Source: Chitinolyticbacter meiyuanensis (GTDB lineage Bacteria > Pseudomonadota > Gammaproteobacteria > Burkholderiales > Chitinibacteraceae). From it: 64,000 nt of DNA. The notes under the pieces are model-generated. The model saw nothing but the letters and a program-made list of their open reading frames with translations. It searched no databases and was not told the origin of the DNA. The stretch's first letter is position 1, and the number at the start of each line of letters is the position of its first letter. Location: positions 531,513-595,512 of the forward strand of contig NZ_CP041335.1 of assembly GCF_008033135.1 (NCBI RefSeq), written 5' to 3'. The position numbers and the translations under genes were made by a program. Positions 1 through 64,000 of the stretch are shown one piece after another.

Positions 1-484
1 CCGCCGGGCGCATCAGGCTGTTGCGCAGCAAGCTTGACTTGGCGTTCACCTGCGAGACCACCAGCGTGTCGTCGACATCGGAGATGATGCCGATGCGGTT
101 GTCCGGATGCGGCACCAACAGGCGCGCTGTGCTGGATGCCGGCGGAATGCTGCTCATTGCGTGCCAGCCCGGCGCCAGCGGCAGTGGCGTGTCCTGCGCC
201 AGCAGCCAGTAACCCTGGCTGTCGACATGAGTGCGCCACTGATAGTCACTGATCGAGAGCTCGACCACCGCCTCCTCGCCATCGGTCAGCAACTGGCGGG
301 CGCTGCGGTACAGCGTCTTGAAGCCGTTGCTGCCTGCATGTGCCGCGGCACGTGCCTCGGTGACGCGGCCGGAGAGCTGGTAGCCGTTCGCACCCAGTAC
401 CGCGTCGTCGACAGTGTTATGCAGCGGGTCGTCCGCCCAGGCGAACACGTTCCACATCAGCAGCGTTCCCGCGAGCCAGCGCAT
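1..484 (-). CDS. App1-type phosphatidate phosphatase (DUF2183), 3' part missing
   Basis: Only the first 161 codons lie in the window; the gene runs off the left edge. The start is ATG at 484, one base after the stop of the upstream glycosyltransferase gene, so the two are almost certainly one transcript. The N-terminus has a short hydrophobic stretch (MRWLAGTLLMWNVFAWA) that may be a signal peptide. Near residue 138 is IGIISDVDDTLVVS followed by a lysine/serine region, the HAD-like DxDxT signature typical of the App1 (DUF2183) phosphatidate phosphatase family. Family members dephosphorylate phosphatidic acid to diacylglycerol. That fits the neighbour, whose family glycosylates diacylglycerol. 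The catalytic C-terminal part cannot be checked here. Confidence 0.75.
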   Translation of the reverse strand, partial: MRWLAGTLLMWNVFAWADDPLHNTVDDAVLGANGYQLSGRVTEARAAAHAGSNGFKTLYRSARQLLTDGEEAVVELSISDYQWRTHVDSQGYWLLAQDTPLPLAPGWHAMSSIPPASSTARLLVPHPDNRIGIISDVDDTLVVSQVNAKSSLLRNSLMRPA

Positions 485-485
485 G

Positions 486-1598
486 TCATGCCACTGCCTG
501 CAGGGCCGCGGCCACTGCCTGTGCCGCGTCCGGGTAGGCGATGCGTTGTGCGTTGCGGCCCATCGCGCCGAGGCGCTCGCTATTGGCCAGCAGCCGGCTG
601 ACGTGGTGGCAGGCGTCGGCGCCGTCGTATAGCCGCACCGCCGCGCCGTTCTCCAGCAGGTATTCGCAGTTGCGCTGCTCCTGGCCGGGGATGGGCGCCA
701 CCAGCATCATCGGCTTGCCCTTGGCCAGGATTTCGCTGGTGGTGAGCCCGCCGGGCTTGGTCACGATCAGGTCGGCGGCATCCATCAATTGATGGATGTA
801 GTCGACGAAGCCAAGCACGGTGACTTTGATGGGCAGTTCGGTGGCGAGGCGCTCGCACTCGGCCTTCAGCTCCGCGTTGCGGCCGGCGACCACGACGATG
901 GACAACGGCACGGCGCATTCGCGGAACGACGCCAGCATCGCGGCAGTGGGGCCGACGCCGAAGCCGCCGCCGAGCAGCAGTACCGTGGGTTGCTCGGGCA
1001 GGCTCAGTGCAGCGCGGGCGGCTGGTGCTGGCGTACGTGCAGCGAACACCGGATCGATGGGAATGCCGGTGACGGAGATGCGCTCGGCCGGCACGCCCTT
1101 GCGCACCAGCTCGCGCGCACCGTCCGGTGTCGCGACGTGGTAATGGTCGATGTGCGGGTAGATCCAGAAGGCGTGCGGGCTGACGTCCGTGATCACCGCG
1201 TGCACCGGCACGGCGAGCTTGCCGCGCGCCTTGAGGTCGGACAGCAGCTCCAATGGCAGGAAGTGGCTGCAGCCGATGGCGGTCGGGGCGATCTCGGCGA
1301 TCAGGTGCTTGAAGGTGCGGCTGTTCACCTTGTTGAAGGCCAAGCGGTTGCGTGCAGTCTTGGAGGTGGGCTTTACCGCGTCGGTGCGCTCGTACACATA
1401 GCCCCATAGCGCCGGCATTTTCTGCACCAGGTCGATATAGGCCTGCGTATACATCTTGCGGAAGAACGCCGTGGTGCAGTCCAGCGTATCGACGACGCGG
1501 TGCGTTGTATCGCCACGCTGGGCCAGCGCAGCGGAGATGGCCTGGGCGGCGCGGGTGTGGCCGGCACCGGCGGTGGCATGCAGCAGCAGGATCGACAT
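486..1598 (-). CDS. MGDG synthase-type diacylglycerol glycosyltransferase
   Basis: A 370-residue GT-B glycosyltransferase. The N-terminus (ILLLHATAGAGHTRAAQAI) carries the GAGH motif of the monogalactosyldiacylglycerol synthase N-terminal domain. The C-terminal half has LLLGGGFGVGPT and a nucleotide-sugar site, KPGGLTTSEILAKGKPM, then APIPGQEQRNCEYL, as in the MurG/GT28 family. Enzymes of this type move a hexose from a UDP-sugar onto diacylglycerol at the inner membrane. The following gene encodes a phosphatidate phosphatase that could supply the acceptor. The sugar and the number of residues added cannot be read from sequence. Start at 1598 chosen because the GAGH domain begins at once; the ribosome site is weak. 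Confidence 0.85.
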   Translation of the reverse strand: MSILLLHATAGAGHTRAAQAISAALAQRGDTTHRVVDTLDCTTAFFRKMYTQAYIDLVQKMPALWGYVYERTDAVKPTSKTARNRLAFNKVNSRTFKHLIAEIAPTAIGCSHFLPLELLSDLKARGKLAVPVHAVITDVSPHAFWIYPHIDHYHVATPDGARELVRKGVPAERISVTGIPIDPVFAARTPAPAARAALSLPEQPTVLLLGGGFGVGPTAAMLASFRECAVPLSIVVVAGRNAELKAECERLATELPIKVTVLGFVDYIHQLMDAADLIVTKPGGLTTSEILAKGKPMMLVAPIPGQEQRNCEYLLENGAAVRLYDGADACHHVSRLLANSERLGAMGRNAQRIAYPDAAQAVAAALQAVA

Positions 1599-1707
1599 GG
1601 TGGTAAGAAAAATGTAATGGGGTGGTCATTGTCCACGCCATGCCGGCTGCTGCAAAGTGCGCTGATGCGACGCTGTTCGGCGTGGCGCAACCGCATGCCT
1701 ATCAGCC

Positions 1708-1737
1708 TTGGCTTATTTATCATGGCATCGGTATGAT
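1708..1737 (+). promoter_or_regulatory. Candidate sigma-70 promoter for the pil-chp operon
   Basis: TTGGCT at 1708-1713 and TATGAT at 1732-1737 are separated by 18 bases. They lie about 107 bases upstream of pilG, in the only sizeable gap before the operon. Matches are 4/6 and 5/6 to the consensus. Inference only. Confidence 0.4.
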
Positions 1738-1843
1738 CGTGCGCATGCTGGCGCCCTATGCGTCCTCCACGCTATGCTTGGACGCAAGCGGGCCGGCCGG
1801 TCAAACACAATACGAATTCAGAGCGGCCCTCAAGGAGGAGTCC

Positions 1844-2230
1844 ATGTCGAATCTCGCCGGAATCAAGGTGATGGTCATCGACGACAGCAACACCATACGC
1901 CGCAGCGCCGAGATCTTCCTCGGCCAGGCCGGCTGCGAGGTCATCCTCGCCGAAGACGGCTTCGATGCGCTGGCCAAGATCAGCGACCATCAGCCGGACG
2001 TGGTGTTCGTCGACGTGATGATGCCGCGGCTCGACGGTTACCAGACCTGCTCGCTGATCAAGAAGAATCCCCGCTACAAGGCCACGCCGGTGATCATGCT
2101 GTCGTCCAAGGACGGCCTGTTCGATCGCGCGCGCGGCCGCATGGTCGGCTCGGACGAATACCTGACCAAGCCGTTTACCAAGGACAGCCTGCTCGCCGCC
2201 GTGGGTGCGCACGTGCAGAGCGCGGCCTGA
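1844..2230 (+). CDS. pilG: Twitching motility response regulator PilG
   Basis: A 128-residue stand-alone receiver domain. Acidic pocket at D13/D14, phospho-acceptor D57 in VVFVDVMMPRLDG, and the conserved lysine K109 in YLTKPF are all visible. In the Pil-Chp system PilG is phosphorylated by ChpA and promotes type IV pilus extension. The start is ATG at 1844, preceded by a strong AAGGAGGAG at 1831-1839; the longer frame upstream lacks a ribosome site and family similarity. First gene of pilG-pilH-pilI-pilJ-chpA. Confidence 0.95.
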   Translation: MSNLAGIKVMVIDDSNTIRRSAEIFLGQAGCEVILAEDGFDALAKISDHQPDVVFVDVMMPRLDGYQTCSLIKKNPRYKATPVIMLSSKDGLFDRARGRMVGSDEYLTKPFTKDSLLAAVGAHVQSAA

Positions 2231-2256
2231 ACCCGCTACAGACTAGGAAGCAAGCA

Positions 2257-2619
2257 ATGAGCATCAAGAAAGTGCTGATCGTCGACGACTCCCCCACCGA
2301 GCGCCATTTCCTCGGCGAGTTGCTGACCAAGAACGGCTACCAGGTGGTGACGGCCGAGTCGGGCGAAGAAGCGGTCGAGAAGGTCAAGGACATCATGCCC
2401 GACCTTATCCTCATGGACGTGGTGATGCCCGGCATGAACGGCTTCCAGGCCACCCGCACCATCAGCCGGGAAGAGGCGACCAAGCACATTCCGATTATCA
2501 TGTGCACGTCGAAGAATCAGGAAACCGACAAGGTGTGGGGCAAGCGCCAGGGCGCGGCCGAATACGTGGTCAAGCCCGTCGATCCGCAGGAACTCTTGAC
2601 CAAGATCGCTGCGCTGTAA
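2257..2619 (+). CDS. pilH: Twitching motility response regulator PilH
   Basis: A 120-residue single receiver domain, second in the operon, 26 bases after pilG. D10/D11 form the acidic pocket, D54 in LILMDVVMPGMNG is the phospho-acceptor and K106 in YVVKPVDP the conserved lysine. PilH acts opposite to or downstream of PilG in the Pil-Chp pathway and is associated with pilus retraction or a phosphate-sink role. The order pilG-pilH-pilI-pilJ and the motif spacing separate it from generic CheY proteins. Confidence 0.94.
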   Translation: MSIKKVLIVDDSPTERHFLGELLTKNGYQVVTAESGEEAVEKVKDIMPDLILMDVVMPGMNGFQATRTISREEATKHIPIIMCTSKNQETDKVWGKRQGAAEYVVKPVDPQELLTKIAAL

Positions 2620-2653
2620 CGCGTACCACAGAACAAGAACGGGGGGAGGGCAC

Positions 2654-3163
2654 ATGGCCAAGCGCATCAGCCTGCGTGAATACCAGGAAGGCGTCGTCGC
2701 ACGTCTGAAGACGGCAGCGGCCACTGCGCAGGTCGACGCACGCCTCGGCGTGCGTGTGTACGACCGCAACTGGCTGCTTGACCTTGCCGATGTCGCCGAG
2801 GTGATGCCGGTGCCCACGATGTCCGCCGTGCCACTGGCCCAGCCATGGTTCCGTGGCACCGCCAATATCCGCGGCAACCTGGTCAGCGTCAGCGATCTGT
2901 CCACCTTCTTCGGCGGCCCCGGCCTTGTCGCCAACCCCGCCAATCGGCTCATCCTGTTGCATCCGCGCCACTTGCCGCACGCTGCGGTGCTGGTCGAGCG
3001 CATGCTGGGCCTCAAGCACTTGGCGGATCTGACCGAAATTACGGCCCACGGTGATGCACCCTGGGCCGGTGCCCGTTACCAGGATGCCGGTGGCACCGAG
3101 TGGCAGGTGCTGGATATTCCCAAACTCGCAACCGAAGCGGCCTTCCTGCAGGCCGGGATCTAA
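2654..3163 (+). CDS. pilI: CheW-like adaptor PilI
   Basis: A 169-residue CheW-domain protein. The segment WFRGTANIRGNLVSVSDLS is the typical CheW core, with glycines at the receptor/kinase contact region. It should couple the receptor PilJ to the histidine kinase ChpA. A GGGGAGGG ribosome site lies about 5 bases upstream of the ATG at 2654. It is 34 bases after pilH and 24 before pilJ, consistent with co-transcription. Confidence 0.9.
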   Translation: MAKRISLREYQEGVVARLKTAAATAQVDARLGVRVYDRNWLLDLADVAEVMPVPTMSAVPLAQPWFRGTANIRGNLVSVSDLSTFFGGPGLVANPANRLILLHPRHLPHAAVLVERMLGLKHLADLTEITAHGDAPWAGARYQDAGGTEWQVLDIPKLATEAAFLQAGI

Positions 3164-3187
3164 AAACAGCAGGATCGGGAGAGGAAA

Positions 3188-5347
3188 ATGGCATTCAATA
3201 TGAAGTCGCTGTTCGGCAAGGGCAACGCCAGCAGCACGGCCAAGAGCAAGTACGATCCGCTCAAGACCACGTGGATTCTGGAGCGCATCCGCCTGCCGGA
3301 AGCGGACGAGAGCAAGTTGCTCAAGCCCGTGCCCTTCATCGGCCACCTGCCCAGCCGCCAGCAGATGGCGCTGTTGCTGCTGACCATGATCGGCGCCGTG
3401 CTGCTGTTCGCGCTGGTGGCCTTCCTCTCCTTCCAGTCGACCAGTATCAATAGCGAACGCCGCTCGATCGCGACCGAGATGCAGATGTTGTCGCAGCGGA
3501 TCGCGCGGGCCTCCACTCAGGCGGTGCAGGGTTCGCCCGAAGGCTTTTCGGTGCTGGAGCAATCGTATGCCCAGTTCAACGACAACCTGGAAAAGCTGAA
3601 GTCGCGCACGCTGTTCAGCTGGCTGGCCCGCCATCCGGGCGAGCTGCTCGATTCGGTCGAGACCACCTGGAATACCAATTACCGCCCTAACCCGAGCCGG
3701 CCGACGGTGCAGACCATCGTCGACCAGAAGCCCGCGCTGATTGCCGTGGGCAAGAGCGTGTCCGGCATCAACGCCAACGATGCCAAGCTGCTGGAAATGA
3801 CGCAGCAGTTCACCACCATGCTGGCTGAGGGCGGTGGCAACATCCGCGAGCTGGACTACGCCAACCAGCTGTCCATGCTGAGCCAGCGGATGGCCAAGAA
3901 CGCCAACGCGATGCTGGCCGGTGAGCTGATCAACCCCGAGGTGGTGTTCCTCTTGGGCAAGGACGTGTCGACCTTCAAGGAGATCGTTACCGGCTTCGTC
4001 GATGGCAACGACGAGCTGCAGCTGCGCCCGGTGCCGAGCTCGGCGATGGTCGAGCGCCTGAACGAGATTAGCAAGCTGTTCGGCGACTTCGAGACGGTGG
4101 TGGCCTCGTTTGCCAAGAACATGCAGCCGCTGGTCAACACCCGTCTGGCCAACCAGTCCATCGTCCGTGAATCGGACAAGCTGTTGAAGGAAACCCAGCA
4201 ACTGGCCGACGTGTACGAAAACACCGCCGGCAACACCGTGATCACCGTGTTGGAACTGCTGCTGATCGTGGTGGCCCTCGCGGCGCTCTACTTCCTGATC
4301 CGCGTGTTCAACCAGGAATCGCTGCGCCGTCGCCTGATGCTGGAAGCGGAGAACAAGAAGAACCAGGAAGCCATTTTGCGGCTGCTGAACGAAATGTCGG
4401 ACTTGGCCGACGGTGACCTCACCGTACGTGCCCAGGTGACCGAGGATCTGACCGGTGCCATCGCGGACTCGATCAACTACACCATTGAAGAGCTGCGCTC
4501 GCTGATTACCGAAATCAACCGCGCCACCGACCAGGTGAACCGCGCAACTGGCGAGGCGCAAACGATCTCGGGCGAGCTGTTGGCCGCTGCCGAGCGCCAG
4601 TCGCAGGAGATTGTCGACACCAACCAGAACGTCGAGCACATGGTGCGCTCGATCCAGGGCGTGTCGCACAGCGCGGCCGAATCGGCCCGCGTGGCGCAGA
4701 GCTCGCTCGTTGCCTCGGAAAAGGGTGCCGATGCTGTACAGAACCAGATCAAGGGCATGAACGAAATCCGCGAGCACATCCAGGAGACCGCCAAGCGGAT
4801 CAAGCGCCTGGGCGAAAGCTCGCAGGAGATCGGCGAAATCGTGGAACTGATCTCGGACATTACCGAGCAGACCAACGTGCTGGCGCTGAACGCAGCCATT
4901 CAGGCCGCTGCAGCTGGCGAAGCCGGTCGCGGTTTCTCGGTCGTGGCCGAGGAAGTGCAGCGACTGGCCGAGCGCTCGGGCGAGGCGACCAAGCAGATCG
5001 GTGCCATCGTGAAGACCATTCAGACCGATACGCATGACGCCGTGGCAGCCATGGAAGTGTCGACGCAAGGCGTGGTCGAAGGGGCCAAGCTGTCCGACGC
5101 TGCCGGCACCGCGCTGACCGAGATCCGCCGGATTACCGACGAGCTGGCGCGCCTGATCGAGTCGATTGCCCGCGAAACGGAAGACCAGACTGCCCTGGCC
5201 GCACGCGTGAACACGTCGATGCGCGACATTCTGGGCATTACCGAACAGACCTCGCAGGGCACGCGCCAGTCGGCCGCTGCCGTGGGCCAGCTGACCGGCC
5301 TTGCGCAGGAGCTGAAGGAATCGGTTTCCGGCTTCAAGCTGTCCTGA
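3188..5347 (+). CDS. pilJ: Pilus chemoreceptor PilJ
   Basis: A 719-residue methyl-accepting protein. The first membrane helix is at about residues 58-85 and the second at about 348-373, enclosing a periplasmic PilJ-type sensor with two helical repeats (for example [14 protein letters not shown]). A HAMP region follows ([16 protein letters not shown]), then a long coiled coil with the hairpin tip [20 protein letters not shown] and [18 protein letters not shown]. Length and layout match PilJ. It should sit at the inner membrane near the pilus machinery and signal through PilI to ChpA. A GGGAGAGG ribosome site precedes the ATG. Confidence 0.95.
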
Positions 5348-5410
5348 ACCTAGCCAGGGGGGCCGCGGCGCGGTACCCACAGACGCCCTGCAACCGTACG
5401 AGAACAAAGC

Positions 5411-8400
5411 ATGAGCGTGCACACCGAATTCGATCAGGGCTCGCTGGTCTGGCTCAAGGGTGAGCTGGACCAGACGCTGGCCCGCGCCGGCGAGGCGCTG
5501 AAGAAATACGCGTCCGAAGCGGACTCCGCCCACCTCAAGCACGCCCAAACCCATCTGCACCAAGCCGTTGGCGCACTGGAAATGGTCGAGCTCGCCGGCC
5601 TTGCCCGCTTCTGCGAGGAAGTCGAGCAGCTGGTGGCCGCGCTGGGGCGCGGCGATGCCGAGCCGGCCGCTGCCGAGCTCGCGCAGGCGGCGCTGGCCGA
5701 TGCCGCACTTTACCTCGACCGCATTGCAGCCGGTGCACCCAATGTGCCGCTGACGCTGGCGCCGCGCTTCGCCGAACTGGCCGCCGCCCGGCGTGGCAGC
5801 GGCAGCGGTTCCGAGCTGTTCTTCCCGCAATTGTCCGATCTGACGCTGCCGGGCGGCCTGCCCGCGCGCAAGATCGATGCGACCAACTGGCCCGCCTTCG
5901 TCAAGCAGCAGCGCACCCGTTTCGAAGCGGGCCTGCTGCACTGGCTGCGCAGTGGCGAGGCGGGGGCCGCCGTGGCGATGAGCCGCGCGCTGTCCGAGCT
6001 TGCCGCCTCGCAAAGCGGCGGCGTGGTGCGTACCTTCTGGTGGTCGGCGGCCGGCGTGCTCGACGCTGTGGCGCGCGAAGCATTCGCCTGCGATCTCGAT
6101 CCCAAACTGCTGCTGATGCGGCTCAACCTGCAGCTGCGCCGTCTCGCCGACGGCTCGGGCAAGGTGGCCGAGCGGCTGTTCCGCGATCTGCTGTATGTAC
6201 TGGCCAATGCCAAGGATCCGAACCACCTCGGCGGTCATCTGGCGCGTGCCTTTGGCCTCGAAACCCTCAAGCCCGATTTCTACGGTGATGCGCTCAGCCC
6301 CGAGGCTGAGGCGCACCGCCGCGAAGCCCGCGCGCTACGCGACGAGCTCGCGACGGCCAAGGAGCTATGGAGCCGCGTCGCCGCTGGCCAAGCGGAGCGC
6401 CTGCCCGCACTGGCGGGTGAGTTGCAGCGCCTTGCCGAGCGTTCGCGCGAGCTGAAGATCGAAGGGCTCGACGAGCTGTGGCTCGGTGTGGCCGAAGCCT
6501 GCGAGCGCTTGAAGCACAGCCGCATCAACGAATCCGACGCATTGGAAATGGCGACTGCGCTGTTGCTCGCCGACAACGCCCTCGCCATCTACCCACAGAT
6601 TGCCCCTGATTTTGCCGATCAAGCGCAGGCGATGCGCCAGCGTTTGGCTCAGCCCGATGCCGATACCGCCGTGCCGCAGCTCGACGCAGTCAGCCGTGCG
6701 GCGCAGGAAAAACTGCTGCTGGCCCAGCTCGCGCAGGAAATGCGCAGCAACCTGCAGACGATCGAGGAAACGCTGGATGGCTATTTCCGCGATCCGGAGC
6801 GCGCTCAGGACCTGACGCGTCTCGATGGCAGCCTGCGCCAGCTCCAGGGCGCGCTGATGATGCTTGATCGCGCCGAGGCCGTACTGCTGCTGCAATTGTG
6901 CGCACAGCGCATCCAGCGCTATGCCTCCGGCGAGGAAACGCCGAGTGGCGAGCAGCTGGAAGAACTGGCCGAAGGCTTGTCCAGCCTTGGTTTCTATGTG
7001 GATGCGCTTGAGCGTGATCAGAACGAGGCCGACAAGCTGATTGGCCCGGCGCTGGCGCGCCTGGCCGGTACCAGCGAAATCGATACCACGCCGGATGAAC
7101 TGACCACCACGCTGGAAGCCGAGCCGCCGATTGGCCCGGCTGCTGCCGAGCCGGAACCGCTGCCCGAGCCTGCTGCACCGCCGCGGCCATTGCCGCAGTC
7201 GGATGCCGCGGTCGATGCCGAGCTGCTCGACGTGTACCTCGAGGAAGCCGTCGAGGTGCTGGCCACCATCGCCGAGAACCTCGAAAGCAGCCGTGGCGCC
7301 CCGTCTGATCGCGAAGCACTGACGGTGATCCGCCGCGGTTTCCACACGCTCAAGGGCAGCGGCCGCATGGTCGGGCTCAACCACCTGGGCGAAGCCGCAT
7401 GGGCGATCGAGCAGGTGCTCAACAAGTGGTTGCAGCTGGAACACCCGGCCTCGACCGGCTTGCTGGACCTGATCGCCGATGCCCACACTGCGTTCACCCG
7501 CTGGGTGGGCGAGCTCTCCAGCAGCGGCACGGCCCAGGTTGATGCCGACGAGCTGACCGACCGCGCCGATCGCCTGCGCCACGGTGCCGATCAGGCGCCG
7601 CAGCCGGCCGAAGCCGAGCCCGTGGTCGAAATGGCTGCCGCCGATGTGGTGCCGCCTGACGGCGAAACCCAAATCGGCGATGTCGTTGTTTCCAACACGT
7701 TGTTCGCCATCTTCCGCGAAGAGGCGCTGCATCACCGCGAGCGTCTCAACGATGGCGCCTCGCGCCTGAACCGCGGCGAAGCGCTGGCCGCCGATTTTCT
7801 GCTGTCCGCGCACACGCTGGGCGGCATTGCCTCTACCGCCGGCTTCCGCCCGCTGGGCGAGCTCGCCTATGCGCTCGAGCACGCGGTCCAGGAGCTCGGC
7901 GATCGCGTGCCGGCCCACGCCGCAACACTGCAGGCGGCCATCGCCCGTGTCGATAACATGCTGACCGACGTGTTGGCGTTGCATGCGCCGGCCGATCCGC
8001 ACGAAGAACTGGCTGCGCTCAATGCGCTGCACGAGTCGTTGGCGCCGACGCTCGACGCCGCACCGGCCGGTGACGAACTGGCCTTCGAACTGCCGACCGA
8101 GCCGGAGCAAGCCCAGACCGAAGCCGAATTCGATCTTGGTGATCTGGGTCTGCTGGATGGGGCCGCCCCGGCCAGCCCGCCGGCGTTCGAGGATGCGCTG
8201 GCCGGTGTGCTTGATGTCAATCCGGCGGACGACGCATTCGCCGCCGATGTGCCGGTCGAACCGGCGGTCATCGTCGAGTCTGCAGCGCTGATCGAGGAAC
8301 AGGCAGACCCGCTGGAAGGCCTGGCGCTCGACCTGCCGGAACTGCTTGATGCGTCCCAGTCGGTCGACGAGACGCAGGGCGCCGCAACGGAAGAAATCTC

Positions 8401-11350
8401 GCTTGATGCGCTGATGCTGGATGTGCCGGCCATCGAGTTGGGCGAAGCCGATCAGGTCAGTGTGGAAGAGCCCGCCACAGATCCGCTGGCTCCGTTTCAA
8501 GCGCTGCTCGATACCGCGTTGCAGCTCGATAGCGAAACCGTCGTTGAGCCACATGTGGCAACGCCGGTGCCGATGGACGAAGCACAACCGGCTGATCCAG
8601 AGCTGCAGGCGCTGACCATTGCGCTCGACGACTTCGACGTGCCGGCCCAGGAAACCCCGGCGCCCAGCCTGAGCTGGGACGAAGTGGTACCTGCAGTCGA
8701 GGCGAAAGCCGAAGCGCTGTCGGTTTCACTTGACGACGTGCAGTCGGCGCCGCTGCCGGCAGAAGCAGAAGCGGCTGAATCGTTCAGCATCGAACTCGAT
8801 GCCACCGAGCCCGTTGTTGAAGCCGTCGAGCCGGAACCGGCCCCATCGTTCGACAGCATTGCCCCGCCCGAGGCAGAGGCTGACGCATTGCTGGTCAGCC
8901 TGGATGAAGAACTCGAGGTGGCCGAGCCCGCGCCGGCCAGCCTCGACAACATTGCCGAGCTGGCTGCCGCGCTGGAAACCGAATTCCGGACCGAGCCATC
9001 GCGCGATGACGTGCCGCCGGCCGAATTGACCGTGATCGACGAGACGCCATCGGCGTTGGAGGAAATCCTCGGCAGCGACAATCTCACGCTGGCCGATCGC
9101 AAGACCGAGCTTGAAGCCGCGCTGACCGACGATATCGACGACCAGCTGCTGCCGATCTTCGTCGAGGAGGCCGACGAGCTGTTGCCAGCGGTTGGCGCAC
9201 AGTTGCGCGGCCTGCACCAGGGCGATGCCCATCAGGCCGACGAGCTCAAGCGGACCTTGCACACGCTCAAGGGTAGCGCGCGGATGTCGGGTGCCATGCG
9301 CATCGGCGAGGCGACGCACCGGATGGAGTCGCGGCTGCTGGCCACCGGCGAAACGCTGTCACAGGCGCTGCTCGACGAGCTGGAGCTCGATTACGATCTG
9401 ATTTCCTCGTTGTTCGACGATCTGACCGGCCGCGGCAAACCTGCGCCGGCACAGGCCACGGCCGCACCGCAAGCGATGCCGGGCCTGGCCCAGCCGACTG
9501 CCGCCATGCCGCAGACGGTGGTGGCGGGCCTTGCCGATCCGGAAGCCAAGGCAACGATCCGCGTGAAATCGGAACTGGTCGACGAACTCGTCAACCAGGC
9601 CGGTGAAGTGTCGATCGCCCGCGCGCGGATCGAATCGGAAATGCTGGCGCTCAAGAGCTCGCTGCTCGATCTCACGGAAAACGTGACCCGCCTGCGTGGC
9701 CAGATGCGCGAACTGGAAATCCAGGCCGAATCGCAGATGCAGGCCCGGGTGAAGGAATTCGAGGGCAAGCACGAGAACTTCGACCCGCTGGAGTTTGACC
9801 GCTTCACCCGCCTACAGGAAGTGACGCGTTTCATCACTGAAAGCGTGAATGACGTCTCGACCATCCAGCAGAACCTGCTGAAGAACCTGGACGAATCGTC
9901 GCTGGCGCTGACCGCGCAGGCGCGGATGACCAAGGAGCTGCAGCAGAGCCTGATGCGGGTGCGCATGGTGCCGTTTGGCAGCGTGTCCGATCGCCTGTAT
10001 CGGCTGATTCGCCAGACCGGCAAGGAAGTGGGCAAGAAGGTCAACCTGGAACTCAAGGGTGGCCGCGTCGAGATCGACCGTTCGGTGCTGGAAAAGATGG
10101 TGTCGCCGTTCGAGCATATGCTGCGCAACGCCATCGACCACGGCCTTGAGACCACCGACGAGCGCCTGGCTGCCGGCAAGGCTGAGTTCGGTGAAATCCA
10201 GCTCGAGGTGCGCCAGGAAGGCAACGAGCTGGTGCTGACGATCAGGGATGATGGCCGTGGCCTCAATCTGGAGAAGATCCGTGCCAAGGGTCTGGAACGC
10301 AACCTGATCACGCCCGAGCAGAAGCTCAACGAGCGCGATCTGATGCAGCTGATCTTCGAGCCGGGCTTCTCCACCGCTTCCGCGGTGACACAGCTCTCCG
10401 GCCGTGGCATCGGTATGGATGTGGTCAAGAACGAAATCAGCAACCTCGGCGGCCGCATCGAGGTGGGCAGCGTGATTGGCCAGGGCACCACCTTCACCAT
10501 TCACCTGCCGTTGACGCTGGCCGTCACTCAGGTGCTGTTGGTGAAGGCAGGCACTCGCCTCTATGCGATTCCGTCGGTGATGATCGAGCAGGTCCAGGAA
10601 CTGAAGCAGGAGGCGCTGGCCCACCTGTACGAGACGCGTTCGGCCGAGTGGCTGGGGTCGAGCTACCCGTTCGCCTACTTCCCGCGCCTGCTGGGCGACG
10701 GCGAGACCGTGCCGGAACAGAAGCGCTTCTCCACCGTGCTGCTGCTGCGTGCCGGTGCCAGCCGCATGGCGCTGCACGTCGACGAGCTGGTGAAGAACGT
10801 TGAAGTCGTGGTCAAGGCCATCGGCCCGCAGCTCGCCCGGATCTCGGGTGTGGCTGGTGCCACCGTGCTGGGTAACGGCGACATCGTGCTGATCCTGAAC
10901 CCGATCGCGTTGCTGGATCGCGGTGAAGTGGCTGCGGGTGGTGGATCGATCGGCCAAGCGGCGCCGGAGCAGTTGCAGACGTCACCGGTGGTGATGGTGG
11001 TCGACGATTCGCTGACGGTGCGCAAGATCACCGGCCGCCTGCTGGCGCGCGAAGGCTATCAGGTGGTGACGGCCAAGGATGGGGTCGATGGCCTGCAGCA
11101 GCTGGGCGACGTGAAGCCGGCGGTGATGCTGGTCGATATCGAGATGCCGCGGATGGATGGTTTCGAATTCACCCGCAACGTACGTGCCAACGAAGGCACG
11201 CGCGATATCCCGATCATCATGATCACCTCGCGCACCGCGGACAAGCACAAGAACTATGCGTTCGATCTGGGCGTGAACGTGTTCCTGGGCAAACCGTACC
11301 AGGAAGACGAACTGCTGGGGCATATCCGTCACTTCGTGGCGCAGCAGTAA
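5411..11350 (+). CDS. chpA: Hybrid chemosensory kinase ChpA (PilL)
   Basis: A 1979-residue CheA-type hybrid kinase. Canonical Hpt sites are His645 and His1284 (both HTLKGS). His801 lies in the variant HTLGG. The first 70 residues resemble a degenerate Hpt helix bundle without a clear phospho-histidine. Between about residues 870 and 1230 runs a long, acidic Ala/Glu-rich region with little predicted fold. Then come the dimerisation helices, the HATPase with N-box Asn1573 (LRNAIDHGLE) and GRGIGMDVV, a CheW-like domain from about 1700, and a C-terminal receiver with Asp1909 (MLVDIEMPRMDG). It phosphorylates PilG and PilH. Pseudomonas aeruginosa ChpA has more Hpt-like modules, so the acidic region may replace some of them. 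Confidence 0.95.
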   Translation: MSVHTEFDQGSLVWLKGELDQTLARAGEALKKYASEADSAHLKHAQTHLHQAVGALEMVELAGLARFCEEVEQLVAALGRGDAEPAAAELAQAALADAALYLDRIAAGAPNVPLTLAPRFAELAAARRGSGSGSELFFPQLSDLTLPGGLPARKIDATNWPAFVKQQRTRFEAGLLHWLRSGEAGAAVAMSRALSELAASQSGGVVRTFWWSAAGVLDAVAREAFACDLDPKLLLMRLNLQLRRLADGSGKVAERLFRDLLYVLANAKDPNHLGGHLARAFGLETLKPDFYGDALSPEAEAHRREARALRDELATAKELWSRVAAGQAERLPALAGELQRLAERSRELKIEGLDELWLGVAEACERLKHSRINESDALEMATALLLADNALAIYPQIAPDFADQAQAMRQRLAQPDADTAVPQLDAVSRAAQEKLLLAQLAQEMRSNLQTIEETLDGYFRDPERAQDLTRLDGSLRQLQGALMMLDRAEAVLLLQLCAQRIQRYASGEETPSGEQLEELAEGLSSLGFYVDALERDQNEADKLIGPALARLAGTSEIDTTPDELTTTLEAEPPIGPAAAEPEPLPEPAAPPRPLPQSDAAVDAELLDVYLEEAVEVLATIAENLESSRGAPSDREALTVIRRGFHTLKGSGRMVGLNHLGEAAWAIEQVLNKWLQLEHPASTGLLDLIADAHTAFTRWVGELSSSGTAQVDADELTDRADRLRHGADQAPQPAEAEPVVEMAAADVVPPDGETQIGDVVVSNTLFAIFREEALHHRERLNDGASRLNRGEALAADFLLSAHTLGGIASTAGFRPLGELAYALEHAVQELGDRVPAHAATLQAAIARVDNMLTDVLALHAPADPHEELAALNALHESLAPTLDAAPAGDELAFELPTEPEQAQTEAEFDLGDLGLLDGAAPASPPAFEDALAGVLDVNPADDAFAADVPVEPAVIVESAALIEEQADPLEGLALDLPELLDASQSVDETQGAATEEISLDALMLDVPAIELGEADQVSVEEPATDPLAPFQALLDTALQLDSETVVEPHVATPVPMDEAQPADPELQALTIALDDFDVPAQETPAPSLSWDEVVPAVEAKAEALSVSLDDVQSAPLPAEAEAAESFSIELDATEPVVEAVEPEPAPSFDSIAPPEAEADALLVSLDEELEVAEPAPASLDNIAELAAALETEFRTEPSRDDVPPAELTVIDETPSALEEILGSDNLTLADRKTELEAALTDDIDDQLLPIFVEEADELLPAVGAQLRGLHQGDAHQADELKRTLHTLKGSARMSGAMRIGEATHRMESRLLATGETLSQALLDELELDYDLISSLFDDLTGRGKPAPAQATAAPQAMPGLAQPTAAMPQTVVAGLADPEAKATIRVKSELVDELVNQAGEVSIARARIESEMLALKSSLLDLTENVTRLRGQMRELEIQAESQMQARVKEFEGKHENFDPLEFDRFTRLQEVTRFITESVNDVSTIQQNLLKNLDESSLALTAQARMTKELQQSLMRVRMVPFGSVSDRLYRLIRQTGKEVGKKVNLELKGGRVEIDRSVLEKMVSPFEHMLRNAIDHGLETTDERLAAGKAEFGEIQLEVRQEGNELVLTIRDDGRGLNLEKIRAKGLERNLITPEQKLNERDLMQLIFEPGFSTASAVTQLSGRGIGMDVVKNEISNLGGRIEVGSVIGQGTTFTIHLPLTLAVTQVLLVKAGTRLYAIPSVMIEQVQELKQEALAHLYETRSAEWLGSSYPFAYFPRLLGDGETVPEQKRFSTVLLLRAGASRMALHVDELVKNVEVVVKAIGPQLARISGVAGATVLGNGDIVLILNPIALLDRGEVAAGGGSIGQAAPEQLQTSPVVMVVDDSLTVRKITGRLLAREGYQVVTAKDGVDGLQQLGDVKPAVMLVDIEMPRMDGFEFTRNVRANEGTRDIPIIMITSRTADKHKNYAFDLGVNVFLGKPYQEDELLGHIRHFVAQQ

Positions 11351-11354
11351 AGAA

Positions 11355-11387
11355 AACAAGGGGCGATTAAGTCGCCCCTTGTTGTTT
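11355..11387 (+). terminator. Rho-independent terminator after chpA
   Basis: A perfect 12-bp stem, AACAAGGGGCGA (11355-11366) with its complement at 11372-11383, has a 5-base loop and is followed by GTTT. It starts four bases after the chpA stop and should end the pil-chp transcript. Confidence 0.85.
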
Positions 11388-11427
11388 CTACGCGCCGAAT
11401 GTACTGCCAACGGATTGCCCGAGCCTC

Positions 11428-11655
11428 GTGCCTATCGTCGTTGTTTCCGGGTGGCTGCCCGGCTTCAAGAAAGTCGCTCACACCGAGGTGCTGCAGCGCC
11501 ATGCCGGCATGTCGCTCATTGCGGCGAAGTCGTTCACCGACTGCATCCTGGCGGGAGAGCAGGTCTGGTTCGAGGTTGCGCAATGGGCGGATGCCGTGTC
11601 GATTGCGGCTCGATTGTTTGAGCTGGGGGCGATTGCCCAGGCCCGGCCTGATTGA
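11428..11655 (+). CDS. Small protein resembling the L7/L12 C-terminal domain
   Basis: A 75-residue reading frame starting GTG at 11428. The segment VLQRHAGMSLIAAKSFTDCI has the pattern 'hydrophobic, R, x-G-M-x-L-x-x-A-K' seen in the C-terminal domain of ribosomal protein L7/L12 and in short stand-alone bacterial relatives, followed by a beta strand (QVWFEVA) and a final helix (AARLFELGAIAQ). The similarity is from reading, not from a search. The gene is boxed between the chpA terminator and a second strong terminator, so it seems to have its own transcript, but I see no convincing promoter or ribosome site. Function unknown. Confidence 0.55.
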   Translation: MPIVVVSGWLPGFKKVAHTEVLQRHAGMSLIAAKSFTDCILAGEQVWFEVAQWADAVSIAARLFELGAIAQARPD

Positions 11656-11669
11656 TCGTGCTGCGCAGT

Positions 11670-11710
11670 GGCAAACAAAAAGGGCAGGATTCCTGCCCTT
11701 TTTGTTTGCC
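11670..11710. terminator. Bidirectional terminator between the small gene and dsbA
   Basis: A 19-bp perfect stem (GGCAAACAAAAAGGGCAGG at 11670-11688, complement 11692-11710) has a 3-base loop. A-rich and T-rich tracts within the arms allow termination on both strands. It serves the 11428 gene on plus and dsbA on minus. Confidence 0.85.
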
Positions 11711-11722
11711 AACTTGAGAACC

Positions 11723-12391
11723 CTACTTCTTGGCCGGTGCCGCCGGTTTGGCGGCGGGCTTGCTGCCACGCTCCTTGGCGAGCAACTCGTCAATCACCTG
11801 GAACACGCGGCTGTCCTCGGTGCCGACCATGCTGGGTGACGTCACGTACTTGCCGTTGACGATGAAGGTCGGCACGCCCTCGATCTTGTAGTCCTGCGCG
11901 GCCTGCGACAGCTTGGCCAGCGACACGCCCATGGAGAAGCCGTTGTACGCGGCCTTGAACTTGGCCTGATCGATGCCCTGCTTCTTCACCCAATCGAACA
12001 GCGTATCGGCGCGGCGCAGCTCAATGCGATCGGTCTGCACGGCGCGGAACACCGGCATGGCGTACTTTTCGCCGATGCCCATCTGTTCCAGCGCGACGAA
12101 GATCTTGGCATGGCCTTCCAGATCGCTGCGGCCGGGCCACATCACGTGCACGCGGCGGAAGTTCACGTCGGCGGGCAGCTTCTTGGCCCACGTCTCGACA
12201 TAGGGCTCGACTGCGAAGCAGTGCGGGCAGCCGTACCAGAAGAATTCGACCACTTCGAGCTTGCCCGGCTTGGCGACCGGCTGTGGCTTGGCCAGCCGCT
12301 TGTATTCCTTGCCTTCGGTCGCGGCAAACGTCAGCGAAGCCGCCAACAGGCCGGCTGCGAGCACACCCCACTTCAACATCCGAGCAAACAT
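11723..12391 (-). CDS. dsbA: Periplasmic thiol:disulfide oxidoreductase DsbA
   Basis: A 222-residue DsbA. Signal peptide at residues 1-23 (VLAAGLLAASLTFAA). The active site is C55-P-H-C58 within EFFWYGCPHCFA, the cis-proline loop is GVPTF, and the mature part has the thioredoxin fold with a helical insert. It introduces disulfide bonds into exported proteins; several Cys-rich secreted products occur in this window. The start ATG at 12391 follows GGGGAG; the longer frame upstream has no signal sequence. The C-terminal Lys/Ala/Pro-rich tail is an extension. Downstream of the SPOR gene by 25 bases, probably co-transcribed. Confidence 0.93.
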   Translation of the reverse strand: MFARMLKWGVLAAGLLAASLTFAATEGKEYKRLAKPQPVAKPGKLEVVEFFWYGCPHCFAVEPYVETWAKKLPADVNFRRVHVMWPGRSDLEGHAKIFVALEQMGIGEKYAMPVFRAVQTDRIELRRADTLFDWVKKQGIDQAKFKAAYNGFSMGVSLAKLSQAAQDYKIEGVPTFIVNGKYVTSPSMVGTEDSRVFQVIDELLAKERGSKPAAKPAAPAKK

Positions 12392-12416
12392 CGTTACTCC
12401 CCTTTTGGTCTTGGTA

Positions 12417-13031
12417 TCAGTTGCCGCGCACCACGGTGCCATCGACGCCATTGTTCTTCAACAGTTCGCGTGTTCTTTCCAGATCGCCGAGGCTGTTGAA
12501 CGGACCAATGCGTACCCGGTGCCATACGCCCTTGTCCGGCACGTCCGCTGTGTAGATCGATGCCTCGACACTGACGAGCGCGAGTTTGGCCTTTAGGTTG
12601 TCGGCATCCTGCTCGTTCTGGAACGCGCCCACCTGCAGGTAGGTGCCCTTGGGCGCCTCGACCTTGGCCGGGACGCTGGCCTCGGGGGCCGGGACCGGGC
12701 TGGGCGCGGACGTCGGTTTGGCGTCTTGCCCTTCGGAGAGTTCCGGCAGCACCTTGTAGAAGTCGAAGTTGGTCTGGGTGTCGCCCTCTTTGTCGCTGCC
12801 CGGGCGCAGCACTTCCGGACCCTTGCCAGCAGGAGCAGAGGCATTGCCCACGGCATCCGGCGGGGTTTCCTTACCGGCACTACTGAACGGGTTGCTGCCG
12901 CGGTTCAGGTAGAACGCCAGCACCACGGCGGCGAGCACGCCGGCCAACAGGCCGATCAACAGCCCGGTCAGCAGCGACGAACCGCCGCCACCGGAACCGC
13001 TACTGCGGGAACGCTTCATGTCCTTGCTCAT
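12417..13031 (-). CDS. SPOR-domain inner membrane protein
   Basis: A 204-residue bitopic protein. A Ser/Gly-rich cytoplasmic N-terminus precedes one membrane helix (LLTGLLIGLLAGVLAAVVLA, about residues 22-41), a Pro/Ala-rich periplasmic linker and a C-terminal SPOR domain (GTYLQVGAFQNEQDADNLKA ... RVRIGPFNSLGDLERT). SPOR domains bind denuded septal peptidoglycan, so the protein is probably a cell-division or septum-associated factor of the FtsN/DedD type. ATG at 13031 chosen over the longer start at 13055 because GGCGAGG lies just upstream of it. In many betaproteobacteria a SPOR gene precedes dsbA, as here. Confidence 0.88.
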   Translation of the reverse strand: MSKDMKRSRSSGSGGGGSSLLTGLLIGLLAGVLAAVVLAFYLNRGSNPFSSAGKETPPDAVGNASAPAGKGPEVLRPGSDKEGDTQTNFDFYKVLPELSEGQDAKPTSAPSPVPAPEASVPAKVEAPKGTYLQVGAFQNEQDADNLKAKLALVSVEASIYTADVPDKGVWHRVRIGPFNSLGDLERTRELLKNNGVDGTVVRGN

Positions 13032-13147
13032 TGCCTCGCCTTTGTTCCTAGTCACTGCGCGTGCCTGTGGTCAAGCGCGGGATTATACGGCGGATCGCTG
13101 GTGCTGGGCGGCGCGGCGTGCGCAATCTGGATCACAAGCTGCTGTTA

Positions 13148-13179
13148 TTGCTGCAGTGCGGTGCTGCGGACCGTATAAT
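13148..13179 (+). promoter_or_regulatory. Candidate argH promoter
   Basis: A perfect TATAAT at 13174-13179 lies 35 bases upstream of argH. TTGCTG at 13148-13153 is the best -35-like match, but the spacer is long (20 bases). The -10 is convincing, the -35 is not. A second TATAAT on the minus strand (13087-13082) may serve the SPOR-dsbA pair. Confidence 0.45.
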
Positions 13180-13214
13180 CGCGACCGTTCAAAAGCTCGC
13201 TCTGGGATGTCGTC

Positions 13215-14603
13215 ATGCAGGATAACGCCAACAAGACTTGGTCCGGCCGCTTCAACGAGCCCGTGTCGGAACTCGTCAAGCGCTACACCGCGTCCGTTTC
13301 ATTCGACAAGCGCATGGCCGAGGTCGACATCCAGGGCTCGCTGGCGCATGCCACCATGCTGAACAAGGTGGGTGTGCTGTCCGCAGAGGATCTGCGCGCC
13401 ATCCAGGGCGGCATGGCCGACATCCTCGACGACATCCGCCACGGCAGCTTCGACTGGTCGCTCGATCTCGAAGACGTGCACATGAACGTCGAGCGTCGCC
13501 TCACCGAGAAGATCGGCGATGCCGGCAAGCGGCTGCACACCGGCCGTTCGCGCAACGACCAGGTTGCCACCGATATCCGTCTCTACCTGCGCGGCGCCAT
13601 CGATACGCTGGTCGGCCTCGTCGGCGAACTGCAGGGCTCGCTGTTGGAGCTGGCCGACAAGCACGCCACTACCGTGATGCCGGGTTTCACCCACCTGCAA
13701 GTGGCGCAGCCGGTCACCTTTGGCCATCACATGCTGGCCTATGTGGAGATGCTGGGCCGCGATGCCGAGCGTCTTGCCGATTGCCGCCGCCGCGTGAATC
13801 GCATGCCGCTGGGCTCGGCAGCGCTCGCCGGCACCACCTTCCCGGTTGATCGCCGCTACACCGCAGAGCTGCTCGGCTTCGAGGCCGTGTGCGAGAACTC
13901 GCTCGATGCGGTGTCCGATCGCGACTTCGCCATCGAATTCACTGCCGCCGCCGCGCTGACGATGACCCATCTGTCGCGGCTGTCGGAAGAACTGATCCTG
14001 TGGATGAGCCCGCGCTTCGGCTTTATCGACATCGCCGACCGCTTCTGTACCGGCAGCTCGATCATGCCGCAGAAGAAGAACCCGGACGTGCCGGAGCTGG
14101 TGCGGGGCAAGACCGGCCGCGTCAACGGCAGCCTGATCTCGCTGCTCACGTTGATGAAGGGCCAGCCGCTGGCGTACAACAAGGACAATCAGGAAGACAA
14201 GGAGCCGCTGTTCGATACCGTCGACACGCTGACCGACACCCTGCGCATCTACGCCGACATGATGCGCGGCGTGACGGTGAAGCCGGAAGCGATGGAACGC
14301 GCTGCCCGCCAGGGCTTCGCCACTGCGACCGACCTCGCCGATTACCTGGTGAAGAAGGGCCTGCCGTTCCGTGATGCACACGAGGCTGTCGCGCTCGCGG
14401 TGCGCTATGCCGAGGAAAAGCGCAAGGATCTGTCGGATCTGACCCTGGTCGAGCTGCAGAGCTTCTCGCCATTGATCGGCAGCGACATCTTCGAGGTACT
14501 CACGCTCGAAGGCAGCCTTGCCGCGCGTGACCACGTCGGCGGCACCGCGCCGAACCAGGTGCGGATGCAGGTGGCCCGCTGGCGCGAGAAGCTGGTTGGC
14601 TGA
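13215..14603 (+). CDS. argH: Argininosuccinate lyase
   Basis: A 462-residue enzyme that splits argininosuccinate into arginine and fumarate, the last step of arginine synthesis. The superfamily signature [12 protein letters not shown] occurs at about residues 280-291, with the catalytic serine in the flexible loop. [18 protein letters not shown] and [14 protein letters not shown] are the other conserved blocks. Full length for the family. It is a monocistronic plus-strand gene, flanked upstream by a divergent SPOR gene and closed by a hairpin terminator before elaA. Confidence 0.97.
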
Positions 14604-14626
14604 TCACCCGGTATCGCCGAAATACC

Positions 14627-14657
14627 CGATAGCCCCGCCACCGCGCGGGGCTTATCG
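14627..14657 (+). terminator. Hairpin terminator after argH
   Basis: The stem AGCCCCGC (14631-14638) pairs with GCGGGGCT (14645-14652). It extends by CGATA/TATCG with one bulge and is followed by GTTT. It lies 24 bases after argH. Confidence 0.7.
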
Positions 14658-14675
14658 TTTGCCCGGGAGAACATC

Positions 14676-15155
14676 ATGCATATCACCTGGACCTGGCGCG
14701 CGCTTGCCGATTTTGACGCCTTAACGCTGTTCGACTACCTGCGGCTGCGGCAGGACGTTTTCGTGGTCGAGCAGACCTGCGCCTACCCGGATATGGACGA
14801 CTACGATGCGCCATCTCTGCACCTGACCGGGCATGATGACGCCGGCCGGCTGCTTGGATGCCTGCGGCTGGTGCCACCGGGACTCAAGTACGCTGAGCCC
14901 TCGCTCGGCCGCGTGGTGATCGCGCCGGTGGCACGCGGCACCGGCATGGGCCACCTGCTGATCGCTGAGGCGCTGCGCCAGGCCGCTGCACGCTACCCTG
15001 GCCAAGGCCAGCGCATCGGCGCGCAGGCCCACCTCGAACGCTTCTACGGTCGGCACGGCTTCATCCGGACCGGTGACGAATACGACGAGGATGGCATCGC
15101 CCACATCGACATGGTGATCGATGCAGCGGCGATGGCCCGTTACGCGCCGGCTTGA
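14676..15155 (+). CDS. elaA: ElaA-type GNAT acyltransferase
   Basis: A 159-residue GNAT protein of the ElaA family. The N-terminal block (LRLRQDVFVVEQTCAYPDMD) is characteristic of ElaA. The acetyl-CoA pyrophosphate loop is the segment GRVVIAPVARGTGMGHLL. HLERFYGRHGFIRTGDEYDE forms the C-terminal strand. Likely cytosolic acetyltransferase; the physiological acceptor is not known. It follows argH by 72 bases with a terminator between, so separate expression is likely. Confidence 0.88.
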   Translation: MHITWTWRALADFDALTLFDYLRLRQDVFVVEQTCAYPDMDDYDAPSLHLTGHDDAGRLLGCLRLVPPGLKYAEPSLGRVVIAPVARGTGMGHLLIAEALRQAAARYPGQGQRIGAQAHLERFYGRHGFIRTGDEYDEDGIAHIDMVIDAAAMARYAPA

Positions 15156-15162
15156 TCCGGCC

Positions 15163-15714
15163 TCAATTCTTCCACTTGATGTTGCAGCCTACGCTGGGCA
15201 GCTGCTCGGTCAGCGGCGGCTCGCCTGCGACCAGCGTGGCGACGGCCGCGCGGATGGCATTGCCAGTGGCGGGTGCGCCGCCAGGGCGGGAGTCGTCGAA
15301 CTGGCCGCGATAGACCAGCTTGCCGTGTGCGTCGAACAGGTAGAGATCGGGCGTGCAGGCCGCGTCGAACGCCCGGGCGACGGCCTGGCTCTCGTCATAG
15401 AGATAGGGGAAGGTGTAGCCGTGCTCGGCGGCATGCGTGACCATCAGTTCGGGCGCATCGGCCGGATAGCTCGCGACATCGTTCGACGAGATCGCCACCA
15501 TGCCGACGCCCTGCGCTGCGAACTCCGCGCCGAGTGGTGCCAGTGCCGCGTTGATGTGCTTCACGTACGGGCAGTGGTTGCAGATGAAGATCACGAACAG
15601 CCCCTTGGGGCCGGGCAATGCTGCGTGGCGATGAATGCGGCCTTCGCCGTCGGGCAGTTCGAAGCCGGGGAGGTGGCTGCCCAGCGGCAGCATGGTGGAG
15701 GGGGTGAGGGCCAT
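15163..15714 (-). CDS. Thioredoxin-like / AhpC-TSA family protein
   Basis: A 183-residue thioredoxin-fold protein without a signal peptide. The peroxiredoxin-like N-terminus contains NHCPYVKHI, where the second Cys of a CxxC motif is replaced by Val. A conserved C-terminal motif, PSVGCNIKWK, supplies a second cysteine that could form a disulfide with the first. This pair is typical of a widespread family of cytosolic thioredoxin-like proteins whose role is not settled; a thiol-dependent peroxidase or reductase is plausible. It faces elaA convergently with a 7-base gap. The lrp-type gene lies 40 bases upstream on the same strand. Confidence 0.8.
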   Translation of the reverse strand: MALTPSTMLPLGSHLPGFELPDGEGRIHRHAALPGPKGLFVIFICNHCPYVKHINAALAPLGAEFAAQGVGMVAISSNDVASYPADAPELMVTHAAEHGYTFPYLYDESQAVARAFDAACTPDLYLFDAHGKLVYRGQFDDSRPGGAPATGNAIRAAVATLVAGEPPLTEQLPSVGCNIKWKN

Positions 15715-15754
15715 GAGGTGTCCTTTGGTGAAATCGGGGTGAGGCGTTGATCGG

Positions 15755-16243
15755 TTAGTCCGGCATCGGCAGTGCCTGCGTTTCCTTCACTTCTTCCATC
15801 ACGATATAGCTGCGCGATTCGGCGGCGCCGGGCAGGCGCAACAGGATGTCACCCAGGAGGCGCCGGTAGTGCGTCATGTCCGGCAGTCTGGCCTTGAGCA
15901 GGTAGTCGAAATCACCGGCGATCAGGTGGCACTCCAGCACTTCGGGAATGGTGGCCACGGTGCGGCGAAAGTCGTCGAAGATCTCGCCGGATTTGTGCGA
16001 GAGCTTGAGCTCGACGAACACCAGCAGCGGGGCGTCGAGCTTCTGTGGGTTGAGCCGGGCGTGGTATCCGGTGATGACCCCGGATTCCTCCAGCCGTTTC
16101 ACCCGTTCGGCGCATGGCGTGGCGGTGAGGCCGACGCGTTCGGCGAGCTCGGTGATCGACAGCCGCGCGTTGGCCTGCAGCGCCTTGAGGATCTTGTAGT
16201 CGATGCGGTCGAGCTCGCGCCCGGTTTTGTATTGGGTTCTCAT
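15755..16243 (-). CDS. Lrp/AsnC family regulator, probably controlling dadA
   Basis: A 162-residue Lrp-type regulator: N-terminal helix-turn-helix ([20 protein letters not shown]) and C-terminal RAM ligand domain ([17 protein letters not shown], with the glycine/aspartate ligand turn). It is transcribed away from dadA. In many proteobacteria an adjacent Lrp protein regulates D-alanine/amino-acid catabolism through dadA, so the same is inferred. Start ATG at 16243 chosen because a GGAGG lies about 9 bases upstream and homologous length fits; an upstream start at 16285 would extend into the shared control region. Confidence 0.88.
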
Positions 16244-16300
16244 CGATAAACCTCCGAAAAACCGTTCATCATCAGAGAAAAGCACTGAGTGTTGGTCAAT

Positions 16301-16313
16301 ATACTCGGAGTAT
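16301..16313. promoter_or_regulatory. Palindrome in the lrp-dadA control region
   Basis: ATACTCGGAGTAT is a perfect 6-1-6 inverted repeat in the 100-base gap between the divergent regulator and dadA, 30 bases before the dadA ATG. Lrp/AsnC proteins bind short imperfect palindromes, so it is a candidate operator. Inference. Confidence 0.5.
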
Positions 16314-16343
16314 CAACTATGCGCATCGCATCCGAGGTGGACC

Positions 16344-17669
16344 ATGAAAGTCACGGTGATCGGCGCCGGCGTGGTGGGGGTCACAGCCGCTTGGTATCTG
16401 CGGCAGTCCGGCTGCGAGGTGACGGTGCTGGAGCGGCATGCCGCGCCAGCGGAGGAAACCAGCTATGCCAATGCCGGCCAGGTTTCGCCCGGCTATGCGG
16501 CGCCGTGGGCGGCGCCTGGCGTGCCGCTGAAGGCGATGAAGTGGCTGTTGCAGCGTCATGCGCCGCTACGCATCCGGCCTGATGGCAGCCTGTTCCAGCT
16601 GGCCTGGATGGCGCGGATGCTGGCCAATTGCACGCCGGCTGCGTACGAGCGCAACAAATCGCGCATGGTGGCGCTGGCCGAATACAGCCGCGACGAACTG
16701 CGGCGGCTGCGTGATGGCCTCGGCATCGGCTACGAGGCGCGCAGCCTTGGTACGCTGCAGCTGCTGCGTAGCGCGGCGCAGATGGAAGGTGCCCGGCGCG
16801 ATGCGGCCATTCTCGCGAACCTCGGCGTCCCGCATCGGCTGCTCGATGTGGACGAGCTCGCCGAGGTGGAACCGGCGCTCGAGCGCGTGTCCGGCAAGCT
16901 CGCTGGCGGCCTGCAGATGCCCAACGACGAAACCGGCGATTGCCGCTTGTTCACACAGCAGCTGGAAACCGCGGCAAGGGCAGCGGGCGTCGATTTCCGC
17001 TATCTGGTCGATGTCGAGCGGCTGATCGTCGAGCGCGGCCGCGTCACCGGCATTGAGCTGGACGATGGCGAGGCGCTGGCCACTGATGCGTTGGTGATTG
17101 CCGCCGGCTGCGCCAGCCGCGTGCTGGCTGCACCGTTGGGGCTGGATCTGCCGGTGTACCCGGTCAAGGGCTATTCACTGACCATGCCGCTGGCACACCA
17201 TGCCGCCGATCCCGATGCGGCGCCGCGCTCCACCGTGCTTGATGAAACCTACAAGATCGCGCTGACCCGCTTTGATGATCGCCTGCGCGTGGGCGGCATG
17301 GCCGAACTGGTCGGCCATGATCGCCGGCTCGATCCGGCGCGCGTCGCCACATTGCAGATGGTCACCCGCGATCTGTTCCCCGATGCCGGCGATCCGGAAC
17401 AGGCCGAGGCTTGGACCGGCTTGCGGCCGATGACGCCGGACGGCACGCCACTGGTGTGCGGCACAACACTGCGCAATGTGTTCCTCAACACCGGCCACGG
17501 CACGCTGGGCTGGACCATGGCCTGCGGTTCGGGCCGGGTGGTTGCCGACCTCGTCACCGGCCGGGTGCCGGAAATCGATGTGGCTGGCCTGTCGCTGGCG
17601 CGTTACCAGCGCCCCGATGCGGCGCCACGCCCGGTACCGCAGGGTGGCCGGCAGCCGGCGCATGCCTGA
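16344..17669 (+). CDS. dadA: D-amino acid dehydrogenase
   Basis: A 441-residue FAD enzyme. The dinucleotide fold [20 protein letters not shown] is at the N-terminus, with [20 protein letters not shown] after it as in DadA. The C-terminal flavin segment is [17 protein letters not shown]. It oxidises D-alanine and other D-amino acids to oxoacids and passes electrons to quinone at the inner membrane. ATG at 16344 puts the Rossmann motif at residue 4. The C-terminus is some 15-20 residues longer than E. coli DadA. No alanine racemase gene accompanies it. Confidence 0.93.
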
Positions 17670-17688
17670 GGTCGGCAGACGCGCAGGA

Positions 17689-18036
17689 TTAGCGGCCGAT
17701 ACGGCGCCAGTGCTCGTATTCGACGCAGACGCCGTTTTCCCAGCGCTCGTTGTGCCAGTCGTCACCGTCCACCCGGGCGCGGAACACGTAAGGACGCATG
17801 GCCTCGGCGGGAAACGTGCCCATGTCCGGGGTCTCGGTGTATTGCTCGCCGTCGAGCACGTAGCGGCCGCTGCCGGCAGACCAGAACTTTTCGCCCTGAT
17901 GGCTCACGAAGGTGAAATGGCCCCCGGCCAAGAGCTTGCGCGAGCGCATGCCGAGGCTTTCGTAGTGCAGCGTTTCGCCGTTGTCGTCGCAGCGTCCGCC
18001 CACAAGCTCCCAGGCGCCGTCTAAAGGGGTGGACAT
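17689..18036 (-). CDS. Conserved hypothetical protein, lipocalin-like
   Basis: A 115-residue cytosolic protein. It begins LDGAWELVGGR and continues with alternating polar/hydrophobic segments (GGHFTFVSHQGEKF, SGRYVLDGEQYTETPDM, RPYVFRARVDGDDW), a pattern of an antiparallel beta barrel like small lipocalin-type (DUF-class) proteins. I do not recognise a named family member. Start ATG at 18036 is preceded by GGCAGGAG; the in-frame ATG at 18054 is not. It ends 20 bases from dadA, convergently. Confidence 0.65.
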   Translation of the reverse strand: MSTPLDGAWELVGGRCDDNGETLHYESLGMRSRKLLAGGHFTFVSHQGEKFWSAGSGRYVLDGEQYTETPDMGTFPAEAMRPYVFRARVDGDDWHNERWENGVCVEYEHWRRIGR

Positions 18037-18144
18037 CGTGTGTGCTCCTGCCATCTGAAAGCCGTCAACTTATGCCTGCGTCGTTCCGTTGCCCATTGCC
18101 CAAATTGCCCTCTCGCAATCCGCGCTGTTTCAGATGCTGCCCGG

Positions 18145-18597
18145 TTACGGTTTCGGGCGCTTGGCAAGCAGCGTATCGAGCGCGCGGGCGAAGGCCTGGC
18201 GGTCCGACTGGCTGAGGCCGGCAGGGCCGCCGGTTTCGACGCCGGCATCGCGCAGCCCTTGCATGAAATCACGCAGGTTGAGGCGCTCGCGGATGTTCTC
18301 CGGGGTGAGGCGTTCGCCGCGTGGGTCCAGCACCAGGGCGCCACGTTCGATCACGGCGCTGGCGAGGGGGATGTCGGCGGTGATCACCAGATCACCCGCC
18401 GCTACGCGCCGCACGATCTCGTCGTCGGCCACATCGAAGCCGTGCGGTACCTGCAGGGCGACGATCCATGGCGACGGCGGCACGGCCAGCAGTTGGTTGG
18501 CGATCAGCGTGGTACGCACCGCTGTGCGCTCGGCGGCGCGGAACAGGATGTCCTTGATCACGCGGGGGCAGGCGTCGGCATCGACCCAGATCTGCAT
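18145..18597 (-). CDS. yaiI: YaiI/YqxD family protein (UPF0178)
   Basis: A 150-residue member of the DUF188 family. It opens [20 protein letters not shown] and has the internal [16 protein letters not shown], both diagnostic. The acidic residues D6, D8 and the later D suggest a PIN-like metal-binding nuclease fold, but no activity is established that I know of. It follows the LysR gene by three bases on the same strand. Confidence 0.9.
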
Positions 18598-18600
18598 GGC

Positions 18601-19548
18601 TTATTCCTTGGCGGCGGCGTGGCCCAGCCGCTCGGCTTGTTGTGGCTGGCGGAACCAGTCGGTGAGAAAGTCCACCAGCGCGCGCACCTTGGCCGGTTGC
18701 GGCAGGCGTTGCGGGTAGATCAGGTAGAGGGGCTGCGCGGGCAGCTGGTAGTCGGGCAGCAAGCGTTGCAGGCGGCCACCGGCGACATCGGCGGCGACGA
18801 GATAGGCAGGGATGCGCAGCGCGCCGCTACCGCGCAGCGCCAGGTTGCGCAGCAGTTGGTAATCATTGGCGCGCAATGCCACCGGCCCGGCGGCGCTGTG
18901 CAGTATGCCACCACGTGATAGCGGCCACGGCAGGTCCTGGCGGAAGAAGCTGTTGGCAAGGCAGGGCCACGCAGTGAGGTCGGCCGGGTGTTGCGGTACG
19001 CCGAGATGGGCAACGAGTTCGGGGGCGGCCACCAGCCAGTCCTGCGCCATGGCGAGCGGCCTGGCGACCAGCCGCTCAGGCGGCGGCAGATGCGAGCGGA
19101 TCGCGGCATCGAAGCCGTCCGCTTCCAGATCACGCACCTCGCGGCTGAGGTCGAGCTCGATCTGCAGTCCGGGGTGGCGCTCATGCAGCGCGGCCAGTGC
19201 ATCGGCCATGAACACACCGCCGAAGCTCGTCGGCACCGTCAGCCGCACGGTGCCGGCCACCGCCCGTCCCAGCTCGGCGATCGCCTGGCGTGCGGCGCTG
19301 AGCCCGGCGCCCCAATCGCGGCAATGCGCGAGATAGAGCTGCCCCGCCTCGGTGAGCGACAGCTTGCGCGTGCTGCGATACAGCAGTTGTGTGCCGAGCA
19401 GCGCCTCCAGCTGCGCGACCTGCTTGCTGACCAGCGCCTTGGAGCAGGCAAGCGCAGCGGCGGCGGCGGTGAAGCTGCCGTGCTCGGCGACCGCGGCAAA
19501 GGCGATTGCCCACTGCATCTGTTGCCCGGCGCTCGAGATTGTTTCCAT
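18601..19548 (-). CDS. LysR-family regulator, divergent from an SDR gene
   Basis: A 315-residue LysR protein. The winged HTH is at residues 10-65 (AEHGSFTAAAAALACSKALVSKQVAQLEALLGTQLL, split here into its helices), with the effector-binding domain after it (VRLTVPTSFGGVFM as first strand). Start ATG at 19548 gives the usual N-terminal length. It is transcribed away from a short-chain dehydrogenase gene 90 bases off, the classic layout of a LysR regulator and its target. The effector is unknown. Confidence 0.88.
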   Translation of the reverse strand: METISSAGQQMQWAIAFAAVAEHGSFTAAAAALACSKALVSKQVAQLEALLGTQLLYRSTRKLSLTEAGQLYLAHCRDWGAGLSAARQAIAELGRAVAGTVRLTVPTSFGGVFMADALAALHERHPGLQIELDLSREVRDLEADGFDAAIRSHLPPPERLVARPLAMAQDWLVAAPELVAHLGVPQHPADLTAWPCLANSFFRQDLPWPLSRGGILHSAAGPVALRANDYQLLRNLALRGSGALRIPAYLVAADVAGGRLQRLLPDYQLPAQPLYLIYPQRLPQPAKVRALVDFLTDWFRQPQQAERLGHAAAKE

Positions 19549-19637
19549 TTGGTTGACGATATGTTCGATTGTGGGCCGATTATCGCGCGGTGTGGCGAGG
19601 AATAACATGGTTTCCGTCAACAACAAGGAGCAGCACC

Positions 19638-20234
19638 ATGCGTATCCTCATCATCGGTGCCCACGGCACACTGGGCCAGGCCATCACCCGCGAACTCAGC
19701 AATCATGAACTCGTCACCGCCGGCCGCAGCAATGGCGATCTGCGGGTCGACATCAAGGACGCGGACAGCGTGGCGCGGATGTACCGCGAGGCCGGGCCGC
19801 TCGACGCGGTGGTGATCGCGGCCGGTGGCGGCGTGATGGCACCGCTGGCCGAGTTCACCGTCGAGCAATACCGCGCCTCGTTCAACGACAAGCTGCTGGG
19901 CCAGGTGAACGTGGTGCTGGCGGGCCAGCATGTGCTGAATGACGGCGGCAGCTTCACGCTGACCAGCGGCATCCTGTCGCACGAGCCGATTCCACTCGGC
20001 AGTGCCATGACCATGGGCTCGGCCGCGATCGATGCCTTTGCCGTCGCCGCGGCCATCGAGCTGCCGCGTGGCCTGCGCATCAACGTGGTCAGCCCCGGCA
20101 TGCTGGTGGAATCGCTGCCGGTCTACGGCGACTACCTGCGCGGCTTCGAGCCAGTGCCGGCCGCGCGCGCCGCATTGGCGTTCCGCCGCAGCGTGGAAGG
20201 GCGTGACACTGGCCGGGTCTACCGCGTGTATTGA
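19638..20234 (+). CDS. Short-chain dehydrogenase/reductase
   Basis: A 198-residue small SDR. The NAD(P) site is IIGAHGTLGQAI at residues 5-16, followed by AGRSNGDL, which may favour NADPH through the arginine. Catalytic serine in FTLTSGILS. The usual YxxxK appears to be missing: the corresponding region reads MTMGSAAIDAFAVAAAIE, with Met in place of Tyr and no Lys four residues on. This matches a subgroup of short SDRs with altered active sites, so reductase activity is uncertain. An AAGGAG ribosome site lies upstream. Probably regulated by the divergent LysR protein. Confidence 0.8.
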   Translation: MRILIIGAHGTLGQAITRELSNHELVTAGRSNGDLRVDIKDADSVARMYREAGPLDAVVIAAGGGVMAPLAEFTVEQYRASFNDKLLGQVNVVLAGQHVLNDGGSFTLTSGILSHEPIPLGSAMTMGSAAIDAFAVAAAIELPRGLRINVVSPGMLVESLPVYGDYLRGFEPVPAARAALAFRRSVEGRDTGRVYRVY

Positions 20235-20243
20235 GCGTCGGCG

Positions 20244-20675
20244 TCAGTCCGCAGTGATGTCCAGGGCCTGCGGATTGCGCCGGATCATGAAACGCTCCGG
20301 CGTCGGATAGGCCTCGAAGCCGAAGCGGCGATAGAGCGGCTGCGCATCGCCGGTGAGCAGATAACCATTGGCTACCCGTTCCAGCAACGGGTGCGCCAAC
20401 AGTTGCTGCACCAGCTTGCTGGCAATGCCACGGCCGCGCCAGGCTTCATCGACGTAGATGTCGGCCAAGTAAAGAAAGCGCACCGTATCGCTGACCGCGC
20501 GGCCATACCCGACCTGTTCGCCACCGACGTAGGCGCTGATCACCACGGTCGAGGCTCGTGCGCCCTGCTCGACATGGCGCCGGCTGATGCCGGGCGACCA
20601 GTAGCTGCTGGCGAGCCAGCCTGTTATGCGCGGCCAGTCCATGCGATCAAGGTCGGTGGTGAATTGGATATCCAT
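20244..20675 (-). CDS. GNAT family N-acetyltransferase
   Basis: A 143-residue GNAT protein. The acetyl-CoA site is seen in LADIYVDEAWRGRGIASKLVQQLL (Q/RxxGxG/A as RGRGIA). The C-terminal LYRRFGFEAYPTPERFM is the usual GNAT end and the N-terminal TGWLASSYWSPGISR segment matches a common group of small uncharacterised acetyltransferases. Acceptor unknown. It converges with the SDR gene with a 9-base gap. Confidence 0.82.
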   Translation of the reverse strand: MDIQFTTDLDRMDWPRITGWLASSYWSPGISRRHVEQGARASTVVISAYVGGEQVGYGRAVSDTVRFLYLADIYVDEAWRGRGIASKLVQQLLAHPLLERVANGYLLTGDAQPLYRRFGFEAYPTPERFMIRRNPQALDITAD

Positions 20676-20832
20676 TGCGGTTCATGATCCTGGGCGGCAT
20701 GAGAAATGGCATGCCCAATCCGTGCTTTGAAGGGACGGAAGCGGGCGCGGGCGATTCTATCGGGATTTGCCGGTCGTTTCCTGCGATGACTGCCGCCGCC
20801 ATCAGCAAGGTGGTGGCCGGCGGAAGCGGGGA

Positions 20833-20846
20833 TTGATCCCGAACAA
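20833..20846 (+). promoter_or_regulatory. FNR/ANR-like box upstream of ubiU
   Basis: TTGATCCCGAACAA matches the FNR consensus TTGAT-N4-ATCAA at nine of ten positions. Its centre lies about 40 bases before a plausible start site set by a -10-like TCTAAG (20867-20872), the class II activator position. It is 56 bases before the ubiU start. The function of ubiU (anaerobic ubiquinone synthesis) makes anaerobic control sensible. The binding protein gene is not in the window. Confidence 0.6.
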
Positions 20847-20902
20847 AGTCCGGGGCGGGGCGGGCCTCTAAGCTCCCTGCAGTCCACCCGGGAGTGCGTG
20901 CC

Positions 20903-21910
20903 TTGTCTGCCCTGCCTTGCCCCAAGCTCGTGTGTCCGGCCGGCAGCCTGCCGGCGCTGCGTGCCGCCGTCGATGCCGGGGCCGACGCGGTCTACGTGGG
21001 TTTTCGCGACGCGACCAATGCGCGCAATTTTGCCGGGCTCAACCTTGCGGATGCACAACTGAGCGAGGGGCTGGCCTATGTGCGCCGCCACGGCCGCGAG
21101 CTCTTGGTGGCGATCAATACCTATGCCCAGGCCGGGCAGAGCCGGCAATGGCAGCGCGCGGTCGATGCCGCCGCCGAACTCGGCGCCGATGCCATCATCG
21201 TCGCCGACCTGGGCCTGCTCGACTACGCGCATCGCGTCCACCCGCAGCTGAGGCTGCACCTGTCGGTGCAAGGGTCGGCCACCAATCCGGCGGCGATCCG
21301 GCTGGCACATGAGTATTTCGGCATCCGCCGCGCAGTGCTGCCGCGGGTGCTGACACTGGCGCAGGTGCAGCAGGTGATCGCGCAGACCGAGGTGGAGATC
21401 GAGGTGTTCGGCTTCGGTAGCCTGTGCGTGATGGTCGAGGGGCGCTGCATCCTGTCGAGCTATGCCACCGGCGCTTCGCCCAACACTGCCGGCGTGTGCT
21501 CGCCCGCGAATGCAGTGCGCTGGCAGGAAAAGGGCGGTTGCACCGAGGCACGGCTTGCCGGTGTGCTGATCGATCGCTACGGCGCAGGCGAGGCAGCGGG
21601 CTATCCCACGCTGTGCAAGGGCCGCTTCGATGTGGCGGGCGATACCTATTATGCGCTGGAGGAGCCGACCAGCCTCAACACGCTGTCCATCCTGCCCGAG
21701 CTGATCCGTGCCGGCGTTGCGGCGATCAAGGTGGAGGGCCGGCAGCGCAGCCCCGCGTACGTGGCGGCGGTCACTGCCACGTTGCGCGCGGCGCTCGATG
21801 CCGCGGCGCGGCCGGGTTTCTCGGTGAGGCGGTCGTGGGATGCCGCGCTTGCCAGCGTTTCCGAAGGCCACCAGCAGACGCTGGGTGCCTACAGCCGGCC
21901 ATGGCGGTGA
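20903..21910 (+). CDS. ubiU: Oxygen-independent ubiquinone hydroxylation protein UbiU (U32 family)
   Basis: A 335-residue U32 protein beginning CPKLVCPAGSLPALRAAVDAGADAVYVGF (shown in part). Four cysteines, C175, C182, C199 and C238, are spaced as the 4Fe-4S ligands of UbiU. With UbiV it forms a heterodimer that hydroxylates ubiquinone precursors without O2. I prefer the TTG at 20903, because GGGAG sits 9 bases upstream; a GTG at 20894 would add three residues and overlap that site. Separated from ubiV-ubiT by the opposed HD-GYP gene. Confidence 0.9.
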   Translation: MSALPCPKLVCPAGSLPALRAAVDAGADAVYVGFRDATNARNFAGLNLADAQLSEGLAYVRRHGRELLVAINTYAQAGQSRQWQRAVDAAAELGADAIIVADLGLLDYAHRVHPQLRLHLSVQGSATNPAAIRLAHEYFGIRRAVLPRVLTLAQVQQVIAQTEVEIEVFGFGSLCVMVEGRCILSSYATGASPNTAGVCSPANAVRWQEKGGCTEARLAGVLIDRYGAGEAAGYPTLCKGRFDVAGDTYYALEEPTSLNTLSILPELIRAGVAAIKVEGRQRSPAYVAAVTATLRAALDAAARPGFSVRRSWDAALASVSEGHQQTLGAYSRPWR

Positions 21911-21925
21911 ACGATGCGTGCCTGC

Positions 21926-23095
21926 TCAGGCCTCGGCCAGCCTTGCCGTATCACCCCACACCGCATCGAGCCGCACATAGGTGGAGAATTCCCGCGGATC
22001 GACCGTCTCGCGGATGGTGTAGAGGTCGACCGAGGTATCGCGGCGCAGCACCAGCGACAACGGGGCGCCGCGCGGGCCGATCAGGCTGGCGACGATCGGG
22101 CAGTTGGCCTTGCTGCCGTGCTTGGCGACGACGCCGATCTCCCCATTGGCGAGCCGCACCATCAGCCCCGGCGGGTAGACGCCGAGTGTCTTGATGAAAT
22201 GGCCGGCCAGCACCGGATCGATGCCCTTGCCGCGCTCGAGCAGGATGCCGCGCAGCGCCACGTTCGACGCCACCGCGGCGCGGTAGGCCCGCTGGGTGAC
22301 GCGGGCACAGAAGAGGTCCGCCAATGCCAGCAACTGTCCGCCGCTGGTGATCGCAGGGCCGGTCAGCTTGGCCGGGTAACCGCTGCCGTCGAGATGCTCG
22401 TGGTGGTGCAGCACCGCATCCAGCCACAGCGGATCGTCCACACCGGCACGCCGCAGCAGCGCCACCGCATCGGCCGGGTGGCGCTCCAGCGCCTCGCGTT
22501 GCGTCGGCGACAACGGATCGGTCTGCTGCTGCAGCACTTCCTGCAGCGTGATCATGGTCAGGTTCATCGTCAGTGCGGCGCAGACCATCGAGCGCACCTG
22601 CTCGGGCGGCAGGCCCATGGAAATGGCCACCAGCCGCACCACGATGGCGACGTTGACCATGTGCCGCGTGGCATAGCGACCTTCCTGGCGCAACAACACC
22701 ATGGCGATCGAGACGTCGGGGTCGCAACGGCTGCCGTTTTCCACCGCAGCCGCCAATTCGCCGACGGCAGCGGTGAGCGCCTTCTGCTCGACCAGGGGGG
22801 CGAGGTTGAGCGCCAGCTGGTCGAGCTTGCGTCGCACCAGGTCGAGCATGCACAGCACCGATGGTGGCCGCGCCGAGCCGATGGTGAGTCGATCAGGCTT
22901 CTTCGGCGCGCTGCGCGTGCGTTCCAGTGCGGCGGTTTCGGCAAACACGCCGATCTCCAGCAGCCGCTGCAGCTGCGCTTCGCCCATCACCTGTTGGCCG
23001 CGCGACAGCAACAGCAGGCCGCGCTCGTCGTAGACATCCCAGGGCAGCGACTGGCCGACCTGCACATCTGTGGGCCGGATACGCGAAAAATCCAT
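21926..23095 (-). CDS. HD-GYP domain protein with degenerate HD motif
   Basis: A 389-residue cytosolic protein. N-terminal DUF3391-like region (residues 1-110) includes LLLSRGQQVMGEAQLQRLLE. The HD-GYP domain follows: the first histidine (RHMVNVAIVV) and the HHHEHLDGSGYP block are kept, but the metal-binding HD of HDxGK is replaced by Met-Asn (AALTMNLTMI). A C-terminal extension resembles the beta-rich tail (NGEIGVVAKHGSKANCPIV) of related proteins. HD-GYP proteins hydrolyse cyclic di-GMP; this one is probably inactive or altered and may act as a sensor. It lies between ubiU and ubiV, opposed to both. Confidence 0.88.
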   Translation of the reverse strand: MDFSRIRPTDVQVGQSLPWDVYDERGLLLLSRGQQVMGEAQLQRLLEIGVFAETAALERTRSAPKKPDRLTIGSARPPSVLCMLDLVRRKLDQLALNLAPLVEQKALTAAVGELAAAVENGSRCDPDVSIAMVLLRQEGRYATRHMVNVAIVVRLVAISMGLPPEQVRSMVCAALTMNLTMITLQEVLQQQTDPLSPTQREALERHPADAVALLRRAGVDDPLWLDAVLHHHEHLDGSGYPAKLTGPAITSGGQLLALADLFCARVTQRAYRAAVASNVALRGILLERGKGIDPVLAGHFIKTLGVYPPGLMVRLANGEIGVVAKHGSKANCPIVASLIGPRGAPLSLVLRRDTSVDLYTIRETVDPREFSTYVRLDAVWGDTARLAEA

Positions 23096-23273
23096 CGTCT
23101 ACCCTCCACGCACCATGCCTACCACCCTGGTAAGCACGTCGGAATAACAGTTTTTTCTTACATACTGGGCTTGTCGCGGGAAAAGTCAACATTTGCCGAT
23201 AAAACAGCGAGATAAGGCGATGTGCATCGCCAGTTCCGCCTCTTTCACGCAACACGAATGGATACATGAAAGT

Positions 23274-24161
23274 ATGAAACTGACACTGGGCCCATTGCTG
23301 TACTACTGGCCGCGCGCCACCACGCTCGCGTTCTACGAAGCCGTCGCCGGCTGGCCGGTGGACGTGGTTTATCTTGGCGAGGCGGTATGCGGGCGTCGGC
23401 ACGAACTGCGTGCTGCCGACTGGCTGTCGCTGGCCGCGTTGATGCTGGAAGCGGGCAAGACGCCGGTGCTGGCGAGCCAGGCGCTGATCGAATCGGCCGG
23501 CGATCTCGCCGCGGCGCGGCGGCTGGTCGAGAGCGGCTGCCTCACCGAAGCGGGCGACCTGGGCGCGGTGCAACTGGCGCGCGAGGCCGGCGTTGCCTTC
23601 GTCGCCGGTTCGCAGCTCAACCTCTACAACGGCGCCACGCTGGACTGGATGGTGCGCGCCGGTGCCATTCGCTGGCTGCCACCACTGGAGCTCGGCGGCA
23701 GCGCCATCGCCGCGGTGCTGGCCGAAGCCACGCTGCCGATCGAGACGGAGGTGTTCGGCCATGGCCGGCTGCCGCTGGCGCATTCGGCACGCTGCTTCAC
23801 CGCGCGGCATCACAGCCTCAACAAGGACAGCTGCGAGTTCGTCTGCCAGCAGCATCCGGATGGGCTGATGGTGCTGACGCAGGACGAACAACCATTCCTG
23901 CGGCTCAACGGCATCCAGACCCAGTCCGCCGCGTGCCATGCGCTATGGGATCACCTCGACGAGCTGGGCGAGCTGGGCGTGAGCCATCTGCGCATCAGCC
24001 CGCAGGCCAACCACACCGGCGACATCGTTGCCGCCTATGCCGCCCGGCTGCGCGGCGAGGCGGTCACGCCGGACTGGGCGCGCTGGAATCCCGAGGGCCT
24101 GGTCGATGGCTACTGGCGCGGCACTGCCGGCATCGCGGCGCCGCAGGGGCAGGCGGCATGA
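23274..24161 (+). CDS. ubiV: Oxygen-independent ubiquinone hydroxylation protein UbiV (U32 family)
   Basis: A 295-residue U32 protein. Cysteines C39, C174, C187 and C191 match the spacing of the 4Fe-4S ligands of E. coli UbiV (C39, C180, C193, C197 there). ETEVFGHGRLPLAHSARCF is the U32 core. It partners UbiU in O2-independent hydroxylation of the ubiquinone ring. ATG at 23274 was chosen because it places the first Cys at 39; the longer frame upstream has no support. Its stop overlaps the ubiT ATG by four bases (ATGA). Confidence 0.92.
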   Translation: MKLTLGPLLYYWPRATTLAFYEAVAGWPVDVVYLGEAVCGRRHELRAADWLSLAALMLEAGKTPVLASQALIESAGDLAAARRLVESGCLTEAGDLGAVQLAREAGVAFVAGSQLNLYNGATLDWMVRAGAIRWLPPLELGGSAIAAVLAEATLPIETEVFGHGRLPLAHSARCFTARHHSLNKDSCEFVCQQHPDGLMVLTQDEQPFLRLNGIQTQSAACHALWDHLDELGELGVSHLRISPQANHTGDIVAAYAARLRGEAVTPDWARWNPEGLVDGYWRGTAGIAAPQGQAA

Positions 24162-24577
24162 AGCCGCCGCTGTGGATGCGCGCTGCGGCGCTGCTGCCGG
24201 AAACGCCTCCCAGCCACGCCGCCGCGCTGGCGCTGAATCTGCTGCGCCATCGGCTGTGGCCGCATGAGCCGTTCGACTGGCTGGCGGGCCGCACGCTGCG
24301 CTTCGAGGTGGCTGGGCCCGATCGTGGCGTGACGCTGGGTTTTGACGGTAAACGCTTCATTGCAGGTCAAACGCCGGCCGATTGCCGCTTCATCGCCAGC
24401 CTGGCCGACTACCTGCACCTGGCGTGCGGCGACGAGGATCCGGATACGCTGTTTTTCCAGCGCCGCCTGCGTATCGAAGGTGATGTCGAGCTGGGCCTGC
24501 GGCTGAAGAACCTGCTCGACGCCACCGACTGGCAGGTGCTGCGGCCCGGCCTGCAGCCTTATCGCTCACGGCAATAA
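24158..24577 (+). CDS. ubiT: Ubiquinone biosynthesis accessory factor UbiT (SCP2 domain)
   Basis: A 139-residue SCP2-type lipid carrier. The core runs LRFEVAGPDRGVTLGFDGK to DTLFFQRRLRIEGDVELGL, with the conserved FQRRL-x-x-GD motif of UbiT/YhbT. It is thought to bind the hydrophobic ubiquinone intermediates and present them to UbiUV, and is needed for anaerobic synthesis. Translationally coupled to ubiV by an ATGA overlap. Confidence 0.9.
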   Translation: MKPPLWMRAAALLPETPPSHAAALALNLLRHRLWPHEPFDWLAGRTLRFEVAGPDRGVTLGFDGKRFIAGQTPADCRFIASLADYLHLACGDEDPDTLFFQRRLRIEGDVELGLRLKNLLDATDWQVLRPGLQPYRSRQ

Positions 24578-24660
24578 ACAAGCAAGCGCAAGTTTCTTTC
24601 GGCCGCGCAGGCCTGCTGATAGATTGCCGTCAGTTCCCACACCCTAAGCAGGAGCGCACG

Positions 24661-25935
24661 ATGAAGTTCGACACCCAGGCCATCCACGCCGGCTACAGCC
24701 CCGATCCGACTACTCGCGCGGTGGCGGTGCCGATCTACCAGACCGTGAGCTACGCCTTCGACGATACCCAGCATGGCGCGGACCTGTTCGATCTCAAGGT
24801 GGCGGGCAACATCTACACCCGCATCATGAACCCGACCAACGATGTGCTGGAAAAGCGCGTCGCCGCGCTGGAAGGCGGCATCGCCGGGCTGGCGCTGGCC
24901 TCTGGCCAGGCGGCGATCACCTACGCGATCCAGACCATCGCCGAGGCGGGCGACAACATCATCGCCACCTCCACGCTGTATGGCGGTACCTACAACCTGT
25001 TCGCGCACACGCTGCCGCAGTACGGCATCGAGGTGCGTTTCGTCGATTACCGCGATCCGGCAGCGATCTCGGCGCTGGTCGATGCGCGCACCAAGGCGGT
25101 GTTCGTCGAATCGATCGGCAACCCGCTTGGCAACGTGGTCGATTTCGGCGCCTTCGCCGAGGTGGCGCACCGCAACGGCCTGCCGCTGATCGTCGACAAC
25201 ACCGTGCCGTCCCCCTACCTGACCCGGCCGATCGAGCACGGCGCCGACATCGTCGTGCATTCGCTGACCAAGTACATCGGCGGCCACGGCAACAGCGTGG
25301 CCGGCATCATCGTCGACTCGGGCAAGTTCCCGTGGGCCGAGCACAAGGCGCGCTTCAAGCGGCTGAACGAGCCGGACGTGAGCTACCACGGCGTGGTCTA
25401 CACCGAGGCGCTCGGCCCGGCGGCCTTCATCGGCCGCGCTCGCGTGGTGCCGCTGCGCAACACCGGTGCTGCGCTGTCGCCGTTCAACGCCTTTTTGATC
25501 CTGCAGGGGCTGGAAACGCTGGCGCTGCGCATGGAGCGGCACAGCGAGAACGCGCTGAAGGTGGCCGAATTCCTGCAAGGACACCGCGCGGTGGAATGGG
25601 TGAACTACGCTGGCTTGCCAGGCCATGAATCGCGGCCGCTGATCGACAAGTATTTCGGCGGCAAGGCTTCGGGCCTGTTGACCTTTGGCGTGAAGGGCGG
25701 TCGCGAAGCGGGCGCACGCTTCCAGGATGCACTGCAGCTGGTGACGCGGCTGGTGAACATCGGCGACGCCAAGAGCCTGGCTTGCCATCCGGCCAGCACC
25801 ACGCATCGCCAGCTCTCGCCCGATGAGCTGAAGAAGGCAGGCGTGACCGAGGAGACGGTGCGGCTGTCGATCGGGATCGAGCACATCGATGACATCCTCG
25901 CCGATCTGGAACAGGCGCTCGCCGCCGCTGCCTGA
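24661..25935 (+). CDS. metY: O-acetylhomoserine sulfhydrylase
   Basis: A 424-residue PLP enzyme of the Cys/Met metabolism family. It begins [22 protein letters not shown] and has [24 protein letters not shown] and the PLP-lysine motif [11 protein letters not shown]. The residue pattern and length match MetY (O-acetylhomoserine aminocarboxypropyltransferase), which makes homocysteine from O-acetylhomoserine and sulfide, rather than MetB or MetZ. A GCAGGAG site lies 6 bases before the ATG. No SAM riboswitch is visible in the 83-base leader. Confidence 0.93.
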
Positions 25936-25937
25936 CG

Positions 25938-25965
25938 CCGGGGCCGGGGCGCGGCCCCGGTTGTC
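25938..25965 (+). terminator. GC-rich hairpin after metY
   Basis: CCGGGGCC (25938-25945) pairs with GGCCCCGG (25953-25960) around a 7-base loop, followed only by TTGTC. The stem is strong but the T tract is poor, so termination is likely partial. Confidence 0.5.
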
Positions 25966-26117
25966 ATCGCAGAGCGGCTGGCAACATCCGGCGCAGCGGT
26001 TCTGGCTGACGCGCGAACCGTCCTGAAAGGCGATGAGCCGGACTACCTGCGGTTGCAGACAGTGCAAGGCGTACGGCTTGCGAGCGCGACGCAGCTTGAG
26101 GGGTTTGTCGGCCGCGC

Positions 26118-26378
26118 TCAGTCCGGCACGCCGTAGGCGGTGAGGATGTAGTCGTACCGGGTCGGGTCCAGCTGTTCGGCCACGTAGGGCTGCAGCTTGG
26201 CGACGCGCTCAGCGTCCAGCATGTAGGACAGCTTCATGTCCGGGTCCGGCTTGTCCTGCTCGTGGGCAAACAGCGACAACAGGAACACCGGGGAAATCGT
26301 CTCGGCGACGGGCAGATGGGCGAGGAAGGCGCCTTCCATGCCTTTTTCCCAGACTTCGATGGCGCGGACGATCTTCAT
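26118..26378 (-). CDS. Conserved hypothetical protein, 86 residues
   Basis: A small acidic protein, MKIVRAIEVWEKGMEGAFLA at the start, then HEQDKPDPDMKLSYMLDAE and a C-terminal RYDYILTAYGVPD. No Cys pair, membrane helix or known motif. A GGAAACACGCC precedes the ATG at 26378, a weak ribosome site. Codon use is like the surroundings, so it is probably a real gene. It stands alone between metY (opposed) and cobS. Confidence 0.6.
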   Translation of the reverse strand: MKIVRAIEVWEKGMEGAFLAHLPVAETISPVFLLSLFAHEQDKPDPDMKLSYMLDAERVAKLQPYVAEQLDPTRYDYILTAYGVPD

Positions 26379-26420
26379 GGCGTGTTTCCAGTGGGGAACA
26401 TAAAGGGCTGACAGCGCCGA

Positions 26421-27164
26421 TTATACCGCCAGCACCGTCACGGCCATTGCCACTGCCGCCAGCGCCAGCAGCGCGGATTCAGTCAGCTCGATGCCGGCGC
26501 CCAGGCAGTCGCCCGATACGCCCCCGAGCCGCCAGCGCAGCCACCACCGATAGGCCCAGACCAGCAGTGGCGCCGCCAGCAGCCACGGCGCCAGCCACGC
26601 CGACAGTGCGGACAGCACCAGCCACCACAGCCATGGCGCGTACCGGGAATGCGCCCAGGCGAAGCGCTCGGCCATGCCGGGCGCCAGCGGCGGCAGGGTC
26701 TGCCAGGCGTAGACGCCCCAGCGTGCCCATGCCGGCACGAGCAGCAGTATCGGCCAGGCGCCGGCACGGGCCAGCAGCATGGCCAGCACCAGCTTGGTGG
26801 CGCACTGCGCGATCAGCGCCAGCACGCCGAAGCTGCCCAGGTGGGGGTCTTTCATCACCGCCAGCAGCCGTTCCGGGCTGCGGTGCGCAGCCCCCAGCGC
26901 ATCGGCCAGATCGGCAAGGCCGTCGAGGTGCAGGCCGCCGGTGATTCCCATCCAGCCCAGCAACACTGCGAGCGCTGCCAGCCACGGATCGAGCGACAGG
27001 CCCGCCCAGGCAAGGCCCGCCAGCAGCGCGCCGATGATCAGGCCCACCAACGGAAACCAGCGGCTCGAACGGGCCAGCAGCGCCTCGCTGAAATCGCGGA
27101 CTTGCGGGGTGGGCAGGCGGGTGAGGAACTGGACGGCGAGGACGAATTCGCTGGCCGCGCTCAT
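26421..27164 (-). CDS. cobS: Adenosylcobinamide-GDP ribazoletransferase
   Basis: A 247-residue polytopic membrane enzyme. The conserved GGLHLDGLADLADALGA (residues 70-86) holds the aspartates that bind the metal and substrate. Six or so hydrophobic helices follow, and GGVSGDCLGAGIELTE near the end is a family signature. It joins alpha-ribazole to adenosylcobinamide-GDP to make adenosylcobalamin. The true start is ATG at 27164, overlapping the cobC stop by four bases; the longer frame upstream lies antisense-like over cobC. Last gene of cobT-cobC-cobS. Confidence 0.92.
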   Translation of the reverse strand: MSAASEFVLAVQFLTRLPTPQVRDFSEALLARSSRWFPLVGLIIGALLAGLAWAGLSLDPWLAALAVLLGWMGITGGLHLDGLADLADALGAAHRSPERLLAVMKDPHLGSFGVLALIAQCATKLVLAMLLARAGAWPILLLVPAWARWGVYAWQTLPPLAPGMAERFAWAHSRYAPWLWWLVLSALSAWLAPWLLAAPLLVWAYRWWLRWRLGGVSGDCLGAGIELTESALLALAAVAMAVTVLAV

Positions 27165-27781
27165 GGCAGCTCGCGGCTGATCGGGGAGTTGTCGATGCCG
27201 AGCAGGATGGGCGGATAGCCGTCGTCGCACCACAGGCTGACGGCCGCCGCATAGTCGAGCCACAGCTGCGACTGGCGTCGGCTGTGCAGCCCCAGCCAAT
27301 CGCTGAGCAGCGCGCGCAAGGTGCCGCCATGGGCGATCAGCACGCGGTGGCTGCCCTCGCTGCTGGCCAGCCAGTGTTCGGTGGTGTCGAGCACGCGGCG
27401 CTGGAATGCTCGCCAGGTCTCGCCGCCGGGCAGCGTGTGGCGTTCCGGCTCGCGTTGCCAGTCGGTCAGCGCGGCCAGTTCGTCGATATCGAGCTCGGTG
27501 CGCACCCGGCCATCCAGCGTGCCGAAATGACATTCGCGCCAGCCGGCGTCAAGGCGCAGCGGCAGGCCCAGCGTCTGTGCCCGCTCGCGGGCGAAGGCGG
27601 CGCAGCGCAGCAGGTCCGAGGCGCCGACCGCGGTGACGGCGTGGCGCTCGATCTGGCGCCAGCGCGTGCGCAGCTGGTGCCAGCCCTCGCCGGTCAGCGC
27701 CGGATCGGTGTGGCCCAGCAGGCGCTCGGCGCTGCCCTCGGCCTCGCCGTGGCGCAGCAGGGTGAGGCGGAACGCGCTCAC
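27161..27781 (-). CDS. cobC: Alpha-ribazole phosphatase-type histidine phosphatase
   Basis: A 206-residue member of the histidine phosphatase superfamily. The active-site RHG is in LTLLRHGEAEGSAERLLGHT, and the second His is in VLIAHGGTLRALL. Sitting between cobT and cobS with 4-base overlaps on both sides, it most likely removes the phosphate from alpha-ribazole-5'-phosphate. The family includes other phosphatases, so context carries the call. Confidence 0.85.
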   Translation of the reverse strand: MSAFRLTLLRHGEAEGSAERLLGHTDPALTGEGWHQLRTRWRQIERHAVTAVGASDLLRCAAFARERAQTLGLPLRLDAGWRECHFGTLDGRVRTELDIDELAALTDWQREPERHTLPGGETWRAFQRRVLDTTEHWLASSEGSHRVLIAHGGTLRALLSDWLGLHSRRQSQLWLDYAAAVSLWCDDGYPPILLGIDNSPISRELP

Positions 27782-28812
27782 GCGGCGGCCCCCGCGACAC
27801 CGGCCTGGGCAAAGGTCGCCATGTCGCGATGCAGCGTCAGCGCGGCCTGGACAAGGGGCAGCGCCAGCGCGGCGCCCGAAGCCTCGCCCAGGCGCAAGTC
27901 CAGCTCCAGCAACGGGGTGAGCCCGAGCGCGGCCAGTGCATGGCGATGGCCTTGCTCGGCCGAACGGTGGCTGGCCAATAGCCAGTGCCCGATCTCGGGC
28001 TGGTGCCGCACTGCGACCAGCGCTGCTGCCGTGGTGATGAAGCCGTCGAGCAGCACCGGCACGCCGGCTTGCGCCGCAGCGCTGTAGAAGCCAGCGAGCG
28101 CGGCAATCTCCAGCCCGCCCACTTCGCGCAGCCAGTCCATCGCGCTGGCGGCGCCGCCGACGCGGCGCAGTGCTGCTTCGACCACGGCGCGCTTGTGTGC
28201 ATGGCGGGCGTCGTCAATGCCGGTGCCGCGGCCGACGATGGCCGCCGGATCGGCGTCGGCGAGCGCGCAGACCAGCGCTGCTGCCGCCGTGGTGTTGGCA
28301 ATGCCCATCTCGCCGCCGATCAGCAGCGTATGGTCGGCTGCGATCAGTGCCTGTGCCACCTCGGCGCCAGCCTGCCAGGCAGCAGCACATTCGGCCTCGC
28401 TCATTGCGGCCTCATGCAACAGGTTGCGGCTGCCGGGGCGTACCGGCCGCGAAATCAGCCGCGCCGCGGCGCCTTCGGGCACCGGCACCGGGTGGGCCAC
28501 GCCGACGTCGACCACCTGCAGGCTGGCGCCATGCTCGCGCGCTAGCACCGAGATCGCCGCGCCGCCGGTGACGAAGTTGGCGACCATCTGGCCGGTGACG
28601 GCCATCGGAAAGGCCGATACGCCCTCGACGGCCACACCATGGTCGGCGGCGAATACGGCGATGGCGGGCACCAATCGCGGCGGGCGCTCAGTGCCGCTGC
28701 GGTCGGCGAACCATACGGCAAGGTCTTCGAGCCGGCCGAGGCTGCCGGGGGGCTTGGTCAGTTGCGACTGGTGCGCGCGGGCGGCAAGGCCGGCGGCAGT
28801 AAGGATAGGCAT
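27778..28812 (-). CDS. cobT: Nicotinate-nucleotide:dimethylbenzimidazole phosphoribosyltransferase
   Basis: A 344-residue CobT. QLTKPPGSLGRLEDLAVW near the N-terminus, GEMGIANTTAAAAL, VGRGTGID and the catalytic glutamate region LDLRLGEASGAALALPL are all present. It activates dimethylbenzimidazole as alpha-ribazole phosphate. Start ATG at 28812, the point at which the family's N-terminal helix begins; the long frame upstream would run antisense through the riboswitch. First gene of the minus-strand cobTCS set, divergent from btuB. Confidence 0.93.
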   Translation of the reverse strand: MPILTAAGLAARAHQSQLTKPPGSLGRLEDLAVWFADRSGTERPPRLVPAIAVFAADHGVAVEGVSAFPMAVTGQMVANFVTGGAAISVLAREHGASLQVVDVGVAHPVPVPEGAAARLISRPVRPGSRNLLHEAAMSEAECAAAWQAGAEVAQALIAADHTLLIGGEMGIANTTAAAALVCALADADPAAIVGRGTGIDDARHAHKRAVVEAALRRVGGAASAMDWLREVGGLEIAALAGFYSAAAQAGVPVLLDGFITTAAALVAVRHQPEIGHWLLASHRSAEQGHRHALAALGLTPLLELDLRLGEASGAALALPLVQAALTLHRDMATFAQAGVAGAAA

Positions 28813-28954
28813 GGGGACACAGCAGAAGGGATACAACGATGGATGCAGGCTAGCCTGCCGTTCGCGGACGGCGCAAGCGCAGGCTGCATGCGCAGATGGC
28901 GCGCGGTGCCCTGCCGGACGAGCGGCGGCAGTTGTAAGCTGATAGAATCGCGCC

Positions 28955-29141
28955 CTGCGTCGAGGTGTCGTGCCGGCCCAGCGGGCCGCGCACGGTGAAA
29001 CGGGAACCAGGTGCAAGACCTGGGCTGCCCCCGCAACGGTAAAGCCGCAACAACGGATGTCCCCCGGTCTGACCAGACCAGCCACTGCGCCACGGCGCGG
29101 GAAGGCGGACATCCCGAGCGGCAAGCCCGGAGACCGGCCTC
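28955..29141 (+). ncRNA. Cobalamin riboswitch
   Basis: The aptamer's conserved elements appear in order: GAAACGGGAA (from about 28997), GGTGCAAGACCTGGGCTGCC (29010-29029), CCCCGCAACGGTAA (to 29042), CCACTG with the GCGGGAAGGCG segment (about 29081-29107), and the B12 box GCAAGCCCGGAGACCGGCCT (29121-29140). It lies on the plus strand upstream of btuB and should reduce btuB (and perhaps cobU) expression when adenosylcobalamin is high. Outer ends are approximate. Confidence 0.92.
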
Positions 29142-29243
29142 ACGTTGTCGTTGCGCATGGCCCGGGGTGTGGCTGCTGCTGCCGTCGTGGCCTTGCCGCG
29201 ACGCGGGGTTGCTCGTCCGGGTGCTGCGCGTGTTCCAGCCAGC

Positions 29244-29271
29244 CGTGCTCGCGTGGGGCGAGCACGAGGAG
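29244..29271 (+). promoter_or_regulatory. Hairpin abutting the btuB ribosome site
   Basis: CGTGCTCGC (29244-29252) pairs perfectly with GCGAGCACG (29258-29266). The AGGAG ribosome site starts at the next base (29267-29271) and the ATG is at 29278. A hairpin here, about 100 bases after the riboswitch, suggests that the switch acts on translation initiation. Inference from position. Confidence 0.55.
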
Positions 29272-29277
29272 TCCCCA

Positions 29278-31092
29278 ATGTTTCCGCATGCCCTGCGGCC
29301 CCTGCCGCTTGCCCTCGCCCTGATCGCCACCACTGCCGGTGCCGATACCACGCTCGACCCGGTGATCGTCACCGCCACCCGTATCGAATCACCGCGCTCG
29401 TCGCTGTCCAGCGATACCACCGTGCTGACCAGTGAAGATCTCGCCCGTAGCGGCGCCACCAGCGTCGGCGAAGCGCTGTCGCGTGTCGGCGGCGTCGAAT
29501 TCGCCCGCACCGGCGGCCTGGGCCAGCCGGCCAGCCTCTATCTGCGCGGCGCCAATGGCAACCACACGCTGGTGCTGGTCGATGGCCAGCGGTTGGCGCC
29601 TGGTGCCGACGGCGCCTCGTCGTTCGATACCGTGCCGCTGGCGCTGATCGATCGCATTGAGATCGTGCGCGGCTCGGCATCCGGCCTCTATGGCGCCGAT
29701 GCCGTTGGCGGTGTGGTGCAGATCTTCACCAAGACCGGCAACGGTGCGCCGGCAGGCAGCGCCAGCATCGACATCGGCAGCTTCGATACCGTGGGCGGCA
29801 GCGCCAGCTACGGCGGCGCGATCGGCAACACCCGCTTCAACGTCGGCGCCGATGCCCGCAACAGCCACGGTTACAACCTCACCAAGCCCGCCAGCAGCAT
29901 GTACGAGGCGGACAAGGATGCCTGGCGCCAGCGCAGTGCCAACTTCAGCCTGGCGCACGACCTCACCGCGAACAACGAGATCGGCATCCGCGGCATGACC
30001 ATCGATACCGACGCGGCCTACGACGGCGGCGCGTTCGATGACCAGCCGTGGTCCAAGCGCGAACAGACCAGCCTCGCGCTGTTCAGCAACAACCGCTTCA
30101 CCGACAGCTGGCAAAGCGATCTGCTGCTGGGCCAGGGCCGCGACCGGTACGAGACCACCGGCAACTACCCGTCCAAAACCAAGCTCAAGCAGACCCAGGC
30201 GCAATGGACCAATACGCTGGCGAGCGCCGCCGGCCAGTGGCTGCTGGGCCTGGAATACCTCGAGGAGAAGCTCGCCAGCGATACCATGTACGACCAGACC
30301 CGCCGCGACAACAAGGCGGCACTGGTGGGCTGGCAGCAGGACTTCGGCACGCACCATCTGCAGGCCAACGCGCGCATCGACGACAACAGCCAGTTCGGTG
30401 ACAAGACCACTGGCGGCATCGGCTACGCCTGGCGCTTCACCCCGGGCTGGCAGCTGTTCGCCAATGCCGGTACCAGCTTTCATGCGCCGTCCTTCGTCGA
30501 TCTGTACTACCCGAGCTGGCCGGGCATGCCGCCCGCCGCCAATCCGGATCTCAAGCCCGAGCAGGGCCGCTCGATCGATGGCGGCCTGCGCTGGCAAGGC
30601 GCCGGTTGGACCGCCGATGCCACCGCGTTCTACAACCGCGTGCGCGACCTGATCGTGCTCGATGCCAACTACACGCCGCAGAACGTCGCCGAGGCCCGTA
30701 TGCGCGGCCTGACGCTGAACACCGCCGGGCGTCTGGGCAGTCTGGAGCTGGCGGCCAGTGCCACCTGGCAGAACGCCGAAGACGAGGCCACTGGCACCAT
30801 GCTGCCGCGCCGCGCCAAGACCTACGGCAACATGAGCCTGGCGCAGGACATCGGCGACTGGCGCTGGAGCGCGGCGCTCGCTGCATCCGGCAAGCGCTAC
30901 GACCGGCGCGACGAAGTGGGCGAGATGGGTGGCTATGCCGTGCTCGATCTGGGCGTCGACTACCGCATCGCCAAGGCGTGGCGCGCCAGCCTGCGGTTGA
31001 ACAATGCCTTCGACCGCGACTACGAGTATGCCGCCAACTACAACACCGCCGGCCGCAACTGGCTACTGAAGCTGGCCTACGACGCCCGCTGA
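29278..31092 (+). CDS. btuB: TonB-dependent cobalamin receptor BtuB
   Basis: A 604-residue outer membrane receptor. Signal peptide at residues 1-22 (LPLALALIATTAGA), then the TonB box-like DPVIVTATR, a plug domain (LYLRGANGNHTLVLVDGQRL ... IDRIEIVRGSASGLYGADAVGGVVQI in pieces) and a barrel ending in an aromatic-containing strand (WLLKLAYDAR). The upstream cobalamin riboswitch and the downstream cobU make cobalamin or cobinamide the likely substrate. ATG at 29278 has an AGGAG six bases before it; the open frame extends upstream through the riboswitch without meaning. Confidence 0.93.
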   Translation: MFPHALRPLPLALALIATTAGADTTLDPVIVTATRIESPRSSLSSDTTVLTSEDLARSGATSVGEALSRVGGVEFARTGGLGQPASLYLRGANGNHTLVLVDGQRLAPGADGASSFDTVPLALIDRIEIVRGSASGLYGADAVGGVVQIFTKTGNGAPAGSASIDIGSFDTVGGSASYGGAIGNTRFNVGADARNSHGYNLTKPASSMYEADKDAWRQRSANFSLAHDLTANNEIGIRGMTIDTDAAYDGGAFDDQPWSKREQTSLALFSNNRFTDSWQSDLLLGQGRDRYETTGNYPSKTKLKQTQAQWTNTLASAAGQWLLGLEYLEEKLASDTMYDQTRRDNKAALVGWQQDFGTHHLQANARIDDNSQFGDKTTGGIGYAWRFTPGWQLFANAGTSFHAPSFVDLYYPSWPGMPPAANPDLKPEQGRSIDGGLRWQGAGWTADATAFYNRVRDLIVLDANYTPQNVAEARMRGLTLNTAGRLGSLELAASATWQNAEDEATGTMLPRRAKTYGNMSLAQDIGDWRWSAALAASGKRYDRRDEVGEMGGYAVLDLGVDYRIAKAWRASLRLNNAFDRDYEYAANYNTAGRNWLLKLAYDAR

Positions 31093-31148
31093 TCCGGCAC
31101 ACGGGGCGCCGCGCTACACTGCGGCGTCCCGTCCCTGCTGGCCCATTC

Positions 31149-31673
31149 ATGCCCCACCTGATCACCGGCGGTGCCCGCTCGGGCAAGAGCCGCCATGCCG
31201 AAACGCTGGCCCTGGCACACGCCGGGCCGGTGGTCTACGTCGCGACTGCTGCGCTGCCGACGGGCGATGCCGAGTTCGCTGCGCGCATTGCCCATCATCG
31301 TGCCCGGCGGCCTGCGCACTGGGCGCTGGTCGAGAGCGATGCCGCGCTCGGCGCCTGCCTCAAGGCGCAGGCCGGTCGCGACACCTTGTTGCTGGTCGAT
31401 TGCCTGACGCTGTGGCTGGCGCGCTTCTGCGCCGCCGAATGCATCGACGAGGCGGGATTTGCACACGAACGCGCCGCCTTGCTGCAGGCGCTGGCCACGT
31501 TGCCGGGGCCGGCGCTGCTGGTGACCAACGAGATCGGCTGGGGTGTGGTGCCCATGGGCAGCGTGACGCGCTGGTTTGTCGACGAGCTGGGCCGGCTCAA
31601 CCAGGATGTGGCGGCCTGCTGTGAGCGGGTGACGCTGGTGGCGTGCGGGCTACCGCTGGTGCTGAAAGGCTGA
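31149..31673 (+). CDS. cobU: Adenosylcobinamide kinase / guanylyltransferase
   Basis: A 174-residue bifunctional enzyme. The P-loop GGARSGKSRHAE is at residues 7-18, the Walker B-like LLLVDCLTLWL and the VTNEIGWGVVP block are family signatures. It phosphorylates adenosylcobinamide and adds GMP, producing the substrate of CobS. It follows btuB by 56 bases and may share its riboswitch-controlled transcript, placing salvage uptake and activation together. It ends one base from the convergent GGDEF gene. Confidence 0.93.
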   Translation: MPHLITGGARSGKSRHAETLALAHAGPVVYVATAALPTGDAEFAARIAHHRARRPAHWALVESDAALGACLKAQAGRDTLLLVDCLTLWLARFCAAECIDEAGFAHERAALLQALATLPGPALLVTNEIGWGVVPMGSVTRWFVDELGRLNQDVAACCERVTLVACGLPLVLKG

Positions 31674-32303
31674 TCAGCCGCCGAGCAGTACGTCGGTCTC
31701 GTCGTCGCGCCGCGCCTTGGCCCGGCGCAGCGAGCCGTCGGCCGCCAGCAGCAGGTCTTCCGCGTCCTCGACATCGCTGACGAGTTCGGCCACGCCGATG
31801 CTGGCGCCGACCGGAAAGCTGCGGCCGTCCTCCAGTTGCACGCTGCTCGTTGCCACCTGCTGGCGGATGCGCTCCAGCACCTTGCGGGCACCGACCAGCT
31901 TGGTATCGGGTAGCAGGATGGCAATCTCCTGGCTGGAAAACCGGCCGCAGACATCGAAATCACGCACGTGGGCACGGCAGACTTCGGCCACATGGCGCAG
32001 CGCCAGATCGCCGCCGTGATGCCCGTACTGCGCATTGATGTGCCGCATGTCGTCGACTTCGACCAGCAGTACCGACAAGGCGTGGCCGGCACGCTGGCTA
32101 CGGTTTACCTCGTGCTCGGCGCGGGCGAGAAAACCCGCCCGGGTGGCAAGGCCGGTGAGCACGTCCACGCCCAGGCGGCGCTCGATGCCGGCGCGCAGCA
32201 GGCGCCGGGCGCGGCGCTGCCGATACCAGGCGACGACGGCGAGGAGGGCAATCAGCCAGCCGATGACGGCCAGCCAGAGGGCGAAGTGCAGCGGTTCAGC
32301 CAT
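31674..32303 (-). CDS. Membrane GGDEF-fold protein with degenerate active site
   Basis: A 209-residue protein: one N-terminal membrane helix (FALWLAVIGWLIALLAVVAW), then a single GGDEF-type domain. The fold markers are present (VDVLTGLATRAGF, LLVEVDDMRHINAQYG, GASIGVAEL), but the signature loop reads RFSSQEIAILLP, so GGDEF is replaced by SSQEI. Loss of the Gly-Gly and the Asp makes diguanylate cyclase activity unlikely. It could bind a nucleotide or act as a scaffold. Convergent with cobU. Confidence 0.85.
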   Translation of the reverse strand: MAEPLHFALWLAVIGWLIALLAVVAWYRQRRARRLLRAGIERRLGVDVLTGLATRAGFLARAEHEVNRSQRAGHALSVLLVEVDDMRHINAQYGHHGGDLALRHVAEVCRAHVRDFDVCGRFSSQEIAILLPDTKLVGARKVLERIRQQVATSSVQLEDGRSFPVGASIGVAELVSDVEDAEDLLLAADGSLRRAKARRDDETDVLLGG

Positions 32304-32451
32304 GACGGAGATTCACGATGCTCACGGTAGCAGTCTAGTTGCGGTGTGAACTGTGTGCTCACTGTCTGTTTGCTTTCAATTAAATCAAGTGTTTGAAACT
32401 GGCCAAGGAAACGCATGCCGCATGGTGCCAACCCGGCATAGAATGCCGGCT

Positions 32452-32505
32452 ATGCAAAAAACCGCGTTCCGCCCAACCGTGGCGGCTGCTTCCGCCGCGC
32501 CATGA
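32452..32505 (+). CDS. Possible 17-residue leader peptide before the heptosyltransferase
   Basis: ATG at 32452 opens MQKTAFRPTVAAASAAP and stops with a TGA that overlaps the heptosyltransferase ATG (ATGA at 32502-32505). Such an overlap suggests translational coupling. It has no good ribosome site of its own, so it may be chance. Confidence 0.25.
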   Translation: MQKTAFRPTVAAASAAP

Positions 32506-33554
32506 CCGTTTCCGCCACCACGCCGCTGCGCGTGTGCCTGCTGCGGCTGTCGGCGCTGGGCGATGTCGTGCTGACCTTGCCGCTGGTGCAGGCGCTGCTG
32601 GAGGCCGGTATCCGACCGACCTGGCTGATCGAGCGCCGCTGGCTGCCGGCCGCCGCGCACCTGGCGGACCGGGTCGAGCTCTACCCGGTTGACGGGCCGC
32701 GCAGCATGGCCGAGTACCGCCGCATTCGCCGCGACTTCGCCGAGCGCGAGTACGACGTGCTGCTGGCGGCACAGGCCAAGCTGCGCGTGAACGTGCTTTA
32801 TCCGTTGATCCGTGCCCGCCGCAAGATCGGCTTCGACAGCCGCCGTGCCCGCGAAGGGCAGTGGCTGTTCGTGAATGAGCATATCCCTTACGCCGACCAG
32901 CACCTTGCCGATGGCATGCTGGCGTTCGGCCGCATGCTCGGCGTCGATGGCCCCAAGGGCGCCTGGACGCCACCGTTGTCCGACGAGGCGGTGGCCTGGC
33001 GCGAGGTGCTGAGCGGCGGCCAGCCCTATCTGTTGCTCAACCCCACTGCCAGCAAGGCCGAGCGCGACTGGCCGTTGGCGCGGCAGGTCGAGTTTGCCCA
33101 ACGCCTCATCGAAACCGGCTGGCAGGGCCGATTGGTCGTCAGCGGTGGCGCCAGCGCGCGCGAGCGCGATTGGGCGGCGGCGATCGCGGCGGCGCATCCG
33201 CACGGGGTATCCGTGGCCGGGCAGACCGATCTGCCCAAGTTGTTTGCGCTGTGCGCCGGCGCCAAGGCGCTGGTATCGCCGGATAGCGCGCCGGTGCATC
33301 TGGCCGCGGCCTACGGCGTACCGGTGGTGGGACTCTATGCGGTGGCGCGCAGCGCGCTGTCCGGGCCGTGGCGCGCAGGGCAGTACTGCGTCGACCGCTA
33401 TGCCAAGGCGGTGCGCACGCTGCTGAAGGCCGATCCGCACAGCGTGGATTGGCATCGCCGGGTGCACCATCCCGAGGCGATGGCGCTGATCAACGTCGAC
33501 GACGTGCTGGCCCAGGTGCAGTACGCGCTGACCGATACCGGGGGCATCCGGTGA
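32502..33554 (+). CDS. waaC: LPS heptosyltransferase (GT9)
   Basis: A 350-residue GT9 enzyme. The start LRVCLLRLSALGDVVLTLP is the hallmark of ADP-heptose:LPS heptosyltransferases; NPTASKAERDWPL and LVSPDSAPVHLAAAYGVPVV form the nucleotide-sugar site. The pairing with waaA supports heptosyltransferase I (WaaC), adding the first heptose to Kdo, but WaaF or another GT9 enzyme is possible. Its stop overlaps the waaA GTG start by four bases. Confidence 0.82.
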   Translation: MTVSATTPLRVCLLRLSALGDVVLTLPLVQALLEAGIRPTWLIERRWLPAAAHLADRVELYPVDGPRSMAEYRRIRRDFAEREYDVLLAAQAKLRVNVLYPLIRARRKIGFDSRRAREGQWLFVNEHIPYADQHLADGMLAFGRMLGVDGPKGAWTPPLSDEAVAWREVLSGGQPYLLLNPTASKAERDWPLARQVEFAQRLIETGWQGRLVVSGGASARERDWAAAIAAAHPHGVSVAGQTDLPKLFALCAGAKALVSPDSAPVHLAAAYGVPVVGLYAVARSALSGPWRAGQYCVDRYAKAVRTLLKADPHSVDWHRRVHHPEAMALINVDDVLAQVQYALTDTGGIR

Positions 33555-34831
33555 TCGCGCGGCTGCTCTACACGCTGTTCCTGTACTTGGTCACCCCGCT
33601 GGCCATGCTCTATCTGCTGTACCGCAGCCGGCGCCAGCCGGCATATCGCCGGCACTGGCGTGAACGCTGGGCGCGCTATGGTCAGCCGCGGCCGTCGGGC
33701 CCGCGCCTGATCTGGCTGCATGCGGTGTCGGTAGGCGAAACCCGCGCTGCGGCACCGCTGGTGCAGGCCTTGCAGGCCCGTTACCCGAACCACCGCATCC
33801 TGCTCAGCTGCATGACGCCGACGGGTCGTGCCACGGCCGAGGAATTGTTCGGCGATCGCGTGGACATCGCCTACCTGCCCTACGACTATCCGGGCGCGGT
33901 GCGGCGTTTTCTCGACCACTACCGACCGGTGCTGGGTGCGGTACTGGAAACCGAGGTCTGGCCCAATCTGATCTACGCCTGTCGCCGGCGTGATGTGCCG
34001 CTGTACCTGGTGAATGCACGGTTGTCGGACAAATCGTTCCGCGGCTATGCGCGCTTGCGCTCGCTGGTCGGCCCCGCGTTCGCCCAGTTTGCCGGCGTGC
34101 TGGCGCAAAGCCAGGACGACGCCGATCGCTTGGCACGACTGGGGGCGCGCGACATCGGCGTGATGGGCAACCTGAAGTTCGACAACCTGCCGCCGCAGGA
34201 TGCGGTGGCGCGCGGCTATCGCTGGCACCAACAGCTGGGTGAGCGGCCGGTGCTGCTGTTCGCCTCCAGCCGCGATGGCGAGGAGGCATTGCTGCTCGAT
34301 GCGCTCGCCGGCAAGACCTTGCCCGAGCAATTGCTGACGGTGATCGTACCGCGCCATCCGCAGCGCTTCGATGAGGTTGCGGCGCTGCTCGATGCGCGTG
34401 GTGTCCGCTACGTGCGCCGCAGCAGTTGGGACGAGCAGGTGCTACCCGCTGAGGTGACGGTGCTGCTTGGCGACAGCATGGGCGAGATGGCAGCGTGGTA
34501 CGCGCTGGCGGACGTGGCTATCATGGGCGGCTCGCTGCTCGACTATGGCTGCCAGAACCTGATCGAACCGGCGGCGCTTGGCACGCCGGTGCTGATCGGC
34601 CCGTCGACCTTTAATTTCGCCGATGTGGCGCGTGCCGCGCTGGCGGCCGGTGCTGCCTGGCAGGGCAAAAGCGCCGATGCTGTCGCCAGTCGTGCGCTGC
34701 GGCTGTTGCGCGATGGGGCCGTGCGTGGGCGGATGCGCGCTGCCGGCCTGGCTTTTGCCAGCGCGCATCGCGGCGCCACCGAGCGGGCGCTGTCCTACCT
34801 GGAAACCCGGCTGGCGCCACCACCGCGTTGA
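33551..34831 (+). CDS. waaA: 3-deoxy-D-manno-octulosonic acid (Kdo) transferase
   Basis: A 426-residue enzyme that attaches Kdo to lipid A at the inner membrane. The N-terminal anchor is LFLYLVTPLAMLYLLYRSR, and HAVSVGETRAAAPLV contains the catalytic glutamate. YLPYDYPGAVRRFL, ETEVWPNLIYACRRR and MGGSLLDYGCQNLIEPAALG are diagnostic. The start is GTG at 33551 inside the GTGA overlap with the heptosyltransferase. One or two Kdo residues cannot be decided from sequence. Confidence 0.95.
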   Translation: MIARLLYTLFLYLVTPLAMLYLLYRSRRQPAYRRHWRERWARYGQPRPSGPRLIWLHAVSVGETRAAAPLVQALQARYPNHRILLSCMTPTGRATAEELFGDRVDIAYLPYDYPGAVRRFLDHYRPVLGAVLETEVWPNLIYACRRRDVPLYLVNARLSDKSFRGYARLRSLVGPAFAQFAGVLAQSQDDADRLARLGARDIGVMGNLKFDNLPPQDAVARGYRWHQQLGERPVLLFASSRDGEEALLLDALAGKTLPEQLLTVIVPRHPQRFDEVAALLDARGVRYVRRSSWDEQVLPAEVTVLLGDSMGEMAAWYALADVAIMGGSLLDYGCQNLIEPAALGTPVLIGPSTFNFADVARAALAAGAAWQGKSADAVASRALRLLRDGAVRGRMRAAGLAFASAHRGATERALSYLETRLAPPPR

Positions 34832-34851
34832 TCGCCGTGACACCAAGGAAG

Positions 34852-34880
34852 CACGGCGGCCTGCGGGCCGCCGTGTCGTT
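34852..34880 (+). terminator. Hairpin terminator after waaA
   Basis: A perfect 10-bp stem, CACGGCGGCC (34852-34861) and its complement (34866-34875), has a TGCG loop and is followed by TCGTTTG. It separates waaA from the convergent MFS gene. Confidence 0.7.
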
Positions 34881-34904
34881 TGCATGCGGGGTTCGATGGA
34901 ATCG

Positions 34905-36107
34905 TCAGGCTGCGGCATCGACGGTTGCGCTAGGCCGGCGCAACAACCAAATCGCCAGGCCCGTTGCTGACAACACTGCTCCGATTGCCGACACCCCCAG
35001 CCAGCCAGCCTGCTGGTACGCAAAGGCCGAGAGCAGCGAGCCGCTGGCGCCACCGATGAAATAGCTCGTCATATAGGCGGCGGTGATGCGGCTGCGGGCA
35101 TCTGGCCGCAGCGCGTAGATCACGCTCTGGTTGCTCACGTGCACCGCCTGCACTGCCAGATCCAGTACCAGTACGCCGACGATGAACGCGATCAACGAAT
35201 ACTGTGCCACCGCGATGGCGCCCCACGACGCCAGCAACAGAACAAGCCCCCACAGCGTGGTGCGATTGCCGTGGCCCTGGTCGGCCCAGTGGCCGGCCCG
35301 ATTGGCGCCCAGCGTGCCGGCGGCGCCGACGAGGCCGAACAGGCCGATCACCGCATCGCTGTAGTGGTAGGGCGCACCGGCTAGCAAAAAGGCCATCGAG
35401 GTCCACAGCACGCTGAAGATGGCGAACGACAAGCCACCCAGCAACGCACGCTGGCGCAAGATCGGCTCGTCGCGCATCAGTGCCCAGACCGAAGCCAGCA
35501 GTTGCGGGTAGCGCAGCCGTGTCGGCTCGCGCCAGCTGGGCAGCGCGCGCCACAACGCGAAGGCGGTCAGCAGCAGTAGCGGCGCGGCGACGAAATAGAC
35601 GGTGCGCCAGCCGCCCAGCTCGGCCAACAGGCCTGCTGCGGTACGCGCCAGCAGGATGCCCAGCAGCAGCCCGCTCATGATCAGCCCCACCGCGCGGCCG
35701 CGCTGCTGCGGTGCCGCCAGCGTCGCGGCGAATGGCAGCAGCACTTGCGCCACCACGGTGAAGAGGGCGGTAAGGGCGGTGCCGAACAGCACCATGCCGG
35801 CATGTTGGGCGCTGCCGGTGATCAACAGGCCGAGCGCGGCCAGCACCGTCATGCCGACGATCAGCCGGCGGCGCTCCAGCAGATCGCCCAGCGGCACCAG
35901 TAGCACCAGGCCGAGCGCGTAGCCGAGCTGGGCCGCAGTGACGATCAGCCCGGCCGTGCCGTGCGAGATGCCGAAGCGTTCGGACAGCGTGCCCAGTAGC
36001 GGCTGAGCGTAGTAGTTGCTCGCCACGGCCAGGCCGGTGGCGAAAGCCATCAGCCAGGCCAGCGGCCGGCTCAGGCCAGCGTGGGCCTGCGGGTTTGCGC
36101 TTGTCAT
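34905..36107 (-). CDS. MFS transporter, probably drug or metabolite efflux
   Basis: A 400-residue, 12-helix major facilitator. The loop 2-3 motif appears as GDLLERRRLIVGM, and helix 5 has a Gly-rich drug/proton antiporter-like segment (GLIMSGLLLGILLARTAAG). Start ATG at 36107 is preceded by AAGGAGAAC. It is divergent from a LysR gene, as often found for inducible exporters. Substrate unknown; the closest general type is the YnfM/arabinose-efflux-like group. Confidence 0.85.
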   Translation of the reverse strand: MTSANPQAHAGLSRPLAWLMAFATGLAVASNYYAQPLLGTLSERFGISHGTAGLIVTAAQLGYALGLVLLVPLGDLLERRRLIVGMTVLAALGLLITGSAQHAGMVLFGTALTALFTVVAQVLLPFAATLAAPQQRGRAVGLIMSGLLLGILLARTAAGLLAELGGWRTVYFVAAPLLLLTAFALWRALPSWREPTRLRYPQLLASVWALMRDEPILRQRALLGGLSFAIFSVLWTSMAFLLAGAPYHYSDAVIGLFGLVGAAGTLGANRAGHWADQGHGNRTTLWGLVLLLASWGAIAVAQYSLIAFIVGVLVLDLAVQAVHVSNQSVIYALRPDARSRITAAYMTSYFIGGASGSLLSAFAYQQAGWLGVSAIGAVLSATGLAIWLLRRPSATVDAAA

Positions 36108-36272
36108 CGTGTTCTCCTTGGCGCCCATCAAAAATCCCTGCTGGCATTGCAATGGGCTTTGTTGATTACGCTTGGTGTTGTTCTGCGAATCCTGTTGCAG
36201 CCATGGATCGCGAACTGGCTGTTTGCATGCATGATCCGCTCGTGTGATCCAGCGATCCAATGTATTGTTTTC

Positions 36273-36283
36273 ATCAAATTGAT
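36273..36283. promoter_or_regulatory. Palindrome in the MFS-LysR control region
   Basis: ATCAAATTGAT is a perfect 5-1-5 inverted repeat 16 bases before the LysR ATG. LysR proteins bind T-N11-A type palindromes and usually repress themselves from the divergent gap, so it is a candidate operator. Confidence 0.4.
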
Positions 36284-36298
36284 CACGAAATCAGATCG

Positions 36299-37195
36299 AT
36301 GAACCTGCGCCAGATCGAATACGCGCTGGCGGTGGCCGAGACTGCCAGCTTCACCCGCGCCGCCGAGCGCTGCCATACCGTGCAGTCCGCGCTGTCGCAC
36401 CAGATTGCCCGGCTGGAGGAGGAGCTTGGCGCACCGCTGTTCGAGCGCAGCTCGCGGCGAGTGAGGCTCACGCCGGCGGGTAGCGCCTTTCTGCCTGCGG
36501 CACGCCAGCTGCTGCATGCCGCACAATGCGTGCGCGACGAAGTGGCGGCCGCCAGCGGCCAGGTGCGCGGCAACCTCGCGCTCGGCGTGATTTCGGCGCT
36601 GCCGCAGCTCGACGTGGTCGCGCTCGCTGCCGCCTTCCAGCACAGCCATCCGCGCGTGCACGCCAGCATCGCCATGGGGCTGTCCGAAATCCTGCTGGTC
36701 GATGTACTCGAGCATCGCCTCGATGTGGCCTTTGTCGGGTTGTGGCCAGGTGAGACGCTGACCGATGTAGAGGCGCTGCTGCTGGCGGAGGAGCCGCTGA
36801 TGGCGGTGGTGGCGCCAAGCCATCCACTCGCCGTGCACCCGGCGCTGACGCTGGCCGATCTCGCGCCGTATCCACAGGTCGATTACTTCGCGGGCAGCCG
36901 CGCCCGCCGCCAGACCGACGAGGCGTTCGCCGCGGCCGGCAGCAGCCGGCGTATCACCTTTGAGATCGGTCATGTGGAACTGCTGGCGCGACTGGTGCGC
37001 CAAGGCGAGGCGGTCGGCTTCATGCCCACCGGAACGACCGCCGCCTATCCCGATCTCACTGCCATCGCGCTGACCGATGCGCCGCGCCGCCGTGTGTACT
37101 GCGTGTGGGGCCGGCACCCCACCCCAGCGGCGGCTGCTTTCGTCGAGACGGTACGCATGCACGTCGCCGGCACGGCAAGCCCGGACAAAGCCTGA
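36299..37195 (+). CDS. LysR-family regulator, divergent from the MFS gene
   Basis: A 298-residue LysR protein starting MNLRQIEYALAVAETASFTR; the HTH runs to VQSALSHQIARLEEELG. The substrate domain has VRGNLALGVISALPQLDV and VGFMPTGTTAAYPDL. ATG at 36299 gives the standard N-terminus. It probably controls the divergent MFS exporter 191 bases away. Effector unknown. Confidence 0.88.
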   Translation: MNLRQIEYALAVAETASFTRAAERCHTVQSALSHQIARLEEELGAPLFERSSRRVRLTPAGSAFLPAARQLLHAAQCVRDEVAAASGQVRGNLALGVISALPQLDVVALAAAFQHSHPRVHASIAMGLSEILLVDVLEHRLDVAFVGLWPGETLTDVEALLLAEEPLMAVVAPSHPLAVHPALTLADLAPYPQVDYFAGSRARRQTDEAFAAAGSSRRITFEIGHVELLARLVRQGEAVGFMPTGTTAAYPDLTAIALTDAPRRRVYCVWGRHPTPAAAAFVETVRMHVAGTASPDKA

Positions 37196-37250
37196 CTTGC
37201 CCGGCTGCCCCGCCTCAGCCACGCTGTGAACAGCTTCCAAGGAGAGCACC

Positions 37251-38009
37251 ATGCAAGACGACATTCAGATTGAAATCTGTGCAGGTTCCATCACCTCGGC
37301 GCTGGCTGCGCAGCAAGGTGGCGCGGTGCGCATTGAATACTGCGACAACCTGCTCGAGGGCGGCACCACGCCCTCGCACGGCGCCATCGCCGCCGCGCGC
37401 GATCAGCTCTGGATCACCTTCAATGTGATCATCCGCCCGCGTGGAGGCGATTTCCTCTACAGCGAGCTCGAATTCGACGTGATGCGTCGCGACGTGCTTG
37501 CCTGCAAGAAGCTGGGCGTGGATGGCGTGGTGATCGGCCTGTTGACCGCCGATGGCGAGATCGACGTGGCGCGTACCCGCGAGCTGGTCGAACTCGCCGC
37601 GCCAATGCAGGTGACCTTCCACCGCGCCTTCGATGTGGCGCGCGAGCCGAAGCAGGCGTTGGAGGACGTGATTGCCACCGGCTGCAACCGCCTGCTCAGC
37701 AGCGGCCAGGCCCCCTCTGCGCTGGAAGGCGCGCTGTTGCTGGCCGAGCTCAACCAGCAGGCCGGCGGCCGCCTCGCCGTGATGCCCGGTGCCGGCGTGC
37801 GCGCCAGCAATATCGGCGAGCTGGTGAAGGTGACCGGCTGCCGCGAATTCCACACCTCCGCCCGCGCGCCACGCCCCAGCGGCATGGTCTGGCGTAATGA
37901 GCGGGTGAAGATGGGCGCGCCGGGGCAGGATGAATACGAGATTCTTGATACCGCTGCGCCGTTGGTGGCGGAGATTCTGGCCAATGCGCGGGCGGCGTTG
38001 CATCCGTAG
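37251..38009 (+). CDS. cutC: CutC family protein
   Basis: A 252-residue TIM-barrel protein. It opens IQIEICAGSITSALAAQQGG, followed by RIEYCDNLLEGGTTPSHG, RPRGGDFLYSELE and VTFHRAFDVAREP, all CutC signatures. CutC was linked to copper homeostasis, but its reaction is unsettled. AAGGAGAGCACC precedes the ATG. It is 55 bases after the LysR gene, on the same strand. Confidence 0.92.
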   Translation: MQDDIQIEICAGSITSALAAQQGGAVRIEYCDNLLEGGTTPSHGAIAAARDQLWITFNVIIRPRGGDFLYSELEFDVMRRDVLACKKLGVDGVVIGLLTADGEIDVARTRELVELAAPMQVTFHRAFDVAREPKQALEDVIATGCNRLLSSGQAPSALEGALLLAELNQQAGGRLAVMPGAGVRASNIGELVKVTGCREFHTSARAPRPSGMVWRNERVKMGAPGQDEYEILDTAAPLVAEILANARAALHP

Positions 38010-38020
38010 ACGATGCGTCA

Positions 38021-38464
38021 ATGTCGCCCCGTGCGAGCATTGTTGGCTTGATGCTTTCCTTGGCGTTTTTAGGACTTATTACGCCGTGGGGGCTTTATGC
38101 CGTGGGGCTGCATGTGGCAAACGGGAGGCCTGAATTATCACAACGACAGGCTGTTGCCCTTGCTTGGCAAGTTGCATGGGAAAGTATCGGCGGTGTTGGT
38201 CAGCCTGTGATCCGACCGCTCAACCCATATACCTATTGGCGATTGGACGGTGCCGCAGCGCCAGAGTGCGCTTCGGCCAAGCTGGCCTGGTTGGTTGCCA
38301 GGCGGCAGGTGTCTGAGCATCGCCGCTACGACGGAGCGGGATGGTGGCATTTCTCGGGTATTGCCCTGACGATTTGGTTGACGAGGCATTGGACTGAGGA
38401 ACAGCTGCTCAGCAAAGCAATCGAAGACCATCTGGTCGACGCAGATTTGCGGCGATCATCCTAA
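38021..38464 (+). CDS. Uncharacterised membrane-anchored protein
   Basis: A 147-residue protein with one N-terminal membrane helix (IVGLMLSLAFLGLITPWGLYAVGL), then a soluble domain containing RPLNPYTYWRLDG and a C-terminal ALTIWLTRHWTEEQLLSKAIED. This last part faintly recalls the end of a GT51 transglycosylase motif (helix with W-T-E-E-Q-L-L), but the catalytic region is absent. I do not recognise the family. It starts 11 bases after cutC, so could share its transcript. Confidence 0.6.
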   Translation: MSPRASIVGLMLSLAFLGLITPWGLYAVGLHVANGRPELSQRQAVALAWQVAWESIGGVGQPVIRPLNPYTYWRLDGAAAPECASAKLAWLVARRQVSEHRRYDGAGWWHFSGIALTIWLTRHWTEEQLLSKAIEDHLVDADLRRSS

Positions 38465-38564
38465 AGGCGACGGGTTGGGTTTGTCGTGGTGCTGAGCTGG
38501 TTTATGGGAATAATGGTCAGCGCCTGCGGCGCGGTGCTTTGATGCCGGTTCCGCCCGGCGGACG

Positions 38565-38750
38565 GGTTCATTTCTTTTGCTTCGCCAAAAGAAACGAACC
38601 AACGGAAAACGGAGTTTCGGCGTAGCCAAAAGAGCGTGCGCTGCATTGCGCGTCGCTTGGCGGCAAAGCCGCCAAGCTTTGGCGTGACCCGTGCCTTGCG
38701 TGCCGGCAAGCCGGCATCCCGCGTCGCCGGGCGGCGAAGCCGCCAGGCTA
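38565..38750. repeat. Cluster of extragenic palindromes
   Basis: Four inverted repeats lie close together: GGTTC-A-TTTCTTTTG paired with CAAAAGAAA-C-GAACC (38565-38600, one mismatch); GCTTGGCGGC/GCCGCCAAGC with an AAA loop (38655-38677, perfect); GCCGGC-AA-GCCGGC (38702-38715); GGCGGC-GAA-GCCGCC (about 38730-38744). The TTTCTTTTG/CAAAAGAAA hairpin resembles extragenic elements found in many copies in other proteobacterial genomes. Open frames across it look spurious. Function could be transcription termination or a REP/BIME-like role. Confidence 0.65.
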
Positions 38751-39527
38751 GGGCGTCACCCTCCGGGCTGCCCTCAGTCGGTCGCGAGCCTGAGGTCTCG
38801 CTCCACGCCCTCGGCGCTTGGCAAGGTGGAGGAAAACCAGGAGCCAGGATTTGCTGATCACTTTGCCGCAAGCGGTTTCGGAGATTTTCTTCACTCTCTT
38901 TTGTAAAAGGGAATCTGGCACGCCAAGAGTGAATGAGTTGCCCAGCGATCCTTGCATACCGCCCGAATCCCCTCAGGAGCGCCGAGCGAGGAACAAGTGC
39001 GGATTCCGGTCGAGTTGATCACCCATGCCGGCCCACGTCGACCGCTTCCGTTAAATACCGCTGGTTGTGACCTCTCCTGGCTGCCAATCAGATTTAGAGG
39101 TCATTTGAGTGGTGATGTGCTTGTCGGGTCATCGGCCAGAGCCGCCGTTGCTTACAAATCTCAAGCCCGGAGCCCTTGTAAATGCGCTCAGCGAGTGATC
39201 AAGCGCTGATAAGGCGCTGCGACTTTGTGTTTGCATCATGCCCGGCACGACGCTTCGACGCCGACTTCAAACGGGGGTGAACTGAAACGGATTGCTGCAA
39301 TGCAACGTAAAACCATGCATAAGCTGCTGAATAATGTTTGGTTTTTTTAAGCGCGGTACATTTCCCCACCGCTTATGTACTGAAATTTAACGTCCGGCGG
39401 TTGCACGCGTGTAGTTAAATTCTATGGGCTACGGCTGTAGCCCGCGTTGCCAGCCAATACTCGTCTTGACGAAGGCGTGTTGTAGGGTAATGCATTTACT
39501 TGTGTCAGCTTGCGGTTCAAACAATCA
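38751..39527. other. Gene-free, AT-richer stretch before the secreted CBM56 protein
   Basis: No convincing gene is present. Base composition drops toward AT in the last 350 bases, with GTTTTTTTAAGCG near 39341 and a GTACA ... TGTAC inverted repeat around 39356-39380. A TTGACG at 39466-39471 could be a -35, but the matching -10 is poor. Together with the palindromes it makes a 1.1-kb space without genes, unusual in this tightly packed window. It may hold a long control region for the downstream gene or remains of an older element. Confidence 0.5.
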
Positions 39528-39541
39528 TGATAGCGCTTTCA
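39528..39541 (+). promoter_or_regulatory. LacI-family operator-like palindrome
   Basis: TGATAGCGCTTTCA is a near-perfect 14-base palindrome around a central CG (one mismatched pair). It matches the TGAAAGCGCTTTCA type operator bound by many LacI-family sugar regulators. It lies 32 bases before the ATG of the CBM56 protein, where it could block transcription. No LacI-family gene is in the window. Confidence 0.5.
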
Positions 39542-39573
39542 AAAGGTGTGACCAGAACCGGAGAGACAACTAA

Positions 39574-42135
39574 ATGCAAGGCAAGAATAAGTATGAAATG
39601 GGCCGGCAACGCTTGCTGGCATTGACGATGGCGGCTATCACCGCGATGCCGACGCCGCTGGTTGCAGTGGGTTTGGCGGCGATTGCGCCCGCAGCCCACG
39701 CGGCAGCGACCACCGGCTATACGCAGCTTGCGGGCGGCAAGGTCCAGTTTTATGTGAATGGTGCTGCATGGGTGGATATCCACTACACCGTTGCTGGTGG
39801 CGGCCAGCTGAATGTGCGCATGACCAATAGCGGCACCAACAACACCTATACCGTGAGCGGTATCCCCACGAACGCCGTAGTCACTTATTCCTTCACGATA
39901 GGCGCCAGCGACGGTTCCGCTATCGATACCGCAAAGTCCAGCTTTACCTATACCGGTGCCGTCACGACGCCGACACCGGCGCCAACGCCTGTACCCACAC
40001 CAGCCCCGACCCCGGCCCCAACGCCCGCTCCTACGCCATCAGCGTCTTATGGGGCAACGCAGCTCAGTGGTGGTGTCGTCGCGTTCTATGCCAATGGTGG
40101 GGCATGGGCGGATATTCACTACACGGTGAATGGCGGCGGACAGATCAATGTGCGCATGGTCAATAGCGGCACCAACAATGCGTACCAGATCACTGGCGTG
40201 CCGGCCAACGCCAGCATCGTCTATTGGTACACCATCGGTCAGGCCAACGGCTCCGCCATAGATACCCCGAAACAGACCCTCACCTACACCGGATCTGCCA
40301 CAACGCCGACGCCAACCCGGGCGCCGACTCCAGCCCCTACACCCGTTCCGACACCCGGCCCTACACCTGTGCCGACGCCTGTACCAACCCCGGCTCCTAC
40401 ACCAACGCCCGTACCGACATCACCCACTTCCGACACGCCAAACTTTGGCCCCAATGTGCAGATTTTTGACACCAGCACGCCGATCGGAACCATCCAGACT
40501 GCATTGAACAACGCGTTCAACCCGCAGCTGAATAACCCCAATGCACAGTTTGGCCCGCAACGTTATGCCTTCATGTTCAAGCCGGGCACCTATCGCGGCG
40601 TCTATGCCAACCTCGGCTTTTATATGTCGGTGATGGGTCTAGGCAAGCATCCTGACGATGTGACCCTGACCGGCAACGTGAATGTCGACAGTGGCTGGAA
40701 CTACGGCGACATCTCCAATGCCACGCAGAATTTCTGGCGGTCGGCAGAAAACATGGCCATCGTTCCGGACGGCGGTACGAATCGTTGGGCCGTCTCGCAA
40801 GCGGCGCCAATGCGGCGTATCCACGTCATGGGTAACCTGCACCTCGGGCCTTCCAACCAGGGCGATGGCCAGGGCTATGCCAGTGGCGGATATCTTGCGG
40901 ACAGCAAAGTGGATGGCAGCATCAGCTCGGGTTCGCAACAACAGTGGTACACCCGCGACAGCAATATTGGCCGTTGGTATGACGGCGTGTGGAATATGGT
41001 GTTCTCAGGCGTAGCCGGCGCACCTGCACAATCGTTCCCCGCGGTTTATGGCACCGCCAGTCCGTACACGACGCTGGCCACGACGCCGGTATCCCGCGAA
41101 AAGCCGTATCTGTATTTCGACACGGCGTCGGGCAAATACCTGGTGTTCGTACCGGCATTGCGCACCAACGCGTCCGGCGCAAGTTGGGCGAATGGTTCAA
41201 CGGCGGGTACAGCCATTCCGATGAGCAAGTTCTACGTTGCGAAGCCCACGGACACATCGGCCACCATCAACGCGGCACTGGCGCAAGGCCTGAACCTGTT
41301 CTTTACGCCAGGTACGTATCAGTTGTCGGCGCCGATTCATATCACCCGGGCAGACACCGTGGTGCTGGGTATTGGTTTCCCGACCCTGGTGCCCACCAAC
41401 GGTGTGACCGCCATGCAAGTGGATGACGTCAACGGCGTACGCATTGCGGGCCTGTTGTTTGATGCCGGCACGGTGAACAGCGCATCGTTGCTGACCGTGG
41501 GCCCGGCCGGATCATCGGCAAACCATGCGGCTAATCCGACCACGATTCAGGACGTGTACTTCCGTATCGGTGGTGCTGTGGCAGGGAAGGCCACCAACAG
41601 CCTGACGGTGAACAGCAACGACGTGATCCTTGATCATATCTGGGCATGGCGTGCCGATCATGGCATCTCGCCGACCGGGTGGACCGTGAACCCGGGAGAG
41701 ACGGGCGTGATCGTGAACGGGAATAACGTGTTGGCGACCGGCCTGTTTGTCGAGCATTACCAGAAGCACAACGTCGTGTGGAACGGTCAGGGCGGCAAGA
41801 CCATCTTCTTCCAGAACGAACTGCCTTATGACGTACCCAACCAGGCCTCCTGGATGAGCACACCCACCACCAATGGTTACGCCGCCTATTACGTGGCCAG
41901 CCACGTAACTTCACACACGGGTTACGGCATGGGTAGCTACTGCTACTTCAACGTGAACCCTGACGTGAATGCATACCACGGCTTTGAAGTGCCCAATGTG
42001 GCCGGTGTGTCGCTGCACGACGTATTTACGGTGTCGCTGGGTGGCGTGGGTACCATCACGCATGTGGTCAACAACGTAGGCGGTATGGCGCAGGGCGTTT
42101 CGACCCAACCGCAGAACGTGCTGAACTACCCCTGA
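39574..42135 (+). CDS. Secreted protein with two CBM56-like domains and a beta-helix, possible beta-glucanase
   Basis: An 853-residue exported protein. Signal peptide to about residue 44 (AIAPAAHA cut). Two closely similar domains at residues 49-128 and 161-240 (WVDIHYTVAGGGQLNVRM and WADIHYTVNGGGQINVRM) look like CBM56, a beta-1,3-glucan-binding family. Pro-Thr linkers follow each domain (129-160, 241-288). From residue 290 a repetitive beta-helix domain (FKPGTYRGVYANLGFY, SQAAPMRRIHVMG, GSQQQWYTRDSNIG, FFTPGTYQLSAPI, NGYAAYYVASHV) resembles proteins annotated in actinobacteria as 'adenylyl cyclase' or 'coagulation factor 5/8' proteins, probably misnamed carbohydrate-active enzymes. Activity and substrate unproven. 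A GGAGAG site precedes the ATG. Confidence 0.8.
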   Translation: MQGKNKYEMGRQRLLALTMAAITAMPTPLVAVGLAAIAPAAHAAATTGYTQLAGGKVQFYVNGAAWVDIHYTVAGGGQLNVRMTNSGTNNTYTVSGIPTNAVVTYSFTIGASDGSAIDTAKSSFTYTGAVTTPTPAPTPVPTPAPTPAPTPAPTPSASYGATQLSGGVVAFYANGGAWADIHYTVNGGGQINVRMVNSGTNNAYQITGVPANASIVYWYTIGQANGSAIDTPKQTLTYTGSATTPTPTRAPTPAPTPVPTPGPTPVPTPVPTPAPTPTPVPTSPTSDTPNFGPNVQIFDTSTPIGTIQTALNNAFNPQLNNPNAQFGPQRYAFMFKPGTYRGVYANLGFYMSVMGLGKHPDDVTLTGNVNVDSGWNYGDISNATQNFWRSAENMAIVPDGGTNRWAVSQAAPMRRIHVMGNLHLGPSNQGDGQGYASGGYLADSKVDGSISSGSQQQWYTRDSNIGRWYDGVWNMVFSGVAGAPAQSFPAVYGTASPYTTLATTPVSREKPYLYFDTASGKYLVFVPALRTNASGASWANGSTAGTAIPMSKFYVAKPTDTSATINAALAQGLNLFFTPGTYQLSAPIHITRADTVVLGIGFPTLVPTNGVTAMQVDDVNGVRIAGLLFDAGTVNSASLLTVGPAGSSANHAANPTTIQDVYFRIGGAVAGKATNSLTVNSNDVILDHIWAWRADHGISPTGWTVNPGETGVIVNGNNVLATGLFVEHYQKHNVVWNGQGGKTIFFQNELPYDVPNQASWMSTPTTNGYAAYYVASHVTSHTGYGMGSYCYFNVNPDVNAYHGFEVPNVAGVSLHDVFTVSLGGVGTITHVVNNVGGMAQGVSTQPQNVLNYP

Positions 42136-42214
42136 TCTGGCACTGGATCTGCCAGGGGCCGAGTAACAGTCAGGCCCTTCTGGCCCATAGCCACTGGGAC
42201 TCAGGCTGATGATG

Positions 42215-42245
42215 AACCCCGCATCGCAAGATGCGGGGTTTTGTC
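42215..42245 (+). terminator. Rho-independent terminator after the CBM56 protein
   Basis: AACCCCGCAT (42215-42224) pairs with ATGCGGGGTT (42231-42240) around a 6-base loop and runs into TTGTCTT. Strong intrinsic terminator 80 bases after the stop codon. Confidence 0.88.
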
Positions 42246-42493
42246 TTACCTAACTCGCCCGACGCAATCATCCTGAAAGGCCCTGGTTTTCATGGCCAGG
42301 CAATGGCCGCTTTCCGCGGTAGAGCAAACTTGAGCTGCTGGGCGCATCAACGGCTGCTTTGGCCGACAAGTTGCCGCTCAGATCGTGCGTCCAGTGACGG
42401 CTCTACTTCGAGATCGCGTAGCGGTATTCAACACCAAAGCTGCCCACTTGCTGGCATCATCCCGTCATCCATCGCCACTCCCCAGCCGCAACC
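42246..42493. other. Spacer without recognisable features
   Basis: Between the terminator and the RidA gene I see no gene, repeat or clear promoter. Short open frames here have no ribosome site or family likeness. Confidence 0.5.
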
Positions 42494-42841
42494 ATGTCCA
42501 TCACCCGCATCAACCCCACCCCCCGTTGGTCCGACGCGACCGTGTTCCAGAACGTCATTCATTTTGTTGAAGTGCCGAACGACGTGAACACCGACATGGC
42601 CGATCAGGTGCGGCAGGTGCTGGCGCAGGCCGAGGCCACCTTGCAGCTGGCGGGCAGCGACAAGTCGCGGCTGTTGATGGCGACGATCTACGTCACCGAT
42701 GCGGCTGACGTGCCGGCGCTGAATGCCGCGTGGGAGGCCTGGCTGCCGGCGGGAGCGGCGCCGTCGCGTGCCTGCATCAAGGTGGAGCTGCTCAATCCGG
42801 CCATGAAGGTGGAGATCGCCTTCGTCGCAGCGCGCGCCTGA
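42494..42841 (+). CDS. RidA family protein
   Basis: A 115-residue Rid/YjgF protein. The order fits the family: FQNVIHFVEVPNDVNTDMAD, QVRQVLAQAEATLQLAGSDKS, LLMATIYVTDAADVPALNAAW and APSRACIKVELLNPAMKVEIA. The residue aligned with the catalytic arginine (PSRACIKVE) is kept, which favours enamine/imine deaminase activity. It starts a tight cluster: its TGA overlaps the ATG of the next gene by one base (TGATG). Confidence 0.87.
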   Translation: MSITRINPTPRWSDATVFQNVIHFVEVPNDVNTDMADQVRQVLAQAEATLQLAGSDKSRLLMATIYVTDAADVPALNAAWEAWLPAGAAPSRACIKVELLNPAMKVEIAFVAARA

Positions 42842-43440
42842 TGCGTACCCTGGTGCTGTTTCCCACGGCGATGGAAGCCGCGGGATTCGCCTATCCGGGC
42901 GTCGAGGCGATGGTTAGTGGCGTGGGCCTGGCTGCCACCGCAGTGACGACGACGCGGTTGATCCACACGCACAATGTGGATTTGCTGATCCTCGCCGGGA
43001 TTGCCGGCGTTTACCCGGATTCGCGGTTCGAGGTGGGCGACGTGGTGCTGGTGGCGAGCGAGACCGATGCCGATCTGGGCTTCTTTCATCGCGGCGGTTT
43101 CAGCCACCTGTCGCAGATCGACCTGGGCATGGATATCGCGGTGCCGCCGCGCTATGACTGCCCTTACCTTCCGGAAGAGCCACCATTGTCGCTGGCGCAC
43201 AGCAACACGCTGAACGCCGCGCTGGCGCCGCATGCTGCACTCGCTGGCATTGATATCGAGAACATGGAAGGCGCTGCTTTTTTTCACGCTTGCCTCGAAG
43301 GCGATCAGCGCTTTCTGGAGGTGCGCGCCATTTCGAACGAGGCGGTGATCGATCATCTGCCGTGGGATTTCGCTGGTTCGATTGTCAGCCTGCACCGGGG
43401 GCTCACGGTGCTGCTGGATGCGCTCGAGGTCGGCTCATGA
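42841..43440 (+). CDS. Nucleosidase/phosphorylase family protein, futalosine hydrolase-like
   Basis: A 199-residue member of the PNP/MTA nucleosidase superfamily. LLILAGIAGVYPDSRFEVGDVV is the first glycine loop, DIENMEGAAFFHACL holds the ribose-binding Met-Glu, and RAISNEAVIDHLPWD is the C-terminal motif. The SN in place of SD recalls futalosine hydrolase MqnB. No other menaquinone genes are here, and this lineage is expected to use ubiquinone, so a different nucleoside may be the substrate. Coupled to RidA upstream and to the zinc-ribbon gene downstream (ATGA overlap). Confidence 0.8.
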   Translation: MRTLVLFPTAMEAAGFAYPGVEAMVSGVGLAATAVTTTRLIHTHNVDLLILAGIAGVYPDSRFEVGDVVLVASETDADLGFFHRGGFSHLSQIDLGMDIAVPPRYDCPYLPEEPPLSLAHSNTLNAALAPHAALAGIDIENMEGAAFFHACLEGDQRFLEVRAISNEAVIDHLPWDFAGSIVSLHRGLTVLLDALEVGS

Positions 43441-43718
43441 GTACCGGCGCAATGGTGCGCTGCAAGCATTGCGGCGGTATCTGTGACTGGTCGGCGACCC
43501 GTCACAAAGAGTTTTCGCGGGCCCGGCAATTCGCCGTATTTGCCGCGGCCCTGGCGCTGGTCGGGGTGGCGTTGCAGCTATCCGGTGTCGCCATCTGGCC
43601 GTGGTGGCTGTATGGCAGTGCGCTGTTCGTCGCTTCCCAGTCCGTGTTGAAGTGGTTCAACGGTTGCTGGCGCGTTTGTCGGGTTTGCCACCAGGGGCAG
43701 CGCGGCTTTCGCAACTGA
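43437..43718 (+). CDS. Small zinc-ribbon membrane protein
   Basis: A 93-residue protein. Cys pairs at both ends (RCKHCGGIC near residues 8-16; CWRVCRVCH near the C-terminus) would form one zinc ribbon, with two hydrophobic helices between them (FAVFAAALALVGVAL and IWPWWLYGSALFVA). Both ends should therefore lie on the same side of the membrane. Function unknown. ATG at 43437 overlaps the nucleosidase stop by four bases, the third gene of the coupled trio. Confidence 0.7.
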   Translation: MSTGAMVRCKHCGGICDWSATRHKEFSRARQFAVFAAALALVGVALQLSGVAIWPWWLYGSALFVASQSVLKWFNGCWRVCRVCHQGQRGFRN

Positions 43719-43773
43719 CGGCACAGCGTGCGCTGGCGCGCTACGCTGGGATGACTCACGTTGGGAGCTTGCC

Positions 43774-44178
43774 ATGTTCGTGATCGAAGCCGATGCCCAT
43801 CATGCCTTGCTCAAGGTGACGTTGCGCGACGTGGCCGACCACGATGAGCTGGCGCGGCTGCTGATGGGTATCGAAACCACCCGCCCCCATTTCCCCCATG
43901 GGTATCGCTTGTGGCTGGTCATCGCGGGCCAAGTCCGCCCACTGCAGGACGTGCCGGGCCGACAGTTCGATGTGCGTACGGCCGAACGCCATGCCCCACC
44001 ATTGCGGCAGGTGGTGATCGAGCTGGCACCGGGTGATCGCCATGCGCGCGACGTGGCGTCGCAACTGGCGGATTTCTACCGCGCGCTGCCGGTGCCCGTG
44101 GCCCTGGTGCTGGATGCCAATGAAGCCCGCGACGCGCTGGCGTGGTCCGGCGCGTTGCCTGTTGGCGGAATTGCCTGA
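43774..44178 (+). CDS. Conserved hypothetical protein, alpha/beta
   Basis: A 134-residue soluble protein. It reads as alternating strands and helices: FVIEADAHHALLKVTLRD, DHDELARLLMGIETTRP, YRLWLVIAGQVRPLQD, LRQVVIELAPGDRHARDVAS, PVALVLDANEARDALAW. The order resembles a STAS/SpoIIAA-like fold, but I see no diagnostic motif. A GGGAG site lies 8 bases before the ATG. It follows the zinc-ribbon gene by 55 bases. Confidence 0.6.
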   Translation: MFVIEADAHHALLKVTLRDVADHDELARLLMGIETTRPHFPHGYRLWLVIAGQVRPLQDVPGRQFDVRTAERHAPPLRQVVIELAPGDRHARDVASQLADFYRALPVPVALVLDANEARDALAWSGALPVGGIA

Positions 44179-44339
44179 GCGGCGGGTTCAGTACGGCTCG
44201 TCACGGCGCGGCCCCCAGTTAGCTTGCCAGGATAGGCGTTCACCAGGTTTCCTGGCGCCCGCTCCGTCGAGTGGACGCAGACGTGGCAAAGGCAAGGAAG
44301 GCGCTCCGCTCGCGACAGGCCGTGTTTATTGCAAGCCGC

Positions 44340-45350
44340 TCAGCTACGGTCGGCCAACGCCGCCTTCAGCGCTTCCGGCAATTCGGTCAGGATCAGCATC
44401 TGGCGTTCGCGGTCGTAGATCACTGCGCCGGATCTGAGGCTGGCGCGGTCGAATTCGATCTTCCAGTGTTCGCCGTTGGCGGCGAAGCGGCGCAGCGGCT
44501 TGATGGCGCGGCGGTCGGGGACGAAGCCGTCGGCGAGCTCCAGCGCCTCGTCGTCCAGCGCCCGGCTCAGCCGCTCGGGCGCATCCGGATACGCGCGGCG
44601 TACCAGTTCGTCGAGTGCCAGCGGCGCGTGCTCGTCACCGCGTTCATCCAGGTACTGGTGGGCGCGCTCGAACAGTGCATCGCGCTCGGGCTGGGCCAAG
44701 GCTTCGGCCTCGGCGAACTGGGTGAGGCCCTGCACCAGCTTCTGTGTTTCCTTCAGCGCCAGGCGCACGTCGTTGCAGCCGAGGAACAGCTTGAAGTAGT
44801 TGGCCACGTCGCCCCGGCCCTTGAGGAAGCTGATGTAGCGCTCGGCGCCGGCGGAGAGGGCGGTCAGGTCGATGCGCCCGGCCACGCGCAGGTTATCGAG
44901 ATCGAGCTGTGGGCTGTCCACCAGCTCGAAATCGCCGGTGATCGCCATGCCGACCACTTCGGTGACGAGGGCGACCAGCAGGCAATCGGCGCCACCATCG
45001 GCTATGCGGGCAATCAACACGTAGCCACCGCTCGCGAGCTGTTCCTCACCGGCACGCTGTTGCAGGTGCTGCATCATCAAGCGGGAGAGGTCGAGGAAAT
45101 CGATGCTGTGATCGTAGGCGTACTGGCGCACGAAGCGCGGCATCGGGAAGTTGTCCTCGTCCTCCTCGAAGCGGCCGTAGCCTTTGCCGAAACGGCCGGC
45201 GTAGCGCTGGCACAGGTGTTCGATCAGGCGCTGGGCCGCACCATTCACTGGCATTTCGCCGGCGCGCAGCGCGATCGTGGCCTCGCCGTGTGGCGATTTC
45301 AGCAACTGGTGGACGACGAGATGGCGAACGGTGGGTGGCGTGGCGGTCAT
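44340..45350 (-). CDS. yejK: Nucleoid-associated protein YejK/NdpA
   Basis: A 336-residue member of the NdpA family. The N-terminus VRHLVVHQLLKSPHGEA and the central RYISFLKGRGDVANYFKLFLGC are the best-known family blocks; QKLVQGLTQFAEAE and GFVPDRRAIKPLRRF follow. Members bind the nucleoid and include the 37-kDa nucleoid protein of Pseudomonas and E. coli. Full length. Downstream of creD on the same strand with a hairpin in the gap. Confidence 0.9.
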   Translation of the reverse strand: MTATPPTVRHLVVHQLLKSPHGEATIALRAGEMPVNGAAQRLIEHLCQRYAGRFGKGYGRFEEDEDNFPMPRFVRQYAYDHSIDFLDLSRLMMQHLQQRAGEEQLASGGYVLIARIADGGADCLLVALVTEVVGMAITGDFELVDSPQLDLDNLRVAGRIDLTALSAGAERYISFLKGRGDVANYFKLFLGCNDVRLALKETQKLVQGLTQFAEAEALAQPERDALFERAHQYLDERGDEHAPLALDELVRRAYPDAPERLSRALDDEALELADGFVPDRRAIKPLRRFAANGEHWKIEFDRASLRSGAVIYDRERQMLILTELPEALKAALADRS

Positions 45351-45380
45351 GGTGGATCCTGGATACTGGCCGCTATTTTC

Positions 45381-45414
45381 CCATGCCGGGCACCCGCTGG
45401 GGCGCCCGGCATGG
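45381..45414. other. Long hairpin between creD and yejK
   Basis: CCATGCCGGGC (45381-45391) pairs perfectly with GCCCGGCATGG (45404-45414) around a 12-base loop. On the minus strand it lies five bases after the creD stop, but no T tract follows, so it may stabilise the mRNA end or terminate weakly. Confidence 0.5.
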
Positions 45415-45418
45415 TGGT

Positions 45419-46816
45419 TCAGTTTTCCTCGGCCAACGGTTGTGCCACCGGTGGTGCGGCGCTGCGGGTCAGCGCGTACCAGTCCACATGCCGCGTCAGC
45501 ACCATCACCACCGCGAGCAGGGCGAAGAGGGCGATGCTGCCCATCAGGAGCGCCATGTCCTCCGACTGCAGGATGCCGAACAACAGGCCGTAGAGCCCTG
45601 CCAGCAATCCGGCGAAGCCGCTACCTGCGCGCCAACCGCCCAGCACATGGCAGCCGTAGTAACCGAGCAGCAGCGTGGAGGCGGCGGCGGCGATCCAGTA
45701 GGCGGCCCAGAAGGCGATGTGTTCGGACAGTGCCAAGGTCAAGAGGAAGAACAGCGCGAGCGCTAGGCCGACGAGGCCGTATTGCACCGGGTGCACCGCC
45801 ACGCGGCGCAGCACTTCCACCGTGAGCACCGCGCCGAAGATCAACAGCAGAAAGAGTTCGCCGTATTTCACCGTGCGCTCGGTCAACAGGTAGCGATCAA
45901 CCGGATCGACCAGCTTCAGCCCCAGCTGCTCGCCCTGGAACAGCGCGCATTGGGCACCCTGGGCCACGCATTGCGCCAGCGCCTGCTCGTTGAAGCCACT
46001 GGCCCAGTCGCTGGTCTGCCATTCCACGGCGAAACCCTTGGCGTCGATGTTGCGGCGCTGTGGCGCGAAACGACCGGCAAAGCTGGGGTGTGGCCAATTG
46101 CCGGACAGCGTGACATTGCTGCTTTTGCCCACCGGTGCGATGGCAAGCTCGCCAGTGCCGGAAAGCTTCAGTTGCAGCCGGAACGGCAGTTTCTGCTCGT
46201 CCTCTGCAAGCGCGACATCGAGCGCCGCGTGCAGGCCGGCGGGCAGCCACGGCATCACCGCGCCGGGCTTGAACGACAGCGGCAGCTCGTTCAGCGAGCC
46301 GGACAGTGCGCCGATGCCGCGTGCATCGCTCACGCCCAGCACCAGCATGGGCTTGCCCCACTGGTAGTCGTAGCGCTTGCCTTCGGCCGCGGCGACTTCC
46401 AGTGTCTTCTTCGCCGGGATGGTGAAGCCGCCGGCGACGCCGCTGTCGGCGTGGTAGAGCCGCGCCTCGTAGATGCCGCGCTGCAGCGCCTCGGTGGCGA
46501 GCGTGGCGTTCACCGTCAGTTGGTCCGGCTGCAGCACGGTCACGGCTTCCTCGCTGCTGGTGGCGTACCACTCCTGGCGTTTCTGGCCGTTCTCGGTGAT
46601 CTCACGTTGTGCCCATTCGGTGCGGCGATAGGGCAGCACCAGCAGGGGGCCGACCAGCGTCTGCGGCCGCGCCGCGTATTCGGCCATCTCATTGCGCACT
46701 TCGGCCGCGCGTTGCTGCCGCTCTCCGGCGAGGCCGCGCACCATCGATAGCGGAATCATCAGCAGCAGGATCAGGAAACCGAGCGCGATCAGTTTCCAGG
46801 CCAGGGGTTTGTTCAT
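45419..46816 (-). CDS. creD: Inner membrane protein CreD
   Basis: A 465-residue CreD-family protein. One N-terminal helix (LIALGFLILLLMIPLSMVRGL) is followed by a large periplasmic domain with the family motif GPLLVLPYRRTEW, then about five C-terminal helices (starting LFLLLIFGAVLTVEVLRR, with HPVQYGLVGLALALFFLLTL). In gamma-proteobacteria CreD belongs to the CreBC regulon and affects envelope integrity and beta-lactam tolerance; no creBC genes are here. ATG at 46816 follows AAGGAGAGAG. Confidence 0.92.
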   Translation of the reverse strand: MNKPLAWKLIALGFLILLLMIPLSMVRGLAGERQQRAAEVRNEMAEYAARPQTLVGPLLVLPYRRTEWAQREITENGQKRQEWYATSSEEAVTVLQPDQLTVNATLATEALQRGIYEARLYHADSGVAGGFTIPAKKTLEVAAAEGKRYDYQWGKPMLVLGVSDARGIGALSGSLNELPLSFKPGAVMPWLPAGLHAALDVALAEDEQKLPFRLQLKLSGTGELAIAPVGKSSNVTLSGNWPHPSFAGRFAPQRRNIDAKGFAVEWQTSDWASGFNEQALAQCVAQGAQCALFQGEQLGLKLVDPVDRYLLTERTVKYGELFLLLIFGAVLTVEVLRRVAVHPVQYGLVGLALALFFLLTLALSEHIAFWAAYWIAAAASTLLLGYYGCHVLGGWRAGSGFAGLLAGLYGLLFGILQSEDMALLMGSIALFALLAVVMVLTRHVDWYALTRSAAPPVAQPLAEEN

Positions 46817-46979
46817 TGCTCTCTCCTTGTGTAGCGCGAGTCGCGCCAGTGCCGGCACCTTAGGGCGCGCATGTCGAGGCTTGATGCGGCTGTGTGGAGA
46901 TTGTGTGGAGATCGCGCGAGAAAGGGCGCGCAGCAAGATCGGTCAGGCTGGCCACTGACAGCCTTGCTACAGTGCCGCC

Positions 46980-47852
46980 ATGAACGATGCGCTGAACCGT
47001 GTACTGGCCGGTATCGAGGCGAGCCTCGATGCGGACGAGTCCGCCTGGCCCGACCTGGTGGCGCTGGCGCACCTGGCCGGTTGCTCGCCCTGGCATTTCC
47101 ACCGCCAGTTCGCCGCCGCATATGGTGTGGCACCGGGCCGTTACCTGCAGCTGCTACGGCTCAAGCGTGCGGCCTGGCGGCTGGCCTTTCGCAACGACAG
47201 CGTGATCCGCATCGCGCTCGATTGCGGCTATGGCAGCCCGGAAGCATTTGCCCGGGCGTTTCGCACGGCATGTGGGCAGAGCCCCAGCGCATTTCGTCGC
47301 CGGCCCGATTGGCCGGCTTGGCAGCAGGCCTTTGCCGCCACGCGGGCGGCCCGGAGCAGCAGCATGCAGATCACACCCCACGCAGACCAGGTCCGCATCG
47401 TCGATTTTCCCGCTACGCCGGTGGCGGTGCTGGCGTATCGTGGCGATCCGGCAGGGCTGGCGGACAGCATTCGCGCCTTCATCGGCTGGCGGCGCAGCGT
47501 TGGCCTGCCGCCGGCGAAGAGCGCCACCTACAACGTGTTGCGCAGCGGCCCACCCGGCGAGGTGGCGCCGGCCGAGTTCGCCATCGACCTGTGTGCCGTC
47601 ACCGCCGCGCCCATTGCGCCCAATCCGGCTGGTGTGGCGGCGGGGTTGATCCCGGCAGGGCGCTGCGCGGTGCTACGGCACGTCGGTTCCGACGACGCAC
47701 TCGAAGCACTGGCGCGCTGGCTGTATCTGCAATGGCTGCCGGCCAGCGGCGAAGCACTGCGCGATTTCCCGCTGTTCGTAGAGCGGGTGCGCTTCTTCCC
47801 GGACGTGCCGGAGCGCGAGGCAGTGATCGACCTCTTTCTGCCACTGGCCTAG
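46980..47852 (+). CDS. AraC-family regulator with GyrI-like domain
   Basis: A 290-residue protein. The N-terminal AraC HTH pair (LAHLAGCSPWHFHRQFAAAY; DCGYGSPEAFARAFRTACGQ) is followed by a GyrI-like ligand domain from about residue 130 (VRIVDFPATPVAVLAYRG ... GLIPAGRCAVLRHVGSDD). This order, HTH first, is that of Rob/SoxS-like regulators with effector domains, often sensing small toxic ligands. Target unknown. Ends overlap the convergent MBL gene by four bases. Confidence 0.88.
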   Translation: MNDALNRVLAGIEASLDADESAWPDLVALAHLAGCSPWHFHRQFAAAYGVAPGRYLQLLRLKRAAWRLAFRNDSVIRIALDCGYGSPEAFARAFRTACGQSPSAFRRRPDWPAWQQAFAATRAARSSSMQITPHADQVRIVDFPATPVAVLAYRGDPAGLADSIRAFIGWRRSVGLPPAKSATYNVLRSGPPGEVAPAEFAIDLCAVTAAPIAPNPAGVAAGLIPAGRCAVLRHVGSDDALEALARWLYLQWLPASGEALRDFPLFVERVRFFPDVPEREAVIDLFLPLA

Positions 47853-48628
47853 GCCCGCGTGAAGGTCAGCGCCTCACCGTCCTCCGGCACCTGCAATCGG
47901 GACGACAGCCCGAGTTGTTCGGCGCGCTGCCGCAGCGTGGCGCGGCGCACCGGGCAGTGGTCGAGCGCTTCCAGGTGGTTGGCGATGAACACGCCGCTGC
48001 CGAGTTGCGCCAGCGCCAGCACCTGTTCGTCGTCCATGATCAGCTCGGCACCGAAATCCATGCTGGCGCCGCCGGCCGGCACGACGCTTACGTCCGGCCG
48101 CCGCTCGGTGATGCAGCGGCGCACGTCAATGGTGAGTACGGTGTCGCCGGCGATGTAGACGCTGGGCGCATCCGCCTGCTCGATGTGGTAGCCGTAGCCA
48201 TGCATCATGAAGCGGCCGATCCAGCCCTCGCCGTGGCGGCAGGGTATCGGCGTGATGATGCCGTTGCGGAATGGCGTTGATCCCGCAGCATTGAGCGGCT
48301 GCACGTCGAGGCCGCGCCGGCGCAGGAAATCGGCATCGCCCGGCATGCACAGTACCGGCACGTCGCGCTCGCGCAGCCAGCGCGTACCGGCCCGGTCGAG
48401 GTGGTCGACATGGCCCTTGCGGCAATGGGTGATCAGCGCATGGGTGATGCCGGCCAGATGATCTGCCGTGCCCGCTGGCAGCGGCACGATGGGGTTGCGG
48501 CGACGCTGACCGGTGAGCCACTTGAATGGCGGGATCGCGCCCTGGTCGGCCAGCATCGGGTCGACGAGGATGCGGCAATCGTCATAGGCCACGACGATGG
48601 TGGCATTGCGCAGCTGGGTGATCTGCAT
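47849..48628 (-). CDS. MBL-fold hydrolase, UlaG-like
   Basis: A 259-residue metallo-beta-lactamase-fold protein. MQITQLRNATIVVAYDDCRI begins the fold. The usual HxHxDH reads KGHVDH within THCRKGHVDHLD, so the first ligand is not in its normal place; the histidine four residues earlier may substitute. VYIAGDTVLT carries the bridging aspartate and ANHLEALDHC the last histidine. It resembles the UlaG/L-ascorbate-6-phosphate lactonase group. Start ATG at 48628, after CCGGAG. Substrate unknown. Confidence 0.8.
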   Translation of the reverse strand: MQITQLRNATIVVAYDDCRILVDPMLADQGAIPPFKWLTGQRRRNPIVPLPAGTADHLAGITHALITHCRKGHVDHLDRAGTRWLRERDVPVLCMPGDADFLRRRGLDVQPLNAAGSTPFRNGIITPIPCRHGEGWIGRFMMHGYGYHIEQADAPSVYIAGDTVLTIDVRRCITERRPDVSVVPAGGASMDFGAELIMDDEQVLALAQLGSGVFIANHLEALDHCPVRRATLRQRAEQLGLSSRLQVPEDGEALTFTRA

Positions 48629-48715
48629 GGCGGGCTCCGGGGTGGATTCGGCATTGATTGTGGTGCCCACCCTGGCCAGCTACCATGGCCTGATCTGCCA
48701 TATGGATTGCATATC

Positions 48716-49678
48716 GTGCCAACGTTCCAGGTCGGCCTGTTGCTCTATCCCGAATGCATGCCGGCGGGCCTCTTGGCCACCGCGGATCTGCTGCAGGCGG
48801 CCAATCGCCGCAGTGGTCGGAAGCTGTTCGCCTGGCGCTGGCTGGGCTTGCATCCAGGGCCCGTTCGCTGTGCCCACGGCGTCACTTTGCAGGCCGATGC
48901 GCCGCTGGCCGAGGCCGCGTGCGATGCGTTGCTGCTGCCGGGGCTGTGGGCGGAATCGGTCGATGCCGTCGAATCGGCGCTGGCAGGGCAGCAGGCGCTG
49001 ATTGGCGGCATCCATGCACTGCCGCCGACGGTGCGGGTATGGAGCTACTGCACCGGTGTTGCCCTGGTCGCCGAGGCGGGGCGGATCGCGGGGCAGGCGG
49101 CAACGGCCACTTGGTGGATGGCGCCGTGGCTGCAGCAGCGCCATCCAGAGGTGCGCTGGCAATGGGAGCACCACTGCGTGGTCAATCCCGGCAACGCCAC
49201 CGCCTCGGGCGTGCATGGCTATCTGCCCATCGTGTGCGAGCAGCTGGAGCGGCAGCTGCCGGCCGAGCTATGGCGTGACTTGGCGCGAATGATGGTGTTG
49301 CCGCGGCCGCAGCCGGCGGCGCCGGTGTTCCAGTCGCTGGCACTGATCGGCACGGCAGATCCCTGGCTGCGGCGCCTGCGCCTTGCCATCGAAGCCTGCC
49401 CGGCGGCGGAGCTCACCGCGGCACGGCTGGCAGCAGCGCTGGCGGTGTCGCCACGCACGCTGGCGCGCAAGGCCAGCGCGGCCGGGGCTGCAGCAGTGGG
49501 GGACTATGCGCGGCGGGTGAAGCTCAACCAGGTGGCCGAGCAGCTGGCACATACGGCGCTACCCCTGGCACGGATCGCCGAAGTGCTGGGCTTTGCCGAC
49601 GAATCGAGCCTGCGCCGCGCCTTCCGGCAGGTGGCCGGGATGACGCCGGCCGAGTATCGCCGCACCTACCAGCGCTGA
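48716..49678 (+). CDS. GlxA-type AraC regulator with DJ-1/PfpI domain
   Basis: A 320-residue regulator. An N-terminal DJ-1/PfpI-like domain (FQVGLLLYPECMPAGLLATA; VWSYCTGVALVAEAGRI with the nucleophile-elbow Cys) is followed by an AraC HTH (LAAALAVSPRTLARKASAAG; ARIAEVLGFADESSLRRAFR). The start is uncertain: GTG at 48716 begins the strand MPTFQVGLLLYP, and no ATG fits. It is divergent from the MBL gene 87 bases away and may control it. Confidence 0.85.
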   Translation: MPTFQVGLLLYPECMPAGLLATADLLQAANRRSGRKLFAWRWLGLHPGPVRCAHGVTLQADAPLAEAACDALLLPGLWAESVDAVESALAGQQALIGGIHALPPTVRVWSYCTGVALVAEAGRIAGQAATATWWMAPWLQQRHPEVRWQWEHHCVVNPGNATASGVHGYLPIVCEQLERQLPAELWRDLARMMVLPRPQPAAPVFQSLALIGTADPWLRRLRLAIEACPAAELTAARLAAALAVSPRTLARKASAAGAAAVGDYARRVKLNQVAEQLAHTALPLARIAEVLGFADESSLRRAFRQVAGMTPAEYRRTYQR

Positions 49679-49746
49679 ATGCCAGTCAGGGATGCATGGC
49701 AACGCCGTACCGGACGCTGCTCGTCAGCGGTATTCCCGCAGGCTGC

Positions 49747-49965
49747 CTACTCACGCTCTGCGCGTTCCCGTTCCGCTGCCTCGTCCAGCGTCTTCTGGCG
49801 GACATGGGCGGCGCTGCCGAGGGCGGCGGTATAGGCCGTGCGTTGTTCGTCGGTCATCTCGGCCTTGAGGATTTCCAGCTGCTGCGCTGCCTCGTAGGCA
49901 CGCAAGCTGCCGCTTTCCTGAACCTGGGCGATCAACGTGGCGAAGTGCTCGGGCAGTACCGGCAT
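49747..49965 (-). CDS. Small helical hypothetical protein
   Basis: A 72-residue, charged, probably all-helical protein (HFATLIAQVQESGSLRAYEA; LEILKAEMTDEQRTAYTAAL). No known motif. ATG at 49965 follows AGGAAG; longer starts lack a ribosome site. Positioned after, and opposed to, the GlxA-like gene, 103 bases before rlhA's 3' end. Confidence 0.55.
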   Translation of the reverse strand: MPVLPEHFATLIAQVQESGSLRAYEAAQQLEILKAEMTDEQRTAYTAALGSAAHVRQKTLDEAAERERAERE

Positions 49966-50067
49966 GGCGGGCTTCCTGATGCGATGGAGAGCCTCACTAT
50001 ACGCCGCCCTCATTGCGGCGCGATCGTGTAAAAGTCGCACCGCTTCGCCCGGTTGCCGCAGCCGGTT

Positions 50068-52047
50068 TCAGGTTGGCCGGGTCTTGTGGAAGGTGATGGG
50101 CTGCGCCGGAATGATGGAAGGCGGCGGCGAATTGAAGATATGCGGCTTCATCTTCCCGATCACATGCATCTCGCACGGCTTGCAGTCGAACTTGAGGGTG
50201 TAGGTCTCGTTGCCCGACTTCAGCGTCATCGGCTCGGCGCGCACCTGGCCCTTCACGCCGATCACGCCTTTGGCCTGCTTGGGGCAGAGGTTGTACGAAA
50301 AGCGCAGGCAGTGCTTGGTGATCATCACGCTCACCTCACCCGGTTCCTCGTGCGCCTCGTAGGCCGCGGCGATCAGCTCGACGCCATGCTTGGTGTAGAA
50401 GTCCCGCGCTTTCTGGTTGTAGACATTGGCCAGATAGGTCAGTGCCTTGTCCGGATAGGGTGTAGGCGGCTCGACCGGCGTCTTGCGTGTGGGGCGCAAC
50501 CAGGCCTTGAGGCGGGCGGCTTCCAGGCGTTCGATCGCGTCGCGGCGCAGCGCGTTGATCGTGGAATTGGGCACGAACCATGGTTGCGTCAGCGCCAGTG
50601 CCACCTCGTGCGCGGTGAACATGGTGTTGCCCAGTTTGGCGAGGGCATCGCGCAGCCCGCCCTCGGCGCGGGCCGCATCCTTGGCCGCTTCGAGCACGGT
50701 GTCGACCGTGGCGGTCGCACGGATGCCATCCTCGTCGGTCACGGTCAGCGCGAGGCCAGTGGCGGTTTCCGCCAGGCTGAGCCAGACAGCGATGCGGCGA
50801 TCCGACGACTTTTGCGTCAGCGCCTTCTCCCAGGCATGGTCGCGGTTGCGGTTGATGGAGAGGCCTGTTTTCAGCCCTTCCAGCGTATTCATCGGCTCGT
50901 TCGGGAATACGCGCCACACGGTGCTGCCGCCCTCGCCGGCGCCGATCTTTTCAACGGTATTCGCCTGCAGGCCGACCACTTCGCGCTTCTTCATGTAATT
51001 GAGGCCGTCGCCGTTGGCGAGCGGCTCCAGTGCCTCGAGCTCGAACCACTTCGGGCCGATCCGGGTGACGTGGCCCAGTTCGATGCCGACGTACTTGGGC
51101 GAATCGAAGGCGCCGATGTCGCCGTCCTCGCGGCCGTTCACGAAGTAGTCGGTGTGGCCGCGGTGGAAGTTCTTGTCGACGTTGGGTGAGAAGAAGATCT
51201 CGGTGCTGCCCGAGGCGGCGCGGGCCAGCTCGGGCCGGCGGGTAAGGATCTCGTCGAGCAGCAGCCGGTAGTGGGCGGTGATGTTCTTCACGTAGCCCAT
51301 GTCCTTGTAGCGGCCCTCGATCTTGAAGCTGCGCACGCCGGCATCGATCAGTGCTTCCAGGTTGCGGCTCTGGTCGTTGTCCTTCATCGACAGCAGGTGC
51401 TTCTCGAACGCCACCACGCGACCGGCGCCGTCGGTCAGCGTGTACGGCAATCTACAGGCCTGCGAGCAGTCGCCGCGATTGGCGCTGCGGCCGGTGTCGG
51501 CGTGGCTGATGTTGCACTGGCCCGAGTAGGCCACGCACAGCGCGCCATGGATGAAGAATTCGATGGTGGTATCGAGTGGCAACTGCGCGCGCACGGCGGC
51601 GATCTTGTCCAGTGTCAGCTCGCGCGCCAGCACCACCTGGGAAAAGCCGGCGTCGGCAAGAAAGCGCGCTTTTTCCGGCGTGCGGATGTCGCACTGCGTG
51701 CTGGCATGCAGCTGGATCGGCGGAATGTCGAGCTCGAGCACGCCCATGTCCTGCACGATCAGCGCATCAACGCCCGCGTCGTACAGCTGGTGGATCAGCT
51801 TGCGGGCGGGTTCGAGCTCGCTGTCGTGCAGGATGGTGTTGAGCGTGACGAAGATGCGGCTGTGATAGCGGTGGGCGAATTTCACGAGCTCCGCGATCTC
51901 GCCCACCTCGTTACAGGCGTTGTGCCGCGCGCCGAAGGTGGGGCCGCCGATGTAGACCGCATCTGCGCCATGCAGGATGGCCTCGCGGCCGATCTCGACC
52001 GTCTTGGCGGGGGACAGCAGTTCCAGTTGGTGCGGGGCGAGGCTCAT
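50068..52047 (-). CDS. rlhA: 23S rRNA 5-hydroxycytidine 2501 synthase RlhA (U32 family)
   Basis: A 659-residue U32 protein. It begins LELLSPAKTVEIGREAILHG and has HGADAVYIGGPTFGARHNAC, FFIHGALCVAYSGQCNISHA, RSANRGDCSQACRLPYTL and FKIEGRYKDMGYVKNITAHY, very close to E. coli RlhA (YdcP). The C-terminal part (VMITKHCLRFSYNLCPKQAK; FDCKPCEMHVIGKM) adds more cysteines. Length separates it from the ~450-residue TrhP. RlhA hydroxylates C2501 of 23S rRNA. Third U32 protein in the window. Confidence 0.92.
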   Translation of the reverse strand: MSLAPHQLELLSPAKTVEIGREAILHGADAVYIGGPTFGARHNACNEVGEIAELVKFAHRYHSRIFVTLNTILHDSELEPARKLIHQLYDAGVDALIVQDMGVLELDIPPIQLHASTQCDIRTPEKARFLADAGFSQVVLARELTLDKIAAVRAQLPLDTTIEFFIHGALCVAYSGQCNISHADTGRSANRGDCSQACRLPYTLTDGAGRVVAFEKHLLSMKDNDQSRNLEALIDAGVRSFKIEGRYKDMGYVKNITAHYRLLLDEILTRRPELARAASGSTEIFFSPNVDKNFHRGHTDYFVNGREDGDIGAFDSPKYVGIELGHVTRIGPKWFELEALEPLANGDGLNYMKKREVVGLQANTVEKIGAGEGGSTVWRVFPNEPMNTLEGLKTGLSINRNRDHAWEKALTQKSSDRRIAVWLSLAETATGLALTVTDEDGIRATATVDTVLEAAKDAARAEGGLRDALAKLGNTMFTAHEVALALTQPWFVPNSTINALRRDAIERLEAARLKAWLRPTRKTPVEPPTPYPDKALTYLANVYNQKARDFYTKHGVELIAAAYEAHEEPGEVSVMITKHCLRFSYNLCPKQAKGVIGVKGQVRAEPMTLKSGNETYTLKFDCKPCEMHVIGKMKPHIFNSPPPSIIPAQPITFHKTRPT

Positions 52048-52111
52048 GGCGCGGAGAACAGAACGGGAAAGGGGCGGAAGTATATAGGATTCAACGACTT
52101 GTCGCTCACGC

Positions 52112-52822
52112 TTATCGCGGTCGCTTCACCTTGAGTGCGGCATTGAAACGGTGCAGCCAATCCTCGTCCACGCGCCGGCTGCAGATCAGGTAGAGCGGTT
52201 CGCCGATCACGTCGGCCAGCATCGGCGACTGCAGCTGGCTCTCCGGATGGGTGGCGAGATAGTGCTCCAGTACGTCCGGCGGCTGGATCGTGTAGTCGCC
52301 ACGGCCGGCATCGAGCATGCGCAGCAGGTTGTCGGCGTCGGTGGTCACCCGGATGGCCGGCTGGCGGTGCAGCAGGCCGTCGATGTAGCTGCCGTAGCTT
52401 GCGCCGTCGAGCAGGATCAGCTGCAGCCGGTCGCTCGGCAGCAGTGCGTGCAGTGCGCCGAGCTGGCGCACGGCCACGGTGTGCTGGCGCCGGGTGACGA
52501 CCAGCCAGGGGCGCTCGTAGTGGATGGGGGCGGAAAAGCGGGCATAGCGGCGGCGCTCTGCCGTCATCAGCCAGCCCAGCGCACAGACCGGCGCCTGATT
52601 GCGCTCGACTTCGGCGAGCTGGCGCTTGGCTGGCACCGACACGAACTGGGCATCGAGCCCGGCCGCATCGAGCGCGGCGCGCACGTTGGCGTAGACCGTG
52701 CCGGTGAGCCGGCCGCCGTGCCCCAGGTGATACAGCGGTGCGCGGTCGTGGTAGAGGATGGTCAGGCGCGGCTCGGCGGCCAGCACCGCCGGCATGGCAA
52801 GCAGCAGGGCAAGGCGATGCAT
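52112..52822 (-). CDS. Periplasmic substrate-binding protein-like (SBP_bac_3), copy 2
   Basis: A 236-residue exported protein. Signal peptide to about residue 16 (LALLLAMPAVLAAEP). LTILYHDRAPLYHLG, VPAKRQLAEVERNQAPVCALGW and YARFSAPIHYERPWLVVTRR follow the layout of solute-binding family 3 proteins. It is a clear paralogue of the gene just upstream (52895-53620). No ABC permease or sensor kinase is fused or adjacent, so it is probably a sensor-type or stand-alone binding protein. Confidence 0.75.
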   Translation of the reverse strand: MHRLALLLAMPAVLAAEPRLTILYHDRAPLYHLGHGGRLTGTVYANVRAALDAAGLDAQFVSVPAKRQLAEVERNQAPVCALGWLMTAERRRYARFSAPIHYERPWLVVTRRQHTVAVRQLGALHALLPSDRLQLILLDGASYGSYIDGLLHRQPAIRVTTDADNLLRMLDAGRGDYTIQPPDVLEHYLATHPESQLQSPMLADVIGEPLYLICSRRVDEDWLHRFNAALKVKRPR

Positions 52823-52894
52823 GGCAGTGGCCGCAAGCGGAATGCTTACAGTGTCGACCGGGTGATGCCGATATGCCAGCCGGGGTGCTGCCGT

Positions 52895-53620
52895 TCAGCG
52901 CCCCGCCTGCCAGGCGGCGTTGAACTGCCCCAGCCAGGATGGCGGCACGCGCTTGTTGCACATCAGGTAGACCAGCTCGCCCTCGACATCGCTCGGCGTC
53001 ACCGCGCGCAACGGGCTCTGCGGATCGACGCGCGTCAGGTGATCTTCCAGTGAATCGATGGGCACGATGGTGTATTCGCCGTGGCCGGCCTCGATCATCT
53101 TCAGCACCGTGGTCGGCCCGGCCGATACCCGCTCCACCGGATAGCGCTTCAGCTGGCTGTCGATGGTGTCACCGAACGAGATGCCGCCGATCAGCGTCGC
53201 CGACAGCGTGCGCTTGGCCAGCACGGCCTTCAGCGAGCCGAGCTTGCGGATCTCCGCCTCGTGCTCCGGCCGGGTCACGATCACCCAGGCGCGATCGCGA
53301 TGCAGCGGCACCGAGAATTGCGCAAACGTTGCGCGCTCGCGGGTCTTGAACCAACCCATCGCGCACAGCGGCTCGGCGTTGCCCTTCACCTGCGAGACCA
53401 CGCGCGCGCCGGGCATTTCGCGGAACTGCGCCTGCAGCCCGGCGCGCAGCAGCGCATCGCGCACCTTCTCGTAGACATGGCCGGCATACACCGGCTGGCC
53501 ACTGGCATCGGCCTCGATGTAGTAGAGCGGCGGGCGCTGGTTGAACAGGATGGGCATGGGCTCGGTGGCGAGCACTGGCAGGGTGGTCAACAGCAGGCTG
53601 AGCGTCGGAAGCAGTTTCAT
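52895..53620 (-). CDS. Periplasmic substrate-binding protein-like (SBP_bac_3), copy 1
   Basis: A 241-residue exported protein, signal peptide to about residue 19 (LSLLLTTLPVLATEP). PMPILFNQRPPLYYIEADAS, PGARVVSQVKGNAEPLCAMG, FKTRERATFAQFSVPLHRDR and VIVTRPEHEAEIRKLGSL match its neighbour block by block, so the pair arose by tandem duplication. Both keep a Cys before the W/Met-Gly motif (PLCAMGW and PVCALGW). Ligand unknown. It lies 23 bases after fdhD on the same strand. Confidence 0.75.
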   Translation of the reverse strand: MKLLPTLSLLLTTLPVLATEPMPILFNQRPPLYYIEADASGQPVYAGHVYEKVRDALLRAGLQAQFREMPGARVVSQVKGNAEPLCAMGWFKTRERATFAQFSVPLHRDRAWVIVTRPEHEAEIRKLGSLKAVLAKRTLSATLIGGISFGDTIDSQLKRYPVERVSAGPTTVLKMIEAGHGEYTIVPIDSLEDHLTRVDPQSPLRAVTPSDVEGELVYLMCNKRVPPSWLGQFNAAWQAGR

Positions 53621-53643
53621 GGAAGGTCGATTGCTGGCGGGGG

Positions 53644-54453
53644 CTATCTGGATATAGCCGAAGTGGTTGCCCCGGGCGTGGCCACGAGCCCCAGGCGCTG
53701 CGGATGGCTGTAGACCGTCAACCGTTCGCCCCGGGCGAAGCCGATCAGCGCGATGCCGGCTTGCTCGGCAAGGGAGACCGCCAGCCGCGTCGGCGCCGAG
53801 ATCGCCGCGACGATGGGCAAGCCGGCGCTGGCCGCCTTGTGCACGATCTCGGACGAAGCGCGCGAGGTCATCAGCAGCACGCCGTCGCGCGGCGCGCGCG
53901 CGGCCGCGAGCGCACCGACCAGCTTGTCGAGCGCATTGTGCCGGCCCACGTCCTCGCGCACGGTGAGCGTGTCGCCAGCCAGCCAAGCCGCTGCGTGCAC
54001 GGCACCCGTGGCCTGGTTCAATGGCTGCGCCGCTGCCAGCCGTGCCATGCCAGCGAGCACCGCATCGGGCGTGGTGCGGAAATCACTGGCGATCGGTGCA
54101 ATGGCTGGCAAGGCCTGCTCCAGATGCTCGATGCCGCACAGCCCGCAGCCGGTACGCCCGGCGAGCTGCCGCCGCCGCGCCTGCAGTGCCTGGAATCGCG
54201 ATTCGATCAGCGTGACCCGCGCCTCGACGCCGGCCGCCACCGGCACGATCGCCACGTCGACGATCTCGTGCCAAGCCGCGATGCCCTCGGTGAGCGTGAA
54301 GCCGATGGCGAAGTCTTCCAGATCACCCGGGCTCGCCAGCATCACTGCGTGCGAGACGCCGTTGTAGACCAGCGCCACCGGCGCCTCGTCGGCCAGCGCT
54401 TCCTCGCGCGCAGCGAGCGCACCCGCCTGCCAGCACAGGGCTGAGTGATTCAC
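53644..54453 (-). CDS. fdhD: Formate dehydrogenase accessory sulfurtransferase FdhD
   Basis: A 269-residue FdhD. The cysteine motif GRTGCGLCGIE holds the two cysteines that carry sulfur to the molybdenum cofactor; EDFAIGFTLTEGI, VREDVGRHNALDKLVGA and LMTSRASSEIVHKAASAGLP are the other signatures. It starts at a GTG (54453) that overlaps the stop of the oxidoreductase gene by four bases, so the two are coupled and the sulfurtransferase probably serves that enzyme. Confidence 0.93.
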   Translation of the reverse strand: MNHSALCWQAGALAAREEALADEAPVALVYNGVSHAVMLASPGDLEDFAIGFTLTEGIAAWHEIVDVAIVPVAAGVEARVTLIESRFQALQARRRQLAGRTGCGLCGIEHLEQALPAIAPIASDFRTTPDAVLAGMARLAAAQPLNQATGAVHAAAWLAGDTLTVREDVGRHNALDKLVGALAAARAPRDGVLLMTSRASSEIVHKAASAGLPIVAAISAPTRLAVSLAEQAGIALIGFARGERLTVYSHPQRLGLVATPGATTSAISR

Positions 54454-56684
54454 CGCGCCACCAGATAGACCGGAATCGCCTTGCTCGCCGGCGTCTGCGC
54501 GTCGACAGCGTGGTGGCTCAGCGGCACCAGCGGGTTGGTCTCGGGGAAGTAGGCGGCAAGGCTGCCGGGCGGGATGTCGTAGGGCTGTAGTCGGAAGTCC
54601 GTCACACTGCGCTCGCCGTCGAACCACACCGAGACCAGGTCGACCTGCTGCCCCGCCTGCCAGCCGCGCGAGGCGAGGTCGTCCGGGTGGATGAACACCA
54701 CGCGGCGTTCGCCCTTGATATCGCGGTAGCGGTCGTTCAGGTCGTAGACGGTGGTGTTGTACTGATCGTGGCTGCGCACTGTCATCAGCGTGTAGAGCGG
54801 CTGATCGGTCAGTGCGGCGAGCCGGTCCAGCAGCGGGGCGCTGAGCGGATGCACCACGAAGCGGGCCTTGCCGCTTTGCGTGCGCCAGTCGAGTTCGCGC
54901 GCGCTGTTACCCAGATAAAAGCCACCCGGCTCGCGCACGCGCTGGTTGAAGTCAGTGAAGCCCGGCACCACGGCGGCGATCAGCTCGCGGATGCGGTCGT
55001 AGTCGCGGGTCAGCGCAATGAAGTCGACGGGGCTACGCTCGGCCAGCGTCGCCGCGGCCATACGCGCGATGATCACCGGCTCGGCCAGCAGATGTTCGGA
55101 CGCGGGCGGCTTCACCCCGCGCGTCAGGTGCACCATGCTCATCGAATCCTCGACCGTGATCTGCTGCGGCGTGCCGTCCTGCACGTCGATCTCGGTGCGG
55201 CCAAGGCAGGGCAGGATCAGCGCGTCCCGCCCCACGATCAGGTGCGAGCGGTTGAGCTTGGTGGAGATTTGCACGGTGAGCGCCTGGCGGCGCAGCGCGG
55301 CTTGCGTTGCCACCGTATCCGGCGTGGCGGCGGCGAAGTTGCCGCCCAGCGCGATGAACACCTTGGCGCGATCCCCCGCCATGGCGGCGATGGCCTCCAC
55401 CACGCTGTGGCCGTGCGCCTGGGGCGGCGTGAAGCCGCAGGCTTCCTCCAGCCTGGCGAGAAAGGCCGCACTCGGGCGCTCGTTGATGCCCATGGTGCGA
55501 TCGCCTTGCACATTGGAATGTCCGCGTACCGGACAGGCGCCGGCGCCGGGCTTGCCGATGTTGCCGCGTACCAACAGCGCGTTGCACAGCATCTGGATGG
55601 TGGCGACCGAATCGGCGTGCTGGGTGATGCCCATGCCCCAGGTGAACATGGTGGCGCCGCTGGCGGCATAGATCGCGCCGGCCTCCTGCAGCTCGCCGAT
55701 GCTGAGGCCACTATGATCGGCGAGTTCATCCCAGCCAGTAGCGGCAATGTCGGCGGCGAGCGCGGCAAAGCCGTCGGTGTGGCGGGCGATGAATTCGGCG
55801 TCCTCGCAACCCGTTTCCAGCACGTGCTTGATCAGCGCCTTGGCGATGGCGAGGTCACCACCGATGCGCGGCTGGAAATAGCGGGTGGCGATGGCGGTGG
55901 CACCATTGCCCAGCATCTCGGTGGGGCTCTTTGGGTCCTGAAACGCGATCAGCCCGCGTTCGCGCAACGGATTGAACACGACGATGCGACAGCCGCGCCG
56001 AGCGGCCTCGCGCAATTCACCCAGCATGCGTGGGTGATTGGTGCCGGGGTTCTGGCCAAAGATGAAGATCGCCTCGGCGGCCTCGAAATCGGCCAACGTC
56101 ACCGTGCCCTTGCCGGTGCCGATGCTGGCGCTGAGCGCCCGGCCGCTGGGCTCGTGGCACATGTTCGAGCAATCGGGCAGGTTGTTGGTGCCGTAGGCGC
56201 GCACGAACAACTGGTAAAGAAAGGCCGTTTCATTGCCGGTGCGCCCGGAGGTATAGAACAGGGCTTGATCTGGCGTGATGGCGTTGAGGTGCTGCGCAAT
56301 CAGCGCGAAGGCATCGTCCCAAGCGACAGGCAGGTAGCGGTCACTCGCCGCGTCGTAGCGCATCGGCTCGGTGAGCCGGCCCTGCTGCTCCAGCGTGTAG
56401 TCATCCCAGGTGTTGAGTTCGGTCACCGTATGCGCGGCGAAGAATTCGCGGGTGACGCGATGGGCGGTGATCTCGTGCGTGATCGCCTTGGCGCCGTTCT
56501 CGCAGAACTGGATGGCGGCACCCGGCTTGTCCGGCCAAGCACAGCCGGGACAGTCGAAGCCTTCGGGCTGGTTGGCGCGGATCAAGGCTTTCAACGTGAT
56601 CCGGGCATTGCCCGGTTCGATCCGCTGCAGCGTGGTCTTCAGCGCGCCCCAGCCGCCGGCGGGGGGAGTGGTCGGTTTGCTCAT
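54450..56684 (-). CDS. FdhF/YdeP family molybdopterin oxidoreductase
   Basis: A 744-residue enzyme of the formate dehydrogenase-alpha-like group. The N-terminus has GFDCPGCAWPDKPGAA, a short Cys motif in place of a full four-Cys cluster site. TSGRTGNETAFLYQLFVRAY, CHEPSGRALSASIGTGKGTV, IFGQNPGTNHPRML and the C-terminal VRSHDQYNTTVYDLNDRYRD bind the bis-MGD cofactor. YdeP has been linked to acid resistance but its substrate is not known, so formate oxidation is only possible. No other dehydrogenase subunits follow. Confidence 0.87.
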   Translation of the reverse strand: MSKPTTPPAGGWGALKTTLQRIEPGNARITLKALIRANQPEGFDCPGCAWPDKPGAAIQFCENGAKAITHEITAHRVTREFFAAHTVTELNTWDDYTLEQQGRLTEPMRYDAASDRYLPVAWDDAFALIAQHLNAITPDQALFYTSGRTGNETAFLYQLFVRAYGTNNLPDCSNMCHEPSGRALSASIGTGKGTVTLADFEAAEAIFIFGQNPGTNHPRMLGELREAARRGCRIVVFNPLRERGLIAFQDPKSPTEMLGNGATAIATRYFQPRIGGDLAIAKALIKHVLETGCEDAEFIARHTDGFAALAADIAATGWDELADHSGLSIGELQEAGAIYAASGATMFTWGMGITQHADSVATIQMLCNALLVRGNIGKPGAGACPVRGHSNVQGDRTMGINERPSAAFLARLEEACGFTPPQAHGHSVVEAIAAMAGDRAKVFIALGGNFAAATPDTVATQAALRRQALTVQISTKLNRSHLIVGRDALILPCLGRTEIDVQDGTPQQITVEDSMSMVHLTRGVKPPASEHLLAEPVIIARMAAATLAERSPVDFIALTRDYDRIRELIAAVVPGFTDFNQRVREPGGFYLGNSARELDWRTQSGKARFVVHPLSAPLLDRLAALTDQPLYTLMTVRSHDQYNTTVYDLNDRYRDIKGERRVVFIHPDDLASRGWQAGQQVDLVSVWFDGERSVTDFRLQPYDIPPGSLAAYFPETNPLVPLSHHAVDAQTPASKAIPVYLVAR

Positions 56685-56975
56685 GTGGCATCGCTCGCGT
56701 GATCGATTGATGGTGCGATGCCGTCACCGCTTTGGCAAGCCGCTTGCCACCCGTCACCCCTGACCGGCAGCCGGTTGGGTACGCGCCACGGCGCGGATGC
56801 CGTTCGCACCGCGAAAGCGTCTGGCCGTCGTCGCTGCGTTGCGCGCATGGGCCGTCAATTGCAAGCTGCGCGCCAGAGGCCAGACCATGGCCCGGCCCGC
56901 TCGCCCACGGGATGCTTGGAGTCGAGACGCGAGTGCAGTCATCCAACTGCATGCAGTCTTGAGGAGTAAACACGC

Positions 56976-58997
56976 ATGAACCATCCCGTGCACTGGCTGG
57001 CGCGTTCGCGCCTGGCTGTCGCGCTGGCGAGCCTGGGCCTGTCTGCCATCGCGCTGGGCGCATCGCCCGCCTGCTTCTACGAACACATCAACTACACCGG
57101 GGCGAGCTTCTGCGTCGGCGAAGGCACGGCCAACGTCGATCTGCGCAGCTGGAACGACCGCATCTCCTCTGTAAAGCTGGAGTCGGGCTATCAGGTACAG
57201 CTGTTCGAGCACATCAACCAGGCTGACCGCGCACTGGCGTTGAGCACGAGCGAGGCCAATCTGGTCAACCGCCGCTTCAACGATGCCGCCTCGTCGTACC
57301 GCGTGGTGAAGGTGGCCGGCCCGACGCCGCAGCCGACGCCACGCCCCACCGCAACGCCCACGCCGCGGCCAACCCCGACATTGGCGCCAACGCCCCGGCC
57401 TACTTCGTTGCCGACGGCCACGCCGACCCCGCGTCCAACCCCGGTGCCGACGCTTGCCCCGACACCGACTCCGCGGCCCACGCCCATCCCGACGCCAACG
57501 CCACGCCCCACCGCCGTGCCGACGCCGGTACCGGGCGGCCTCGTTGCCGCGCTGCCGAACAGCGCGCAGTTCGATCCAGCGTGCAATCCGACGGTGGTGA
57601 TCGATCTGCAGGATCCGGTGGGCTTTGCCGCCTTCACCAGCAAGGCCACGCTCGATCAGTTGCGCCAGGCCATCGCCCAGTTCGCACGCAACGATTGTGC
57701 AGTGCTGTTCAAGTCGCCGACCGAGGTGGAGAACCAGCCGGCCACGCTGCGTGTGGTGATCAAGGCCATGGACGGCGTCGCCTACGCCGGTGGCAACGAG
57801 ATCACGCTGTCGAGTAGCTATATCGCCGGCCATTCGGATCCGGTGAAGGAAACGCTGGGCGTGTTCGCCCACGAAGTCACCCACATCTACCAGAACAACG
57901 ACCGCGATGCGGCCGAAGCGGAAGGCCGTGGCGCCATCATCGAAGGCATCGCCGACTTCGTGCGCTATCGCAACGGCTACAAGACGCTGGCCAATCGCCG
58001 CCCCGGCGGCAGCTGGAAGGATGCCTACGACACCACCGCCTTCTTCCTCGACTGGCTGGACCAGCGCTATCCCGGCTTTGTCTACCGGTTGAACCAGGCG
58101 CTGAGCTCGCGTGATCGCAAGCAGTGGACCTCCGCCTTCTTTGCTAGCGACACCGGCAAGTCGGTCGACACGCTGTGGGCGGAATACCAGCAGGCGCTGA
58201 ACCCGGCCCTGCCGACCACCGGCGCGGTGTGCTTCTACGAGCACATCAACTACGCGGGCAAGGTGTTCTGCAGCAACGAAGGCGCGACCGAAGTGCTGAG
58301 CGGTGGCTGGGACAACGGCGCCTCGTCGGTGAAGGTGCAGGCCGGCTACCAGGTCGAGCTCTATGACGGCACCAGCTACACCGGCAGCCGGCTGGCGCTG
58401 ACCGCCGACGAGCCCAATCTGGTCGGCCGCGGCTTCAACGACGCGATGTCCTCCTTCCGCGTCGCCAAGACCGGCAGCGGTGGCGTCACGCCAACGCCCA
58501 CACCGCTGCCCGGCGGCGTGCTGACCGGCGATACTCCGGCGGCGCAAGGCCTGTTGGCCGCGCATAACACGGTGCGCGCCGGGGAGAACGCTGGCCTGCC
58601 CGCAATGCGCTGGGACAACGCGCTCGCCGCCAGTGCCCAAGGCTGGGCCGACGAGCTTGCCGCCACCAACAACTGCGATCTCAAGCACAGCGGCCACAGC
58701 TTCCAGGGCCAGTGGATGGGCGAAAACCTGTTTGGCGGCTGGGGCTCCAACCCCACGCCGGACTATCGCTGGAGCCCGGCCCAGGTGGTCGATTCCTGGG
58801 CGAGCGAGAAGCCCAACTACAGCTTCGCCACCAAGAGCTGCGCCGCCGGCAAGGTGTGCGGCCACTACACGCAGGTGGTGTGGAAGAACTCCACCCAGCT
58901 CGGTTGCGGCCGCGCCCGCTGCGGCGGCAATACCAAGGAAGTGTGGGTGTGCAACTACTTCCCCGGTGGCAACTACGTGGGACAGAACCCGTATTGA
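56976..58997 (+). CDS. Secreted crystallin / basic secretory protease / crystallin / CAP protein
   Basis: A 673-residue exported protein of four domains. Signal peptide to residue 32. Domain 1 (33-112) and domain 3 (419-495) are beta/gamma-crystallin-like (CFYEHINYTGASFC; CFYEHINYAGKVFC). A Pro-Thr linker (115-186) precedes domain 2 (188-407), a basic secretory protein/peptidase of plants and bacteria (PF04450 type) with zinc motif H299-E-V-T-H303 and a downstream GIADFVRYRNGY. Domain 4 (about 520-673) is a CAP/PR-1 domain (LLAAHNTVRAGENAGLPAMR; MGENLFGGW; CGHYTQVVWKNSTQLGCG). Even Cys pairs suggest disulfides. Role unknown; an extracellular hydrolase or antagonism factor is plausible. Confidence 0.85.
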   Translation: MNHPVHWLARSRLAVALASLGLSAIALGASPACFYEHINYTGASFCVGEGTANVDLRSWNDRISSVKLESGYQVQLFEHINQADRALALSTSEANLVNRRFNDAASSYRVVKVAGPTPQPTPRPTATPTPRPTPTLAPTPRPTSLPTATPTPRPTPVPTLAPTPTPRPTPIPTPTPRPTAVPTPVPGGLVAALPNSAQFDPACNPTVVIDLQDPVGFAAFTSKATLDQLRQAIAQFARNDCAVLFKSPTEVENQPATLRVVIKAMDGVAYAGGNEITLSSSYIAGHSDPVKETLGVFAHEVTHIYQNNDRDAAEAEGRGAIIEGIADFVRYRNGYKTLANRRPGGSWKDAYDTTAFFLDWLDQRYPGFVYRLNQALSSRDRKQWTSAFFASDTGKSVDTLWAEYQQALNPALPTTGAVCFYEHINYAGKVFCSNEGATEVLSGGWDNGASSVKVQAGYQVELYDGTSYTGSRLALTADEPNLVGRGFNDAMSSFRVAKTGSGGVTPTPTPLPGGVLTGDTPAAQGLLAAHNTVRAGENAGLPAMRWDNALAASAQGWADELAATNNCDLKHSGHSFQGQWMGENLFGGWGSNPTPDYRWSPAQVVDSWASEKPNYSFATKSCAAGKVCGHYTQVVWKNSTQLGCGRARCGGNTKEVWVCNYFPGGNYVGQNPY

Positions 58998-59075
58998 TCC
59001 TGAACCTGCCGGTTCGGGGCCGTGCCCATGTGGCATGGCGCCGGCCGGGGCGACTTTCCTTCTCCTCCTGATTGC

Positions 59076-59103
59076 ACACCGGCCTTGCGCCGGTGTTTTT
59101 TTA
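59076..59103 (+). terminator. Rho-independent terminator after the four-domain protein
   Basis: ACACCGGC (59076-59083) pairs with GCCGGTGT (59089-59096) around a 5-base loop, followed by seven Ts. It lies about 80 bases after the stop and before the convergent modC end. Confidence 0.88.
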
Positions 59104-59139
59104 TCAACAAGGTGCGTGGTCAGTTTCTGCTGGCAGGGC

Positions 59140-60192
59140 TCAGCACAGCGCCACCGACTTGATCTGCGCCCACACCGCCATGCCCGGGGCCAGCTGCAGC
59201 TGTGCTGTCGAGCGCCGGGTGATCCGTGCGACCAGCATCGTGCCGTGGCAATCGAGTTCGACCAGCATGTGGGCTGTCTGCGCCGCGGGGGCCAGCCGGG
59301 CGACGCGTGCCGGCAGGCGATTGACGATACTGGTATCCGCTTGGTCGGAGAGGGCGATGCTCACATCGCGCGCGGCGATGCGTAGCCGCAGGGATGATCC
59401 GCTACGGGCGGCATCGAGCGGCGCCCACAGCGTGATGGCGCCGACATGCAGCGCGGCGAGGCCATCCGCGGCGACCTCGCCCACCGTGGCGTCGAGTACC
59501 ACTGACAGCGCATCGTCGAACGCCGGTGGCAAGTCGAAGCGCGATAGCGTGGCGGACAACGGCCCACTGGCGCGCACGCGGCCCGCCTCCAGCAAGACCA
59601 GGTGGTCGGCCAGTTGTGCCACCTCGGCGATCGCATGGCTGACCAGCACCACCGGCAGATCGAAGGTGCGTGGCAGCGCGGCGAGGTAGGGCAGGATGTC
59701 GGCCTTGCGCGCCGCATCGAGCGCGGACAGCGGCTCGTCGAGCAGCAGCAGCGCCGGCGCTGCCAGCAGCGCACGGGCAATGGCTACGCGCTGGCGCTCG
59801 CCGCCGGACAATTGCGGCGTGCGCCGCTCGAGCAAGGGCGAGAGATCAAGCGCATCGATCACGCGATGCCAATCCGCTTGGCACGCGGCGCGGGTCCAGC
59901 CGAATTCGAGATTGCCGCGCACCGACAGGTGCGGGAACAGGCTGGCTTCCTGGAACACCAGCCCCACGCTGCGCTGGTGCGTCGGCACGAACGCGTCGCC
60001 GTCCTGCCAGCGCGCGCCGTTCACGGTGAGCGAGCCATCGGCGCGCTCCAGCCCCGCCAAACAGCGCAATAGCGTGGTCTTGCCCGATCCCGATGGCCCG
60101 AACAGCGCGCTGATGCCACTGCCGGGCAAGGTGAAGGTGGCGTCGAGCGTGAATTCGGCGCGGGCGAGGCGGAAATCGGCACCGATGCTCAT
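59140..60192 (-). CDS. modC: Molybdate ABC transporter ATPase ModC
   Basis: A 350-residue ATPase. Walker A GPSGSGKTTLLRCL, signature LSGGERQRVAIARALL and Walker B LLLLDEPLSALD are intact. The C-terminal MOP-like domain (VNRLPARVARLAPAAQ ... VWAQIKSVAL) binds molybdate and is typical of ModC. It overlaps modB by four bases (ATG at 60192). The longer frame seen upstream is the wrong frame of modB. Confidence 0.93.
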   Translation of the reverse strand: MSIGADFRLARAEFTLDATFTLPGSGISALFGPSGSGKTTLLRCLAGLERADGSLTVNGARWQDGDAFVPTHQRSVGLVFQEASLFPHLSVRGNLEFGWTRAACQADWHRVIDALDLSPLLERRTPQLSGGERQRVAIARALLAAPALLLLDEPLSALDAARKADILPYLAALPRTFDLPVVLVSHAIAEVAQLADHLVLLEAGRVRASGPLSATLSRFDLPPAFDDALSVVLDATVGEVAADGLAALHVGAITLWAPLDAARSGSSLRLRIAARDVSIALSDQADTSIVNRLPARVARLAPAAQTAHMLVELDCHGTMLVARITRRSTAQLQLAPGMAVWAQIKSVALC

Positions 60193-60851
60193 CGCTTGCC
60201 CCGCCACAGCTGCAGCGCCAGCAGCACGGCAAAGCTGAATACCAGCAGCCCGCCAGCCAGCCAGTGCGCCTGCGCGTATTCCAGCGCCTCCACATGGTCG
60301 TACAGCAGTACCGATACCACCCGCGTTTCGCGCGGAATGTTGCCGCCCATCATCAGCACCACGCCGAATTCGCCCACGGTATGGGCAAAGCTCATCACCA
60401 GCGCGGTGATGAAGCCAGGGCGGGCCAGCGGCAGCGCCACGTGGCGAAAGGTATCCCATGGTGCAGCGCGCAAGGTGGCCGCCGCCTCGAAATGGCGCAC
60501 GTCGATGGCGGCGAACGCCTGTTGCAATGGCTGCACCGCGAAGGGCAGCGAATAGAGCACCGAGGCGATGACAAGGCCCGTGAAGGTGAACGGCAACAGC
60601 CCCAGGCCCATGGCCTGCGTCAGCGCGCCGACGGGGCCGTTGGCGCCCATCAGCACCAGCAGGTAGAAGCCCAGCACCGTGGGCGGCAGGATCAGTGGCA
60701 GCGTCACCACTGCGCCAATCACGCGGCTCGCTGCCGTGCGCGAGCGTGCCAGCCACCACGCCAGCGGCGTGGCGAGGATCAGCAGGATGACGGTGCTCAC
60801 CGCCGCAAGGCGGGCGGTGAGCCAGATGGCGGACCAGGTTTCGGCGTTCAT
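60189..60851 (-). CDS. modB: Molybdate ABC transporter permease ModB
   Basis: A 220-residue permease with about five helices. The EAA loop, AATLRAAPWDTFRHVALPLARPG (part shown), and TFTGLVIASVLYSLPFAVQP match ModB. Start ATG at 60851. In the usual modABC order it would follow modA directly; here a lipoprotein gene sits between, with a 55-base gap to modB. Confidence 0.92.
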   Translation of the reverse strand: MNAETWSAIWLTARLAAVSTVILLILATPLAWWLARSRTAASRVIGAVVTLPLILPPTVLGFYLLVLMGANGPVGALTQAMGLGLLPFTFTGLVIASVLYSLPFAVQPLQQAFAAIDVRHFEAAATLRAAPWDTFRHVALPLARPGFITALVMSFAHTVGEFGVVLMMGGNIPRETRVVSVLLYDHVEALEYAQAHWLAGGLLVFSFAVLLALQLWRGKR

Positions 60852-60906
60852 TGCTCGGCATCGTACCAAGGGAGCGGCGCGTTTGGCCCCGCACAACCGG
60901 CTGGCT

Positions 60907-62043
60907 TCAGCGCAAGGGGCCGAGATAGCGCGCGGTCATCCCGTCGAGCAGGAACAGGTGCTTGTTGCGCAGATCGGCGAAATCGCCCTGATTGAGCACG
61001 ATGTCGATCTGGCTGTCGGTCCAGCGGGTGGGCACCTGGACCACGGCGCGGCTGCGCTCGGCCCAGACCGCCGAGTCGGCGAGCTCGATACGGCGATGGC
61101 TGAAATCGAGGTAGGGCATGGCGTGGCCGATGAACTCGCCGGCTTCGCCGTTCATGTCGACGGTGTTGGACAGCAGGAAGTAGTTGAGCCGCCCGCTGGT
61201 GCCCAGCCAGCCGCTGATCTCACCGTGGTAGTTGCGCGATACATCGCGCAGCAACTGGCCGTCGGCGTAGAAGGCGATGCGGTCATTGGCGAAATCGGCC
61301 AGGATCTCGTAACGCATCCAGCGGTTGTTGCTGTAGCCGGCGGGTGGGTCGGCGTAGAGGCCGGGCATGCCGTCGTTACTACCCTCGGCGCGGGCGGTCA
61401 GCGTGCTGCCTTCCTTGGCCACCCAGACGTTGTGGTTGATCACGTTGGAGTTGGTCCAGTAAAAGCGCATGAACTTGCCCGGCGCGGCGATGGTGGAGAG
61501 GTTCACGTAGCACGACACATAAAGCTGCGGGTAGTCACCGTTGCGCTCCCACAGGTTCCAGTTGCGCAACCGGTAGTTGGCTGGATAGGCATCGCGGATG
61601 GACTGGGTGATCTGGCGGCGCAGCCAGCGCCCGGAATGGGTGACGCCGCCACTCAGCTGCACCGTGGCGCCGGAGGCCGTGGCCTGGCTGTTGAAATCGG
61701 TCGAGGTCAGGATAGGGTAGATGCCGTCGAGCTGCGCCTGCCAGCCGGCCTTGGTGTTGCTGGCGGGTGCGCCACCCACGGCGTTGTCGAAATCACTGAA
61801 TCGAGCCAGCAGGTGGCGCTGGCCGAAATAGCGATGATTGTCGGTGTTGTAATCGGCTTTGCTGCCAAACCCGCTTCCCTGAATCACATAGCGCGCACCG
61901 TGGCTGGTGGCAGGGACAACCGCTGGCGTGGGGCTGGGTGACGATGCCGCGGCCGACTGGGGGGCTGCATCGTCGCTGCCCTCACCTCCGCCACAAGCGG
62001 CAAGCAGCACGGTGAACAAGACCGGGAGGGCGCGGCGGGTCAT
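60907..62043 (-). CDS. Lipoprotein of unknown function embedded in the mod cluster
   Basis: A 378-residue predicted lipoprotein: lipobox LLAAC at residues 13-17, followed by a low-complexity Ser/Ala/Pro region. The rest (YVIQGSGFGSKADYNTDNHR; WLRRQITQSIRDAYPANYRL; RFYWTNSNVINHNVWVAKEG; RWMRYEILADFANDRIAFYA) reads as a beta-rich, jelly-roll-like fold of the polysaccharide lyase/lectin kind, with many aromatics. No catalytic motif is recognisable. It lies between modA and modB on the same strand; nothing links it to molybdate. ATG at 62043. Confidence 0.7.
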   Translation of the reverse strand: MTRRALPVLFTVLLAACGGGEGSDDAAPQSAAASSPSPTPAVVPATSHGARYVIQGSGFGSKADYNTDNHRYFGQRHLLARFSDFDNAVGGAPASNTKAGWQAQLDGIYPILTSTDFNSQATASGATVQLSGGVTHSGRWLRRQITQSIRDAYPANYRLRNWNLWERNGDYPQLYVSCYVNLSTIAAPGKFMRFYWTNSNVINHNVWVAKEGSTLTARAEGSNDGMPGLYADPPAGYSNNRWMRYEILADFANDRIAFYADGQLLRDVSRNYHGEISGWLGTSGRLNYFLLSNTVDMNGEAGEFIGHAMPYLDFSHRRIELADSAVWAERSRAVVQVPTRWTDSQIDIVLNQGDFADLRNKHLFLLDGMTARYLGPLR

Positions 62044-62153
62044 GGCAGTCTCGATAGTCGGGGGCTTCGTTGTACGAAGCCCTGCCCGGGCTGGCAAGTA
62101 CGATGGCTTTCCGGCCGGCCAGTGGCTGCTCGGCGATGATCGGCGGAGAGGAA

Positions 62154-62882
62154 TCAGCGATAGCCGAAGCGGGTCAGCACTTGTTTGGCTGCCGCCGATT
62201 TCAAGTAGTCCAGCAACGCCTTCGCCGCCGCATTGTCCGCACCACGCTTGAGTAGCGCGGCATCCTGGCGGATCGGCTGGTGCAGTTGCTCGGGCACGAT
62301 CCAGCCGGCGCCGCTGGTGATGTGGCCGTCGTCGAATACCTGCGAGAGCGCCACGAAGCCGAGATCGGCATTGCCGCTGGCGACGAACTGGTGGGTCTGC
62401 GCAATGTTCTCGCCCTGTACCAGCTTCGGGATCACGGCCTCGTAAAGCTTGAGCGCAGTCAGCGCCTCGACGGCGGCGCGGCCGTAGGGGGCGACCTTGG
62501 GATTGGCGATGGCGAGCTTGCGCCAGTTGCCGGCTTTCAGCGTGGCTTCGTCCACCGGGCCGGCTTCGGCGCGCCACAGCACCAGCCGGCCAACCGCATA
62601 GGTGAAGCGGCTGCCGGCCACGGCCTGGCCTTCGTCTTCCAGCTTTTTCGGCGTTTCGTCGTCGGCAGCCAGCAGCACGTCGAACGGCGCGCCGGCGACA
62701 ATCTGCGCGTAGAACTTGCCGGTGGCGCCGGAGGACATGACCACGGTGTGGCCGCTGGCGCGCTCGAAATCGGCAGCGATGGCCTTCATCGGTCCGGCGA
62801 AATTGGCGGCGACGGCGATGCGCACTTCGGCGGCATGCAACGGCAGGGCGGTGAACAGGGCAAGCAAGGCAAGGCGCAGCAT
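62154..62882 (-). CDS. modA: Molybdate-binding periplasmic protein ModA
   Basis: A 242-residue binding protein. Signal peptide to about residue 17 (LALLALFTALPLHA). VRIAVAANFAGPMKAIAADF, MSSGATGKFYAQIVAGAPFD and NADLGFVALSQVFDDG hold the anion-binding loops of ModA. ATG at 62882 was chosen because a GGAG lies 8 bases upstream; a TTG six bases earlier would overlap it. First gene of the mod set. Confidence 0.93.
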   Translation of the reverse strand: MLRLALLALFTALPLHAAEVRIAVAANFAGPMKAIAADFERASGHTVVMSSGATGKFYAQIVAGAPFDVLLAADDETPKKLEDEGQAVAGSRFTYAVGRLVLWRAEAGPVDEATLKAGNWRKLAIANPKVAPYGRAAVEALTALKLYEAVIPKLVQGENIAQTHQFVASGNADLGFVALSQVFDDGHITSGAGWIVPEQLHQPIRQDAALLKRGADNAAAKALLDYLKSAAAKQVLTRFGYR

Positions 62883-62995
62883 CGGCAAGCTCCAAGGACG
62901 ATGCGCGGACTGTAACGGCCTTGCGCGATGCTGACCAGCCTCTGCCGATGCGCAATGAGCAGTGCTAAGCTGACGCCGATCGAACAGGAGTCAAA

Positions 62996-64000
62996 ATGAC
63001 CGACCAGCCCGCCTTCCTGCCGCCCGCCCGTTTTGTCGATGCTGGCGAGGCGCTTGCCCGCGTGTGTGAAATCTACGAGGCCAGCGTGGCCCACCTGCGC
63101 GAGGCGATGCAGCGCTTTGTCAGCCAAGGCACGCTGCCCGAGCGGGTACGGGCGTGCTATCCCTATGTGGCGGTGCAGACGCACAGCTCCGCCCGGCACT
63201 TCCCGAGCGATCTGTCGCACCTCTCCTACGGCTTTGTCGCCGGCCCTGGTCGGTTCGAGACCACGCTGACCCGGCCCGACCTGTTCGCCGGCTATTACCT
63301 CGAGCAGTTCGAGCTCTTGCTGAAAAACCACCAGTGCGAGATCGAGGTCGGCGTCAGCAGCCAGCCGATGCCGGTGCATTTCTCCTTTGGCGAGAACGAC
63401 CATGTGGAAGGCCAGATGACCTCGGCCCATCGCGTGCTGCTGCGCGATCTGTTCGATCTGCCGGATCTCGCGGCGATGGACGACGGCATTGCCAACGGTA
63501 CCTACGAGCCGGGGCCGGGCGAGCCGTATCCGCTGTCGCTGTTCACCGCGCCACGCGTCGACTACTCGCTGCATCGGCTGCGTCACTACAGCGGCACCAA
63601 CCCGCAGCATTTCCAGAATTTCGTACTGTTCACCAACTACCAGTTCTATATCGACGAATTCGTGAAGCTGGGCCGCGAGGAAATGCAGAAGCCCGATAGC
63701 GAGTACATTGCCTTCGTCGAACCGGGCAACGTGATCACCCGCCGCAGTGGTCTGCCGGCCGAGCCGGGCGACGCCGCCGGCACCGTGCCGCCGCGCCTGC
63801 CGCAGATGCCGGCCTACCACCTGATTCGGTCCGACCGCAGCGGCATCAGCATGGTCAACATCGGCGTCGGCCCTGCCAATGCCAAGACCGTCACCGACCA
63901 CATCGCCGTGCTGCGCCCGCACGCCTGGATCATGCTTGGTCATTGCGCCGGGCTGCGCACCACGCAGCAGCTGGGCGACTACGTACTGGCGCACGGCTAC
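62996..64000 (+). CDS. amn: AMP nucleosidase, 3' end outside the window
   Basis: The first 335 codons of a gene cut by the right edge. The N-terminal domain (VQTHSSARHFPSDLSHLSYG; FSFGENDHVEG) and the start of the nucleosidase domain (IGVGPANAKTVTDHIAVLRP; MLGHCAGLR) match Amn, which splits AMP to adenine and ribose-5-phosphate. The E. coli protein has 484 residues, so about 150 are missing. ACAGGAG precedes the ATG at 62996. Confidence 0.94.
   Translation, partial: MTDQPAFLPPARFVDAGEALARVCEIYEASVAHLREAMQRFVSQGTLPERVRACYPYVAVQTHSSARHFPSDLSHLSYGFVAGPGRFETTLTRPDLFAGYYLEQFELLLKNHQCEIEVGVSSQPMPVHFSFGENDHVEGQMTSAHRVLLRDLFDLPDLAAMDDGIANGTYEPGPGEPYPLSLFTAPRVDYSLHRLRHYSGTNPQHFQNFVLFTNYQFYIDEFVKLGREEMQKPDSEYIAFVEPGNVITRRSGLPAEPGDAAGTVPPRLPQMPAYHLIRSDRSGISMVNIGVGPANAKTVTDHIAVLRPHAWIMLGHCAGLRTTQQLGDYVLAHGY

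What the first reader, a model, noticed from the sequence alone, without database searches (positions are those of the whole stretch)
56976..58997. Crystallin-BSP-crystallin-CAP secreted protein
One exported polypeptide joins two beta/gamma-crystallin-like modules, a basic secretory protein protease with an intact HEVTH, and a C-terminal CAP domain. BSP proteins and CAP proteins are both known among plant pathogenesis-related proteins (PR-17 and PR-1), so finding them fused in a bacterium is striking. The crystallin modules may bind calcium or a target surface, the CAP domain may bind sterols or lipids, and the BSP may cut proteins.
Basis: partly seen in the sequence, partly recalled or inferred. 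Interest (0 to 1): 0.75.

Follow-up and report, generated by a model that had tools for sequence, protein, structure and literature searches.

The report
Secreted crystallin-protease-crystallin-CAP protein
A chitin-digesting soil bacterium makes one exported protein that joins a plant-PR-17-like metalloprotease, a plant-PR-1-like CAP domain and two calcium-type crystallin modules; it looks like a rare variant of this family's kit for taking apart fungal or chitinous material, and none of its activities has been tested.

Summary
Window 56976-58997 (+) encodes a 673-aa protein: signal peptide, crystallin, P/T linker, BSP (138 bits), crystallin, CAP (89 bits). The HEVTH motif, a conserved downstream Glu, four of four crystallin calcium motifs and the CAP His/Glu tetrad are intact, and every domain is under purifying selection. 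The genome is a Chitinolyticbacter, most likely C. meiyuanensis. The exact architecture was found in 3 of 43 genomes of its GTDB family (two genera) and in none of the other Pseudomonadota genomes sampled for BSP. Its parts are common there. Related BSPs carry a chitin-binding module plus a crystallin; one with that domain order was detected in a published secretome and rose on chitin. The same crystallin module rides on GH114, GH16, GH76 and M66 enzymes. In three unrelated lineages, free BSPs sit beside GH92 alpha-mannosidases. I read it as a secreted zinc protease that helps strip (glyco)protein from fungal or chitinous matter, held there by the crystallins; the role of the CAP domain is open. 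The link to plant defence is family membership only: the CAPE1-like C-terminus occurs in 16 of 17 PR-1-like bacterial CAPs examined. No activity has been demonstrated; structure prediction failed for want of relatives.

The parts
56976..57062 (+). N-terminal signal peptide (residues 1-29, cleavage inferred after ALGA)
   Evidence: read from sequence: basic start, hydrophobic core, ALGA-SP; no predictor run
57063..57311 (+). beta/gamma-crystallin module 1 (res 30-112), clamps NDRISS and NDAASS
   Evidence: Pfam PF03995/PF08964/PF00030 over cut-off; motifs
57312..57536 (+). P/T-rich linker (res 113-187)
   Evidence: composition
57546..58199 (+). BSP (PF04450) putative zinc metalloprotease (res 191-408), HEVTH 299-303, E323 in EGIAD
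   Evidence: Pfam 138 bits; BSP alignment
58209..58475 (+). beta/gamma-crystallin module 2 (res 412-500), clamps DNGASS and NDAMSS
   Evidence: Pfam PF03995/PF00030 over cut-off; motifs
58476..58526 (+). short T/P linker (res 501-517)
   Evidence: sequence
58527..58994 (+). PR-1-like CAP domain (res 518-673), tetrad H571 E583 E611 H630, six Cys, ends CNYFPGGNYVGQNPY
   Evidence: Pfam 89.4 bits; aligned to tomato P14a, E=2.6e-27

Best explanation
The protein is exported to the medium and folds as disulfide-stabilised modules on flexible linkers. The BSP domain acts as a zinc metalloprotease on structural or mannosylated proteins of fungal walls or other chitinous matter, exposing polysaccharide to the bacterium's chitinases and glucanases. 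The two crystallin modules bind calcium and most likely hold the enzyme on the substrate, standing where sister proteins carry a CBM5/12. The CAP domain adds a second, still unknown binding function, possibly for lipid or sterol at fungal membranes. Shown here: gene, domains, intact motifs, selection, family distribution and module associations. Inferred: proteolysis, substrate, calcium binding, carbohydrate binding and CAP ligand.
For: Domains and intact catalytic motifs. Even cysteine count in every domain, 2-2-2-6, consistent with an extracellular protein. Sister BSPs in the family are CBM5/12-crystallin-BSP and CBM5/12-crystallin-Fn3-BSP; a protein with the latter domain set, Andreprevotia ripae IGB42_03011, is secreted and increases on chitin (PMC8802321). 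The same crystallin module is joined to GH114, GH16, GH76 plus ricin-type plus CBM5/12, M66, and CBM5/12 plus a weakly matched M12B-like metalloprotease. The GH16 enzyme lies directly downstream in C. albus. Stand-alone BSPs lie beside GH92 alpha-mannosidases in Bacteroides, Pseudoalteromonas and a third lineage. For the plant BSP PRp27, an intact HExxH is needed for labelling by a hydroxamate metalloprotease probe (PMC9322406). The species is a chitin degrader (PMC7641034).
Against: No expression, activity or binding data for this protein. No solved BSP structure was found by sequence and the structure prediction failed. PRp27 restricts bacterial growth even with its zinc motif mutated (PMC9322406), so a BSP may act without catalysis. 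It has no CBM5/12 itself. The A. ripae authors found no association of IGB42_03011 homologues with chitinolytic bacteria. The genomic context is not conserved between genera.
Confidence: 0.55

Rival explanations
1. Antifungal weapon: the protein attacks living fungi or oomycetes, the CAP domain extracting sterols and the BSP cutting wall mannoproteins, a bacterial parallel to plant PR-1 and PR-17.
For: CAP domain is close to tomato P14a with all tetrad residues and the aromatic pair Y615/F617 aligned; PR1 inhibits oomycetes by sterol binding (PMC10189770); crystallin-linked enzymes belong to families that target fungal polymers.
Against: No test of lipid binding; the caveolin-binding motif is only partly matched (third position is Cys, as in P14a); the species is known for growth on chitin and shrimp shell; no antagonism data found.
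Confidence: 0.17
2. The crystallin modules are I36-type inhibitor domains that hold the adjacent BSP protease latent until released.
For: Both modules score best in Pfam PF03995, Inhibitor_I36 (35.8 and 52.4 bits) and flank the protease.
Against: Profile search of solved structures gives calcium-binding microbial crystallins such as Protein S and Clostrillin and no I36 inhibitor among the 60 best; all four calcium motifs intact; the same modules ride on glycosidases.
Confidence: 0.07
3. The C-terminus mimics the plant CAPE1 peptide and is released to manipulate plant immunity.
For: It ends CNYFPGGNYVGQNPY, matching CNYx-PxGNxxxxxPY (PMC12485366).
Against: 16 of 17 distinct PR-1-like bacterial CAPs collected, from several unrelated families, end the same way; C. 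albus has CSYF; no plant association of the genus came up.
Confidence: 0.03
4. The BSP domain is non-catalytic and the protein is a multivalent adhesin or wall-binding protein.
For: PRp27 function in immunity does not need the zinc motif (PMC9322406).
Against: HExxH and the downstream Glu are conserved across all eight BSPs aligned.
Confidence: 0.13

Closest known systems
CBM5/12-crystallin-Fn3-BSP protein IGB42_03011 of Andreprevotia ripae (PMC8802321)
   Same: secreted modular BSP with crystallin module from the same bacterial group, increased on chitin
   Different: has CBM5/12 and Fn3, no CAP, one crystallin; here two crystallins and a CAP replace them
Plant PR-17 / PRp27 basic secretory proteins (PF04450)
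   Same: BSP domain with HExxH
   Different: plant PRp27 is a small (about 23 kDa) single-domain apoplastic protein; this one is multi-domain, bacterial and its BSP domain is acidic (pI 5.2)
Plant PR-1 / tomato P14a (CAP superfamily)
   Same: CAP domain, tetrad, six Cys, C-terminal PxGNxxxxxPY
   Different: fused C-terminal domain of a larger protein; the C-terminal motif is shared with other bacterial CAP proteins
Microbial calcium-binding beta/gamma-crystallins (Protein S, Clostrillin, vibrillin)
   Same: two N/D-N/D-X-X-S/T-S clamps per domain
   Different: here an accessory module on enzymes

Membership tests
BSP family (PF04450) | score above curated cut-off | tested here: met
   138 bits against 23.8
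BSP family (PF04450) | HExxH and downstream conserved Glu | tested here: met
   H299, E300, H303, E323; invariant in eight BSPs
BSP family (PF04450) | metalloprotease activity | not testable with these tools
   needs assay; PRp27 not classified in MEROPS per PMC9322406
Plant PR-17 (basic secretory proteins in the narrow sense) | basic protein | tested here: not met
   BSP domain pI 5.2; so it is a PF04450 member but not filed as PR-17
CAP superfamily (PF00188) | score above cut-off and His/Glu tetrad | tested here: met
   89.4 against 21.1 bits; tetrad aligned with P14a
CAP superfamily (PF00188) | sterol or lipid binding | not testable with these tools
   needs binding assay
Calcium-binding beta/gamma-crystallins | two N/D-N/D-X-X-S/T-S motifs per domain | tested here: met
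   4 of 4
Calcium-binding beta/gamma-crystallins | calcium binding | not testable with these tools
   needs ITC
I36 peptidase inhibitors | Pfam score above cut-off | tested here: met
   35.8 and 52.4 bits against 21.1
I36 peptidase inhibitors | closest solved relatives are I36 inhibitors | tested here: not met
   best hits are calcium-binding crystallins

The most novel reading that the evidence does not exclude
A bacterium has joined counterparts of two plant defence proteins, a PR-17-like protease and a PR-1-like CAP, on calcium-dependent crystallin anchors, to attack living fungi at both wall glycoprotein and membrane sterol.
Probability: 0.15. Interest if true: 0.7.

Novelty: new variant of a known kind. 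Interest (0 to 1): 0.42.

Why it matters
BSP proteins are induced in plant defence, but the studied plant member PRp27 is not assigned to a protease family in MEROPS (PMC9322406) and I found no known substrate. The bacterial fusions and their neighbours (crystallin modules on fungal-wall enzymes, GH92 mannosidases beside BSPs) point to wall (glyco)proteins as a testable substrate, and the fused CAP domain offers a secreted bacterial case for testing what CAP domains bind. The protein could also be useful for deproteinising chitin waste.

Tried and rejected
Structure prediction of the whole protein: mean pLDDT 34.7 with only two near-identical sequences usable, so the model means nothing and no fold search was run. 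CAPE1 mimicry: the motif proved generic in bacterial CAPs. Inhibitor reading of the crystallins: disfavoured. Searching Bacteroidota genomes for the same architecture: a plasmid locus cannot serve as a centre, so other phyla remain unsurveyed. Papers combining BSP with GH92 or with CAP domains: none relevant found. A large antisense ORF (56754-59036, minus) was set aside because codon statistics and conservation support the plus strand.

Full report
Observation. The ORF 56976-58997 (+) encodes 673 aa with an ATG and a well-placed AGGAG. Pfam finds BSP (138 bits), CAP (89.4 bits) and two crystallin-type modules that score in PF03995 and PF00030, the first also in PF08964. GC3 is 0.86. Against the C. 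albus orthologue dN is 0.00-0.07 and dS 0.25-0.70 in every segment; a homologue from another genus (62% identity) keeps the same order of domains. The four calcium-clamp motifs are beyond chance (0.07 expected in shuffles). Cysteines come in even numbers in each domain, 2, 2, 2 and 6.

Organism. The closest named match is Chitinolyticbacter albus (94%). The window's own genome has 4,325,960 bases in one contig, which fits the 4.33 Mb reported for C. meiyuanensis SYBC-H1 (PMC7641034); the species assignment is an inference.

Distribution. In the GTDB family, 5 of 43 genomes have a BSP and 17 of 43 a CAP. Only three have both in one protein: G000, G001 and G024. In samples of 399 genomes from the order and 398 from the phylum, which overlap in part with each other and with the family set, no BSP above cut-off outside the family lay in a frame long enough for this architecture: the longest was 352 aa. 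Other phyla were not surveyed.

Relatives inside the family. G022 has CBM5/12, crystallin, BSP; G015 and a second G024 gene have CBM5/12, crystallin, Fn3, BSP (Pfam was run on the G015 protein, in which the crystallin module is read from its NDxxSS-type motifs, below Pfam threshold; the G024 gene is assigned by its close similarity). This is the domain set of A. ripae IGB42_03011, found in the secretome and increased on chitin (PMC8802321). G015 resembles A. ripae in size and contig number but was not proven to be it.

What the crystallin module travels with. In this genome and its relatives the module is joined to GH114 (in two genera), GH16, GH76 with a ricin-type lectin and CBM5/12, M66, and to CBM5/12 with a weakly matched M12B-like metallopeptidase. 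GH114 enzymes are endo-alpha-1,4-galactosaminidases (PMC12054363 abstract); fungal galactosaminogalactan as their substrate, and GH16 and GH76 activity on beta-glucan and alpha-mannan, are general knowledge. In C. albus the GH16-crystallin enzyme is directly downstream of the BSP-CAP gene; in the window's genome its parts match separate loci. Profile search puts the modules with calcium-binding microbial crystallins and not with I36 inhibitors.

What BSPs travel with elsewhere. Bacteroides finegoldii has GH92-GH92-BSP-GH92-GH97, Pseudoalteromonas xiamenensis GH92-BSP, and a third gammaproteobacterial genus GH92-BSP. This suggests mannosylated glycoprotein as a substrate; it is an association seen in a handful of loci, not a counted statistic, and a Vibrio BSP has no such neighbour.

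CAP domain. It matches tomato P14a (E = 2.6e-27) with tetrad residues and the C-terminus aligned. The ending C[NS]YxPxGNxxxxxPY occurs in 16 of 17 distinct PR-1-like bacterial CAPs collected, so it is a feature of this CAP type and not evidence of plant mimicry.

Mechanism. A secreted zinc protease for wall or cuticle protein, anchored by calcium-type crystallins, with a CAP domain of unknown ligand, is the reading that uses most of the evidence. Protease activity, anchoring and CAP function are inferred. The plant precedent gives a caution: PRp27 needs its zinc motif for probe labelling but not for its effect on bacteria (PMC9322406).

Novelty. All domains are known and the domain-shuffling style is typical of the family. 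The fusion of BSP and CAP with two crystallins was not found described. It is a new variant of a known kind.

Noticed in passing
window 39574-42135 (+): 853-aa secreted protein with two CBM56 modules and P/T linkers in a region of lower GC (0.57-0.59); the C-terminal half has no Pfam match and may be an unassigned glucanase-like enzyme.
   Followed up: partly
window 60907-62043 (-): 378-aa lipoprotein-like protein (LLAACGGG) with no Pfam match.
   Followed up: partly
L120, L074, L069, L071: BSP genes adjacent to GH92 alpha-mannosidases in three lineages, a possible BSP substrate clue.
   Followed up: partly
L073:5137-11783: Pseudoalteromonas sp. NC201 megaplasmid has two F5/8C-PKD-BSP proteins flanking a TonB-dependent receptor.
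   Followed up: no
L077:906-1529 (-), G000:C1:1413405: A second PR-1-like CAP in the same genome, a lipoprotein ending PAGNYVGQNPY.
   Followed up: no

Follow-up and report, generated by a model that had tools for sequence, protein, structure and literature searches.

A lipoprotein gene between modA and modB of Chitinolyticbacter meiyuanensis: probably a lineage-specific passenger of the molybdate transport operon

Introduction

Why does a gene for a lipoprotein lie between modA and modB in the molybdate transport operon of Chitinolyticbacter meiyuanensis, and does its product have any part in molybdate uptake? A sequence-only reading of the window – the whole stretch of 64,000 nucleotides analysed here – had taken the mod genes to be normally contiguous, and had seen in the extra gene either a passenger or an outer-membrane partner in metal uptake.

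Price et al. reportedly described the life-cycles of operons in 2006, and an alien gene inside an operon is an ordinary, known kind of event. Passages of PMC10138114 note that operons can carry ORFan or alien genes; the lipoprotein gene resembles those described there in being unrelated to its neighbours, on the same strand, within a conserved operon and missing in relatives, and differs from them in that two members of one genus have unrelated occupants at a single junction. The literature, surveyed by titles and abstract openings, yielded no case in which modA and modB are separated by an unrelated gene. What makes the present case of interest is the combination of recurrent interruptions of the mod operon with an unnamed protein family.

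The operon and its additional gene

The coordinates, strand and neighbours bear out the earlier statement: a gene for a 378-residue lipoprotein separates modA from modB and shares their strand. The features of the locus are as follows.

59140..60192, minus strand: modC, molybdate ATP-binding protein (TIGR02142, E 1.7e-120)
60189..60851, minus strand: modB, molybdate permease (TIGR02141, E 7.3e-69)
60852..60870, minus strand: modB-side border of the insert, from local alignment (the blastn alignment with the sister species G001 ends at 60870)
60907..62043, minus strand: lipoprotein gene, 378 aa (ORF with ATG at 62043 and stop at 60907)
62062..62082, no strand assigned: perfect 8-bp hairpin, GGGCTTCG/CGAAGCCC, between modA and the lipoprotein gene
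62154..62882, minus strand: modA, molybdate substrate-binding protein (TIGR01256, E 3.4e-70; SBP_bac_11)

The three mod genes are NCBIfam equivalog matches, all above the curated cut-offs. By coordinates, modA is followed after 110 nt by the lipoprotein gene and this after 55 nt by modB, which overlaps modC by 4 nt. The hairpin, whose pattern has a single match in the whole genome, ends 18 nt before the start of the lipoprotein gene and is not followed by a T-run on the minus strand; the spacer as a whole (116 nt) is not unusual in structure (z -0.68). A consensus scan of 59000-63100, crude in GC-rich DNA, called no promoter of sigma-70 type and, on the minus strand, no terminator, and the three Rfam matches in 59000-63200 are all far below gathering scores. 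Within the insert, the repeats look like chance, and no target-site duplication was recognised.

On the other side of modC, two genes (54441-59150), one for a molybdopterin oxidoreductase and one for a secreted multi-domain protein, separate it from fdhD, unlike in the sister species, where the fdhD stretch follows modC directly. Within this part of the window, 56976-58997 encodes one 673-aa protein in which beta/gamma-crystallin, BSP peptidase and CAP domains are combined with a Pro/Thr-rich linker.

The lipoprotein gene lies in a stop-to-stop frame of 685 codons; its length alone is no proof of coding, because long open frames are cheap in GC-rich DNA. That it is coding is supported by its GC content per codon position (0.602/0.493/0.847), which is close to the values of modA, modB and modC, and by its match to a profile built without it (see below). 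With a third-position GC so near that of the neighbours, composition gives no sign of recent transfer.

The translation opens MTRRALPVLFTVLLAACGGG, a hydrophobic start that runs into an L-A-A-C lipobox with its cysteine at position 17, as read by eye; the signal peptide is followed by a Ser/Pro/Ala-rich linker to about residue 48 and about 330 residues past it. By the +2 rule, the residue after the lipobox cysteine bears on outer-membrane anchoring. Since that residue is Gly, not Asp, anchoring of the lipoprotein in the outer membrane is plausible.

Occupants of the modA-modB junction

The junction was surveyed in 43 genomes of the bacterial family, in which, at the cut-offs used, a modB-like gene was found in all 43 and modA in 42; in the one remaining genome (G015), a 28% modA match adjoins modB. 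The premise of contiguous mod genes stands for a little over half of them: modA and modB meet without an intervening gene in 24 of the 43, as judged from tblastn gaps of 5-115 nt plus one of 239 nt without a frame of more than 43 codons. It fails for 13 others, which have a TOBE-domain gene of about 130 codons at the junction, a call that comes from Pfam for two of the proteins and from tblastn matches to three of them for the rest. Three genomes (G004, G006 and G021) have modA and modB on different contigs, two of them with a TOBE gene upstream of modB. The last three have another gene at the junction: the lipoprotein gene in the window's genome, an LprI-like gene in the sister species, and a TauE/SafE permease gene in G026 (L086:3904-4707).

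The TOBE (Mop-like) gene, which from the known role of its family we take to be plausibly related to molybdate, shares its position with the lipoprotein gene and differs from the occupant here, as the lipoprotein gap has no TOBE match. In another genus (g5) it is the modB-modC junction that has been opened instead, in some genomes by a DUF2750 gene and/or other frames. Interruptions of the mod operon are thus frequent in this bacterial family, and the genes that cause them are unrelated.

Several smaller observations belong to the same survey. Besides the operon with the permease gene, G026 possesses a second one in which a TOBE gene is present. In the three genomes with split contigs, the stretches analysed (L081 from G021, L082 from G004, L116 from G006) carry a modA-like gene, 54-58% identical, and no modB. 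Among the g5 modB-modC frames (L085:5236-5826, L023:2169-3144 and L026:440-1455), of which three were run against Pfam, those other than the DUF2750 gene have no Pfam match.

The sister species is the only other genome of the genus in the family search (two genomes in all). Identity to the genes of the window is 90% for its modA and 91% for its modB. Its junction holds a different gene.

L079:4428-5231, sister species G001: LprI-like gene in the modA-modB junction (267-codon frame)

The frame matches LprI with E 7.1e-5 and 23.6 bits (gathering score 22), and its GC content is 0.487, against 0.646 for the locus; in the rest of the family, 6 of the 42 other genomes gave matches to the LprI-like protein, all of them partial. 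DNA similarity between the two species is lost where modA ends (62157) and returns at 60870, 19 nt ahead of modB, with an 11-nt stretch (60860-60870) that is identical and in register and may be a -10-like element. Between these borders, the two gaps are similar only at chance level, their best local score of 29 being no higher than the mean of 29.7 for shuffled sequences (maximum 42). The genes in them are therefore unrelated: either they were gained independently or one replaced the other. Because the closest relative in the survey has a different, unrelated gene at the very same spot, the junction has the look of a permissive landing site and not of the seat of a new part for metal uptake.

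An unnamed family of secreted proteins

The lipoprotein itself has no match worth naming in Pfam, NCBIfam or PHROGs. When it was searched for directly in 43 genomes of the family, 369 of the class, 399 of the order and 398 of the phylum, samples that overlap, no close relative turned up other than the gene itself. In a first search at full length, 12 of 61 genomes matched, and, save for the gene itself, all matches fell within the signal peptide and linker (residues 1-74), including one (G000:C1:3869965) that belongs to a paralogue in the same genome; later searches left these residues out.

The family emerged from two weak C-terminal matches in the phylum search (G914 and G947), both with a GSGFG motif near the start. 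An alignment of these two with the query led to seven loci in genome_contigs: three in Marinobacter, one in Acidobacteria, one in Parcubacteria and two on one Moraniibacteriota contig. A profile of nine relatives, made without the query, gives the lipoprotein 55.3 bits (E 1.1e-15), where none of 2000 shuffled sequences exceeds 10.0 bits, and among 315 ORFs of the window only a longer read of the lipoprotein frame also passes. Comparison by hhalign of query and family gives 98.3% over 112 columns in the C-terminal part. The match, clearly above the shuffles, places the lipoprotein in a secreted family with predicted IPT/TIG-like and concanavalin-like domains (set A3), a family apparently without a name and now with a first set of members.

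Profile searches extended the family somewhat. Including the window's own, 4 of 43 family genomes matched – through the paralogue in the window's genome and through genes in G001, G015 and G024 – as did 2 of 255 order genomes (the other being G505) and, in a wider search of the phylum, 4 of 299 (G914 and G947 among them). Strong relatives are those in G015 (contig C23, 116 bits) and G505 (65 bits), and the other four family and order matches are weak, at 22-26 bits; a profile without the query gives nearly the same scores for the family and order relatives.

Four further candidates were dismissed as chance: a 63-residue match in G355, a match with two stops inside in G572, one with a stop inside in G1079 and one in G960 that by reading looks like another outer-membrane protein. 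A pattern scan of genome_contigs for close relatives matched 13 stretches, none of them confirmed; in viral_contigs, the query matched nothing and the Marinobacter member eight stretches, again none confirmed. Searches of phages and plasmids by tblastn gave no match with either sequence, and PDB sequence searches with the query, the paralogue and alignment A4 gave nothing credible.

Predicted architecture

Two pieces of the lipoprotein, at its two ends, may form one domain.

61837..61926, minus strand: IPT/TIG-like domain, N-terminal piece, approximately residues 40-69 (family-wide GSGFGSK motif, alignment A4)
60907..61116, minus strand: IPT/TIG-like domain, C-terminal piece, approximately residues 310-378 (within the best conserved part)

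In hmmsearch, the C-terminal piece (domain 2) scores 48.1 bits and the N-terminal one (domain 1) 6.8 bits, which is weak alone; its GSGFGxK-type motif is aligned in the right place in A4.

Folding of the single sequence gave an unusable model (pLDDT 32.7). From ten aligned sequences, AlphaFold2 produced a partial model with a mean pLDDT of 48.4 and a pTM of 0.52, in which pLDDT is 58 for model residues 1-10, 83 for model residues 11-20 and 68-88 for the last 70, the middle being poor. Compared by VIA-align, the two ends of the model together resemble an immunoglobulin fold of IPT/TIG type (Z 9.4, rmsd 2.2, 81 residues), the match being the C-terminal Rel domain of NFAT1 and the model behind it one of mean pLDDT 48.4. 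Over about 150 residues, the middle resembles concanavalin-like domains at about 4 angstroms with a Z of about 7, a score under the Z of 8 below which that tool calls matches ambiguous, so that the likeness may be just a common arrangement. Foldseek gave no match at E 0.001, its listed rows having TM-scores of at most about 0.34; the first of these are lectin-type domains from a variety of proteins, among them the binding domains of clostridial toxins, and were read as the common concanavalin-like fold alone, a toxin identity being rejected.

Pfam points the same way for some aligned members: at E up to 1, TIG (PF01833) matches 4 of the 10 (best 2.1e-4) and Polysacc_lyase (PF14099) 2 of the 10 (best 4.3e-5), the PF14099 match of the G505 relative being below the gathering score. 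Neither family matched the query. The lipoprotein is thus likened to PF14099 and other concanavalin-like lyases and lectins by two matching members and the suggested fold, and is set apart from PF14099 by the lack of a match of its own. On the strength of the model folds and the Pfam matches of aligned members, we infer a two-piece IPT/TIG-like domain into which a concanavalin-like, polysaccharide-lyase-like domain would be inserted.

Links to polysaccharides

The settings of the relatives also lead to glycans. The secreted proteins at three Marinobacter loci (L097, L098 and L099) share with the lipoprotein a GSGFG-type motif near the start, a conserved C-terminal pattern and a length of about 400 residues, and differ from it in sequence (21-24% identity in A4) and in the absence of mod genes from their loci. 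At L097 and at L098, both of them exopolysaccharide clusters, all eight scanned neighbours (eight of the nine listed in each case) are genes of polysaccharide synthesis or modification: glycosyltransferases, Wzy_C, polysaccharide deacetylase, sulfotransferase, PGA_cap and acyltransferase. At L099, the two neighbours scanned, of ten listed, are a glycosyltransferase and a Mur-ligase/peptidyl-tRNA hydrolase protein. Carbohydrate-binding modules are fused to two relatives, CBM60 to that of G015 and CBM5/12 to that of G024, which matches the family profile weakly (about 25 bits). The function of the lipoprotein is thus probably binding or cleavage of polysaccharide, a suggestion drawn from family and fold; whether its action would be lyase-like or that of a lectin is about evenly balanced.

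The paralogue has a setting of its own.

L142:5897-7120, window's genome: distant paralogue of the lipoprotein

Genes for a PhoB-like regulator and a PhoR kinase precede it on its own strand. It matches the family profile weakly, at 22 bits. By reading, the same order of PhoB-like gene, PhoR gene and relative is found in the sister species, and the related genes of G015 and G024 stand in other settings. This placement fits a picture of single genes settling behind various operons.

Explanations weighed

The evidence is best read, with good though not full confidence, as that of a lineage-specific passenger of modABC. The gene stands on the same strand between conserved operon genes, has no close relative in the other 42 family genomes and is absent from their modA-modB gaps, and at this point the operon of the sister species carries an unrelated one, so that this half of the earlier proposal is upheld. 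The product would be exported and lipid-anchored, probably in the outer membrane, and its concanavalin-like, polysaccharide-lyase-like domain, on an IPT/TIG-like scaffold, may bind or cleave surface or environmental polysaccharide; transcription would most likely come by read-through from the modA promoter, or else from a weak promoter of its own. The other half, an outer-membrane partner in metal uptake, is not supported; a working role for the lipoprotein in molybdate uptake, at the outer membrane or in the periplasm (keeping molybdate near ModA, for example), is highly improbable. Same strand, close spacing and the lack of a called promoter or minus-strand terminator in 59000-63100 do speak for it, as does a lipid anchor that would put the protein in the compartment of ModA, but of the 43 genomes of the family 1 has the gene between modA and modB, its product has no recognisable molybdate-binding domain (no match to TOBE or to a substrate-binding protein), and modA, modB and modC gave no match in 14 distinct related loci of 3-14 kb, in a search that found the mod locus of the sister species as positive control; the evidence from the family points to polysaccharides instead.

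How the passenger is expressed admits another answer: the gene would be transcribed independently, from a promoter and up to a terminator that belong to it, and would lie between modA and modB by coincidence, while the conserved element beside modB would drive that gene. The 110-nt upstream spacer with its hairpin and the 11-nt stretch conserved in both species just before modB are consistent with this; the scan that called neither a sigma-70-like promoter nor a minus-strand terminator, crude as it is in such GC-rich DNA, argues against it, and we consider it possible but rather unlikely. Less likely still is a passenger with a purpose, in which mod control of the lipoprotein and phoBR control of its paralogue would call up a surface glycan protein when oxyanions are scarce: the position of the paralogue and the like order in the sister species suggest it, but the paralogue match is weak, the relatives in G015 and G024 lie elsewhere and two loci are too few. 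The widest reading, which we hold to be quite improbable, would make modA-modB (and modB-modC in g5) a junction at which single genes land repeatedly, and the lipoproteins a mobile glycan-cleaving family behind operons of oxyanion scarcity (mod and phoBR); were it true, turnover of surface polysaccharide would be tied to the supply of molybdate and phosphate.

Implications

Seen as a probable passenger, the lipoprotein gene is a warning against naming a gene by its operon, for its product could have been guessed to be a molybdate protein, and its family leads to polysaccharides. An unnamed secreted family gains its first set of members and a function that can be tested, and a pair of related species offers the same operon junction with different cargo.
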